DNA of 64,000 nucleotides, from the NCBI GenBank assembly GCA_021234155.1, contig JAJEKV010000411.1:60001-124000 (forward strand), given 5' to 3'. This DNA is from Isoetes taiwanensis (Eukaryota; Streptophyta; Lycopodiopsida; Isoetales; Isoetaceae). Shown here one piece after another: positions 1 to 64,000 of this stretch. The notes beneath the pieces are model-generated. The model saw only the letters and a list, made by a program, of their open reading frames with translations, ran no database searches and had not been told where the DNA came from. The position numbers were made by a program, and so were the translations under genes. The first letter of the stretch is position 1; each line of letters opens with the position of its first letter.

Positions 1-52
1 ATTGTTCCCAGAATAAATCAAGGAGGGCACATAAGAATTGTGAAGACTAGAA

Positions 53-2220
<2,168 letters not shown>

Positions 2221-2291
2221 ACCTAGAAATGCAAAAAAAAAGACCCCAACTTAACAGACGATCTCCATCCTTTAAGTCCATGGATCTTACC
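2221..2291 (-). other. 5' UTR intron of the epimerase gene
   Basis: Reading leftward, a donor GCAG|GTAAG at 2291/2290 and an acceptor TTTCTAG at 2223 bracket an intron of 67 bases. It ends two bases before the start codon, so the first non-coding exon lies right of 2290, probably toward 2400. The splice motifs are good, but transcript evidence is absent. Confidence 0.6.
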
Positions 2292-2846
2292 TGCGAAACT
2301 CCAAGTTCTTGAAGCTCGATTCTGGTTTCTACGACGAGTTAATGGGGTTCCCGGCATCGGCAACCTCCGATCTAACCATAAAACATCGTATCAGCTAAAC
2401 ACAGCTCGGCCCACATCAGATATCGCTCTTTCTGCATGAATTCTTGGAAAATTAAACATTGCTTCTTGCATTCTTATGGAAACCGAATGTAAGAATTTGG
2501 AACAGGAAAAATGCAAAAAGGAACGGCAAAGCGGAAGGATGTTGTATCTATATTTCCAGCAACAAAAAAAATAGCAAAAGAGTGGGAAGGGCTGCAGCAA
2601 CAGATTTGTTGGAAGTCCAGGCCTGGGCAAATGAAAGATACAGAATTCTTTCTTTCGCAGGGCTTTTTGGAGCATTCTTCCAAGCACTGGACGCCCGAGC
2701 CCATCTATCTGTACCTGGACAAGTTTTATGTTGACGTGGCTCAACAAGAGTCGCGAATTTTAAAAGGTGCTGTCGCACAAAAGTTGCCCTCGGTTTTTTT
2801 TTTTGTGAAATAGAAAAATCTGAGGAGAAGGAACAGAAATCCAAAA
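2292..2846. other. Promoter-side intergenic stretch, no gene seen
   Basis: Upstream flank of the epimerase gene. Overlapping open frames on both strands here have no recognisable domain or coding bias, and I call none. An A/T homopolymer lies near 2796-2808. Confidence 0.5.
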
Positions 2847-3855
2847 CGTAATCACCACATGGTTCATATTACTGTATATTCTTCTAGTTTTTATAGGGCA
2901 TAAAATTTGCCCCTTTCTGTAGAGCGGCGTCCTCTGCTCTGATCCGGCATGCTGCCATAGCTCCGATCTGCTGCCTCGTCTCTGGTTCGGCATGCTGCCA
3001 TAGCTCCGGCATTCTGCCATAACTGGATATGTCGCCAGGAGAGCCACCGCCATAGCTGAACTTGCTTCAGCACAAGAAGCTGCCGTATTAAAAAATTGTG
3101 AAGCAAGTTCCCTTCCCCGCTCCTGAAGCCAAGAATTTGCGCTAGGAGTTGTCCTGATAGCTGAATCTGGGTTTTTCTTGATTCTGCCTTGAGTTGCAAA
3201 GGTAAATGGCGAAACCTGATTAAGCCACAAGTCTGGCATGGAAAGTTTTATATTTCTTAGTGATGAATGCCTCCTTTGAGTAGTGCTGATTATTCTCGCT
3301 GTTGCCACAGGATTGATCATCTCACTGATTTTTTTCGCTGCTGCAGGGTTTATTATTCCTCTCTGCGCGGTGTTTGCCCTTTTGAACAACCCATAGCATG
3401 TCCGATACAAATCCCTTCTTTCCTGCATATTAGCAGATCTTCAGTTCTTTTGTTAGGTGCAGGGCTCTGAGCAAAGCCAAATCAAGTGTTAGATACTGGA
3501 TAATTTTTTTAAGGCTTCATAGTTTCTGGCCAGAGCCAGTACTCCTAAAGCTGGTCTGGGCCGATTTGACCAGATCTAAAGAAGGGATTTAAGGTCTTAA
3601 GGAAGTTCTCTGCCGGAACTGCCTCTATACAAACAGCAGTTTGAAGATTAGGGCCTCCGTTAGCCATCCTCCAGCTTGTGGTACTTGCAAGGATTTGGCA
3701 AAGAACAAAGAAGTCTTGAAGAAACTCAATTCTAAACGGCACAGGATAAGTTAGAAAAACTCAGAAAGGGCCGAAACTGGAAGTAACTGCATAAGGAGAA
3801 TGCCATAGCCATCGTAGATCCTTTTGTTCGTAATATGAACCATGTGGTGATTACG
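2847..3855. mobile_element. 1.0 kb inverted-repeat element, probably non-autonomous DNA transposon
   Basis: A perfect 26 bp inverted repeat bounds the segment: 2847-2872 (begins CGTAATCACCACATGG) is the exact reverse complement of 3830-3855. The interior carries short tandem copies of a GGCATGCTGCCATAGCTCCG motif around 2947-3030. The longest interior open frame has no transposase feature. I see no clear target duplication, so the true ends may lie slightly outside the perfect arms. Confidence 0.55.
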
Positions 3856-3858
3856 TCC

Positions 3859-4001
3859 GGTAATTGCCCTGAGTCGGGGTAAAGTCTCCGGACTCGCCGT
3901 TTCGGCTGGCTCACTCACGCTCCGCCGCTCATGCGCCGCCTCATCTGGCGGAGCGGCCGGAGACTTTACTTGGCGGAATGACCCTCCTCATGGCAATTAC
4001 C
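3859..4001. mobile_element. MITE-like 143 bp hairpin element
   Basis: Nested inverted arms: GGTAATTGCC at 3859-3868 pairs with GGCAATTACC at 3992-4001, and TAAAGTCTCCGG at 3880-3891 pairs with CCGGAGACTTTA at 3957-3968. GC-rich, non-coding, three bases from the arm of the preceding element. No convincing target duplication. Confidence 0.55.
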
Positions 4002-5640
4002 TAATACATAAATGCAAGATATTCAAACTCTATGTCAATGTAAATCCATCATCAAGACATATGTAATTATGTTTTGCTAGTTGCCTAACCTGAGGTGCAC
4101 ATTTGCTGCGATTCTAGCTATGCCATGTGTCTTGCCATGTCACTTGAAATCATTTTTATTCTTTTTTCTTTTTAGCACACAGGCTAACCAAGTCTACAGC
4201 CTTTCTTGCAATTTTAACCTATCCACGTAACACCTCTATCTCATCAAAAACTGATGTGGTATTAGCTTTTACCGTTAGATTTTTATTAAAAACTGATGTG
4301 GTATTAGCTTTTACCGTTAGATTTTTATTTTCAGGATCTACGGCCATAGAAATTAGAAAATAGGCAAAAAGTAGCCACGGAGATGGAGAAGCTCACATCC
4401 CCTCCCTTTCTTTCCGCTGCTTGATCGTGTGTTGCCCCCTCCCTCAAACCCTGGCATTCATGTGGAGGAAAAAAGTCCCCTTCTTACTGTATCTCTTTCT
4501 TATTTTATTTCCTCGTAGTTGACATGCTATTTCTCCCAGTTTGTTGTCTCTTTCTTTTGCCATTGTTTCCCTTTGTGTTTTTTTTTTCTTTCTCATTTTA
4601 GTTCCTCCTTTATGTTATTTCTCCGAGTTCATTGTCTCTTTCTTTTGCCATTGTTTTCCTCCCTGTGGGCTCCCTTTTGCTTGGATTAATGTGGCAATCC
4701 CTGCTCCAAGATAACTGCATGCATCCAACGGCTTCCAGTCTACAGGTACGTACTTTCTGTATTTTTCGCATTAGCATGAACTGAAGCGAGATGAAACGGA
4801 GGAAGCTACATCGTTTTGCGCAAGGACTTATAAACGGTGGATGTCTTAGCTGCATCTGTTGATTTTGGCCTTAACTGCACCTCCTAGCTTTAGTCACGTG
4901 AAGGTCTTTGGGGAAGAAACATCAAAGGGCTACACCAACCCCTCAAGAATGGAGACGTCAACAGCAGTTTTGAGTGTTTTTGGCAGTTCATTGGTCATCT
5001 TCTAGGTTGATGGTTTTGTGCCACATAGGGTTACACAATTCCCCGAGAATGGAACAACATTCTGGAGTTTTCTTGCAATTTGTTGGCCACTATGAAATGC
5101 AACCAGAATATATGCTGAAAATTGCAATAACCAGCTCTGCCTCTTCATCTATAAATTAGTTTAATTGTAAAAAATACCATCTCCAGCAAAATTGTTGTGC
5201 TTATTTTCTTTGGTTCTAGGACTTCCTGCAATAGTGTGATGGCCATGTTTTCCTTCCTTTTCTCTTCTATATTATCTGCTTCCAGATCTTGAATTGTTCC
5301 ATCACTGTAGTCGAGTCTCAGATTATCAATATTGCAACACCATCTAATATCCATCTAGCTTGGAGAATTCATACCATGTTGCAAAATTTTTCATTTAAAT
5401 GTCCACAAGTTTAGTTGAAAGGCATGCCATTGGATCGTCAATCATATGGAAGTAAGAATTTATACACAAGCAGCAACTAGCAGCTGACCTGCTGGATGAA
5501 CATGAAATGAGATCAAGTGGCGTTAATTCCATCTTAGACTCACAATTCACAATTCACAATTCATGGGAACATGGGATGGAGCTTCAACATTTTTTTCCTT
5601 AATAGAAAGTCGAAGTTGCAGCTAAAGAAGAGGCAATCAC
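4002..5640. other. Intergenic, short duplications only
   Basis: Contains a tandem duplication of about 42 bp (roughly 4246-4329, unit AAAAACTGATGTGGTATTAG...) and an imperfect repeat of a T/C-rich segment (near 4530-4571 and 4619-4661). I see no gene. Confidence 0.5.
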
Positions 5641-6310
5641 AAAGTCCTGTTCCATTGGTCCTTCCAAGGGCTAGAATTCGTTTTACTGGCCCCCATTGAC
5701 GACATATCTAATAAGACCCCCCTCGAGTTTATCGATGCCTTAAACTCAGCCTATATAAATGGTACGAAAGTTGTTCCTACAGTCCAAATTGGGAATTATT
5801 TGTTTCAACGGATTGTTGCATTGTCTCAATATATTGGAAAGATTTGGAAGCCGTGCTGAACAATTCAATCCCAAGAATTTGATTTGAACCCTAAACTTTG
5901 GTTCATGAGTAGTTTTTTCTAATCATCAGGTTTTGTTAGTTGACATGCACAAGGAGACAAATTTAGCACCTCATTTTGGTGGCAGCACTGCTTTGCCTAC
6001 AATAACATCATTATTGGAATTTGCAAACTCTGTCGCAATTATATAATGCTGGTTTTTTCCTATTCCGTATTCAGGGGAAGAAAAGGCTGGTGCCAAGTTT
6101 CAAGCATTGTCGACGGGTTGCAAGATCTTTGGAAGCTGCACCTCAACCTGGACCAGCTACCTTTGTTGTTCATTGTCTAAGGGCCTTGCTTACCACAAAT
6201 CCTCAGTTTGGTCAAGGCCTTAGCCACCTAGTAACACGCTCTCTTAGGGCTGGGATGAGGATACCTTCCTTTCAAAAAAGGTGGCCGCTGCATTGTTTAA
6301 AGAAGTGATA
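5641..6310 (+). pseudogene. Unrecognised coding relic
   Basis: An open stretch at 5641-5859 reads ...LAPIDDISNKTPLEF... with protein-like composition. After stops and frame changes another at about 5938-6045 reads NLAPHFGGSTALPTIT, and a third continues from about 6074 (GEEKAGAKFQALSTGCKIFG). The pieces keep one order and strand, suggesting a decayed or exon-split gene. I do not recognise the family, and there is no ATG-initiated frame linking them. Confidence 0.25.
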
Positions 6311-6419
6311 TGTGGGTAGATTAATGTGGATGAAAAAGTTCTTGTAACCATCATTCAAGTAAATTGAGATTATGTCTTGATTTTGAGATACATTTTTAAT
6401 TGCAAATTTTTTAGTAACT

Positions 6420-6510
6420 TGATTAAATTCACACATGTTAATTTAAAATCACACACCTTAACTTGAATTCACACACCTTAACTTCAAATTACAAAATCAT
6501 ATATCACACT
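6420..6510. repeat. Short tandem repeats, CACACCTTAACTT type
   Basis: Three imperfect copies of an A(A/T)TCACACACCTTAACTT unit directly downstream of the DUF7869 pseudogene. Such subterminal repeats are common near DNA-transposon ends, but no partner end was found. Confidence 0.4.
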
Positions 6511-6583
6511 ACTCAGGTAGTACACAACTTTTCATAACTGTGACTGATACATATTAAAGAAGAAAGCATATTTACATAGTTTT

Positions 6584-9113
6584 TTATTTTTCCTCCACCA
6601 TCCCCAATGATATGATAGCCTTATTCCTTACATCCTGAGGTATTGTAACTCTCACATTTCTACCTGGAATAGTTTTTGGAGTCCATGAGTACAATACGGT
6701 TTCAATGTCTAGCCAAAGATCAGGATCACAAGGATTTCTCCTCCACCTCTTTGTCCAACAATCTGAATATCTTTCTTTATCGCTGATATTACTTAACTGA
6801 TGCACTGGACACCACCATTCCACATGCACCTTATTGAAGTTAACATTACCTTCTTCTTTGCAAATATCCGAGATGGTGTATCCCAACCATACTGGATAGG
6901 TCTCTAGATCTGCTGGTTTTACTACTACAAATTGGTGGCACTCCACGTCAGTAGAAGGTTCATAACAATCCATGCCTAGATATTTTGGTCTATCCTTCTT
7001 AGGGCCAACATAGTGTTTGTCAGATTGAGGAGGAGCATATACCTTAACAATGCTACTAATAGTGCCATCAGCTTCGTCAGCACCTGCTAATGTTTTCCAC
7101 TTACTTTTGGGGAACCACCCTTCTTTTAGCTTTTCTGAGGATGTGTCTACCTCATCCAACAAGTTAATCACCTTCTTCCAGTAATCTATCAATGCACGAT
7201 TAGTCTCACCCGAATTAGTTTGACAATGCTTGATGTAGTCATTGATGCCATCCTTAGTCAATCCCAATCGCTTCACTTCTTCAGTTGGTTTTAGAGCTTT
7301 TGGTTGACTTGAGGTATCATACGCTTGCCATTCGCATCCCTGTGCCAAATTTCTGCCCCTCCTCTCTACTTATCCTCTGAAGGTCTCATTTTCCATTGCA
7401 TGATTGGAATCCCTTCTCTCACCCAAAAAGTGAATTGAAGAGGTCTAGAATGACCTTCCATGTCGACAGCGTAACTATCCACAAAACTCTTCCAATCAGG
7501 CACTTTTTCTATGAGAGATCCTATAGGAGATGGAGTAGTACATTCATGAAATATTTCTAGTAGTCTAGGAAAGTTGGTCACTGTCTGTTGTCTCTAGATA
7601 TGACTATATTTTCCAAACAATGCATCTACATCCTCATGAGTATGTCCAAGCATTAGGAACCCCAAATTGACTCTTTCAAAAATGCCCACAGCTGTTAAGT
7701 AGGATAGGAAAAAAACATCCACCTGTTCTTATTTTGACCAGCATAATTATCAAGTTGCAAGAGGAGCTTTCTAGGCAGATCTGGAGGTTTAGCATGAGAT
7801 GTTGAAGCTCTAACATGTTCATTAGGTCCATGCCTCCTAAACCTTGCCTTGCTAAACTTTTCAATACTATTAGGGTTTCCATCCAACAATGTACCATGTA
7901 GTGCATGGCTAGCTGTAGGATCCTGGAGGTGACCATTATAACCATTCTCATAGTTTCTTAAACACCTCATGATACTCCCAATGTGAAAATCTGGACTATC
8001 ACTCTACAACTCCAAACTGAAATGCCCATAGTAGGTTTGAGACTGCCCATGCAGGATTGCCCCAGTCATTGAAATCTGCAAAGGGTATGATCTTCCACAT
8101 GACTTAGGTATGTACTTGAATTATGGAAGACAAGTCTTTTGTTGGTCCATTTTATCATGTATACTACATAGATAGTTATTAGGTTCCATTGCAGATAAGG
8201 TCCTCCACATCCAATAAGTTGATCTACATGATAGTTGATCTGTCATATGGTCCTTCATATATTCCCTTATCTTAGCCCTTAGACTTGGTTGCACAGTCTT
8301 ATTGAGTGTCTCCTTTAGCTTAGCACATAAATTGCACTTTGCAAAGTTGTTTGAAGTTGCTATGATCACATGCTTAAAATGCTTATTCCATAACCTACTA
8401 AAATTGGGCACTCCAAGTTCCCGAAGCAATGCATTTATTTCCTCTAATGTGCTCTTCTGGGTACAATGGGATGGCAATCTCTTTTCAACAACTCTACCCT
8501 GTTCATCCTTCTTACTCTTATGTGGCATGTTTTCTGCATTAAAATCCACATATCTTTCAAATATTTCCTTGGGTACAATGGGATGGCAATCTCTTTTCAA
8601 CAAGAACTCTATCCTATTCATCCTTTTTACTCTTATGTGACATGTTTTCTGCATTAAAATCCACATATCTTTCAAATATTTCCTTTGTAGCTAGAGTTAA
8701 GTCTTACCATGCCAATGTTCCCGTGCAATGCAATTCTACTGCCATTTTCATGTCTCTTTTGCCAGTTCTGCCACGAAGAGGTTGGAATTCCATGTATAGC
8801 CATCCATGCTTTCAAACATATCCACTTTCCATTCAATGGAAATCTTTTCTTCTTTGATCTTTCATTTTGAATTGCATAGCCAAATATGGTGTACGTGAAA
8901 TTCCTCCTGTTATCACACTTATGTTCTTGATATGTAGCTTTTGCTCTCACCATCTCGTCTATTGTGAACATTCTAATACAAGAGGCCCAACAACATTCAC
9001 TTCCTCTAACCTTCATCAGGGCTTTAGGAGAACAATCATAATCTGACTTGCATCTTTTGGTGGGATAATGTTTGAAAGTTGGAAGTGGCCTCTTGCTACA
9101 CTGTGTGACCATT
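6584..9113 (-). pseudogene. DUF7869-type protein, probably transposon-derived, broken
   Basis: Read leftward: 9113-8675 with a Cys-rich entry (CCWASCIRMFTIDEMV) and KAWMAIHGIP...HGNIGM, then 8675-8121, then 8100-7676 with LLLQLDNYAGQNKNRWMFF, then GHTHEDVDALFGKY around 7605-7650, and C-terminal stretches 7581-7366 and 7348-6584. QLDN-AGQNKNR followed by HTHEDVD is the signature of the DUF7869 family, widespread in seed-free plants and animals and reminiscent of an RNase H-fold DDD/E core. The order is collinear with the family, but the pieces lie in different frames with stops, so this copy is dead. Its N-terminus is missing because a tyrosine-recombinase retroelement is inserted at 9114. Function as a transposase is inference. 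Confidence 0.75.
8459..8686. repeat. 112-115 bp tandem duplication inside the DUF7869 pseudogene
   Basis: 8459-8570 and 8571-8686 are near-identical and both start GGGTACAATGGGATGGCAAT. The second copy has a 3-base insertion. It duplicates the peptide region ERYVDFNAENM...KSKKDE and helps disrupt the frame. Confidence 0.85.
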
Positions 9114-9181
9114 TTGGGAAGGGACTCGCAGAGACACAAAACCGGCCGACTACCAGAGAACTTCCTCAACTACAAGCCCAG

Positions 9182-10177
9182 TCATCGCGAAACCTCCAAG
9201 TGGAGAGTTGGGTCGCGAAGCACATAGCGGTAGTGAGAAGAAGAGGAGCACCAACACCGCGGAGCACGCCAAGCAAAGATCATGTGGAACCCCGAGCTGC
9301 CACGCCAAGGCCCCACCACGACGAAAGCGTAATGCACTGCATCGTGGATGGATCTAAGCCGATGGCGCAGAAGACAATCCTCCACCATACCCGGCAGTCC
9401 GATAGGATAATGGACGAGAGAGGAAGGCGAGGAGCGAAAAGAGGGCCGCCGACGCGAGGATCGAGAAGATGATAAGAACCGATAGAAATAAGGCGTCAAG
9501 GATAGTGACGGGCATGCGAGCCAAGGCAAGCGAAGCTAAAGAGATCGTGATGACCATGGGCAAGTTGGTCACGCGAATGGCTTAATAAGAACATCAACGC
9601 GGAGACAAGGAAAAAGAACGATCGCTACCAATTGAGGGCAAGGGCCTCGTGAGATGCGAAAAAGCAAAGAAAGGAAAGCACGACGAGCAACATGGGCCAA
9701 GGAGGGAAAAGGAGCCGTGGATGCGCCAAGTGGAGAACAATAGAACGAATATGCCGAGGGGAGGAGCCGCGTAAAGGTACGAGGGCGGGGGACGAGAGGT
9801 AGACCGACGAGCCAAAGACGGTGAAGGCAAAATGGCTGAGAGGGAAGGTTGAAAAATTGATGAAAAAAGGATATGGCTGCCGAGGCCAAAGAAATAGATG
9901 AGGGCGACAGCTGAGAATGATGAAGAGAAGCGAAAAATGCCGCAACAACAAAGGGAGAAGCCGAGAGATAGGACACAACATGGAGATGGCACCAAACAAC
10001 AAAGCGGCGGAACATAGCGATGTAAGCCGTGAGAGTCGATGGAGCGCGGGAGGAAAAAACCAAAGGCAAAGTCGAAAGGAACAAGGGGACCTCCTGGGGA
10101 GCGAGCAAACGAGAGGCAGCTGCCACAACAACATAAAAAATGATGTTAACTTTATTCAAATTGACAACGAAAAACAT
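9182..10177 (-). pseudogene. Tyrosine recombinase of the DIRS/Ngaro-like element
   Basis: The N-terminal half (10177-9569) is open and shows the SAM-like DNA-binding fold of YR integrases (SSRAPSTLTAYIAMFRRFVVWC, then ASPFVVAAFFASL). The C-terminal catalytic half is split over frames: FRRGGALAWQLGVP near 9290-9330 corresponds to the H-x-x-R box, and in the next frame FHMIFAWRA...HYRYVLRDP near 9200-9280 corresponds to the region with the nucleophile tyrosine. At least two frameshifts make it non-functional as read. The product would join circular cDNA to a target without making a target-site duplication. Confidence 0.7.
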
Positions 10178-10985
10178 AAAGAGCTACACCACGCCGACAC
10201 CCTCCAAAGGTTGCCGATATATGGGGCAATAAAGCCAACGAAAATGCATCAAAAAACATAAATTCTTTAATAAAAGATGCCCACGCCGCTCCCGTCCAGA
10301 GTAAGGGCCACCACGGTGCAGAAGGCCAATCAAGAACTACCAATGTAATACGAGCATGGCACGCGGCCATATGGTGTAAAACCCGGGGAACTAACGAGGG
10401 TGGAGGAAAACAAAAATTGTTAAAGAGGTTCCAATCGTAAGTGAACGCATCAGGTGGAATGCGGTGCGGATATGCAAATCGAGTATTATAAACGGGAAGC
10501 TTGTGGTTAAGGGGAGAGGCAAAACGATCAACATGATGCGGGCCCCACAAAGAATCAATATAGCTTAAAACACCACCGGGGCAAGGGCAAACTCATCGAT
10601 TGAGGAAGGCGAGAAAGATAATCGCCCACTGCGTTTTGGGAACGCGGAATCCACACAGCTGTGCCCAAGGAGATGGAAAAGTGAAAACAAAGTAAGAAGA
10701 TCTCGAGGGTGAGAAAATGAATATCAGGCGAAGAACAACCCCTTTTTGGAGAATGGTGGCAACATTCAAATTATCCCCCCGAACAGTGACCAAGCGATCA
10801 TGGAGAAAAGGCAAGGCCGCGCGCAAAACGTGATAGAAAGCTAAGAGTTCACGCCAAGTGGAAGAATGAGAAAGTTCTGGACTCAGAAAAAAGGCCAACA
10901 AGATCCAAGGGGTTCTGCCCCAGAGAAGGAGCCACCTCCCCCCAACCAAAATGAACTGGCATCAAAACCAAGGATGGCGTAAGGA
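10152..10985 (-). pseudogene. RNase H and downstream connecting domain of the DIRS/Ngaro-like element
   Basis: GFDASSFWLGG at the end of the reverse transcriptase frame gives the first RNase H aspartate, SSTWRELLAF the glutamate, and VRGDNLNVATILQKG another aspartate (10949-10593, shifted frame). The following stretch 10550-10152 reads MWGPHHVDRFAS...LPVYNTRF and DWPSAPWWPLL, the extension typical of DIRS-order elements between RNase H and recombinase. Two frame changes separate the pieces. Confidence 0.75.
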
Positions 10986-12268
10986 TGGCGAGGTGAGGAA
11001 ATAGGGCGAAAACTCAAAGAAGAGGCGACGGATTCCCATAATACAATTTCCATGCGGGCGAAAGAGGATAAAGAAATAGGAGCATCCCAGTGCCAAGGTT
11101 GAATAAGGCGATAGGAAAAGAATGTTAAAGGGGAGACAAGGGAACCGAAAACAATGCGAAGGGACTGGAGAAAGCCCAAGAATTTGGCGAGGTAACGGGA
11201 TGTAAGATGAGAAGCGGAAAGAAGCGAAGAGGAGAGGTGAAAAAACTTGGCTAATTTCTTAGAAGATAGGCAAATAACCATGGCAGAAGCGTAAAGGAGA
11301 AACCCGAGGAAAATAGTTTGGTGTGACAAACGCAGACGACATTTAGGCCAAGCAATGAGAAACCTAGCAGATTGCAAATCAGAAATGATACGATGTTGAA
11401 GAGAACTAGGGTCATGCTGAGTGTTAAAAAGGAAATCATCCATATAAAGAGTGCAACGAATACCGGCCGCGCGCCAATGGCGGACTAATGGGCGCATCAA
11501 TTTGGTAAAGACAAAAGGAGCAAAGGCCAGTCCAAAAGGTAGCATAGTGAAGATAAAGAAGTGGCAGTCAAACTGAAAACCCAAAAAAGTGTGATGAGGA
11601 GGCCAAATGGGAATATGATGGTAACCAGACTTCAGATCCAACGTAAAAAGAAAATCCTGGGGTTGAAGGACAGCCAAAGCATCAGAAAGCGACTCGTAAC
11701 GAAAAGAAGGAACAGACAAAAAGGAGTTAAGATAGCGTAAGTCGAGAATCAAGCGGAACTTGTGGTCGCCCTTGGGCACCACGCCAAGGGGTGAGCAAAA
11801 AAAGGGGCAGGATGGGACCTGCATAACAGCACCAGTACGCAAAAGGTCTTGAATGGCAGAATGGGCGAAAGGAATATGCGAGGACAGGGAGGAAAGGTTT
11901 GGGCAAAAAAAGGGTTGAGATGGCGGTCCCTGGGCCCAAGGGAGAGCATAACCATACTGGATCCAAGACAATACAAGAGGATTGGCAGAAATAGAGCGCC
12001 AAAAAGGTAAAGATGCAAGGAGATGCCCACACACAGACAAGGTAGCATAGTAGGAATCGAGAGCCACATGGTCAAAGGGGAGATGGGGTGAAGGAGAGGT
12101 AAAAACTTGGCAATCTGCACAAAAAAGACCCGTCAGAAAACAATATCTTTTATTAATGATCAAAAGTAAATACAACACATAGAAGAACAACCTAAAATGG
12201 CTCAAGAAGACAATAAGGCGGGAGGCAACCTGTGGAGGAAGGCCGGATGATGTGGGCTGCCGAGGCAA
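10883..12268 (-). CDS. Reverse transcriptase of the DIRS/Ngaro-like element
   Basis: A 461-residue open frame, the best preserved part of the element. Motifs in order: SPLGVVPKGDHKFRLILDLR (fingers), FLFTLDLKSGYHHIPI (first catalytic Asp), FTMLPFGLAFAPFVFTK, and LYMDDFLF with the YMDD box near 11440, then a thumb region with IFLGFLLY. It copies the element RNA into cDNA. The absence of stops over 1.38 kb contrasts with the broken recombinase, suggesting the element is not very old or that some indels are consensus errors. The initiating ATG is uncertain. Confidence 0.85.
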   Translation of the reverse strand: MPRQPTSSGLPPQVASRLIVFLSHFRLFFYVLYLLLIINKRYCFLTGLFCADCQVFTSPSPHLPFDHVALDSYYATLSVCGHLLASLPFWRSISANPLVLSWIQYGYALPWAQGPPSQPFFCPNLSSLSSHIPFAHSAIQDLLRTGAVMQVPSCPFFCSPLGVVPKGDHKFRLILDLRYLNSFLSVPSFRYESLSDALAVLQPQDFLFTLDLKSGYHHIPIWPPHHTFLGFQFDCHFFIFTMLPFGLAFAPFVFTKLMRPLVRHWRAAGIRCTLYMDDFLFNTQHDPSSLQHRIISDLQSARFLIAWPKCRLRLSHQTIFLGFLLYASAMVICLSSKKLAKFFHLSSSLLSASHLTSRYLAKFLGFLQSLRIVFGSLVSPLTFFSYRLIQPWHWDAPISLSSFARMEIVLWESVASSLSFRPISSPRHPYAILGFDASSFWLGGGGSFSGAEPLGSCWPFF

Positions 12269-12626
12269 AAAGCCATTAACTGAGTGGGGTTGAGAGGCAA
12301 TGATTGAGGAAATGGAGAAGAGAAAAAAGGAGGGATGGCGCTATGGAGGAACCGGGCGATTTTAAAAAAACAATTGTCGGCAAGTAACAAAAACGTAACC
12401 ACAAAAAGTACAATGAAGGGTGGAGGGATTGGCGGGGAAGAAGCGTAAGAAGAAAAAGTAGCGTGATGAAGGGTATGGCAAAGCGAAAGCACGAGAGAGG
12501 CTTTCTCTTTGGCTTAATTTCTTAGCCCCGATGCGCGCTTGACTCGTCCGAAAAAAAATTCAAACTAAGGGACTCGCTAAATTGCAAAGTTACGTCGAGC
12601 CATGTTGATCAGCAATAAGGACAATT

Positions 12627-13082
12627 TCATCTCCCCGATCCGCCAGACGCTACCTTCTTCCACCATCCGCAGACATCGTCCGAATGGCGACCCCCAACAT
12701 AGCAAGATGGCCATGAATCCATCGTAAAACCGAAAGTGTCCATAGCGCACGCGAACCAGAGTAATGCCGCATGGAGTCGCGGGTCAAAGAAGGTGTAGGG
12801 CGGCCCGCCTCGAATGTCCCGCTGGAGATGCTCGTTGGGTCCGGACAACCGCCGGGTCATCGATGTCCGGAGTGCCCGGAGGGTGGGCCCGGGCCGCTGA
12901 AGCTCATGCAAAGAATTGGGTATACTCGTGAGAAATTGAGAGCGAAGAAGCGGCAAGGCCGAGGCGTAAGATGCGCGGGGGCGTAGAAGAGAAAAGAGGA
13001 GCCATCTGAGTGGGAGAAGCAGAGGCGGCGGCACCGGCGGGAGAAGAGAAAGGAGCAGCAAAGGCCGATGCGGACAATGCAC
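12627..13082 (-). CDS. Open frame upstream of the reverse transcriptase, function unknown
   Basis: 151 residues with a hydrophobic, Pro/Leu-rich start and a middle segment SIPNSLHELQRPGPTLRALR. It lies where a gag-like or leader protein could sit in a DIRS-order element. Composition is skewed by the pyrimidine-rich strand, so it may be a chance frame. Confidence 0.25.
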   Translation of the reverse strand: MHCPHRPLLLLSLLPPVPPPLLLPLRWLLFSLLRPRASYASALPLLRSQFLTSIPNSLHELQRPGPTLRALRTSMTRRLSGPNEHLQRDIRGGPPYTFFDPRLHAALLWFACAMDTFGFTMDSWPSCYVGGRHSDDVCGWWKKVASGGSGR

Positions 13083-13102
13083 ACATTATACGAATGCAGA
13101 TC

Positions 13103-13264
13103 ACGGACTTATGTCCGTGGATATGTTCCTTATTGGAATATAGATTACGGACTGAAGTCCGAGAATATGGCTACGGACTGAAGTCTGTGAATGTGGTTGT
13201 TATTCGGACTGAAGTCCGTGAATATAGCTACGGACTGAAGTCCGTGAATGTGGCTGTTATTCTC
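13103..13264. repeat. Array of CGGACTGAAGTCCG palindromes
   Basis: Five copies of the 14 bp near-palindrome CGGACT(GA/TA)(A/T)GTCCG, two of them in each of two copies of a unit of about 57 bp (CGGACTGAAGTCCGTGAATA...GGTTGTTATT). It lies inside the DIRS-like element and could form cruciforms or bind a dimeric protein. Confidence 0.75.
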
Positions 13265-13299
13265 TCTGAACCGTCAGCTAACATTGGCCAACATCTAGA

Positions 13300-14470
13300 T
13301 GGTGTTAAGTCATCAAGGGAAAATGGAACCCTTCATCCCTGATCCCCAAAAGGAATCAACAATAACGATAAAGAATAAGAAAGAATGACAAGTAACCGAG
13401 GAAAGTAAGGCAAAGAGGAAAAAACTTACCCATGGTAATGTAAAAATGCATAGACATAAAAAGACAAAGTGCAACCGGGCATATCTTGTCAAGAAATCTC
13501 GAGGTAATAAAGGGAATGAAACTATGGGAATGCAGCATATAAAATATGAAAACAACGGCACAACCGTTGATGAGTGCGGTGCATCGAAATGCAAGATAAA
13601 AACACAAGTGCAAAGGATAAAATCCAAACAACCATGGAAAAACCTAAAATGCATAAGAGAATGCGACCCAAATAACTCATACAACCATTGACTAGTGTGG
13701 TGCATCAAAGGTAAGATAAAAACCCAAGTGCAAAAGATAAAAACCCAAACAACCATGGGAAAACCTAAATGCATAAGATAATGCCCCATATAACCACATG
13801 GGAACCAAAATGTAAAAAATAACATACAAAAGAGATACAGGTCGGAGGGATAACAAGTAATTGAGGCCATAAGGCAAATCTACCATGGTAATGTAGAATG
13901 CATAAACGTAAAAAAGACAAGTGCCACCCGGCATATGGTGTCCCCAAATCTATAAGCAATAAAAGGACAATAAAACCATGGTAATGCAGCGCATAAATTA
14001 TGAAAACAATGGCAACATCCCAAGTAAACGACAACATAGGCCACAAGACGAAATTGAGGTAAAAAGTGGGCCAGAACATAAACAAGAAAAAACAACCCGA
14101 ATAGAACATAGACCCGTGAAATAGTTGCATCGACTCCACGATAAAACACAATTGCAAAGGATAAAAATCCGAAAACAACCATGGGAAAGCCGCAAATTCA
14201 AAAGGTAATGTCACATATATAGAAATCAGATGTCCACCAACTTGTAAAAAGTAACATACGAAAGAGATACACATGGGAGGGAAGAACCACCCCCTAATAC
14301 AAAAATCCCCTAGATGCCTCATACATGAGAAGAACATAGAAATCGAGAATCCCGCATATAAAAAAGAAAAGAGCAAACACCGAAGAATAGGCAATAGAAT
14401 CTCATTATTAAAACGTGTAGAATGCAACATAAAAAGACATAACACAAATACTGGATTCCCAATTATTTAG
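13300..14470. repeat. Degenerate A-rich repeats inside the DIRS-like element, no gene
   Basis: Recurring phrases such as CATGGTAATG, AACCCAAACAACCATGG and CATAAAAAGACAA appear every 100-250 bases in one orientation. The complementary strand gives long Phe/Leu-rich open frames that I regard as compositional. The texture matches 44100-49900 in the related split-repeat element. Confidence 0.5.
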
Positions 14471-14536
14471 CAAAGGGTGTCAACAGCTAGAGGACGCCAA
14501 AGCACAGAGCAAACCGCTGCCCAGAGGAAAAGATAA

Positions 14537-15243
14537 CTACGCGAGCAAGCCCAAAGAAATGGCCGGATAAGTAGGAAGAAACTGCGGGGGATACTCTGTC
14601 ATGATGAGAAAGAATTCACGCAACTGAATGGGGCGCAAGGATGAAAACCCCCATAGAAGAATGACGTCTCCCAAAAAACGAGCACGAGCTGGGTCGAGAA
14701 GCCGATAGGAGCGGAAGACGCGACGGACAGAAGGAGAAAAAGATGCATAAAGGCAAAGCGCACGGAAAAACTCCTCAGGCCAGTCAATGTTTGCCCGTGC
14801 CACCTATAAAGCATTGCGAGCCGATGGATGCAGTGTGTCCAAATGGATGTTTAAAGATGGTGAGTGGTCATAGCAATCTCCGGAGAGGCAAAAAAGGAAA
14901 AAAAGCCAAGAGGGAACATCTTGGTGGAACAAAGGGGGCAAGGGAATGGCATCAGGCCGGCAAAGAACCCACAACAGAAGGCGGAAAGGAAGTAAGAGCG
15001 GAGAACCAACCCTGGGGAAAGACCTAGGTAGAACCAATTAAAAGGGCAACAAGGAGGAATTGTAAGGGAGGACGAATGGCCAGAAACCACATGCAGCCGA
15101 AGAAAGGGAAAAGCATGCAACAGAAGGACGGTAGCCCAAATCCGATAAAAATAGGGCCTGCAAGAAGAAGAACCGAAAATAGAGCAAAGGACTGGTGGAA
15201 ATTGAAGAAGAACAAACCATAGACAGAGCCGCCATCGGATCAT
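14537..15243 (-). CDS. Possible gag-like frames of the DIRS/Ngaro-like element
   Basis: Overlapping minus-strand frames. 14803-14537 reads ARANIDWPEEFFRALCLYAS and SYRLLDPARARFLGDVILLWG, with ordinary protein composition and no low-complexity run; further frames reach 15243. The position at the 5' end of the minus-strand order fits gag. I recognise no zinc knuckle or named domain. Confidence 0.35.
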
Positions 15244-15405
15244 GTCTGCCCAGTAGCAGAAGGAAAGAAAAACCGGTTCCTATCTGCATGCCAATGAGTG
15301 GTGAAGCCAGAAACAATGCCTGCTGTCCCAAATAGCAAGAGAAAAAGCAATAACAATTGCAATAGCAGAGCAATTGCAATTATGGTGCAGATAGCAAATA
15401 GAAGC

Positions 15406-15544
<139 letters not shown>

Positions 15545-15559
15545 GGGGATAGCAGTAGA

Positions 15560-16362
15560 ATAAGAGCAGATAGATAGGGGATACAGAATCAGAATAGAAA
15601 TATACATTTCATTTGTATATGTTTGTTCTGTCTTATTCTGTACTTTTATGCCACTATTTCTTTTTCTATATATATCTGTTCTTTCAAATGCGTAGAAATA
15701 AGAACAGAGAAAGACCTAGAATAGAAACCATACTTGTTCTTTCAAATACCTAGAAATAAGAACAGAAGAAGACCTAGAATAAAAAACATCTGAACTAGGA
15801 CTAGAATAAGAATAAGAGAACTAGAATAAGAAACAGAATAAGAACTAGAACCAGAAATAAGAACAGAATAACTAGAAATAAGAAATAGAATAAGTTTTTT
15901 CGAAATAAGAATAAGAATAACAGAGTTTAATAAAGCTTGTTGGATTGGAGATTAAATAACAGAGTTTATATAACAGACTTTAAATAACATAGTTTAGCTA
16001 ATCTTGACGAGTTTTGAGCCGAGTTTTGAGCCGATATTTGAAGAGCCTCAAAGAAACCAAAAGCCTCAGAGAAACCAAAAGCCACAGTCGGATCTGAGCC
16101 GAGTTTGGAGCCAGAATTTGAGATTGAGAACAGGAAAGCGCCCGGATTGAAATTGAGAACAGGAAAGCACCCGAATTTGAGAAAGCGCCTTAAATTTTTC
16201 CAAACAGAAAATTTGTGAAAGAGAAAAGTTCGATCGAGAAAGAGAGAAGTTCGAACATACATAATAACTGCTTTAAAAAAATTCGTACCATGTACTATAA
16301 TAACTGCTACGAAAATTTATTACTATATATTTAATACCTAAAATGTTAGAGGTTTTATTTAT
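15560..16362. other. AT- and purine-rich stretch, no gene
   Basis: Runs of AATAAGAACAGAA and CTAGAATAAGA type repeats (15680-15920), then repeated GAGCCGAGTTTTGAGCC and GAAACCAAAAGCC phrases (16010-16190). It separates the DIRS-like element from element A. I see no coding signal. Confidence 0.5.
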
Positions 16363-16436
16363 GGATAAAAGCATGAAAGGGTGTCTAGAAATGTAGCCCT
16401 TTTTATACATATACATATGTACCCAATGCACAAATT

Positions 16437-17444
16437 ATGGAGTCCTATAATCATGAACCACTAGTAACTGCCATGATTAATGCTATCCACCACTCTGCAA
16501 CCGCACCATTTTCGGATTTTAAATTTCTTTATCAAATTCTTGCTCATGCTTTGCCTCAAGCTTCACTATCCCGTCATTCACAAGATACTCGCCTCTCCAC
16601 TCCGATCACCAATTCTTGGTCCAACTATGGCCCCAAAATCTGTTCCCCAACTCAGTGCTTGCTCTTCACCACAACCGAACCAAGAAACCAGCAATTCCGG
16701 CAGTGGAAAATTACCAGCAAGAGAAAACTTTTGGCAGTGATCCAAGCCAAAGACCTCCATGAAAAACATGCCGAGATCCACATACTCGGACTCGAGGAAA
16801 TTATGAATGAAGTATGGGGTGCAGCTCCAAAGAATAGAAGAGGATTCAAGGAAGGCGGAGTTCAGAATGCATGGAAAGAAGAATTTTTTAAATATTATGA
16901 ATTGATTTATGGCAAGAAGCAGGTAACAAACCACTATATTTCCACATATTTTGCTCGGGCATTTGCTCTTCATTTGAAGGGACGCCTTATTGATTGGGTG
17001 GATGTTGCTAAGACCGCCAAGGATCTTGCCAAAACTTCAGATATTACAGAGGAATCTACAACAGGAAAATCGTCGAACATCAAGCAGGAGGTGGTATTGC
17101 ATCAGAATGCCAGGGTTTTAGACTATTATAAATCTGATGTTGACATAATAAACCAGTTACTTAAGCATGGTTCAGAGGATAAAATTAACCTATTGAATGA
17201 AGTGGAAGCACTGGAAGCCAAAAGGAGGGATGCATTGAAAGTGATCAGCCAGATTGAGGGTAGAAAGGATATGCTAGAAGATGATTTGCAGCAGATTTTC
17301 CTGAAAATAAAAGACATGAAGTTGGAATTTGACAAATTGGCCAATGATCCTGCTGGAAATCAAGTTAGCGATGGAGTGATGAAGTACAAATTGGAAGACT
17401 TGGTTATGAGTAGATGGGTAAAGAAGGAGCAAAGACTGCTCTAA
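16437..17444 (+). CDS. Coiled-coil protein of element A
   Basis: 335 residues from an ATG 74 bases inside the left terminal repeat. The middle (residues about 150-190) reads YELIYGKKQVTNHYISTYFARAFALHLK...DWVD, and residues about 235-320 are heptad-rich and charged, predicted coiled coil. The element B counterpart at 32353-32892 shares a Tyr-rich stretch, the phrase FARAFA, a following Trp and a long coiled coil, in the same place relative to the left end. I do not recognise a named domain. A role as the element's second protein (DNA binding or transposase partner) is inference. Confidence 0.6.
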   Translation: MESYNHEPLVTAMINAIHHSATAPFSDFKFLYQILAHALPQASLSRHSQDTRLSTPITNSWSNYGPKICSPTQCLLFTTTEPRNQQFRQWKITSKRKLLAVIQAKDLHEKHAEIHILGLEEIMNEVWGAAPKNRRGFKEGGVQNAWKEEFFKYYELIYGKKQVTNHYISTYFARAFALHLKGRLIDWVDVAKTAKDLAKTSDITEESTTGKSSNIKQEVVLHQNARVLDYYKSDVDIINQLLKHGSEDKINLLNEVEALEAKRRDALKVISQIEGRKDMLEDDLQQIFLKIKDMKLEFDKLANDPAGNQVSDGVMKYKLEDLVMSRWVKKEQRLL

Positions 17445-17457
17445 GCCGGAGTTTGGT

Positions 17458-17785
17458 TTGGGTGAAGCAACTAGAGACATTGAAAAATATGAAATTTTAA
17501 TTCAACAAGCAAAGGAGAAACTTAGTCAGATGGAACTTGTTCAACAAAGGCATTCCTGTGATTTTGAATTTCATGGGGAGAGCAGGACCTATTGCTCGCA
17601 CCCTAGGCCAAACTCTGAGGGAGCTACTTCAGACAAGAGTTTATCTCATTCAATTCGTGTACCCACTGGGGCCAAGGCTTTGGCAACTGGGTTTGGTGTC
17701 GGCTGGCTCCTTGCAGAGATCCTTATTGCCTCTTTTGCTTGTCTTATCTAGATATGAAAAATGTAGACTGCATAAAAGGCTGTGA
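17458..17785 (+). pseudogene. Continuation of the element A plus-strand gene, frame-disrupted
   Basis: Two overlapping frames follow the stop at 17444: 17458-17751 begins EATRDIEKYEILIQQAKEKL (more coiled coil), and 17537-17785 reads FNKGIPVILNFMGRAGPIAR. In element B the coiled coil similarly continues after a stop at 32892 (NLLKHKKASDNSEMLNEEV). Likely one reading frame with indels or an unrecognised splice. Confidence 0.4.
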
Positions 17786-18249
17786 TTTGGGATGAGGGCA
17801 TTCAAAATCAGCTTGGTTTCCCTGATGGACAAGGTATGCATTACTCTAAATGGTTAATCTTAGATTGCTCTTGATTCATATTTGTTACTGTAATCTACAT
17901 AGTTCTACATGTATGTCTTATAGTGCATTGTTGTTCCTTGTATGTATTTTTTTATTACATCTGTTTGCAGGGGTACATATGCATATACTTACTTGTTTAT
18001 TGATGCTTCTATTTTTGAGCTTGGGCTGCAGATGTATGATTTGTTTTATGTATTAGTTATATATAGATTCAATTGAGTCTACATCTGCAAGTAGATGTAC
18101 ATGTTCCTTTTTTGGATGCATGTGTTCCTGTGGTTGGAGTGCATCTGTAGATGATTCATAGTTATGTACCTTTGTTACATATATGTGCATTTTTTGGGCA
18201 TAGGTCTATATTCTCTCTCTCTCTGCAGTCTGCATGCTTGGGTCCATCT

Positions 18250-18390
18250 ATGTACATTATGTACATTACATGTACATTAAATGTACAATAGACGTAGGTT
18301 GAATGGCTGCTTTTAAAGTTACGTACATTTGATATATTCAATGTACACGAAATGTACATGTCACAGATGGATGTACCAGAATGTACCTGA
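18250..18390. repeat. TGTACAT motif cluster, left interior of element A
   Basis: Roughly a dozen copies of TGTACA/GTACAT within 140 bases, inside a presumed intron about 1.9 kb from the left end. A matching cluster lies at 23817-23985. TGTACA is self-complementary and could be a binding site for an element protein. Confidence 0.7.
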
Positions 18391-18480
18391 TATTTCTCAT
18401 ACTTAAGTTCTGTTTTCATGTTTATTAACATTGAGTTTTGCTTTTATGTGTATTAACATTTACACCATTTGTTTGTTTCT

Positions 18481-19140
18481 AGATGAGGATGTTTATATCC
18501 AGAAGGCCACTTCCATGCAACCTTCCGTCGCTGACATTGCTGAACCATCAGCATCGACTTTGTTTACAGATGGTGATGACCGTCCATCAGGAGCTGCAAA
18601 ATCATTAACTGCACCAACTTAATTAGTAATTGGAAAAGCTCCAGAGAAAGCTTCAGATGCGGCAAAATTAGGGTCTGCTCCATCATCAGCATCAGCATCA
18701 TTTGCAGATGCTAGTTCTGTACCTATTATAGAGCTGCAGTGGATACAGATCCTGATTTTAACCTATGCAAGTGCAGGGAAGAGGAGCCCCAAGAGGAAGA
18801 GGTGGATGTTGAGTCTACTCCTAGGAGGAAACAAAAGAAGGTTGGTGATGTAACTCCAAGAGGAAAAAAGCAGGCTGCAGCAAAAAAGAACCTCCAAAAA
18901 GGAAATCCCTAGGCAAGGCACTACCACCACCAAGAAAGAGGTATGTGCAGGATTAGTTAGCTAATTTGTTTAATCATCTCAGCTTTATGATAATTAACCA
19001 TAGTTTTTCTTTACATAGGACAATTAGTGGACCGACTGAGAAGGTTGGTCCCATTCACTCCTTACAGGGACTGTCCACTTAAGCCTGCACCTGTTGTGTT
19101 CCAAACCGATGTCGACGAGTTTTGCTGGAAGCTTGACTTG
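18481..19140 (+). pseudogene. Exon-like coding relics of element A plus-strand gene
   Basis: 18484-18620 reads DEDVYIQKATSMQPSVADIA...PSASTLFTDGDDRPSG after a CTAG acceptor. In another frame 18770-18900 reads GEEEPQEEEVDVESTPRRKQ, an acidic-then-basic segment, and 19020-19140 reads EKVGPIHSLQGLST...TDVDEFCWKLDLTSWYKC. Element B has comparable acidic and basic exons at 33548-34372. No catalytic motif is recognised. Confidence 0.4.
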
Positions 19141-19269
19141 ACATCATGGTAGAAGTGTATGGGAGGTAGGCTTTTAAATATTTTTTCTATTATTTCATTC
19201 TTACACTCATTCAGAGTATGTATTAATATGTCTTTTGGATTCGTGTGCATGTACCTTTGCAGCTATCTT

Positions 19270-20030
19270 TCATCTGAGCTTAAAAATAAGTTCTTTATGT
19301 TCAAACCAGAGAGGAGTGCCCTTAAGAAGAGGAGTTCTGCAGATGTCCAGAACACCCACATAAAGGAAGGGATGGATGGCATTGTGCTTGCACAATATGT
19401 CAATATATTTTTGTCCCGGATCTGCAAGGGCCAAATTTTGATTTGGCAATATTTGTGCTTGTTGGTCCACTAAAAAACGCTCTCCCATGTTTAGTGAGTC
19501 CAAGCATACAGATATTGTCTCCTGTCAAAGGCTACGTAGTGGACGCTAAACTACTCCAAAAGTAAATATCAGTTTCGGATTTTTTTCAATGATTTGCTTA
19601 TGCACATATTGCAACTTCTTATGCTTTCCTTATTCTCACATTGCAATCTTGCAGGTTTCATAAGCTTGTGATTAATAACATGATATTGGGATCCAACAGT
19701 CTAAGCCATGGCAGGAAGAATTTTGATGCCCCTGTCCACCATCCCAAAGTGCCTGAAACCAGTAACAACACTCCTTGCATATACATTGTGGCTTACATGC
19801 ACGCATTCATCGATGCCGTGGTTGCTGCACAGCCAAGTTCTATTTTTGTAAGTAGAACAATGTATTTTCTTGTGCATTCTTTGCTGATACAGTTTTCTAA
19901 TACTTGTTAACCATGCAGATGACGTCCAACTGGTTCACTGATGCCTATGCCAAGTCACGGAGAAATCATCTAATAGAGGTTCTAATTATCGAAGGCGAGA
20001 TGAATTTACAAAGTGTTGTTCCTACCATGG
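19270..20030 (+). pseudogene. Further exon-like relics, family unknown
   Basis: Pieces between presumed introns: NKFFMFKPERSALKKRSSADVQ (19285-19470) and RFHKLVINNMILGS...NTPCIYIVAYMHAFIDAV (19655-19850), then SNWFTDAYAKSRRNHLIEVL (19925-19990). The exon-intron texture is good, but there is no family match. I looked for a ULP1-type His-Asp-Cys peptidase core and did not find it. Confidence 0.3.
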
Positions 20031-20249
20031 GTAGATAGTCTCTTGGCCATATGAATTATAGTTTATTATGAGCCATGCTCATTTTTCTTTGTATTCAACA
20101 ATTAATGGAAATATGACTTTCTTATGTCACTTGTACCTGTGCAAACATTAACTGTGTAATAACATGCATTTCACTGTAATATGTTCACTGTAATTATATT
20201 TCTTTCACTGTATGTTCAAGTGTTTTGTTGCTGACACAGGTGAATCATC

Positions 20250-20700
20250 TGAGTCAATCAGGAAGCTCATTGTATTTGACTTGAATTACGTGGTTGGGCA
20301 AGAGCGCACAAGAGTGAAGTCGCTAACTCAAGATATCAGAAGATTCAAAAAGATGAGATGAAATTTGATTTAGGAAACATGATATTTTACTGTAGGCCAG
20401 GGCTAGCATCACTGTTAGCATTTGTTAGAGAGCATCTTGATGTTGCCATTTGGTCATCACTCACATCAAAGAATCTGCAGCCAGTTGTGGACCATATCGC
20501 AATGTCTTTGGCATAAAACTCAAGTTTATTTACAGCGGGGAGCATTGTTGGTCTCTTCCACACAAACATCCCAAATCGAACCGGACAAAGGATTGTTTGT
20601 GAAACCATCACCGTAGTATGGAAAGAGTAACCCGAAGTACTATGGGAATACTGGGCCTTAATCGATGACGAAAAGATACAAGGCAACTCAATCTCCGGCA
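20250..20700 (+). pseudogene. FCP1/NIF-like HAD phosphatase fragment inside element A
   Basis: Three successive frames give the motif order of plant FCP1-homology (CTD phosphatase-like) domains: KLIVFDLNYVV (the DLNG variant of the DxDGT motif; Gly is replaced by Tyr), YCRPGLASLLAFVREHLDVAIWSS then SKNLQPVVDH, then KLKFIYSGEHCWSLPHKHPK, and LIDDEKIQGN, matching the late LIDD motif. Two or more frameshifts separate them. It lies between the element's plus- and minus-strand genes. A captured host gene is the simplest reading; an ancestral element domain cannot be excluded. Confidence 0.6.
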
Positions 20701-20739
20701 GGAAGCTTCATATGTTCTTTCTCTTGGACACCAGTTCTA

Positions 20740-21570
20740 CAGGCTGATTGGGTTGCTTGTCATGGAACTCATTCCCCGGGCTTAGTGATTTAAAAGTTGT
20801 CGAGATGCTACAAGTTAAATTGAAAGAGCACCCAACGAGTAATGCGTGCCAGATGGAATATCCGAGAGGTGTTGAAGGCATTTTGCTGGCTAACTATGGC
20901 AATAACTTGGCTGCTCTGCTTTCTAAATTTAGTCAGTACGTGGAGCAGGGAATGGAGAAATTGCCAAACTGTTATTGGCCTCTCGAATGGCCTATTGTTG
21001 GTACATACTTTAAATGATGTACACATTTTTCAGATGTAAACATATGACAGATTTTGTTATTCAAAGTGCACATGAGTATTCTGTTTTGGTACAAGTTTTT
21101 CTCTTCTTTCATATTTGGTATAAGTTTCAGTGTCTACACATATTTAAGTGATCTTAATTTGCTTTGTAGATGAAGGGACTAATGTGCAAAAGACTATTAA
21201 ATTGTTAAGGGATAGAATTTTGTTGCGTCTGGATGCTCAAACCACCACGGAAAGCTGCAAGTACGTTGGGTTGGCCACTAGTCCTCGCTGCCATACCGCT
21301 CTTCCTGGAATTTGGGAAAAGGTGTAGAAGATAAGGGAGACCGAGATCAAATGAAAATTCTGTTGGCAGCAAAATCATTTGGTGCATAACCAATTGTAGT
21401 GGATGAGGAACGAATAGGATGGGGTAGGTTGCCAATGGCATGTGCAATTGAAACAGCATGGACTACTGCTTTGGAGAGCATTTATACAGCCAACTGGAAG
21501 AAAGGAAGGCATGATGCAATAGTCATTAGATATAAGCCTCCTGAAGACATTTTGAAAGTACACCATGAAT
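20740..21570 (+). pseudogene. Coding-like relics downstream of the FCP1-like fragment
   Basis: 20796-21017 reads SDLKVVEMLQVKLKEHPTSN...NNLAALLSKFSQYVEQGMEK. 21170-21325 reads DEGTNVQKTIKLLRDRILLR, and 21400-21570 reads ETAWTTALESIYTANWKKGR. They may be the tail of the captured phosphatase gene or of the element gene. Not recognised. Confidence 0.3.
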
Positions 21571-21734
21571 CATGAACCCGTGGTGTAAATATGTTGTATT
21601 TATTTGTACAATACGAATATATAGACCATTTTTCCATGAAAATATGTTCATGTCTTATCTTCAGATTGATAAAATGATATTAAATGCTTATGCAATAAAC
21701 TTTATTCAATTCTGTTCAAATTGGGATATACAAG

Positions 21735-24569
21735 TTATTTCAAATTTGTACTCTGATGTACAACAGCTGTACAACAGATGTACATTGATGTATGTAAATG
21801 TATGTTCACATCTCCATATCTGAGTATGTCTATGACATCTACAATTGTTGGAAAAAGCAATGACTCATGAACTTCATCGGGCAAATGAAATGCTTTGGTT
21901 GCCCCCTTCAGCCTGTGAGTTACTTTGTTGAATGGAATTCTAACCCCAATGACGGATTCAGTAGGTACCAAAACATTCTTACTAGGAAGCAGTTTATACT
22001 TGTTGTGGCAACCTGGAATTAGTTCATAATACTGCCCTTCATTTCCATAGTTATCAACCGAATCTTTTTCCAATGCATGTTTTTCCCTTGTACATACTAA
22101 AACATAGTATAGAACACCTTCTACATTGTCTGGTGCTGCAAATGATACAAAAACATCAGAAACTCCTACAATGTCATCTAAACCAGGCTCGTCTTCTGCA
22201 TACAACACATCCACATCATTTTCAACTTCCCCACGAGAGGCAACATGATATGTGGGCTCCAAAATTTTCAGGGACCATTCGCCACAATGTTGTATGTTCT
22301 CACAATTCAGCCAATCGAAGATAATGCAAGCATCATAGAAACACGAGTGGTCGCAAAAGCAATTTCTCATGGTCATTTGGGTTTATGGTTGAGATTTTAA
22401 AATGTATTTCTTTGAGTACCATGTAAAGTCCTGCAATTAAATGCTTGCTGCTTGTCAACATCAGTTTTTCCAACCTCCCAAAATATCCTTTCACACTCCG
22501 ATTCCTTGGTCCTTAAAACTGCACAAGTTGTTGCTGCACCTGTCACTGGCATGCCATTTTGTTTTCTTTGCTCGCTCTCAAGCCATAACTTGGCTATACC
22601 AGCCTCTCCATCATGTTTGCCTTTCCCATGGCCAGATCCAAAGAAATTCCATATCACTCGAATTTTATTTTCAACATGGTATCTGCAGATTCCATACCAT
22701 GCCCTTGAAGACTTGAATTGAGATGCACAACCATCCGACCACACATAATGAAGGTTTATGTCACTGCCTCCATTATTCTTAAGCCACGCCAAATGTAATT
22801 TAAAAGTATGCTGTACAAAATGAGTGCCATGTTTCCTGTCATCTGAAACAAAGAAATGCACTGTTTTTTTAAGCTTGTCTTCCTTTTTCATCATTGAAAT
22901 ATGGACCAAAATCGTAATCTGATCAGGATTCCAAAGGTTCGATTGCACTGTCCCCTCGTCTTCAATGTGTAGTTCTCTGCAAAGTCAACAACAGACAACA
23001 CACTCTTATTAAGGAGTTTCTCAATACATCTTTTGAACTGTTTGCCCTGCCAGTGTGCATTAAAGTTATGATCTGTAAACTTAGCAAGCTGATTTTTCAT
23101 GTTCTTTAACAAGACAGATGCCTTGTCATGTTGTGCAACTAATCTAAGCCTTCTGGATGTACCTTTCTTGGAAGGCTCATTGACATAAGCATATCACTTG
23201 CCAATCGACATCCTGCATGAATGTTCCATCTTCCTCTTTTGGACAAATGTCTATCTTCTTCACTCCACATTCCTCACATTCACCCTTGATGCATTTTAAT
23301 TTATGCCATAAGCATATACTTGCCAATCGACATCCTGCATGAATGTTCTATCTTCCTCTTTTGGACAAATGTCTATCTTCTTCACTCCACATTCCTCACA
23401 TTCACCCTTGATACATTTTAATTTATGCCATTCATTTGTCACATATTTCTCACAAACTGTTGACCTCCACAAGATGTTGACATTATCAAAAGTCTTCTTA
23501 TTTGCTTGACACACTCCATTGTTTTCCTGGGATGCACAAACACTGCAGCAGCAAGTGCAATTAACATGTAGAGCCCTTCTCATATCATTGAAGGCCTTTC
23601 TGTACAGATCTGCCTGTTCATGTTTGACACAACAACATGTGTTCCTCTCTTTTAATTTCCTTATGCACCCAGGTTTCAGATACTCAAACTGCCGAAGGCG
23701 AATCTTGGTGTCAGGATTCTGATAGACAAACTGCTGATAAAGCTCAGACTGCAACAGCACAAGTATTAGACCATGTTAGCAATTTGTTATAAGCAAGCAG
23801 ATGCATCCAAAGTACTAATCAGTACATTTGTACATTTGTAGTACATTTGTACATTTGATGTACATTTAACGGATTTTGGAAATATACATATAGTGTGCAT
23901 GTACATAACTGTACATAGAATGTACATAACTGTACATAGAATGTACATATCTTATAGCTTCTTGGTTTCATTACCTGAAAGTACATTTAAGTAAGGCATG
24001 TACATGTTAAATGCATGTGCATGTACGTGTAACTGTAAATGGATTCACATCTAAAAAGTAGCTAATGGTATACGACTACAAGGTTTCTGCTACCATGTAA
24101 ACAATGTAACAGACATTGTGATGCAATATATGTCATGACAACCACGTGCATTCATTAAGAGGGATCATGAAAGAATTGAGAAGAAAATATAAGATTCCAA
24201 TGAGAATCGATTCAATTGCAGATTCCATTAAGAATTGATTCAATTGCAAGAACAAACCTGCGAGATGTCAAGGTATTGTATGGCTTGTGTTCTCCTCTTC
24301 ATGACATCTTTAACCTTCGGTGAAACTTTGGTATTATCAAGCCAAAATTCACGAACCTGACGCTTGATTGAGTCATCGATTCTATTCGATCTTGGCCTTC
24401 TCCCTGCCAAAGCCCACATGTTTGCTCCACTTAATGACATTATCTTTCTTCTTGCTGCAGCTTTGGATAAATTTCTTGGTTGTATCTTTAGTAATTTTGA
24501 AGAAACATTCTTGTTTATATCGCCTTTCTTTCCAACAATCATTGATAACAGCGAATGTTTTGTAGCCAA
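21735..24569 (-). CDS. Putative DDD/E transposase of element A (DFAENY family), spliced
   Basis: Read leftward. 24569-24240: basic N-terminus with KRQVREFWLDNTKVSPKVKD. After an intron rich in TGTACA, 23760-23300: LRQFEYLKPGCIRKLKERNTCCC and a Cys-rich region with CTCCCSVC and CEECGVKK, probable zinc binding. About 23090-22960: VVDFAENYTLK. 22948-22397: HYVWSDGCASQFKSSRAWYG and WNFFGSGHGKGKHDGEAG. 22376-21735: Glu/Asp-rich C-terminus. The spaced aspartates in DFAENY, WSDG and HGKGxHDG look like an RNase H-fold triad. I know this motif set from unannotated plant and animal proteins, not from a named superfamily. The exon structure is inferred, and a tandem duplication (23184-23428) may break the reading frame. 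Confidence 0.65.
23184..23428. repeat. 123 bp tandem duplication inside the element A transposase exon
   Basis: 23184-23306 and 23307-23428 are almost identical, both starting CATAAGCATAT and covering the coding segment around the CEECG motif. The extra copy has a one-base indel. It would truncate or shift the protein unless spliced out. Confidence 0.85.
23817..23985. repeat. TGTACAT motif cluster, right interior of element A
   Basis: More than ten TGTACA/GTACAT motifs in 170 bases, including a repeated AACTGTACATAGAATGTAC unit, in the first intron of the minus-strand gene about 1.3-1.5 kb from the right end. It mirrors the cluster at 18250-18390. Confidence 0.75.
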
Positions 24570-24812
24570 CTTGTCTTTGCTATTAGCAGACTTTACGTCT
24601 TAAAGCCCATCTTTCAAGTTCCCGATCATTGATTTCATAACAATAACTTCAGAAGGATTTCCAATCACAGGTTCGAAAAAAGAAAGAAGCCTGTCATCCG
24701 GCAACAAACGAGCACCAAAGACTACTCTTTGATCTGGACGAAGCGGTTGCAAACAGAGTAGGAGAAGGAAAGAGGGAAAAGAGGCGGGATTCAATTCTAA
24801 AAATTTAAACAT

Positions 24813-25300
24813 TTTAATGTGAATGAAAAATTAACTTCTTTTTCATTTTGAAAAGCTGAGAATGCAATCCACCGACCTATCAACACGCTACTTTATTTGT
24901 TTTGTGGCATAACACAGCCCAATGTCGGAATACCTGCGTTTAGAACCAGCAATTGCAAAGGAGTTCTCGCCCTTCATCTGCAAAAATGAAATTGATTGGA
25001 ATTCCTTGTAGAATTCTTGTGAAATTCTCCATCTTTCTTGCGGGATTGTTGTTCGATTAACATTCTGGGAAGGGGGAAATTTTTGAAACGAGAGGGACGG
25101 ATTCATTTAAACTGAGTTCGGTTCAGTGCGCCAAGAATTCCAGCAGTGGGTTGTCAGGGGATGTTCTCGCAATCATTGCGGACCTGCCACAAAAAGACAA
25201 ATTGGAGTATCACGTTGTACACCCAAAATGTAGCCCGAAAAAGCATGAATTCGTCCTTCAATTCAGTACGATGTACGTACACCCTTTCATGCTTTTACCC
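24813..25300. other. Right arm of element A, no gene
   Basis: Non-coding 5' flank of the minus-strand gene up to the terminal repeat. It contains ACCCAAAATGTAGCCCGAAAA near 25224, which is related to AAATGTAGCCC near the left end (16391) but in the same rather than the opposite strand. Confidence 0.4.
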
Positions 25301-26270
25301 TCTACTAGAAATACGACACAGTAATTCTGAAATGCTAACTTCCAGACGAACTACCTTTGAATATACTGGAAATACCTGCTCCTGAAGAGTTGCCTCCTAA
25401 TCCTAGAGTCTCCATCACTTACATGCTATTTAGAGTAGATGCTTCTCCCTCTGATGCATATGCACTCATGGGACTACTGACACAAGCTATGCTGTCAAAG
25501 ATGATCCTCGAATCGAAGCTGTGAGCGCGAACTGGGATTAGAAATTGGTAGAGCCAAAAAGTGAACTAGGGTTAGGGTTTGGCCTTTTATGTATTAGGGT
25601 TCATATGAGGGCCACTTGGCTCCAATAAGTGCATCCCATGTGGCAGGGACATGTGGAAATGGATCCCTTCTAGGGTTGGTTAAGTTATATAAATATCTTG
25701 GCCATGCTCCCACAATTGGTGCATACATGTAGATTTGTATGGTGACATGGCCCGACATATACATATTTATACCATATATTCTAGGGGAACATCATAAAGC
25801 ATCAGACTTGTTGCTTTTTGTTAAAGCTTGTGCTGAATTTGCAGCTAATGAACAAAAATCCAGCATAAGCATTACTAAAAATAAATGGAAGCCAAAATAC
25901 GTCGAAATTTCGTGCACCCTATTCTGGAGAGGATCTAGTCTTTGGACGACTCTCTAAGTCGTTGATGGCGAGCCATGGCCACCAAGAATGCAAGCACTGA
26001 GAAACAAAATGAAGACAATTTTTTTTTCCAACTATTATATTGTTAGGAAGACACTTTCATTGATGATTCCTCCTTTATCTAGTGGACTACATCATTGGGG
26101 AAACTCTGGGGTAGAGGCAAATATGCCATTTTAAATTGCCAACTCGTCGTCCAGCATTTTTGCACAAAAAATAATGCTTTCTGGAATATTGCCGACAATT
26201 GAATCGCAAACCGGCACTTACTACTAGCATCTTCTGTACTGTTGCAACAAATTTATAACAAATTTGTGTA
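25301..26270. other. Spacer between two TIR elements, no recognised gene
   Basis: A plus-strand open stretch near 25380-25525 reads PEELPPNPRVSITYMLFRVD with ordinary composition, and a 72-residue frame lies at 25739-25957. Neither matches a family I know. A (T)n run at 26020. Confidence 0.3.
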
Positions 26271-27315
26271 GGGGTCAATTCCCACCAACGGTTAGGTTAG
26301 GTTAAATAGAACAAATAACAAAAACTTGCCTTCACACTAGCACTCAAGTTAGTACGAGTTAAGTTAGGATTTGGTTAAACTTTAACTATGATTAACTTAA
26401 CTAGGCCACTTTCATATTGATAATAGTTAAGTTAAGTTAAGTTAAAACTTTAATTGGACCCCTTATTTTAAACTAGAAGTTAAGTGACCTAGGAGAGGTA
26501 CACTTAACTCGGTTAAGAACTAACTTAACCTAATTGTTAAGTGAGAAAAGGATAGCAATCTAGTTAAGTTATTTATTTTTTATGCGTCTATGGTATATTC
26601 TTTGCCTTTTTGAACATCTAGAGTAGCTTGAGGATTCAAAAGTTTCTTGGATTGCCTCCACTCAAGGGACAATTCATTAGAACCAAATTGAATTGAGGGC
26701 TAGTTTTGGTAACTTGGAGCATATTTTATGCATATCTGAACACTAAAGACTAGACTTTGTGGTTTTTTTTTTTTTGGTAGTGGAAAACATTTTTTAGATT
26801 TTTTTAGGGAGTGTGCACCTACATTTTCCCCTTTCCAATGCCAAGAAAAATGTGACACCTACCATAAATAATTAGACATCAAAATTTAAGATCAAATAGA
26901 GAGAGAAAAAATAGAGACGAAACAATATCGAAAATATGGAAAAAGAAGAGATAGAAAATAAACCATGTATCTCTTCATGGATTGTTGGTTTCAACAACTA
27001 AGTACTTGAGATATCTTTAACTTAGTGGCATCTCTTAACTAAAAGTGAGAAATGAACAGTTATCTCTAACCTAACAAAGCTTCTTAACTACTAGTGCGAA
27101 GCTCCAGTTCATTGTAAATGTTAGGTTAAGTTGACTTTATGAATTTAACCTAAGGGATCTCTAACAAGTCTAGTGGGAATGTATATCTTCGTCATCCGTT
27201 AAGTTAGCTTTAACTTAACAACCTTAATGGAAAAGGATAATCTCTTTTCGGTTAAGTTAGGAGATAACCAACCGATTAAATTAACTTAACTTAATGGCGA
27301 GTGGGAGATGGCCCC
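26271..27315. mobile_element. 1.05 kb non-autonomous TIR element rich in GTTAAG
   Basis: The left end GGGGTCAATTCCCACCAACG (26271) and right end ending ...GTGGGAGATGGCCCC (27315) are imperfect inverted repeats, continuing inward as GGTTAGGTTAGGTTAA and TTAACTTAACTTAA. The interior has dozens of GTTAAG/CTTAAC motifs in both orientations and no coding frame. No target duplication is clear. Confidence 0.6.
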
Positions 27316-28240
27316 ATTCCCCACTGCAAAAATTTAATGCAAACTAAACAAAAGGGGGGAAACAAAAAGCTTTTTCTTCCAACAATATCTCGGTACCTGT
27401 AACTGCGGGATTGCTCTGCGGCATGGGTTCAATCAAAGTATCAGACTCAGAACTTTGATCAAGGGCTGTGTGGCAACTAGGTTCGGGATCTGCTCTCTTT
27501 TTTCTTTTCTTTTTTTTTTTCTTTTTTCTTTTTTTTGAGTTCTAAATCGATTTGATTAATCCAAACAGTGTTGTGAATGCATTGAACAATTTACAGAGCA
27601 TTATCATACCATTGTTGCAGCAGAGTTCTGAACCAAAATCTCCAGTATTAGCACTGTTGCGAATCTTCTTCAAATTCTAGAGAGAACCCTGCCCATATAA
27701 GACCATACACTGGACTTTCAAGGCAGTAGCTCAAGCTACAGACACAGAAAATGAGAAAAATTAGGCCCCTTCATGGAAAGAAGCCCATGGAACTCAAACG
27801 CTAGTAAGATAAAAAATGATGGAAGTGGAGATGGAGACACAAAATTAAGACAAATGGCATATGCTATGGATGCACACAGGTTGCCCAACAAGCTTCATGA
27901 AAAGCAAAACTCGTCTGCTTTAAGGCTGCACCTACAATACAGGGTTTTAACTAAAGACCAATCGTCCTATTACTATCTCAAAGGTAATCCCCTCCGTATT
28001 TTTTTTAATCCATTTTTTGTATTTTGTCTTGAAAACATTCAAATTAAGCCACTGTTACTGCATTGTTAGAATTTTTAGAACCCATTGAAAATACAGATAA
28101 TGATTAAATCTATTCCCATTCTTTGAAGTCATCTATATCTGTGGTGTGATGTAAGTTACCATTGTTGTGACGGGGTCCCCAATAAGCCTATCTACTTCCA
28201 AATAATTTATTCTCGGTCGCTTTCGCCTTTCCTCTATGTT
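27316..28240. other. No recognised gene; T-rich tract and exon-like scraps
   Basis: A T/C tract at 27498-27535. A minus-strand piece near 27400-27490 reads TALDQSSESDTLIEPMPQSN and ends at a GGTAC donor-like site, and a plus-strand piece at 27860-27985 ends AAAG|GTAATC. They could be exons of an unknown gene, but nothing links them. Confidence 0.25.
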
Positions 28241-28245
28241 AATAT

Positions 28246-28828
28246 CATCGATTCGCGTAGCGGATCGACATTCTTGCACCAGACGAGCATGCATGCATTG
28301 CATGAATTTTTAGGCCGTTCATCAGGTTGAGGGATTACTATTTATTGCAGAGTTCTTCATCGACGTTTCATCGGCGCTTTCTCATCTCTCAGCAGTATCC
28401 ATGGCTTCTATTCTTTGATCTCATGCGGAGGAGGGGCTTCTTCTTGCATGAGCTACTCTTTCTTGACCATTTATATCCTTTCTAACCTCTTCTATCTTTG
28501 CCCTTTTGTCCGGCATAGGACAATCTTCAACTTTTCTCCTCGGATCCGGCATAGGACAATCTTCAACTTTTCTCCTCGGATCTAGTATTTGAAGTTCTCT
28601 GGTATCGGGATGTTGTTGGTTTCATGCGGTGCTAGGTGTAAGAATGTCATCGATTCGCGTGATGGATCGACATTCTTACACCAGACGAGCATGCATGCAT
28701 GACCATCGCCGCGATGCATGCATCGCATGCATTTTTAGGCCGTTCATCAGGTTGGGGGATCGCTATTTATTGCAGTGTTCTTCATCGATATTTCATCGGC
28801 GCTTTCTCATCTCTCAGTAGTATCCATG
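28246..28828. repeat. Direct repeat pair of about 160-180 bp with internal tandem repeats
   Basis: 28246-28404 and 28648-28828 are copies (both start CATCGATTCGCGT and end TCTCATCTCTCAG(C/T)AGTATCCATG). The second has an extra GCATGCATGACC-type insert. Between them a 36 bp unit (TCCGGCATAGGACAATCTTC...) is repeated twice at 28509-28580. TATCGGGATGTTGTTGGTTT occurs at about 28604 and again at about 29306. Confidence 0.85.
28637..28680. repeat. 12 bp inverted repeat (hairpin)
   Basis: TGTAAGAATGTC at 28637-28648 pairs perfectly with GACATTCTTACA at 28669-28680 around a 20-base loop. It lies exactly at the left edge of the second copy of the direct repeat, suggesting a recombination or element boundary. 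Confidence 0.7.
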
Positions 28829-28833
28829 TCTCC

Positions 28834-29540
28834 CACCTTCCCCCCTTAAAAGCGTGACCAGCCCCTCGCTCTTTCGAGGTGTAAATGTTGTTTTTTGTCG
28901 CGTGGCACGCTTGACCAGCCCCTCCCTTTTCGAGGTTTTTTCGCTATTGGTTTTTCTGTTGGTGATGTGCAGGTCCAGGGGTGATGCGCGACTTCGGTAT
29001 TCTCTGTGGAGCATGGGTTTTTTTGTGGGAACGTTTAGCGGCCCTGCGTTGTCCAAGCCCCTTGCCGAGATTTTATCGCTAGGGTTTTTCCTCGAAAACC
29101 CGAAAGGGCGGGGTTTTTTAATCCCGGTGATAAGCTCTCGGCAGGTACACTAGCCAACATCTGTAGCACACAATCTTATTTGGGGTCCAGGTGTTATAAC
29201 TGGATATTCCGTATGTTTTTCATTTTTTGGGTAGCCTGCGATGTGCAGCTATCCACCCTATACCATTGTAGAAAAAATTGCTGAGATGAATAAAAAGCCT
29301 ATCTATCGGGATGTTGTTGGTTTCATGCGAGTCGCAGTGCAAGAATGCTTGATTTCTAGCATCCAATAATTTATTCTCGTCATTGTACCTTATTGTTTGC
29401 TTTCTTATCAAATAATTTTTTCTTTTCCAAACTTATTCTTATCCAAAATTGATTTTGTAATGTACTTGATTGATATTGTAATGCACTTGATTGCTTCTAA
29501 TTTATTTTCTTGATATTATAGGTTTAGTTTGCTTTTAAGT
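28834..29540. other. Repeat patchwork left of the hAT gene, no gene
   Basis: The GCGTGACCAGCCCCTC...TTTCGAGGT phrase occurs twice (28850-28882 and 28908-28938). Pieces of the 28.2 kb flank (CAATAATTTATTCTCG) recur at about 29350. Confidence 0.5.
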
Positions 29541-29559
29541 TAGTTATACTTACTGTCAA

Positions 29560-31300
29560 AGATGGCAAGAAAGCGGACATATAAGACCAGAATTAGCAAG
29601 TTCTTCAAGCGCAAGTAAAGCTTTTGATAATGAATTTGAAGAGCATACAAAAGGGCTAGCAGGAGAGATGTCAAGAGTAAACCAAGCAAAAAGTAAATTC
29701 CAAGATGATTGGTTGGAAAAGCTCCATTGATTGGAAGAAGATCTTGAACAAGGCCTTCTTTGGTGTACTTATTGTAAGAAAGATTGTCATTACAAGAGTT
29801 TATTTGGCACAATGGGTGCCAAGAATTTCAAGACTTTGGCCCTCGAAGATCACGCAAAAAGCCAAGCACATAGAGAACCTATTCTACTTATGGACCAAGA
29901 GAAGGATGGGCTCGAACGATGCACGCAAAATAGAAAGGCTAATGGGGAGGCGTCATTGAGAAGATATTTAAATGCGCTTACATTATAGCAAAAGAGGACA
30001 TAGCTTTCACGAAACTAGCAAACCTTTTGAAGCTCTTGAGGGAATGTGGAGTGGAAGACCTTTCTACCATGTATAATGATAATAAGACATGTGCAAGCTT
30101 CGTGTTTCATATGAGTAGGGCCATTGAATTGAGATATATGCATGCTTGAAAAAGAGTTTGGAATAATGGTTGATGAATTGACCGACATAAGTGTGACAAA
30201 GAATATGATTCTTTATGCCACTTTCATGGAAGGAAGGTGGCTATGTACATGCTACCTAGGCATTGTTTTTGTGAAAGATAGTGATGCAAAATCAATTACC
30301 GAATGCATATTGAAAATATTGGAAGAATGGGACTTGGATGTGAAGAAAATGATGGGATTTGGGAGTGATGGTGCATCCGTCATGGTGGGCACAAATACGG
30401 GAGTTGCAACGTGATTGAAAGCGCTTAATCCATATATGACTACCCTTCATTGTTGTGCACATCGAACAAATTTATGTATTCAAGAGGTTTGTAAGAAGCC
30501 TGCAATAAAGCCCACATGCAAGTTTATTGATGAGATTGTGAATCAAGTGGCCGGCTTCTTCCGTAGTGGCACCATTCGCCAAGGTTGGATTGCTCTTATT
30601 TGCGTGTCTTAGGTATTGTGAAAACATGTTGGTTGAGAAGACATGGTGCCATTGCAAGGTTTTGCAATGTTTATGAACCGTTGATGGAGACCTTATGAGT
30701 TCAAAGTGATGGTAAGACAATTTACTTGAGCTTGAATTTTTTTAAAAATATTTACATTCTTCATTTTCTTGGTGATATCCTTAAGATCACAAGTGACTTG
30801 AGTTGTGAATTTCAAAAAGAGTATGCTGATATTACCACGATAGCAAGTTTATGAAAAGGCAAAATTATGGAAATTGAGGAAGACTTTTTACATGAAAGAA
30901 TAGATTTGAATGGCTTGCAAAGAGATAGTAAGAATTATCCCATCATCCTGGATTATGGTAATGAAAAAGGATACCTTGCTACCTTAAGGTCGTCCATAAA
31001 GGGGAATATGTATAAGAGCATTGAAAAGGATAGAAGTGTTGATGGAGAAGATCTTGATGCTGGTATTCTATTCCAAAAGGCATTTGCTAATGCCTTGATT
31101 GATTGCTTTTGAGAGATAGGCTCCAAGATCAAGTCACTCTCTCGTCTATGAAGGTAGTGTCTCCATGTAACATGCCCACTGGGGGACCACGTAAAGGTAT
31201 AGGTTTGGAGGAGATAGAGGCACTTGGTGAGTTCTATGGGAATGGAAAAAGGGTGAATTCAAAAAGTTTGCTCCTATTGTTAATAAAGCTTCCTTAATGG
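29560..31300 (+). pseudogene. hAT-superfamily transposase, decayed
   Basis: In order: a zinc-finger entry LLWCTYCKKDC...LALEDHAKSQAHRE (C-x2-C and H-x5-H, 29755-29880), FGIMVDELTDISVTKNMILY (first catalytic Asp, about 30155-30215), GFGSDGASVMVGTNTGVAT (second Asp region, 30357-30412), LHCCAHRTNLC (conserved hAT Cys/His, 30446-30478), then scattered frames such as LQRDSKNYPIILDYG to about 31300. The TTF/BED-type finger plus this core matches hAT proteins of the C17orf113/ZMYM-like group. A TGA at 30412-30414 replaces an expected Arg codon, and more stops and frameshifts follow, so it is dead. hAT terminal repeats and an 8 bp duplication were not found. Confidence 0.75.
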
Positions 31301-31467
31301 AATGGCTTGGTAGAGGCTTCTTGGATATATGGAGTATGATCCGTTGCAATGAGACTTTGGTATACAGTTCAAGTTTCTAGAATGAGAAACACTTGGAGAA
31401 ATCTATGCACTTGAATTATTCTCCGAACTTAATATCACTTGAAAGGGTTAGCCAATACAATAAAATG

Positions 31468-31838
31468 TAACGAGATAATCACTTCATTTTGTTTCAAACT
31501 TTGCTACAGTAACTTACTATAGATGTGGAATCGCTCAGACACTTGTATTCACTTGGCAAGCCCAAGCCTTGGTCACAACCTTTACCTTAAGCTGATCATC
31601 TAAAACCACATAATCTTCAATGTACTTGTTCGGTTTTAATAATGTTCAGTCCGGCAACTATGCCGAACTGATCTCCAAAGGATCAGCCCGAGATGACAAC
31701 TCCTGGGTTTTTTTATTCTCCATGGCTCCAATATATTGGACGGACTTATCATTCTATAAATAGTTAAGATTACCTTATGCATCATGTTCAATAATAGAAC
31801 CACCAAAATAGCCATGGCTTTTATCTCGGACCTTTTTG
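31468..31838 (-). mobile_element. Distal part of the copia 3' LTR
   Basis: The remainder of the LTR whose start is at 39571, separated from it by element B. The outer end (TGTAACGAG at 31468, reading CGTTACA on the minus strand) is a guess based on the TG...CA rule; the sequence right of it is continuous with the part beyond 39433 once element B and a TTTG duplicate are removed. Confidence 0.45.
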
Positions 31839-32261
31839 GGGTAAACGCACGCAGGTGGGGGGCATTTTCGCGAAATCCAAGCACCCCATCAGCACAGCAC
31901 CCTTACTTTTTTTTAATGAAGTTTGATGGAATCTTTTGCCCGTCAATTTCATTTCTTTGCACTTCACATTTCTCCCGCGCCCGAGGTTCGAAGATGGCGC
32001 CCTAGCTGCGCCCATTTCTTGTGAAAGGACGATCAGAGTGCATCAGACCATCATTTCGAAGCAAATAATGTTGAAGCAGATCATTCTGGAACCATCCTTT
32101 TAAGAATGAGTTACATGGAATCATATGATGGGGATCCTTCATCCTGGCAGTATCCGGAAGGGAGACAATCAGTAAGTCTTTTTTTTTCCCTAATTTCCTC
32201 CCCCTTTCTATGAAGATCTAAAGGGCGATTTTTTTTGCTTAGGAGATGAGGTTTGCTACAA

Positions 32262-34372
32262 CAGTTCAGGAATTTCATGAATACAGGAGACTGCCGAATG
32301 AAGGAAGGGATCCAAAATCTATAACCTGGGATGATTGCAGCCTTGACGATTTTTGAGTGTCTGGACCACAGATTTGAAGTGTGGTAAGATCAAACTGCAC
32401 CAAGTTAGGCCTGAGTTTGCTGATGGCCTGGATGATCTGGTCTATAAGGTTTACCAGTTTGGCTTAAAAAACAAAGAAGCCAGAACTATTTTTGCCAGAG
32501 CCTTTGCCTACCAGAATACTAGACGTGCTTTAGCTAACCCTGCCAAGCATAAGCTAAACTGGGCCCTTTTCGGATGGCAGACTTTGCAAACCTCTAAAAG
32601 AAACACAAGGAAGAGAACAAGTAGAGAAGAGACTGTTGTGACCAGCATTGCAAGAAGTATTACATTAATGGAAGATGAGCAGAAGTGCATTAAAGTTGAA
32701 GTGCAGATTTTGGAACAGGAGTTGAAGGCAAAGGAGAAGGCTCTTGTTGGATTGAATGGTCTGCTTGAAGGCCTTGATAAATTGCTGGCCTCAGTTTCAG
32801 CTGACATACAAGAGACTAAAAATGATATTTTAGCATTAAAGGAAACCTGTCCCGAAGAAACAGTTGTGATCGAGAAACAGTTCAAGGGCTAACATTGCTG
32901 AATCTTTTGAAGCATAAGAAAGCATCAGATAATAGTGAAATGCTTAATGAAGAGGTACGTGTTATCAATGAAAGACTTGCTTCTATTAGGACTGTAGAAC
33001 AAGAAATAGATTCTAAGATTGCCAACATGGCTTCATTGAAAGATAAATTTGTGAACACTACAATCATTAGGCCATCCTTGGAAATTGGGTAATGGGTTGG
33101 CGGGGATTTAGGTTGCCGTGGTTTGTGGCATGGGCTTTAGTGATCAGTTTGACATGCATATAAAACTGAAATGTGGCCACCAGGCCCACATCTTACGCCG
33201 ATCGCACCGCAAAACCTACAATGCATTTCTTGTCACATTGAACTCCCCGAAGATCTATATCAAGAGTTAGGTTATCTGGATTTTAGGCCAGCAAACAAGA
33301 ATGATCATGAGTCAAGCAATGAATTGAATGAATCATTGAATGCTGATGATGAAGAAATTGGTACACCTGCTAAGAAATTACAAGTAAGAAGAAGACCTCA
33401 AACAAGATCTTTGACCAGTCCACAAAAAGGTACGTCACGTGTTGTTCTTGTTATAATCTACAATTTGCTTCAGTTAGATCTAAGTTTAAGTTAGTATTTT
33501 TATAGCAATGAGTTAGTAGATTAGTAACTGTTATGACTGCCATGCAGCAGATGCACAAAGTAAAGGTTGCAGGAAAAGGCAAGTAGTTGATGTCGAGGAA
33601 TTCGACAAAGAAACAGAAGTATCAGGTTAGTCATCTATATTTGGTATTTAAATTTATGAATTTAGACCTAACTAATGTTTGTTGTAGCAGAAGATGCAGA
33701 CAATATTGAGCTGGAAGAGATTGCAATTGGGAAGGCTGCTAAGAAGAGCGCCAAAACCGGTGGCTTCGAAAAACTTAACAATGAATAGAAGAGGCGGGAA
33801 AGAAATGAAGAAAACCAAAGAGGTGGCAGCAACAGTTCCTCTAGAGGTGCAAGAAAATGCACCTGTAGAAAACACCTCCGCTCAAACAACTCGAGATAGC
33901 AATTTGAAGAACTCTGATAAATTATGTGGTAAAATTGCTCTTATTTCACCTCTTGCCAACTACTCTGATATTTGTGACTGATTTGTTTGCTGAATGTACA
34001 GGTAGCCAAGCAACAGATTCTTATGATTCGAGTAGAATCCAAGGCATTTGGTTTTCAAGTGACAAATATGATCCCTATGAATATACACAGTCATATGATT
34101 TAGGAAATTTGTTTCAAGGTCCGGCACATCAAGCAACATCTGAACTTCCCAAACCAAGTGAAGATCCGGTTGTTCCAAATGCCAGTTCCCACCAGAATGC
34201 ACAAGTACCAGGTTCCACTACAACACCTATGCCTACACAAGCTGATGATGAAGTTCAATCACCAGCCAGCAAGCTGTTAGTTGGAGCAGCTCAGTCCGAC
34301 ACGGATTCGGAGGACGAAGACATGACCTTGGGTCAATATACGGCGGCTGCTGGTCTGGTTATAAAGAAATAG
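32262..34372 (+). pseudogene. Coiled-coil protein of element B, spliced, with frame breaks
   Basis: From ATG 32266 (RFATTVQEFHEYRRLPNEG) a stop at about 32354 is followed by the long frame 32353-32892 with LDDLVYKVYQFGLKNKEART, FARAFAYQNTRRAL and a coiled coil (QILEQELKAKEKALVGLNGL). 32895-33092 continues the coiled coil, and 33190-33429 is acidic, ending before a GTACG donor. Exon-like pieces at 33548-33627, 33690-33927 and 33999-34372 are acidic/basic and end VIKK-stop. The FARAFA stretch plus coiled coil is shared with the element A gene. Function unknown. As read it needs two or three frame corrections, so I treat it as broken or partly mis-sequenced. Confidence 0.55.
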
Positions 34373-35150
34373 CAGTTAGTTTTTGAATTGTACATATTCC
34401 AGTTGTTCTGTACATGGGAATTAACTTGTATTTAAAACATCCGAATGATGTATATTTTGCTGATAGGATGGAGTACAGTTTCGTACTCAAATTTTGTACA
34501 ATCTTCAAATTTTGCACTCAAGATGCTTGAGTGACTTCATATTACAGATATATATATAACAGGGAATATAATATCATTTTGCACTCCTTACTCTATCACA
34601 TACTTGATTCTAAGACTTGTGAAAAACCTGGTTTTAACTTGTGTCACATACTTTTAACTCTGGTTTACTGTTTGCAACCTGCAGAATTATGGTCGGACCC
34701 AATGATCTGGAAATAGCAATAGTAGCTTTGTACAATACTTAAAAAGAATGGGTCTTTATATGGTGGTTAAAATAACCAAGTTCAAAGAAATTTTATATGC
34801 CTTGCATCACATTCTTAGCAATCCCAACTTTAATAATGTAACCATGGTATATTGGTCAACTCAACTATTCCAATCTTAATTAACCTGCTACACTCTAGTT
34901 TTAAATATGTGTTGAATAAAATGTTAACCACATAGTTTGGGATTTTCATAGTTTGGAATGCTTGTTTGTTGGATGGAATAAACTCGACTTAAGTTTGGAA
35001 TACATTGAATTGCAAACCAGGTCACACATTATGTACAACCTTCAATGCTTTTCATTGCCCTGTATTCTATGCAAAAGGTAAACTGTTACATGGATATGCT
35101 ATGAATTCACAGCAGATTTGAATCATGTGTACATAATGTTCTTGTCCTAG
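34373..35150. other. Spacer between the element B genes, no gene
   Basis: AT-rich, with several TGTACA motifs (34388, 34411, 34495, 34731 and onward). The TGTACA motif is also clustered in element A. Confidence 0.5.
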
Positions 35151-35158
35151 AGTATGGA

Positions 35159-35710
35159 ATATCCGGGGGTGTGAATTGCACTTTGTTTAAGGAAATGAAT
35201 AAGAGAGATGTGGTTGTGGAACTCTATGATCCAATCATATGCACAGAATGGTTGTGGTGAAGATGCCTTAGTGTTATACAGGGGAATGCAGGAGGAGGGA
35301 CTGTGCCCAAACAAGATTACCTTCTGTGCCATACTTAACACGTGTTCCAGCCCCTCAATGTTAATAGAGCTTAAGCTAGTGCAGATGGTGTGCTGGTTCA
35401 TGCAGATGGTGTGCTGGCTGTCGCAGGTTCTAAGCTGATCCATTCTTTTATCATTTCCAATGAGTTAAAGCTTGGTTCTTCCGCAATAGCTGCACTTGTC
35501 AATATGTATGGTAGCTGGAAGTTTGGAGTGGGCAACCCTGAATGCCATTATTTCAGCATATGCATGGCTCTTCAGACGGATGTGGCACTCCATTTTCTTA
35601 GTCAAATGAAACAAAGTAATAAACTGCCAAATGAGCTCCTACATATAGTTATCTTGAATGCAGCTGCCAAATCGGCAAATGAACACAAACTTATTGCCTG
35701 TATTTTGTGA
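35159..35710 (+). pseudogene. PPR gene fragment captured in element B
   Basis: 35208-35340 reads WNSMIQSYAQNGCGEDALV, LYRGMQEEGLCPNKITFCAI and LNTCSSPSM, typical consecutive pentatricopeptide repeats (L and S types). 35430-35700 continues KLIHSFIISNELKLGSSAIA, ALVNMY and LHFLSQMKQSNKLPNE. A one-base shift precedes WNSM, and a 21-base duplication (GCAGATGGTGTGCTGG, about 35382-35424) breaks the middle. PPR proteins act in organelle RNA processing; this piece has no start, targeting peptide or DYW domain. It sits between the two element genes. Confidence 0.8.
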
Positions 35711-35772
35711 AAGATGTACACAAACTTTAAAAGGACTGTAAATAAACAGTGATGTATTATGAAAATCTGTAA

Positions 35773-38700
35773 TCAAGTTTTACAAACCCATTTTATGCTT
35801 TTCTTGGATGCTTTTATGCTTCTTAGGGGAGCAATTTTTGGCTGTTCTTTCTTTTTCTCTGACCACCATTTGCTTTCTTCCGCCACAACTTTCTTTCTAA
35901 CAACAGCTAATATTTTCTTCTGTTTTCTAGATTTCTTCTCGACCTTGGACTTGGACTTACCATTTGCCAATGTCTCTGAATCTGGTGGAGGTAGGCAATC
36001 TACAATGTGCTTATGTGTCTCTAAAGGTAGCTGGTACATGGATTCTTCACCTGTAATAGCTAACAATTCTACCTTTGCACATATGACAAGATGTGAATAA
36101 CAATTCACATCGGGCATTGAATGACATAACTCATACCTATCGCCATCAATATACTTAAAGTACTTGCCTGTAAGAACAACCTCTTGTCTGTTAAATTTTG
36201 AACCCCATTCATCTGTGAAAGATCTTTCTACTACATGCTTGGGCTCCTGCACTTCACAATCCGTAACTCCACATTTTCGCCGTTGTTAGCCTCGTGATTA
36301 ATTACAACGTTGTCACCGACTTCTACAAGTTCAGCCTTCCACCGATTATCACCTTCATATTGGACATGAGTGATGTGTGTTCAATCCCCATGATTTCGGT
36401 TTCAGCTCGTAATATCGTGGCGGCCCCAACCTTCTAATATTAAGACACTTATTCCACAAACCCTTCCAACAAGCATTACAAAAGCATGACAAAGCTTTAT
36501 GTGCAACCATGGTAGGTCTACTTTGGCATATTGGTCGAATTGTATGTATCCGTGTGGTCCCCTTCAAGGTCTCACAATCATACCTTATCTTTCTACATAC
36601 TTCACCTACTCCTATTAGCCAAAACCTGTCTGCGACAAAAAAAAAAATCAGCAAATTAACATTTGTGTAGGATTTGTAAATGTAAGTTTTAGACCCATAC
36701 CTGATAATGCTGCTATCTTTCATTCCTCTTTTTATAGTAAAATACCACTTCAAGAAGTTCACAGCATCTTCTGCATTCCTTAGTGGAGTGCTGGACCTTT
36801 TTAACATCTCGCTGGTGAGTATCCCTTTTTATGGCAGCCCGGCGCCATCATGCTCGCCTTTGCCATGAGAAGATGCAAAGAAATTCCATTCCATTTTTAT
36901 TCCAAATTCTCTCATAAAAATCTTCCCAAATAATAGAATGACCTAGAGGACTTGAAACGCGGCAAAGACATCCATCCGACCAAAAGACATGGAGAGAGTA
37001 ATTTATACCTTTAGCGCCAAGTAGTCCGTGATGTTTTTGGAGACAATGTTGCACCTAAGTCAAGTGTCATGTTCACGATCGTGGACATGTAAAATGAGTC
37101 TCCTTCACTAGCTTACGGTCACCAATCTGGATATTTGAACTTTCATCTCTTCTTGCATGCCTATACGTGATATGAACAAGTATTGAACATTGGTCATTCC
37201 TCCAATGTAGTGTTTGAATTTCTTGCTGGATTTTGAAACTGTAATTCTCTGCGAAATCGATAACTGAGATGACTACATCTGCTGGAAATGTCTGTAGGCA
37301 TTCTTTGAACTACTCTGCCTGCCATCTGGCTGTGTAGTTATGTGGAATGAATTGCTTGAATACAGCATCAGCATGCTGTAAAAAATCAGAGCATGATGTA
37401 TTCTTGTACACCAATTTCATGACATCCTTAGTCTTAACAACTGGTTTCCACCTTTCCCAACATCTTTTGCATATGTTTCTTTCACCTAAACATACAAGTT
37501 CGATCAGCATGAAAGCATAAGAAGAAGACCATTTTGCAAGATGTAAGATCTGAAACAGTTCATTCAAATAACTGAAATATACCTTTTCAAAATTCTTCCA
37601 ATCCATCTTGACACGTTTGCTCCTCTCCTTTGGACATTTCTTAAAACATTTCAGTCCACAAGCACTACATTCAAGTTGCAAACAAGTCCCTTTATACCAT
37701 GTTGTTGTATCTTTCTTTGGGCATACCATGGACCTCCACATTTCACTAACACTCATGAACGTATGCTTAGAGGCTTCACAAGTTGGTCCATATCCACAAA
37801 CATCACACTTACATGTACAATTAGAACCATGCAACTTAGAGTCTCGCCCATCTTGCTCAAAGCTTGCCTTACAAATTCTGCCGCTCTCATGTGATAAATA
37901 CAAAGACATGTCTCCCTTTCCTTGAGCCTCCTTACAAACTTAGGCTTTAGAGCTTCAAACAAAGCGAGCCCAATCTTCATACTTGGATATTGCCTTTTGA
38001 ATCTTTTGTAGAACATTACACTGTAACTTAGAAATCAGTTAATAATTTTAAAGACCTATGACTTAAGCTTCACAATACATCATTCAAAGACCTTGCACAA
38101 AAAACCAAGCAAGGAAAAGAACATACATGTGACTCTTCTAAAAAGTGTATTGCATGTAACAAATGAGGTTTCAGCAATATATCTCCATTATTCTATCTCC
38201 TCAATTTGAGAACTTGTCTTTGTTTGAGAAACTCTTGTTTGGGAGACCCGTAAGTCATAAACCTTTTTAAGGGTCTTCATCACATAGCTTGTCCATTCTG
38301 GCTTTCTTCTTAAACATGGGCCACGGCCCTCCAAATTCAGCCCGTTTCCTCTTGTCTATAGCCACATAAACAGCCTTCCTCTTCAAGTTTAGAGCTCTTG
38401 CTACTGCAGCTCGATTGGTACAGTCATTAACAGCCATCATCATAGTTGATGCTCTTGCTTGATTGACGTCTTGAGTTCTGCATCTTTTCTTACTCTCAAG
38501 GGAATTCTTAACATTATCAAAAACATGCCTATACACATTGAATTCCTTAAAACCAATCATGTCAAATTCAGGAAGCTTCTCTGCTGCCCTGGAAACTACC
38601 TCCCTTCTATCATCTGGATGTAAGTTAGAACATACCTTGTTGATGTAATCCACAATCTACTTACATAAGCTTTGTTTATACCTAATGCCCACCCTTTCCT

Positions 38701-39064
38701 TATCTTCACATTGTACCAGTGCCTCCTTTTCAGCCTTCCTTTTTCCTCTCAAAGATCTTTCTTCTTGTCGACATAATTCTTCCATGATGGTGTTTGGAGA
38801 TAAACAATTACATGCTTTCTTGCAATCATTAATACATACTGGAGAACTTTGTTCATGCTTGCTACTTCCAATTGGAGATGAGATTGTCTGCCAATTACTT
38901 TCATGTACAGAACTTTTAGTTTGCAATGGAATTGGTATCTCCTCAGCCACATCAATGCTTGGTATATAAGATTGCAATTTGTAACCAAGAGCAGCAGCTA
39001 TCTCCTCTGGATCTGTACCTTCAAATCTCGCTTCAAATTCAGCTGCATATGTTGCAACAAGATC
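35773..39064 (-). pseudogene. Putative DDD/E transposase of element B (DFAENY family), broken
   Basis: Read leftward. 39064-38660: MDLVATYAAEFEARFEGTDP and RSLRGKRKAEKEAL. 38653-38267: CTNRAAVARALNLKRKAVYV (helix-turn-helix-like). 38016-37560: LFEALKPKFVRRLKERETCL and Cys-rich CTCKCDVCGYGPTC, CSACGLKC. About 37270-37180: VIDFAENYSFKIQQEIQTLH. 37054-36850: VFWSDG, then in a shifted frame WNFFASSHGKGEHDGA. 36807-36355 and 36252-35773: C-terminal part with GDRYELCHSM and a basic tail. The motif order matches element A. At least one frameshift lies between WSDG and HGKGEHDG, so this copy is probably inactive as read. Confidence 0.65.
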
Positions 39065-39433
39065 CATTGAAGCCCAAAGAATTTTGAGGCATAATCGAAA
39101 TTCATGCCCAAAGAATTTTGAGGCATAATCGAAATTCATACATGAGAACCTGCCATAAAAACAAGAAATGCATTCCTCTTTCTTGAAAATTGAATTCCAG
39201 CAGCTGCATGCTATTAGAAAGCGGGAGATCATCCCTCCCTAGCTGGATTGATGACATGGCTAAACAAACTTCCATTTCTGGAGCCTTTCGAACCTAATTT
39301 TGCCCGCGCTCAAAAGAACCCGTCATGGGCATGTTCTTGCAGGGCAAAAATGCACTTACTAAAAAGTAAAGCACCCCATCAGCACCCAGTGTCGCCGACA
39401 TTAAAAATGCCCCCCAGCTACGTGCGTTTACCC

Positions 39434-39571
39434 TTTGAAGACCCTAAATTGAACATGATCTTCTTCCCTAGCCAATATAAATGATCTCACAATATTCATG
39501 CTGTCATCATTGCGGTCTTCAATCTTACAGTTTAAAATACATGTACAGCTAGACATTCTTCATATTCTTCA
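39434..39571 (-). mobile_element. Proximal part of the copia 3' LTR with polypurine tract
   Basis: On the minus strand the pol frame ends ...YDIKGG-stop, overlapping a purine-rich tract (AAGGGAGGA, about 39572-39580), and the LTR starts TGAAGAATATG at 39571. Element B interrupts it at 39433. Confidence 0.6.
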
Positions 39572-39729
39572 TCCTCCCTTAATGTCATAGGCTGTACATT
39601 GTAGTTTATCTTTCAGGAAATTAAACCTGTATTCTGGTAAGGCTTTGGTCATGATATCTGCTAATTGATATGCACTGCAGACATATGTTAATTTAATCAT
39701 TCCTTTTTCGACAGTTTCTCTTATGGAAT
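39572..39729 (-). pseudogene. Copia pol, C-terminal end of RNase H
   Basis: Reads [30 protein letters not shown] and a terminal KGG-stop. The LADIxTKAL motif is diagnostic of the end of Ty1/copia polyproteins. It continues upstream at 42754 once the LTR element at 39730-42748 is removed. Confidence 0.85.
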
Positions 39730-42700
39730 TGTTAGTTGTGAGTTCTTGGCATGCATTTTCGCAAAGAGCTAGCCTATGATCGGGCCGGATGCTACAAAGC
39801 TGCCATGCTCATGATCACAAAACAAGAACAAGACAAAGAAATATGCACAAAGAATGAAGGGAACGTGGCCAAATGAGGCTCTCCAAATATGAGATCAAAC
39901 CTGAGTACATCTGAAGAGGCTCCGGTCTAATATAGTGTAGACCGCAAATCTAAGCCGTACATCTAACTAAATCTAATCCCTACACTTATGTTAACCTAAT
40001 CATGCCAAGTGTCAGTCTGCCACCACTGACACCTAACATGTGTACAATGTTAACCACTAGGTGGTTAACACTGCCTCCCCCTAAAAGTTTTTTAGCACAA
40101 AAATATGTACAGACTTTTATAAGATAAGTCCGACAATTACAACATGGTGCCAAAAATTTAGGGGTGTAAATGATGGTAATGGTTGGGTGGTGTCGCCGTA
40201 AAAGATCTTCATGATTCCGTTGAGGACGAATAAGATCCGAATGAATGTCGATGGAGAAGAACATGGATCATAGGAACATGGGCCAAAAAACATAAAGACC
40301 ATCCCCTAATATTATGGGTAAGTCTATTTTATTATATAGTGCCCAAAAGTTCACTTAAAAAATAATTAAAGGGTCTTCAAAAATGTAAGCACCAAAAAAG
40401 CTTCCCCTGTGATCAGCCATAGAAAAGCGTGGCTATGTGTGACAATATTTTGTAGAGCGTGGATCTGGAGCACAAAGCGTGGCTGGAGCGTGGACTTGGC
40501 GTGACAATATTTTGCAGAGCGTGGATCTGGAGCACAAAGCGTGGCTGGAGCGTGGACTTGGCGTGGGCGTGCGTGAGGTTGGCTCAAGAATTAGCGTGGC
40601 CCGTGGACAGTGAAAGAAAACTGAAGCGTGGAGGGTGGGGCCCCGTGAGCGTGACCCCGTGACCCCGTGAGTGAGCCGTGAGCCGTGGGTGCAAGCAATA
40701 AAGTTTGAGCGTGGGTCAACACGTGAGTAGGGCACGGCAGGAATGTAGGAGACCCTAAAAAGTGCAGAAAGGGGCGGCCAAATCTGAGCCGTTGAGGTGA
40801 AAAAACCCTAAAAATGAATGTGAAAGCAAGGGATAAGAGATGCCGGAATAGAAGCTGCGAGATTTCTGCTGCCACAAGAACTTGCTATTTCTGCCCAACG
40901 AGTTGGCAACAGATCTGTGAAGGGCCGGATGTGAGATGCAGAGTTGGTCTTCTGAAAACAGAAAGAATGTTTGCACCTGAAAGGCCAAACATGGCGGTCG
41001 GATTTCGAGGCAACATGTTTGGAATCTACATACCAACACTCGGTGGATCTGCCAATGGAAAACTTGATGTGCTTGGTGCCGGATGAAATGTGAATAATAG
41101 CCACGGGTTGGTGAAAGCTTGATCAGATGAAAGAGCCGGTAATCGGTACTGCCTTGTTTAGATAGATAAGACTTTGCTTGTTAAGGTTACGGATGACGAT
41201 TTGGGAAGAAACTTGCTTTCTGGGGCCATCCATGCTCTTCTATGAAATCTTGAAAAGAATAACCGGTCTGGACGAATTTTGTGCAAGTACCCAGCTTGGA
41301 AAAAGAATACGAGATGGCTGCTTCAAACAAAGAATACTCCTCTGTAAAGCCGAATAGGCTGGTCATGTATTGCTCTAAAAAAATGATCACACTGCATGGA
41401 ATGTTGAAAAATCTGCTGCTTCTCTCTGTGATGTGCAGACAGGGGCGAATCTTGTATGAGGAGCGACTACCAGCTTGTGAAGAAAAAAACTTTGCTGTGA
41501 TTTATGGTAAGCTATAAGCTCATGAAAAATAGAAGCCTTGGAGGAATGTGATGAAATTATTTGCTGGTTTTGCAGTTAGTGCAAATCAAAGAGCCTGAAG
41601 GAATCCGACGTAAGGCGTGCTGGCTTGGAAGACAGAGTTTAATGGCAGGGGGTATGTGCTAGGGTGTATGTGCTTGAACGGATGGATGGGGGCTAGCCAA
41701 AGTGCTGGCTCTCTTGAAAAATTCAATAAGAATTGCATCTTGATACTGTACTGGAGATAAGCAGGTGCCTGCAGAAGATTTGCTGATAGAGAAATATGGG
41801 ACTTGCCTGTCATATAAGTGTTTGTGCAGAGAAAGACCTTGGGAATTCTTGCTTCAGAACCTGTGATGACGAAAGCTGGGGGCTAGCCACAGTGCTGGCC
41901 CTCTTGAAATAAGTGGAACAAGAAAGCTTCATGCAGAAAGCTTCTGAAGTACTGCCTTTGAAACAAAAGATTTTTGGGTGTGCAGAAGCACGTTTTCTGA
42001 GAAAACTGAGATAAAATAGAAGATAAAGAAGGAATCGAGATATTTTTGGCAGTTTTTTAGCAAATAGAGATAAAAAATATCAAACTTCTGACTTTTCTGA
42101 AAATTTAGCAGAGAGGAGTGCTGTCACCACTCCAAAAATCCTCTACTATAAAATTGTGCTTGCTGCAGCATGAAAAACAGAGTTTTTGAAAACGATTTTC
42201 ATGACCAAACTAAGTGTTAAGGAATTGATTGACAAAGGGGCCTCCAGCCGGACCATTTCAACAACTGGTTGGGCCAAATAAAGGAATTGAAGGGGTGAGA
42301 GTAGTGTACAAGAAGTATTCAAGAACTGATTAGGATAAAAGCAGCAAAGGCAACAGCAAAACAGCAAGGCTCAAGAAGGTGATCACGAACGAACCCGGCA
42401 TAACGGCGCCAGTGTTAGTTGTGAGTTCTTGGCATGCACCCTGCAGCAGCAGTCTATGACTGCCAGATGCTACAAAGCTGCCATGCTCATGATCACAAAA
42501 CAAGAACAAGACAAAGAAATATGCACAAAGAATGAAGGGAACGTGGCCAAATGAGGCTCTCCAAATATGAGATCAAACCTGCGTACATCTGAAGAGGCTC
42601 CGGTCTAATATAGTGTAGACCGCAAATCTGAGCCGTACATCTAACTAAATCTAATCCCTACACTTATGTTAACCTAATCATGCCAAGTGTCAGTCTGCCA

Positions 42701-42748
42701 CCACTGACACCTAACATGTGTACAATGTTAACCACTAGGTGGTTAATA
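39730..42748 (-). mobile_element. 3.0 kb non-autonomous LTR retrotransposon (LARD/TRIM-like)
   Basis: Two LTRs, 39730-40070 and 42413-42748, are highly similar, start TGTTAG and end TTAACA/TTAATA. GGAAT duplicates flank it exactly (39725-39729 and 42749-42753). On the minus strand the 5' LTR is followed by a primer-binding-like TGGCGCCGTTATGCC (about 42396-42411), and the 3' LTR is preceded by the polypurine tract CTTTTAGGGGGAGGCAG (40071-40087). The interior has no gag or pol, so movement would need proteins from another element. Confidence 0.93.
40439..40562. repeat. 62 bp tandem duplication in the LARD interior
   Basis: 40439-40500 and 40501-40562 are identical but for one base (unit starts GTGACAATATTTTG). 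It is followed to about 40700 by GCGTGG and CCCCGTGA short repeats. Confidence 0.9.
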
Positions 42749-42753
42749 GGAAT

Positions 42754-43393
42754 GAAGCTCCAACTCAATGTGTTTGGATCTCTCGTGCAAGACTAGATCC
42801 TTTGACATGGCTATGCAGCTAGTGTTATCAAAGAACATCTCAGTTGCCTGATTATAACAAAAACCAAGCTCACTGATCAATCTTCATTCCCATATTAATT
42901 CTTTAGCTAGCAGAAGCATATTTTGCTTCTGCACTAGACATGGCAATAGACCCTTGCTTTTTGCATTTCCAAGCTATTGGTGCTCCTCCTAGAAATATTA
43001 GATAACCTGAGGTGGATTTCCGTCGATCCGAATCCCCTCCCCAATCATCATCACAGTATGCTTTGAGGTTCATATCTTCTGTACTAAATGTGATTCCAAG
43101 ATTCATTGTTTCTTTGAGATACCTAACTACTCTTTTTGCAGCAGTCCAATGATCTTTGCCTAGCTAGATCATTGAGATATCTACTTAGCATATTAACTAT
43201 ATATGCTATGTCAGGTTTTGAACAGTTCGCCACATATGCTAAACATCCAACCAGTGACCTATATGGTACGTCTTGCATTTCTTCCTTTTTAGCCAAGTTT
43301 TATGGCTCATTAATTCTGATATTCTGCTCCCAGGTATCACAGGTGTTTTTGCTATTTTACAATCTTTCATTTTGAATTTGTGTAACATAGATT
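42754..43393 (-). pseudogene. Copia RNase H region
   Basis: Reads MLHKFKMKDCKIAKTPV, LKAYCDDDWGGDSDRRKSTS, GYLIFLGGAPIAWKCKKQGS, AMSSAEAKYASAS, then after a frame break LISELGFCYNQATEMFFDNT and HERSKHIELELHS. DxDWGGD and SSAEAKY are classic copia RNase H motifs. The frame break near SSAEAKYASAS and a later stop make it non-functional. Confidence 0.88.
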
Positions 43394-43734
43394 TTGGGAA
43401 GGGACTCGCAAAGAACACCAAAACCGGCCCCCTAATGAGAAATGGTCACCAACGGCCTCGAGAATGCCCTGAAGAGTAAGGTAGGAAATTGGTGAAGCCC
43501 GCCAAAATGTGCATCAACGCCATGGGATGTATGAAACCTGGAAAAAAGGAGAAATGCCAAGAAAGTACCCATTAAACATTAATAACATAGGTACAACTAT
43601 GGCAGGCAAGCACCCCTAAGAAAATAGTCCCCAAAAAGCAAAAACACCCATTAGATGTTAGGAACTGTAAACAAACATATATAGAAATAGAAAACGTCAT
43701 TGAGAGGTGGAAAAAAGAAAAAATAGCATCACCA

Positions 43735-43852
43735 ACAGGTGGAGATCATCTAGCATTGCCCAACGGGTAGAAAAAGATAGATAACATCACCCAATGGGTG
43801 GAAAATAATTTGCATCAGCCATCGGGTGGAAAAAGCATCACCCAACGGGTGG
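43735..43852. repeat. Short tandem repeats CATCACCCAACGGGTGGAAAA
   Basis: Four to five degenerate copies of a unit of about 25 bp containing CACCCAACGGGTGG, itself a small palindrome, within the first repeat region of the split-repeat element. Confidence 0.6.
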
Positions 43853-44099
43853 TCAGTACTCAACAGAAATAATAGACGAACTCAAAACAACATATAAGGG
43901 CGGGTAGGGTGGGAAGCAATGGGCAAGGAAAGAGATGTTGCTGTGAGAAGACGTCGATAACGAGCCACAAGAAGATGCCGATAACGAGCACATATATAGC
44001 TGCTCATCCCATCCTAGAATAACGATCCGAGGGCTCGGATCGATGCCATTCTGGGAAGGGACTCGCAAAGAACACCAAAATCGGCCGACTACCAGAGAA

Positions 44100-46320
44100 C
44101 TTCCTTATCTACAAGCTCAGCCAACGAGAAACGTCTAAATATCGAGCAACATCGTAAACCACATAGCAAGAGGGAGAGCATGATTACCGCCATGCGCCGT
44201 GAACATGAATATCAACACGTAGAACTCCTTGGGCAGTTATTGCATATAGAAGAGATAGATAGATAGTATTTTAACGTCACGCCACTAGGCAGCATCCAAC
44301 TGGACATGTGACCACACACCACACTATATTGCTTGGTTGGGCCCTGCCCCCAACCACTTTACATTGCGTCTGTGGGTTTTGACACCCAACAGTTCAGAGT
44401 GCTATTCTGGGCGGTCTCGAACTCGAGACCTATAGTTGCTAGACCTAGTGTGTTACCACTAGACTAAACACCCAGATGAAGATGGCCAACGACGATGCCT
44501 GCGACGATGTGCATGAACAACATCATGTATGCCCTCATACTGCCGCGAGTTGAAAACATTATGGATCAAATAACAAAGAGGTCACATGAAAAAAATCTTG
44601 TTCAAGATAACGACAAAATGGCTATGGTCACATGAGGAGGAAAAAGAGGTGGTCTAAATCCTATAAGAGGATAAAACTCCATGAGTCACTCATTGCAAGA
44701 AAAAAGGTCACATGAAAAAAATCTTGTTCAAGATAACTAAAAAATGGTGAGCGAACTGAAAAGACAAAGAACTCAACAGCTTCTATGAGTGATTAAGGCC
44801 AATGCAATGAGTCTGTTGTGGAAACTAGAACAATAAAAATGAGTATAAAGGCACAATGCAAAACTAGAATGTGTCCAATATAAATCCATGCGGTAAAAAC
44901 TCAATGGACTGCCAAATGCCTGCCGCATAAGGCCAAATATCAAAATGCAAATGAGAGAACTAGAGAATGAGTCCAGAAAAGACAACACAAAATGTAAATG
45001 CATCCCTTATAAAACCCGCACAAAAAGGCAATGGATTGCCAAATACAAATACGTCATAACCAGAAAATGAGAATCAAAGAGGATATATCCAAGATAAACC
45101 CATGCCACATAAACTCAATAGCGTGCCACATGCAAATAAAGCAAGTATAAAAGATGTGAAATCATATATGATAATGGGGTGAGGCTAAAGCCTAAAACTG
45201 GGAAAAACAACGAGAAAACATACAATATAAACTAAACTTGGCCAAATAAATGCACTTGTAACAAAATGCGATGCAACGCATTTGGAAAGCAATATAAAAA
45301 TGTTAAATAAAAGAGAAATGGTAGTTTTGAATGAGATGTCATTAAGAAATTTGATAACATGCCGAAACCTATGAATAAATGCCCCTATGTAAATAACACT
45401 TACCAAAATGGGAACGAGCTTGAGGTAGAGATGGTAGCCCTAGGAGCGCAAAGTCAAGAGAAATGTGAAGAAGAAAGTGAGATTGAAGGCAAAGCAGATT
45501 CCCTATCAAGGAGGTTCACAAGGTGCGAGGAATGTGCGTGAACAAGAAGGGGGGAGCGAAGGTGGAGACTAAGAGTAGGCAAGGTGGGGTCAAATCAGTA
45601 GAATAGAAGCGGGCGGTAATGCAGCTAATTGATGACAGCTTGAAAAAATTGGAAAACAGTTCTTGGAAGTGGAGTTCGCTCTCAAGATCCAAGTGAGGCC
45701 CCTGATAATACGCTAGGAAGGTAGAGTAAACCATTATCAAAGATCAAGCTAACTAATTCATACAAAAAATGGGAACAGTATATAGTTAAAGCAAGTACCT
45801 AAGCTCAAATGATGAAATGAGGCATTGAAACTCAAATGATGTATGATGAGTATGCGCACTAAGCTGTGAATGCACAGAAGATAAATTCAATAACAAACCT
45901 AGGTGCAATAATGGACAACTCGAGATGTATCCCTGAAGATTTGGCCCAGAAACAAAAAATAAAGACATGACTGCCAACCTCGAGAAAGTATGTAAAAGAA
46001 GGATGCAATTACAAAAAAAGAACCTAGATCACCGGATATGTAATGACAAAATTCAAATCCCAGTGGAAGTATAGATGCATAAAATGGAATTCAGGATAGG
46101 CCAAAGACATGGAAATAGAGAAGAGCAATAAACAGGGAAATAGGGGATAAAGATTGCCATGACCAATCAACACAAGAAACACTTATATTCTAAATACTCT
46201 GAACAAGAAATCCCAAAAATAGCTTATGAAATCCGAAATCAAGATAAATCTACGTCAACAGATTGTAAGAAATGCAAAACATGCCAATTGGCAATAGCAT
46301 CACAAAGATAGAACTTCAAA
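44100..46320. other. Non-coding interior of the split-repeat element (left)
   Basis: Purine-rich decayed sequence. A phrase GGTCACATGAAAAAAATCTT recurs at about 44579 and 44706. No recognised protein in either strand apart from the SINE listed separately. Confidence 0.4.
44256..44473 (-). mobile_element. tRNA-derived SINE
   Basis: On the minus strand the head GGGTGTTTAGTCTAGTGG has an A-box (TAGTCTAGTGG), and GGTCTCGAGTTCGAGACC holds a B-box (GAGTTCGAGAC), spaced as in a tRNA promoter. An unrelated body of about 140 bases follows, ending near a (TATC)n tail at 44256-44270. These are internal RNA polymerase III promoter elements. Target duplication not resolved. Confidence 0.65.
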
Positions 46321-46323
46321 GCG

Positions 46324-46410
46324 TAAAAGAGTATCAAAATTCATAGTAGACGCAATGCTGACCTCATAAAAGAGTATCAAAATTCATAGTAGACGCAATG
46401 CTGACCTCAT
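46324..46410. repeat. 43 bp tandem duplication
   Basis: AAAAGAGTATCAAAATTCAT... occurs twice head to tail immediately before the GA microsatellite. Confidence 0.85.
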
Positions 46411-46448
46411 GCCACAACAACAACAACAATAACAGTAGACACACACAC

Positions 46449-46567
<119 letters not shown>

Positions 46568-46629
46568 CAGGCTAAGGAGTAATGTAAACGAGCGAGAGAA
46601 AGATAAAAGATGGTAATCAACGACGCAAA

Positions 46630-46930
46630 TGAGAGGGGGATATAGCTATGCTCGAACAAGCCTGGAAAGGTAATGCCGAACTAGATGAACGAGGGTCCAC
46701 ATAAGGAGTTGGGTCAAACCAGATAATCGATGGCGCATAGATAGTCATAGGAGATAGGTCACTTCTAATGAACTAAAGTGAGGTCGAGGAAAAGGTCAAT
46801 GAGACGGGGATATAGCTATGCTCGAACAAGCCTGGAAAGGTAATGCAGAACTGGATGAACGAGGGTCCATATAAGATTGCGGTCGAACTAGATAGTCGAT
46901 ATGGATCACTTCTAATGAATTAAAGCTAAG
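46630..46930. repeat. Tandem repeat of about 170 bp in the split-repeat element
   Basis: GGGGATATAGCTATGCTCGA...GATGAACGAGGGTCCA appears at 46635-46700 and 46805-46870 with further homology after each copy. Confidence 0.85.
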
Positions 46931-49300
46931 GTCAAGCAAAAGGTCGAGACGGCTGACAAGGTAAAAAACAGGTAGAAATCAAAGTCGAGGTCAAGGGAAA
47001 TAGCAATCTGAGCAATGAGATGCAGCTCTGAAACAAATTCTCGAAAGAAATGATTAGTGTGGGCTACAATCCAATGTATAAGAAGGCAATAGAGGGATAC
47101 ACATCTCGAATATCTAATGTGAACGACAAGAATGATGAAAAATAATGTGCTAGAGAAGAAAAGAGCAATAGATATATATTAACCTGCCACAAGGACCAAA
47201 TGCACGCTATATGCTAAAAGCAATATATACGTGCAAAAACATACCTTATGAAAAAACCTTGAATTATCAAGTTAAACACAGGTGAATGCACCCGTAAGTT
47301 TAAAAGGTAAATGCTCTCCCATCATCCTAAAGAAATTCCAAACCAACTGGAATGACGCACATCTGGAATTGACTATGTAACAATATGAAGCCTAACAAAT
47401 GACTCCAAAATATTACGCGAAGAATTACTGAACAAAATGGACTTGGGAGCAAATGCAGCAAATATGAAACATGCTAAAACCACATTTTCACAGTTAAAAT
47501 CAGAAGGTCTATCCATATATGCCAAGCTAGAAAAGGCACCAAGATTAGGTCGCGTAGAACTTTAACATTTGCAAACCCAAAACGCTTTCGCTTGGTGAGG
47601 TTGACAATAAGGCAATAGAAGCTATACACTAGAAAAAAAGAAAAAATAAAATAAAAATCAAGATGTTCTCTAAATACAAATATACCACAATAAGTCCAGA
47701 GTAACAAACTCGATGCAGTATCGCAATGGGTGGAGAAATGTAGGGTTTAAATGAAAGATCAAACATGAGAGAAACAAGATGGAATAAAATGGGATCAAAT
47801 CAATATGGGCATGCATATATTAGAATAGAGGGGTTCCAATAAGCAAAAATTGGAATGATACTATGCCAAGAATGTAAGTAAATGCAAATACAAATCCCGT
47901 GAACAAGGTTCGCCAAAGAAAAATGCAAACGAAGAGGGATATGCGATGAATGGAAGCTCTAAGGTAAATGAACAAAAGGAAACAGGGCAAGCTATCCAAA
48001 TCAGGGACATGGAGAAGGGCACAGGCTAGAGATTGGGATGGCAAAGGAGGCTAGACAAGTGACGTGTAGCAACTTACAAGGGAACCAAAGCACTATAAAG
48101 ATGGAAAGCCGTGATTAACTTAAAGAGTTGATTTGGAAATTAAAATAAGGTGGTTGACAATAACCTAGGAATTAATTGTAAGTTGAAAATTAAGAGGTTG
48201 AGAAGTTCAAACCTAGAATTTATATAATATTAAAAATGATAAGGGAGGCATAACAAGAGTTCGAACTAGCATCTTTCAACTAAGGCGGCCAACGCCCTGC
48301 CCAAGGAGCCATCTGTCCTTTATTGGAAATAACAGGAATAAAAACGTCGACCTAGGGAAGCAGCAGCTGGACCTGGAGCTACAGAGAAAGTGGCGAGCCA
48401 TCTACAGGCAAGAACGATGAGACTAGTCGAGTGGAATGAGTGGCAAGCATCTGAGACGCTAAGGAAAACTGACCGAAATTTACTTAGTGGTTGTCGATCC
48501 ATGGAAGATCAAAGCATGAAGAAACCAGTGGCTTAGAATCAGGTGAAGAAACTAGAAGAAACTCCTCACACCCTGATAGAAACTGCAAGGCGTGAGGAAA
48601 AACAATGGGATAGAGCCAGGCAGATCGACTTAGGGAGGCAGGAAAAGGATAGAAGGATTCAGAAAAAAAAAAAGAAAGGAGGAGGAGATGGGCGATGGGC
48701 ACCAATTGGCAGTAGAATCGATCATAATGAGGCTCGGGTAGAGCAAGAAGAATCACGAGATGGATAGAATGCCTGGGCTGGGAACCGCAAAAAAAGACGG
48801 CAAGAATCTGTCCACGGGAAACACAAAGATGAGTAGAGATAATACTTTGATTCGGCATGAATACTGTGTGAAATATGTAAGTAAGAGCAAGAATACTCTA
48901 TGCAACTTGGTAGAGCATCGAACTAGAGTATGAAATAAGGTCGTTACATTAATACCGTGGTTTGCTGTAGGTAGATGCTCTGATCGACTGGATGTGCTGC
49001 TCGACTGGATCAACTTACCTGGGGATTGCGCCCAATCGGCCATGCTTGGAAGACTTGAAGGTAGTCCGCTTAAGAAGAAGGGCTGAGAGAAAGAAGTAAT
49101 ATGGGTAGGAAGGCCGTTAAGCAAACCATCAGGATATCGAGATGCTCAGATGCAAGAATTCAAGAAATAACAAAAGGAAAACTGCAATATGAAATCAGGA
49201 GGAATGATGAGCCAAAAAAACCCTTGAATCTTTCACAAGTTCATTCTAACCGAGAAACAATTGTGACACAAACCCAACAGAGAAAAAGGAAAGAATCGAA
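46931..49300. other. Non-coding interior of the split-repeat element (right)
   Basis: Decayed purine-rich sequence with a tRNA-like head at 48240-48318. I see no recognised coding region. Confidence 0.4.
48240..48318 (-). mobile_element. tRNA-derived SINE head, probable
   Basis: On the minus strand GGACAGATGGCTCCTTGGGC resembles a tRNA 5' end with an A-box-like TGGCTCCTTGGGC, and CTAGTTCGAACTC is a B-box. Spacing is tRNA-like, but acceptor pairing is absent, so a SINE or tRNA relic rather than a functional tRNA. The 3' boundary is not resolved. Confidence 0.45.
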
Positions 49301-49308
49301 TCCGCCTC

Positions 49309-49800
49309 ATGAAATCTGGCGCATGCATATCCAGTTCACAAATGCATGCATGTGACGAATTGTTATCCACAGTTAGAAGCTCCGGAAGCAATATGACCTG
49401 CTATGACAAGAAGCAGATGGCAGATGTAAGTAGAATAGACAAATCTATGGTTGTTGGATCTGAACAACCCCGGCAGAATGTAGAATTTGACTGCATGCAA
49501 AAAATCAGCGATGAACATTTATGGAAGGAGAGAGAATTTGGTGCAGCGAAGAGATGTTTGGATCCAGAAACTCCGCAAATCGTCCCTGCCAAAATCGAAA
49601 AGTGCTCCTGGCATGTGGATCTGCATGACTTAAGAAAATTGAGTTTAGCATTAAGAAGTCAGATGTCATCAGGAATCAGCAATACTCGAATGCTTCAATG
49701 CCTGGATCTGCTAGATAAACTAAAACAATTTAGTACCATAGAGGAAGAACGAATCAAGCACCTTTCCAACCAAAAAATAAATGTTTTAATTACCAACTGA
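49309..49800 (+). CDS. Open frame of 163 codons inside the split-repeat element, unknown
   Basis: Balanced composition and helical C-terminal half: CSWHVDLHDLRKLSLALRSQ, then NTRMLQCLDLLDKLKQFS and IEEERIKHLSNQKIN. It runs opposite to the element's expected coding strand and is the only protein-like frame in 6 kb of decayed sequence. It could be a captured host gene exon; the helical repeat resembles small helical-bundle domains, but I do not name one. Confidence 0.35.
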   Translation: MKSGACISSSQMHACDELLSTVRSSGSNMTCYDKKQMADVSRIDKSMVVGSEQPRQNVEFDCMQKISDEHLWKEREFGAAKRCLDPETPQIVPAKIEKCSWHVDLHDLRKLSLALRSQMSSGISNTRMLQCLDLLDKLKQFSTIEEERIKHLSNQKINVLITN

Positions 49801-50173
49801 ATTTGGCATGTCTGAATGCTATCTATCTATGCAACATAAAGTAGAATTCGCATGCCCACATACTTTTACATAGTTGATGCCGAAACTAGTGACAGATTCA
49901 AAAGATCTAAATGCACCCAATGCACGGGAATAAAAAATAAAACCATATATGGAAGCTTAGAGTATCCTCGAAGAAAGAGAACAATTGTGGAGCTTAAGAA
50001 ATTCCATAGACGGACAAGGGAAAGAGAGGGTAGATGGGGAAGGGAAGCAATGGGCAAGGAAAGAGATGTCACTGCGGAGAAGACGATAACGAAGCCACAA
50101 GAAGGACGAACACATATATAGCTGCTCGTCCCATCCCAGAATAACGATCCGAGGGCTCGGATCGATGCCATTC

Positions 50174-50455
50174 TATCTGCCCTTTTTGTGTCAAGGTCAG
50201 TCTTTTATTTCTTCTATTCCTGTGCACCTCGACTCCCAAGAATTTAGATAATTCCCCTAAATTTGTCATCTTAAACCTTTGATTGAGTATTTGTTTGCAA
50301 TGTTCTAAAACCTTCATTCCCTTTAATACCATAATATTGTCATCCACATAAAGGGGTATGATGCACCATTCATTTCCAGCTTTGTATTTATAAAGATTGC
50401 CATCATTCCTGAGTTTATAAAACCCTTGCTCTCTAAGATAAGTGTCCATGCATTT
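50174..50455 (-). pseudogene. Copia reverse transcriptase, YVDD part
   Basis: Reads MDTYLREQGFYKLRNDGNLY, IPLYVDDNIMVL (catalytic YVDD box near 50330) and FKMTNLGELSKFLGVEVHRN, then LTLTQKGQIE, which continues across the split-repeat element into 43393. Upstream part is at 62674-62985 beyond the chromovirus. Confidence 0.9.
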
Positions 50456-50463
50456 GTAGCATC

Positions 50464-52511
50464 AGGTGATGTCCAAAGACGATATACCTGGTCTCAAGAC
50501 GATACCGTGATCAGATCCGCCACGCAGCATTACCGCCATTTCAAACGACGTGTACGCCGACGTGTAATCAAGCAAGGGCGCCCTAGGGGGGCAACTTGCA
50601 AGGGTGCGCACACTTAGCAATGTGCGCACTTTAAACCTTTAACCCATTAAAGGCAGACCAAGGGTCATGGAAACCCTAAACCTAACTGAGAGCCTATGTA
50701 AGGTAACCAAACCCTAATTCTTCCCTTTTCGTCCACGAATCTTCCGAAAGCTTCGCCATACCGAGGAGTCAAATCCAACTCTCAAGATCTGCCTATTGCC
50801 CTAGCTCGTCAGATTCTCCTTCGACCCGCATCCCCAAGCGTAACGGGACATGGACGCATTCGGATCAAGAGGAGTGAACCGGGGATCAGGTATTTAGTCG
50901 ATTTAATAGCCTAAACTGTATTCCAGCCATCGAACCAATAGGTTTAGCCTATTAAATTAACCTTAGTAGCCAAGCAGATCCCCAGATTGACCCTAACTAA
51001 AGAACCTAACTCTATGATATAGATTAGTTCTTATTCTTTAGTTCTATGATGATGTGATGGATTGATGGCGGGTTTTCCCACACCCCCATCATTCGACCTC
51101 AAAGGCAGAAATCAGGATCATTTCAGTGGCTGCTTAAAATGCAAAATAGAATGGATTGGACAGAACAGAATGGATTGGACAGAAGCAAGAAATTAAGAAC
51201 AAATCTGGGCCCAAAATAATCTTCAATTTATAAAAATGAGAGAAGGAAATACAATGCAAATAGCCCTCCATGCCTCTGAAACATGGAGGGCCGCTGAATC
51301 CATGATCAAGAGAGGTCTCTGAACCCTCTCAAGAATCTTGGATCAGGGAGAGAGGAGGAACTCGTGTCCCTCGAAAATCTTAAATATCTTGCACCTCATA
51401 ATCTTCACCCTCCATTCCAACCTCTTCATCATAACCTTCCATTTTGCCTCTTCATCTTAACCTTTGATTTATGCCCCTTCATCTTAGCCTTCCATTTTCA
51501 CCTCTTAGCCATTTAAAATATTAAACATCCCAAAGGCCCTTATAAATCTAGGCCCTTAGGTTACAAATGCCCCCTCCTTTCTTATGTTGACCGGGTTCCA
51601 AAATCCCGGTCAACATGGATGGATGAATTCTGTGGACTCATTGTATTGGAAAGGGGGGTAGAGACTTAAAGCTTAGTAGTTGATGCTCCTAGCTAGCCTC
51701 CTTAGCACACTGTAGATTCGGCCTGTGTACAAGAACCACACCTGGTTGTGGGTGAAGGGGCCAGACTGGCCTAGAAGGAGGTTCGTGTTCTGACTCTTGA
51801 ACGATCCCTCTGGTGTGTGAGGCCTACCGGGGATCATTGTGGACAAGGTCTAATGGCTTGCCACTGAGTGTGGGTAGGGCATGGGCCCGACACCGTGGGA
51901 GTGGGGGTTCACTTTCCAGTGGGTTAATCTAATAAGGGCTGCTGGGTCTCTCTAGTCACCTTGAGTCAAGATGGAGACTCCTCGGGGGGAGTGATCCCAC
52001 CGCCCCATCGGAACTGGGGAGATGCAACCCAGAATAGCCCCTTTGGCTATGCATCCATGGGCTACGGGCCAGTCCCAACACTCTTCAACCTACTCCGCAG
52101 TGTGCACCGTGGAGGGGCGGATGGAGGACAACCCTATGCCATGTTCTCATGCCCAAATCCATTGTCATGATTTCATGCGCAATGAACTCGAGACCCAAGT
52201 CGTCATCCCCCTGAGTCGGGCACAGGGGTAGGAACCCATATGTATTGTCTTTGATCTTTGTCTATGTAGATGTTGATGTACCACCCTTCGAGGTGGATAT
52301 GTGATGATGTTATGTAATCGACATGTATGTTTACGCTTCGGAGTTTTAGGTAGACCCCCGGGAGCGGGGTAATGACCCTTCACTCTTCCCCATTGGGACT
52401 CGTTTACAGTGGGTGGATATGTGGAGGGCCTCAGATCGCGATGGAGCCGGGTATGGGGATGAACTCGTTTGTATACCGGTGAGCACCGTATCACGAGTAG
52501 GGGACGCCACG
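50464..52511 (+). repeat. 5' LTR of the chromovirus, enlarged by a solo LTR
   Basis: Aligns over its length with the 3' LTR after removing 51063-51620. The first bases (AGGTGATGTCC) differ from TGTGGCGTTCC of the 3' LTR; the end GGGGACGCCAC mirrors that terminal motif. Confidence 0.88.
51063..51615. mobile_element. Solo LTR inside the chromovirus 5' LTR
   Basis: Starts TGATGGCGGG, ends CCCGGTCAACA (TG...CA), and is flanked by TGGAT on both sides (51058-51062 and 51616-51620). The 3' LTR lacks it, so it arrived after the chromovirus. It contains repeated CTTCATCTTAACC and AATGGATTGGACAGAA phrases and no gene. Confidence 0.75.
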
Positions 52512-52599
52512 GTGGTATCGAGCAATGTTCTTGGAGACCAAGAGCAAAGCACCCGACCATGCCCCAATAGTACTAACTTGATAGGATCCTCAAACCTAA

Positions 52600-53100
52600 A
52601 AAATGGGAAATTTTTTCTCATTTTTGTATATGCTAAGCTAGTAATAGTTAAGTGAATTAGAACATAAAAGACTAAAATTAGTGAGCCAAAACCTTCAAAG
52701 TAGGATGGTCTCACACGCCGCCAGGACCAATAATGAAAAGTTCATTTTTGAGCGGGCATTAACGCGGTGAGACATTGAGCCAAAAACACCTTAAAAAGTG
52801 ATGAATTTCAAGAAAAAGTAACTTGGTAATTCAATTTCAAGCTAAAAACTAGCTAGATTAATATGTTACATTCCTAAAAACATGCTTAGAGAGTATTGGC
52901 ATCAAAATCCACCATGTTCTCACCGCCGCCGTGAGCAAAAATGAAACTTTCATTATTGATCTGGGCACAATGTATGAGACCATGAGGTTAGAAATATCTA
53001 AATTTACCCATCTAGTAAGATAATAAGTGTCTTGGCTCACCCAAAAGAGTAGTTTGAAATTTGACCTAAAATTGGCCATCTATAAATAGACCCTGGGACC
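52600..53100 (+). promoter_or_regulatory. Chromovirus leader with hairpin repeats and TATA-like box
   Basis: Two copies of a palindromic block GTCTCAC...GTGAGAC (52708-52772 and 52917-52980) around an AATGAAA-TTTCATT core precede a TATAAATAGACCC box at 53081-53090. A second leader with the same parts lies at 54600-55090. Promoter activity is inference. Confidence 0.5.
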
Positions 53101-53261
53101 CTCCCCCTTCTCCCCATTTGTACGTTCCTCCATAGAAATCGCGCTTTTTCCCTTGGATCGACCTTTAATCGCCAAACATGGCCAGAACTTTCAAGCGTAA
53201 TCGCCGAGTCCCCCGATCCTGAGAATCGCCCAGCGCCCAAGATCCTAGCCTGATACGGAGG

Positions 53262-53852
53262 ATGCTTCAGAAGCGCCTTCTTAACCAAAGGGACCAGACT
53301 TCATCGAGCGAGGAAGCACCTTCAGATGAGCATCAAAGGGAAGAATCCCAGCAGGGAGGAACGCAGGACGAGGAGATAGATCAGGAGGTCAACCAGAAGA
53401 TGCTACTCGTGAGGCGGCATGAGGTGCTCAAAGAAGAAGAGGAGGGAGCACATCGAGAGCGGAGGACCAAGGCTCGCGAAGAGCAGAGGCAGCCGACTCC
53501 CGAGCTGACCTTGGAAGAAGAGCTCGAAGCCTGGATTCGCGAGAAGGAAGCAGAGGAGCAGGAGGAACAGAGGGAGCCGACGCTCGATCCAGCCGAAGAA
53601 GAAGAACTAGCGGCGTGGATCAAGAGGCACGAAGCAAAAGAACGCCGCAGGGAGAGGAAGAGGGAAGAGAAGAAAAGGAAGAGAGAAGAGGAAGAAGCCA
53701 AAGCAGACGAGGAACTGAAACTGAAGAAAGGGAAATTCGTGGAGGTGAGCAAAAGGAAACTCAAGAAAACCCCACCAATCAAGGTAGTTATTCAAGAACG
53801 CTCCTCAGACAGTTCCTCCCATCCTCCTGATGACTCGAGGATGATCGAATAA
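53262..53852 (+). CDS. Gag-like charged protein of the chromovirus (first leader)
   Basis: 196 residues, almost entirely Glu/Lys/Arg-rich (EEELAAWIKRHEAKERRRER), predicted long charged helix or coiled coil. It holds an internal repeat TLEEELEAWIREKEAEEQEE / AEEEELAAWIKRHEAKE. Position downstream of the leader fits a gag N-terminal part or an accessory frame. No capsid or zinc-knuckle motif was seen. Confidence 0.45.
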   Translation: MLQKRLLNQRDQTSSSEEAPSDEHQREESQQGGTQDEEIDQEVNQKMLLVRRHEVLKEEEEGAHRERRTKAREEQRQPTPELTLEEELEAWIREKEAEEQEEQREPTLDPAEEEELAAWIKRHEAKERRRERKREEKKRKREEEEAKADEELKLKKGKFVEVSKRKLKKTPPIKVVIQERSSDSSSHPPDDSRMIE

Positions 53853-54600
53853 GGAGGCGGGTTCTTCAAGGATCCCAATGAGCGTAATAATATACCAATC
53901 TGAGCAGCCCTCGAAAGCAAGCCCCCATCATACCCCGACGGATAGAAACAAAGCGCCGCTGCCAGCCCGGAGGGCGCATATGATAGACCCCTGGCCAAGG
54001 TCTATCGGGTTGAAACTAAGGGAGCACAATGCCTTCATGGCTAAGTGGGAGGCGCATAACACATATTACCGCCAGAATGTGGTTAGAACTATAGAAGGTG
54101 GACATCCCGGACTAAGAGCCTATTAATCAAGCCACCACCACAGAAGCCCAAGCCTCCCAGACCACCCGGCAAAAAGAGAAAGGAACAGAAAGGAGAGCGA
54201 GAGGAAAGCCCCCGAGATCGGGAGACAGAAGCTTCGTGTTCTTGATTCCCCGCAACTGCTCGGCCGCTGACTAGTCCGGGGAGGTAATTCAAGAATACAA
54301 CACGGAGATGAGGGTGACGGATGAGATGTTGTCGGCATGTTGCAAAAAGCAAAGCAAAAACTAGTGCGCGGCATTTTGAAGATTCACACTGCACGATCCA
54401 TGCAAAGAGAGTGACACTAATGAAGCAGGACATGCATCTTGCTAGCTACATCAAGGGAGGCGACCTTAAAAATTTTGTAAATAATAGAAAATTTTTGTTA
54501 ATATAAAGAGTTTTTGACAAAAGTAACATGTGCAATCTTGCTTAATTGAGTTGGATTCCGAAGTTCTAGCTTTTATTTTAGTTAAAACCCGACATTTTGA
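53853..54600 (+). other. Chromovirus interior, scattered gag-like scraps
   Basis: Plus-strand pieces such as LREHNAFMAKWEAHNTYYRQ (about 54020-54090) look coding but are interrupted. No domain recognised. Confidence 0.3.
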
Positions 54601-55090
54601 ACAAAATTGAGAGGATGTCTCACACGTCGCGGCCAGAGCAAAATGAAAAAGTTCATTTTTGGTCGATGCTAACGGTGAGACCATGCCCCAAAAGTGTCCA
54701 AAACAGCTCCAAATCGACCAAATAGGGGTTAATTACGCTTCTTCGATGAGTCCAGAATTAGACCCCTTATATCACCCTAAATTGGACAAGTTTGACCCAT
54801 TTAGAGTCAATGTCTCACACGCGTCGGCCGGGAGCAAAAATGAAACTTTCATTATTGGTCCGGGCTAACGCGGTGAGACCTCTCAAACAAATTCTCCACC
54901 ATGCCATATCCAAATGACCTCCAGTTTGTTGCAATAGGTTCATTAGCTAATCTTAGCATGCTCAAACCCCAAAAGTAGTCTTCAAATCCTCATTTGGACC
55001 TCCTAATAGGTCAGAATTGCCCAACCCCAATAAAATTCTAAGTCATCCAAAAATTAGGGTTTTTCCCTTGTCTATAAATAGGTCCCCATT
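54600..55090 (+). promoter_or_regulatory. Second leader-like block of the chromovirus
   Basis: Hairpin blocks at 54616-54681 and 54812-54880 and a TATAAATAGGTCCCC box at 55073-55087 repeat the design of 52600-53100, with about 2 kb between them. An internal duplication or a nested related element would explain it. Confidence 0.5.
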
Positions 55091-55189
55091 TCCCACTTGA
55101 CACCCTACAAGTCCGCTCTTGACCCTTAGAAGATTTCCCAGCCCCATAGGCTTCTCCTCGCGATCTGCTTTGTTACTCACCTCTTCCCT

Positions 55190-56636
55190 AGATCAATGGC
55201 AATTGGACATCTATTTCCTTGCCAAAGACTCGGAAGATGTCATTGACATCAGCCTCGGGCTGATATACTACCCATGCTGTACCATCGTCCAAGTCGCGAA
55301 CCTTTGCAGCGCGGCGCCAAAGATATAGGCGAAGTTTTGGTCAATTCCAAGCTGGGTAAGTCGTCCCTAGTACAACTTCCCACTTGCACGGCTATTTTGT
55401 TCCCGCCCATCCCTACAAAGCGGCCTTGGGTGATGTCCCGAACATTGCCAAGTATTTGACCAACAAGGCACGGAGAGGTTGCGATTACATGGTCCCCGAT
55501 TGACAGGGACCAAGTACTTTTCCTACACCCCCCGCCTTGGCCATATTCCTTTCCCATCGTCTTTGAAACCCAATAGGGGAAACCTCTATTCCTCCATGGA
55601 GGTAGACCCTATAGCATCCTCGTGACCCGGACCGGATGCTTTTGCGCACGGCAAAGAGCAGGAAGGAAGAAACGTAAGAAGAGGAATCGGACGAGGAAGA
55701 GTATACTAGCCTCAATCTTAAGAAGAACGGGTGACAAGCGAAAGAGGAGTTACACACCTTCGGAAGCGCCCGGACCCTCGAGTCAGCTCCCCACTAGGGC
55801 TAGGCATCATAAGCCTAGCCCCCATCATCATTGATCGTAGGAGGACCTACTCCCTCGGCCGATATCCGATCTCCCTCGAATGCGTGGAGAGGGAGTTCGG
55901 CTTGATCTAATTGCTGCACGCACCAAGCATGGGCTAGAACCGCAGACTGGACGACTTCATTGTTCGGGAGTCTCGTGACTTCCCGCTTCAAGTGAGAGAA
56001 GTCGAGCACCTATACGAGAGAGTCGACCGGCAAATAATGGAAGCTCGAGAACGCCCATCCGAAGAGGAGTTCTAACGCCATCCAAGAATGGATGGGGAAT
56101 CCGCGGCAAGACCACGAGCATCTTGATGCCGAAGCTCCTCGAAATCACGCACAAGAGAAGCGTGAATCGACGTCGGCGAGTTTCATCGACAATTAGAGAC
56201 TACCAAGAAAATCATCGAGGTAGAGGTTGATGAATACTTTAAGACATAGAGGGGAGGCCAAGCGGTGGAGAGTCATCCACCCAACACACAATGACGGTCG
56301 TTGATTACTACCTTCCCTCGGCTGGCCGGATGGTAGAATAGCGTAATACACCGCAAAATTCAAGTCCGAAGGCGAAGAAGGAGGTTTATGCTCATTGCAC
56401 TTTCGCCCGGCATGCATGCCGAATAGCGCAAACATCGACTATCTTTGTCTTAGTCAAGAGAGCGATGGCACTTGACATCTTCGACTTATCGCCAGGTACC
56501 CACCGGCGCGGGAAGATTAAGCGATATCCCGGCCTACACCTCCGACCGTAGAGTAGAGGAATTGGTGACAGCCTTATAGGGTGGGACGTCAACCAATGTC
56601 CTTAGGAACTTGGGACGCTCGGTAGGAACGGCCCAA
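55190..56636 (+). pseudogene. Gag/protease region of the chromovirus, decayed
   Basis: Short plus-strand frames: WQLDIYFLAKDSEDVIDISL near 55195-55260, SKLGKSSLVQLPTCTAILFP near 55347-55410, and basic RKKRKKRNRTRKS near 55670. Frame changes occur every 50-150 bases. Placed by position between leader and RT; a protease DSG motif was not found. Confidence 0.35.
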
Positions 56637-56840
56637 GTTAAGAAATTTCTAGAGGATAACTCATCCTACCGGCGATTTCAAGAATAGTTGGATTCTTAAA
56701 TCCCGGTAGCATTGTAATTGAAATAGTATATAATAAATATATTTTGTTGCCAATATTTAAATACTTTGTTGACTGTATTTGGTACCAAAAATTATACTCG
56801 CAAATACATGAATACAATAAAGTAAATGAATCTAACCGTA
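56637..56840. other. AT-rich island inside the chromovirus
   Basis: About 200 bases of AT-rich sequence in an otherwise GC-moderate element. Could be a small insertion; no terminal repeats seen. Confidence 0.3.
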
Positions 56841-57599
56841 AGGCTATGGCCAACTGTGTATGCAGATAGGGAACAAAGAACAGTCGAACAAAACAGGAGG
56901 CCCAACAGAGACGAAGAGACCCCTGACAGGCAACCCATTCCAAGGAACCTGTTGAAGGATATGGTCCCATGACTCCGTGAAGAGGAGATGTCGCAAAATG
57001 CGGACATAACTTCGACCCGGATAAAAGGCTCTCATTGGCGGCACAAGCATCATCCGGGACGCAATGACACCTCGAAAGTCGGGGGAAGGATAAGAAGAGG
57101 AGGAAGAGAAGGAGGTCCCCTAGTACGTAAACCTCCGACTCAAGCTCCCACTCTGACTCGAAGTCCGAGAAAGAGGCGAAAGCAAGTGCTGGACCATAGA
57201 GGGCGGCCAGCACGTAGGACGGCTAAGGCATTAGGACTACCAGAAAAAGGTAGACTCAAAGATTGGGCAACGTATGGAAGGCCGGAAGCTTGAACAGTTC
57301 GGCGAGAGCGGTCCGCAACAATCAAGAGCAGTAGCATACATCTTCAAACTTGAGATTGAAGAACCCGAAGCTCGGAGGAAAGCAAGGAAGACAAAGTGCT
57401 CGCCAAGTTGCCCAAGCAAATAGCCAACTTGATCAATGGAGTTCCATGATCTCTTCCCGGATGAGATCGAGCAACTTCCTCCCTTATGGGGTCGAAAAGT
57501 CGCGAGATAGCACTCGAACCGGGAACCAAGCCGACGAGCAAGGCTGGTGATAGAATAACGACGCAGAACCGACGGAGCTAAAGAAACAATTGCAAGAAT

Positions 57600-58300
57600 T
57601 GTTCGACCCTAGGCTTCATTAGACCTAGCGTCTCACCATTTGGAGCACCCATTCTCTTTGTCAAGAAGAAGGATGGCGTTTTGAGGATGTGCATAGATTA
57701 CATGCAACCGAATAAGCACACCATCAAGAACAAAGCACGCACTCCCGGATCGGGGCGACTTGATGGATCAGCTCCCGCGAGGGCAAAGGTCTTCTCCAAG
57801 ATCGACCTAAGGTCGGGTTACCACCGGATCGGGATAAAGGAAGAAGACATCCACAAAAGCGGCCTTGAGGACCCGGTATGGGCATTACGAGTTTCACGTA
57901 ATGCCATTTGGGCTATCAAATGCCCACGTTCATGAGACTCATGAACGACATCTTCGAGAGAATTCTTGGACACCTTCGTAATAGTGTTCTTCGACGACAT
58001 TACGGTGTATAGCGAGATCCATTGAAGAACATGCACAACACGAAGAAAGATGCCGAGAAGTTGAAGAGGCATCGGTTGTATGCCAAGTTGTCCAGTGCCA
58101 CCATAGCGAGAGAAGGTGGAATACCCCGGTCATATGATTTGTGGAAGGAATCTCGGCGGATCCGCCAAGATTGAAGCGGTGATCCAATGGCCAGCACCAA
58201 AGAACGCCCACGAGGTCGAAGTTTCCTTCCGCCTAGCAGTATCTGAGGAAGTTCGTGGAAGAACTTTAAAAAGATAGCAGCCCCACTCAACATTTGACTT
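57600..58300 (+). pseudogene. Chromovirus reverse transcriptase
   Basis: [20 protein letters not shown] then [10 protein letters not shown] (57610-57705), [20 protein letters not shown] (57785-57845, first catalytic Asp), [12 protein letters not shown] (about 57978-58015, the FDD box), LYAKLS near 58075 and a WPAPKNAHEV stretch near 58190. These are Ty3/gypsy RT motifs in the right order over several frames, so the enzyme is dead as read. Confidence 0.85.
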
Positions 58301-58329
58301 AAAGCGGAGAAAGTGAAAAAAAATTGGGC

Positions 58330-58770
58330 GCACCATTGGCTCAAAAGAAAGCCCCGCAGGATTTGAATTGTTGAAGGAAGCTTTGACAACCGCCCCCATC
58401 TTGACCCCGCTGGACCTAGAGAAGGACAAGCTGGTGGCGGCATCGGGCAAGTAAGATAGCCACAAGTGCGGTGCTCGCTATGCAAGAAGAGCGGGTAATA
58501 GCGTTATGACTCCGGGAAGATGAGCGATCGAGACACGCACCGACGCGACGATCGAGGAATTGCTTGCGATCGTCGGGGCATTAAGAATCTGGAGGCACTA
58601 CCTCTCCAGGAAGGAAGTTCCAATTGGACACGGATCACCAAAGCCTCTAATATGTATTCCACGCAACCACACCTTAAACCGAGGCAACGAAGGTGGATGG
58701 AGTTTCTCAAGAGTATGACTTTGATATAGTCTACAAGTCTCGAAGTTTAATGTGGTAGCGCAGATGCACT
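58330..58770 (+). pseudogene. Chromovirus RNase H region
   Basis: Frames equivalent to LKEALTTAPILTPLDLEKD (58370-58430), a WRHYLSRKEVPIGHGSPKP-like stretch (58585-58650) and EYDFDIVYK (58710-58740) follow the RT. All are broken by indels. Confidence 0.6.
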
Positions 58771-59049
58771 TTCAAGGCATCCGCCGACAACTAGAGTGCA
58801 TTGCAATGCAATTTCGGACGCCTCCTCCATGATTCCGGGAAGAAGATTGAAGAAAACGTTGCCAACGGATGTGGACTTCAAAGGAGTATGGGCAAGCTTG
58901 TGCAAGGAAGCGAGAACAGATAAGGAGGGGAAACCTTCAAATATTTTAAGAAGGAAGGTAACCTTCGTACCATAAGAACAAGTTGTGCGTATCTGAATCA
59001 TCCGGAGTAAGAAAAGTTGATCCTCCACGACACCCTACAAGCCCAATAG

Positions 59050-59870
59050 CCGGCTGTGATCAGATTCATGAAGACATACTTCAAAGTGCGTGGCAGCTAC
59101 TATTGGTCGAGGAATGAAGAAGCGGTAGTCGCCACATCAAGGAATGTCGGCTATGTCAGTAAACGAAGGCGTAACAGCTTCAACCGAGGTGCATTGGAAC
59201 CATTAGCGTTGCCAAACGCCAAGTGGGAAGTCGTCAAAGATGGGCTTCATAATCGGGGCTTCCAAGAACAAGAAGAGGGAAGGATGCCCCGATGGTCGTG
59301 GTCGACAAGTTGTCGGAAGATGGCCCATTTTGTGCTTATGCGGGACCACCGGACCACTGACTATGGATACGGCAAAGCTCTTCACCAAAGAAATCTTGAG
59401 GCTCCATGGCATGCCAAAGGGAAATCGGTTCATCGGTGCCTTTTGGCGGGACCCTTCCAGCGGCGATTGACGGCTATCCATGAGCCGCGGCTTATCATCC
59501 CCTGACGGATGGGCAAACGGAGTATACCAACGAGAATATTGGAGGATATGCTGCGGAACTATATGTCGGAACAAGCAAGGTATGTGGGAAGAGTTTATTC
59601 ACTTGGTGGAGTTTGCATATAATAGCACCAAGCAGGAATCATCCCAAAATCGCCTTCATGATTAATTCACGCTACCAATGCCCAACTCCGCACCTTTGGC
59701 ACAACCCCGTGTCAAAAGTGGAAGTTTCGCGAGCAAATGTTGGGCGACATCACGTGACTTCGTGAAAGAAGTTCGAGAACATCTTCTTGCAGACAGGAGT
59801 CGACAAAGAGCATCGCCGACATGCATCGGACGGTCGAGAGAGTTCCAAGTTGGAGATGATGTATAGCTCA
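59050..59870 (+). pseudogene. Chromovirus integrase core
   Basis: KWEVVKDG (59222), then VVVDKLSEDGPFCAY-like and MDTAKLFTKEILRLHGMPKG (59360-59425), TDGQTE (59502-59520), EEFIHLVEFAYNSTKQESSQ (59588-59650). These are gypsy integrase motifs around the DDE core; several frameshifts. Confidence 0.8.
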
Positions 59871-60154
59871 AGATAAAAAAGCGAAGCTCGCGATCGAAAA
59901 TTGTAAGAAGCTTGCTCCAAGGTGGGTGGACCCTTGAGGAATAGTCAAGAGGATAGGTAATCAATCCTACAGATAGGATCTACCGGCACACCTAAAGATT
60001 CACAAAGTCTTCCCACGGAGTTTGCTCAAGAAGCACACTCCTAATCCGGATGAAGTCTGGACACTCCAACGATGTTGGAAATGACGAGTAAGAAGCGGAT
60101 AGAAATAGTTCGAACTAATTCTTGATAAAGCATTCAAGAAAACAAAGGAGATCG

Positions 60155-60245
60155 GAGTTTTCTCCAATACTTGGTCAAGTGGAAACACTAGGTGGAAGAC
60201 GCGACATGGGTACTTAAAAGAGATTTGATAAAGCAAGCATCCACG
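60155..60245 (+). pseudogene. Chromodomain remnant
   Basis: Reads FLQYLVKWKH-stop-VEDATWVLKRDLIKQA, matching the chromodomain core YLVKWKG...ATWE. In chromoviruses this C-terminal domain targets integration to modified chromatin. One in-frame TAG is present. Confidence 0.75.
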
Positions 60246-60249
60246 CTTT

Positions 60250-61168
60250 ATGGAGCAATGGGGACGGCAAGGTCATCTCCGAAGAAATCGGCTCCGGCAT
60301 GTCGATTTGTGTAGATTTATAGCTTGCATAGTTAACTATAATCTCCACGCGATGCAACCTATGAGGTATGGGTTGCATCGTTGTTATCGATGATGAGATC
60401 ACACGGCGATCTCTAGGGCGTGGTGTAATGTCAATGTAGGCATGACCGCGGTTCGCTTGGAAAGTCTACTGGTCCCCGGAAGTAGGCGACCTCGAGATAA
60501 GAGGTCATTAGGGAATGCATTGATAGGAAAAGCACTTATAGTCAATGCCTACGGGGAGGACCCTATCCTTCACGCCCCATATACGCCGAAAGGACCCTAT
60601 CCTCCGCACGGGCAACTAAAGGTGTAGGCATGAGTGCCATATAGGCATTATAGGGCTATTTGTCTCCACGCCACGATGGAAGAAGCATCCTCTTCCTACG
60701 CCGGGAGATTAGCCATGCATTCACGTAGATAGTTGGGGTGGTTCCCTTATAACCAAATTTATAAATAATTAAAAATGGTACTAACGTAGTGTTGACCTGC
60801 AGGCCAATAGAGCGCTCCGGAGGGCTAGGAGGTCGAGCTACGAAGACTTGCAACACAAATTTTGTTGTAATGTGTTGCAAGAAATGAAGAGTACCTCAGA
60901 GAATAATTGTATATATATTGATAAACTAAAACATTATGATAAGTAAAACATTATGGGTAATTGTTGTAATGACATACGAATTGATAAGTATTTGATTGAA
61001 TAATAGTATAATAATGTTCTAAAAATATTACCTTAAGGTAATCATAATAAATGTCTAACTATGATAATAGTATATCGTATGCATCAAGTTGATTGCGGGT
61101 TAAAGAAGATCCCAAGGTGGGAGACCCACGATCTTTGCCGGACAACATCAATTTAGGTGGGGGGAGAA
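60250..61168. other. Post-integrase region up to the polypurine tract
   Basis: No recognised gene. 60890-61080 is AT-rich with repeated AAAACATTATG. The polypurine tract sits at 61156-61168. Confidence 0.5.
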
Positions 61169-62669
61169 TGTGGCGTTCCATGCGATATATACGGTCTCAA
61201 GGCGATATCACGGAAATCTGACCGAAGCCAATAATGCAGCGTAACGCCGCCCGCACGCGGTAATGCCCGGCGGTAATCAAGCAAGGGCGCCGAGGGGGCA
61301 ACTTGCAAGGTGTGCACACTTAGCAATGTGCGACTTTAAACCTTTAACCCATTAAAGGCAGACCAAGGGTCATGGAAACCCTAAACCTAACTGGAGAGCC
61401 TATGTAAGGTAACCAAACCCTAATTCTTCCCTTTTAGGTCACACTAACCTTCCGAGCTCCCAGCTTTTTGAGGAGTCAAATCCAACTCCCAAGATCTGCC
61501 GCCGCGCCCTAGCTTCGTCAAATTCTCCTTCCAATCGCATCCCCAAAGCGTACGGCGATATGGACGATTCGGATCAAGAGGAGGAACCGAGGGGATCAGG
61601 GTATTTAGTCGATTTAATAGCCTAAACCGTATTCCAGCCATCGAACCAATAGGTTTAGCCTGTTAAATTAACCTTAGTAGCCAAAGCGGATCCCAGATTG
61701 ACCCCTAACTAAAGAACCTAACTCTATGATATAGATTAGTTCTTATTCTTTAGTTCTATGATGATGTGATGGATGGATGAATTCTCGTGGACCCATTGTA
61801 TTGGGAAGGGGGTAGAGACTTAAAGCTTAGTAGTTGATGCTCCTAGCTAGCCTCCTTAGCACATAATCAGATTCGGCTGTACAAGAACCACACCCGGTTG
61901 TGGGTGAAGGGCCAGGAATGGCCTAGAAGGAGGTTCGTGTTCGACTCTTGAACGATCCCTCCGTGTGTAAGGCCTACAGGGGGATCATTGTGGACTAGGT
62001 CTAATGGCTTGCCACTGAGTGTGGGTAGGGCATGGGCTCAACACCCGTGGAGTGGGGTTCACTTTCCAGTGGGTTAAGTCGAATAAGGGCAGTGGCCCTC
62101 TAGTCACCTTGAGTCGGCATGGAGACCTCACGGTGGGAGTGATCCCTACCGCCCCATCGGCCCTGGGAGATGCAACCCGGGAATAGCCCTTTGGCTATGC
62201 ATCCGGCTACTGATCAGTCCCAACACTCTTCAACCTACTCGCAAAGTGTGCACGAGGGGAGGGGCGGATGGAGTGGACAACCCTATGCCATGTTCTCATG
62301 CCAGCCAAATCCATTATCATGATTCCGCCCCGCAATGAACTCACGGGAGACCAAGCCGTCGATCATCCCCCCGAGTCCGAGCACGGGGTAGGAAACCATA
62401 TGTATTGTGCTGATCTTTGTCTATGCAGATGTTGATGTACCACCCTTCGAGGTGGATATGTGAGGATGTTATGTACTGACATGTATATTTACGCTTCATG
62501 AGCTAGGTAGACCCCAGGGAGACGGGTAAAATGACCCCTTCACTCTTCCCTTTGGGACTCGTTACGGGTGCGGTGATATGTGGAGGGCCATTATCCGATG
62601 GAGCCGGTATGGGGGATGAACTCTGTTTGTATACGGTGAGTGCACCGTATACAAGTAGGGGACGTCACA
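61169..62669 (+). repeat. 3' LTR of the chromovirus
   Basis: 1.5 kb, starts TGTGGCGTTCC after the polypurine tract and ends GGGGACGTCACA. It differs from the 5' LTR by many one- to three-base indels as well as substitutions. Confidence 0.9.
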
Positions 62670-62673
62670 AGCA

Positions 62674-63024
62674 CTATCTTGGTGATTGTCTGAGTCCATA
62701 CACAACTCTATTAAGCTTCCAAATCTTATTTTCACCTTCCTCAAACCCTGGTGCTTGCGTCATAAATATGTCTTCTTCTAGTTTTGCATTCAAGAATGTT
62801 GTGTTCACATCCATGTGATGGATTTTGAAATTATGTGCATTCGCAATGGATATGAGCATTCTGATACTGTTCATTTTGACTAGAGGGGAGAATGTCTCGT
62901 CATAATCTTGCCCCTTTCTCGGAGAAAATCCCTGAGCTACAAGGCGTGCCAATATCCATTTACATCCAACTATATTTCTGCCCATTGGAATATCTGTAAG
63001 TGTATAAGTTTCTGTCCTCTTGAA
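62674..63024 (-). pseudogene. Copia reverse transcriptase, N-terminal part
   Basis: Reads TETYTLTDIPMGRNIVGCKW, ARLVAQGFSPRKGQDYDETF, SPLVKMNSIRMLISIANAHN, IHHMDVNTTFLNAKLEEDIF (catalytic Asp in MDV) and WKLNRVVYGLRQSPR. About a dozen residues normally present between GCKW and ARLVAQG (the K...DG..RYK stretch) are missing, an internal deletion. It continues at 50455. Confidence 0.9.
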
Positions 63025-63828
63025 AGTGATGGAAATTAAGTGTCATGTGATATTAGGTCTGTTAAAACAAAAGCACAGATGTATAGATGGTTGTTTGCAG
63101 TCCAAACATGGGTGACAGGAAATTTAAAAGCACCAGGGGATTAGGGACCATATCTTGGCTCCCCTGTGTAACATGGATCAAGGTATGAAGAAATATTTGT
63201 TGAAATATTAGAGTTGAACCTTGTGAACATGCAAAGGTTAGATACATGGTTATTTAATGTTTGAAAATTGCAAAACCAATGGTCAGGGTGCTACACGGTT
63301 TAACTTGACCTGTGGGATAAATCGTCAGGGTGCTGTTTGCTTCGACTTGGCCTGTGGGATAAACATGGATTAAACATGGATAGATAGTAATTTCGGAAGG
63401 CAAGTTTATCCGATTCCAAAACCACTGGATCGGATGTATATAGAAGAAATGAAGCTAAAAACGGAGGTGTGTGCTTGATACAAGCCAGATTTGCTTGGTA
63501 AGGATCGTTCAGGAATTGGGTCAACTTTGCTATAGTGACATGGTCAATCCCCGAGCTACAGTATTCCGTTCAATGGTTTAATAATAAGTTAAAGATAATA
63601 TTTGTTTGAGAAATCATTTGGACTCTTGTAAAAGGCTTAACTTGAATTGATTGAAGTTCAAATATAAGGTGATTTGATGAGAAGTTTCTCCTTGAAATAG
63701 CCATTGTCATGAATAGAGTATAAGTTGAATAGATTATATGCTATTTGCATTTATTGAATGCAATCAGTCTAGAGCATAAATTGTCCAAGAATAAGTTAGC
63801 AATCCATATTAAAAATACAACAGAAAGA
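63025..63828. other. About 800 bp insertion-like segment between copia codons
   Basis: Copia sequence stops after DEMASF (63829 and right) and resumes at TETYTLTDIP (63024 and left), which would normally be a few codons apart. The interior has a repeated GTCAGGGTGCT...TGACCTGTGGGATAAA unit at 63278-63365 and no recognised gene. Confidence 0.5.
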
Positions 63829-63915
63829 GGCCATTTCATCATGCATAGCCTCAAGCCATCCTTATCAGGTGAACTCAATGCTACTGAGTAATTTTCTAGT
63901 ATACATTAAAATTTG
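63829..63915 (-). pseudogene. Copia RT entry region
   Basis: Reads ENYSVALSSPDK, then in another frame GWLEAMHDEMASF, the W..AM..E..S motif at the start of copia reverse transcriptases. The rest of the element (integrase, gag, 5' LTR) lies beyond the right edge. Confidence 0.65.
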
Positions 63916-64000
63916 ATAGCATTAAAGTCTCAAATATATCATGTAACACACCTCTTTGTTCTACGAGTCTTTTGCTTTTTCCATATGTATCTCGTCCATG

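Follow-up and report, generated by a model that had tools for sequence, protein, structure and literature searches.

A decayed cut-and-paste DNA transposon of Isoetes taiwanensis, probably of the Sola superfamily, with a convergent RING-H2-type companion gene

Introduction

To which group of DNA transposons does a 7,595 bp element in the genome of Isoetes taiwanensis belong, and what might its two converging genes do? The element lies in a 64,000-nucleotide stretch of contig JAJEKV010000411.1 (assembly GCA_021234155.1), which we call the window. A preliminary description, made from the letters of the window, had read it as an insertion with inverted terminal repeats and a putative transposase of an under-described group. 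We conclude that it is a decayed cut-and-paste DNA transposon that probably belongs to the Sola superfamily, most likely to Sola1, a placement made by features described for Sola rather than by a match to a Sola sequence.

Results and discussion

Ends, copies and insertion site

The boundaries of the element and its end motifs are as follows.

31835-31838, no strand: left target-site duplication TTTG, in the flanking sequence
31839-39433: whole element, 7,595 bp, with 30-nt terminal inverted repeats and the TTTG duplication
31839-31868, plus strand: left terminal inverted repeat GGGTAAACGCACG..., 30 nt, 93% complementary to the right arm
31881-31895, plus strand: left subterminal motif GCACCCCATCAGCAC, a candidate transposase-binding site
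39371-39385, plus strand: right subterminal motif GCACCCCATCAGCAC, in direct orientation, as at the left end
39404-39433, minus strand: right terminal inverted repeat, 30 nt, pairing with the left arm
39434-39437, no strand: right target-site duplication TTTG, in the flanking sequence

The terminal arms form the top-ranked inverted pair within 31700-39600, where two other 30-nt pairs are only 70-73% complementary. Both the repeats and the TTTG duplicate had been proposed in the preliminary description, and both are confirmed. The subterminal motif is exact at both element ends in five of the six copies inspected.

We searched the genome (1.66 Gb in 1,110 contigs) for copies. With the first 462 bases of the left end as query, at least 37 matches, the window included, start within query base 7, and besides the window at least 20 match over 458 or more of the 462 bases with 78-97% identity; these counts are lower bounds, 40 matches having been scored among 106 candidates. 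The right end gave at least 40 scored matches (among 77 candidates), and the catalytic exon of the leftward gene at least 186 (147 of 9,259 candidates scored). One short sequence of 244 bp, at C1054:3718728-3718971, has both ends and looks like a miniature non-autonomous derivative.

Target-site duplications were read from the window copy and from seven of 20 fetched loci that have both ends in regular orientation; another 12 have no second end in the fetched stretch, and L022, which has both ends but is rearranged, was excluded from the count. All eight insertions of this first set show perfect 4-bp duplications of unrelated sequence: TTTG (window), CGAG, TGGT, ATAG, TATG, TGAA, TCAA and TGTA. 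Four further insertions of the same family were read from short end stretches. Two of them are perfect (C1071, TTTT; C1082, CAAT), C973 has TGTT and CGTT, with three of four bases alike, and C87 has one eroded end and an unreadable duplication. In a related family, whose ends were paired by hand from left-end and right-end match lists, C994 has a perfect CTAC, C1025 has a 5-bp ACGAA and no perfect 4-bp duplication, and C1036 has none, its ends lying 15.5 kb apart and perhaps coming from two elements. Overall, perfect 4-bp duplications were found at 11 of the 15 insertions checked, and no sequence is common to them.

The element had also been described as splitting a copia LTR whose halves rejoin. 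A 400-nt query of the rejoined flanks was matched end to end at C1047:13410224-13410618 (81%) and C1054:606126-606517 (79%), and by our own count the junction is spanned in 24 of 33 matches. The same genome contains uninterrupted relatives of the insertion site, and the rejoining is borne out; a Pfam scan of eight nearby frames returned nothing that would mark the flank as a copia LTR. Whether copies of the leftward gene carry the same terminal repeats was answered for one related family: about 81% identical to the window copy in the catalytic exon, it has ends (GGGTACACGCACG / GGGTGTACACACG) that are homologous to those of the window copy, yet different from them.

The transposase

The leftward gene comprises the following parts.

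39067-35773, minus strand: transposase gene with predicted introns; frame shifts and stops in the window copy
37310-37939, minus strand: open frame with a Cys-rich region, probably zinc-binding, that precedes the catalytic core
36824-37453 (C121:96824-97453), minus strand: catalytic exon; DFAENY has the first Asp, WSDG the second and HGKGEHDG the third, assigned from invariant columns and the modelled fold
35773-36285, minus strand: open frame with the later part of a BAH-like C-terminal domain and a Lys-rich end

Of the two convergent spliced genes previously described, one runs rightward at 32106-34372 and this one leftward; both are interrupted in the window, and their introns were deduced from open frames in the copies. 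In better-kept copies the exons run from MDLVATYAAEF... through the Cys-rich region and the catalytic exon to the Lys-rich end. The catalytic exon, broken in the window, is open in several genome copies. The DFAENY, WSDG and HGKGEHDG motifs that had been noticed are all present in the window, though split by frame shifts and stops. The Cys-rich region has four nearly invariant cysteines (C205, C218, C223 and C226 of P0015, from Ceratodon).

The three Asp residues (of DFAENY, SDG and HGKGxxDG) are invariant in three alignments of 22, 52 and 28 rows, chosen from the results of homologue searches. A confident AlphaFold2 model has an RNase H fold in which they are placed as in retroviral integrases. 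Folds were assigned with VIA-align 2, and our statements on folds rest on this program because Foldseek gave nothing significant against the PDB for either the transposase core (best E 0.011) or the C-terminal domain. As modelled, the core shares an RNase H fold with retroviral integrases, IstA and Mos1, the carboxylates following strands 1 and 4 and lying in the next helix; it differs from them in sequence (about 10% core identity), in having Asp as the third residue, within HGKGxxDG, and in its flanking domains. The C-terminal domain may be BAH-like, its nearest known counterparts being the plant histone readers EBS, SHL and AIPP3; by sequence it has no BAH match in Pfam. This tail may read chromatin.

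Taking the recurring ends, the invariant Asp residues and the modelled integrase fold together, we are satisfied that the DFAENY/SDG/HGKG protein is the DDD transposase of the element, as the preliminary description had supposed.

Relatives of the transposase

Residues 330-760 of a spliced reading retrieved 58 proteins at E <= 0.01 (among 1,103 candidates), including proteins of Ceratodon purpureus, Klebsormidium nitens, Nymphon, Mya, Euphydryas, Brassicogethes and Acipenser. A profile search listed 71 proteins at E <= 1e-8, with Calypogeia, Littorina and Spodoptera as new sources. The relatives in plants and animals are mostly labelled hypothetical, unnamed or uncharacterized, and most of them, whatever their lineage, are without a precomputed Pfam domain. 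Pfam, NCBIfam and PDB sequences gave no accepted match for this family, and a profile search of PDB sequences returned none at all, in agreement with the earlier claim that the family is unannotated. Single members gave scattered weak hits in Pfam, to 15 families at E up to 1; the best, DUF6597, occurs in two of 34 members (E 0.00024). P0018 has LRR matches within its own N-terminal extension.

In a midpoint-rooted FastTree tree of 93 core sequences, the eight from this genome appear to group with Ceratodon, Calypogeia and Klebsormidium, with the animal sequences outside. Eight pattern matches in GTDB contigs and 36 viral ones yielded no confirmed prokaryotic or viral relative, and a Foldseek search against viral models returned nothing at E <= 0.001.

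Class assignment

The group that the preliminary description took to be under-described probably has a name already: the DDD transposase, the 4-bp duplication, the length, the repeats and the occurrence in moss fit the description of Sola, a name in use since 2009. Sola elements are characterised, in the accessible part of one account, by a DDD transposase, 4-bp duplications, terminal repeats of 11-1124 bp and a length of mostly 2-9 kb (PMC10741241). They occur in Physcomitrella and are apparently uncommon in flowering plants, as far as the available portions of two sources go (PMC10741241; PMC9033089), and excerpts from another place a Sola1 element in Salpingoeca rosetta (PMC6875170). The present element has the three invariant Asp residues (in 22, 52 and 28 rows) with their integrase-like placement in the model, a perfect 4-bp duplication in 11 of 15 insertions, and repeats (30 nt) and a length (7,595 bp) within the published ranges; compared by description, its family shares with Sola an occurrence in moss and in animals.

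Sola3 targets TTAA, which is absent from the 11 perfect duplications. Sola2 duplications are AT-rich and of the AWWT type in the part of PMC3627910 that is available, and those found here include CGAG, TGGT, CTAC and TGAA. The Sola2 elements of Dictyostelium and Polysphondylium (same partial source) are like ours in having a 4-bp duplication and extra genes, and differ in their AWWT sites. Sola1 remains because the sites fit neither Sola2 nor Sola3; this assignment by elimination is strong inference, not proof.

Three other superfamilies do not fit. KDZ duplications are about 8 bp, against 4 bp here. The integrase core of Ginger1/2 is recognisable by sequence as a Gypsy-like integrase; no rve-type Pfam match was found in the window fragments or the relatives. 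MULE / Mutator duplications, given as 7-12 bp in the accessible part of PMC10741241, are again longer than the 4 bp seen here.

Three further readings were weighed against Sola. An Academ element could have duplications of this length, AcademX being credited with 3 or 4 bp in the portion of PMC10045372 that is available; the same text, however, assigns a nuclease (AcademX) or a helicase (AcademH) to the Academ lineages, and Pfam found neither domain in the window fragments or in five relatives (P0001, P0015, P0018, P0044 and P0058), which makes membership very unlikely. That the DFAENY protein belongs to the host's own genes and was simply captured by the element is hardly credible. Such elements do pick up host genes, as a pentatricopeptide-repeat (PPR) fragment in this one illustrates, but the protein has at least 186 matches in the genome, occupies the same place and orientation inside full-length copies, is modelled with an integrase fold and its triad, and has relatives that mostly lack a precomputed Pfam domain.

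The family might instead form a superfamily not yet described, in which a DDD transposase making 4-bp duplications resembles Sola in general features only. Its want of an accepted match in Pfam, NCBIfam and PDB sequences would agree with this, as would the absence of the strings DFSENY, DFAENY, DFSENF and DFAENF from 5.39 million openly licensed papers, although such strings are seldom printed. Absence from Pfam does not mean that a group is unnamed, however: Repbase lists Sola1-3, according to the accessible text of PMC4455052. Every Sola feature open to test agrees with the element, and Sola1 is reported (PMC9033089, in the part available) from moss, where the transposase family occurs too (P0015, Ceratodon). 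We therefore consider a new superfamily unlikely and retain Sola as the probable home of the element.

This protein family, if it is indeed Sola's, still lacks a Pfam or NCBIfam model, and sequence searches found no solved structure for it. With its confidently modelled fold, its catalytic triad, its defined ends and a known duplication length, the mechanism can be tested directly.

The RING-H2 companion gene

The rightward gene converges on the transposase gene.

32106-34372, plus strand: companion gene with predicted introns, encoding a coiled-coil-like stretch (by eye), a RING-H2-type finger and an acidic tail; broken here
33112-33267, plus strand: open frame with a remnant of the RING-H2-type finger, several zinc ligands being lost in the window copy

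The preliminary description had announced a rightward coiled-coil gene. The gene is there; the coiled coil is a judgement by eye, and the finger is an addition of ours. In L009 the main exon is open for 430 residues and encodes the coiled-coil-like stretch and, after it, GCCVCGMGFSDQFDMHIKLKCGHQFHIFCFQICLQNLQCISC, where the ligands are spaced as in a RING-H2 finger. Such fingers have eight ligands in the pattern C-x2-C ... C-x-H-x2-H-x2-C ... C-x2-C. All eight are present in L009, L012, L013, L016 and L017, and also in two distant companions from the same genome, L059 (51% overall identity) and L060 (42%). Pfam zf-RING_2 matched the companion at E 0.7 with 10.7 bits, under the cut-off of 27.3.

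A genome search with the companion gave at least 108 matches, many of them 35-55% identical; weaker companions may have been missed because only 103 of 3,543 candidates were scored. Pairing 147 transposase places with 101 companion places, we obtained 29 pairs within 6 kb, all 29 of them convergent. Within 12 kb there are 34 pairs (32 convergent, two tandem), where about 0.2 would be expected by chance, and within 20 kb 38, of which 36 are convergent. Identity between companion and query is 52% or less in 22 of the 29 closest pairs, among them C87, a decayed member of the same family as the window copy. No companion occurs within 20 kb, among the matches listed, at 109 of the 147 transposase places. 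The same is true of all places ranked by E-value below C1032:9535061, including the most distant transposase group (57-66% identity), so that in this transposase lineage the companion is either absent or too different to be listed. It is well supported that a convergent companion is conserved alongside the transposase in part of the family. Outside this genome, no companion homologue was found at E <= 0.01 among 7,995 candidates scored in the protein collection.

Sola1-1_Ec32 of Ectocarpus likewise has an accessory gene on the opposite strand, described in the accessible part of PMC12477816 as ParB/methyltransferase, as against RING-H2-type here. Our searches of openly licensed papers turned up neither a BAH-like tail nor a RING companion for Sola; within these searches, both the tail and the convergent, conserved RING-H2 gene appear to be new.

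Proposed mechanism

The transposase would bind the terminal and subterminal repeats, and its RNase H-fold core, with the three Asp residues of DFAENY, WSDG and HGKGxxDG, would excise the element. The 3' ends would then be joined to positions staggered by 4 bp in almost any target, and the 4-bp duplication would arise because of this stagger. The RING-H2 companion may have a helper role, as a stabilising partner or as an adaptor to host ubiquitin.

A possible, though doubtful, extension is a two-protein system that works through host chromatin and ubiquitin. The BAH-like tail would read a histone mark to find targets, and the coiled-coil RING-H2 partner, fast-evolving and convergent since the families split, would be an E3 ligase or E3 decoy directed at the transposase or at a silencing factor of the host. 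The tail and the companion raise the question whether DNA transposons resemble chromodomain retrotransposons in relying on chromatin marks or ubiquitin for selecting sites or evading silencing. The conserved second gene, of RING-finger type, that many relatives possess offers a handle on how this neglected Sola group works.

Selection, age and a captured host gene

The catalytic exon shows a dN of 0.11-0.125 between two families of this genome, where dS exceeds what can be computed. The dN/dS within families is 0.2-0.6, calculated from stop-free exons only (four and three copies), a choice that favours low values. The transposase was under constraint during the divergence of the families, and intact catalytic exons are under purifying selection. 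The window copy is dead. Over long aligned pieces, same-family copies are mostly 84-97% identical to it, some being lower; this identity and the several intact catalytic exons point to activity that was recent on that scale.

Between the two genes lies one further feature.

35011-35680, plus strand: captured host PPR gene fragment in two blocks, with an internal deletion; in some copies only

The two blocks are 91% and 82% identical to a PPR gene on C1025, with about 580 bp missing between them. That gene has at least 1,102 open codons and matches PF13041 at E 2.7e-118; the broken fragment itself has no Pfam match, and its kinship is established by DNA identity to the gene. Pack-TYPE elements, non-autonomous according to the available part of PMC8903248, and other transduplicating plant transposons likewise hold host fragments in some copies, but here the fragment sits in copies that also hold transposase sequence. 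L013, L015, L016 and L023 have no alignment listed over 35011-35680. Recognisable PPR pieces are present in at least five same-family copies: the window, C1058, C903, C40 and C87.

Relatives and a probable derivative of the element

Below the exon at C1032:9535061 in the E-value ranking, the Isoetes taiwanensis genome contains a numerous related group of transposase exons, including a group with 57-66% identity as well as others; the exon at C1056:21543972-21544586 is an example. No RING-H2 companion is found within 20 kb of these lower-ranked exons among the companion matches listed, which come from the strongest 103 of 3,543 candidates. For two distant transposase homologues, P0113 and P0115, the precomputed domain annotation includes SAP (PF02037) and chromo (PF00385), a hint that DNA- or chromatin-binding parts were exchanged in other transposase branches.

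Both ends of the element's family are also present in a 244 bp sequence at C1054:3718728-3718971 of the same genome, which is probably a miniature non-autonomous derivative. The window copy features a 34-bp tandem duplication (94%) at the start codon of the transposase (39066-39133). It also contains a captured piece of a pentatricopeptide-repeat (PPR) gene at 35011-35680. A long, open PPR gene at another place in the genome (locus L046, C1025:5027300-5030605) is either the donor of this fragment or a close paralogue.

Surroundings of the element

The majority of matches to the insertion-site sequence, called a copia LTR in the preliminary description, are concentrated on two contigs (C1054:513-606 kb and C1047:13.33-13.41 Mb), with a few elsewhere (C1018, C1034, C1078 and others). 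This clustering is unlike the even dispersal of an LTR. A short way to the right of the element are two direct repeats of ~340 bp (39730-40068 and 42413-42746; identity 95%, starts 2.7 kb apart), which could be the LTRs of a short retroelement. Elsewhere in the window, 50564-52510 and 61273-62668 form a long direct duplication in two blocks (identity 90% and 86%), and a minus-strand frame of 485 codons at 10886-12340 encodes a reverse transcriptase domain (PF00078, E-value 2.9e-16), perhaps a LINE-like remnant.
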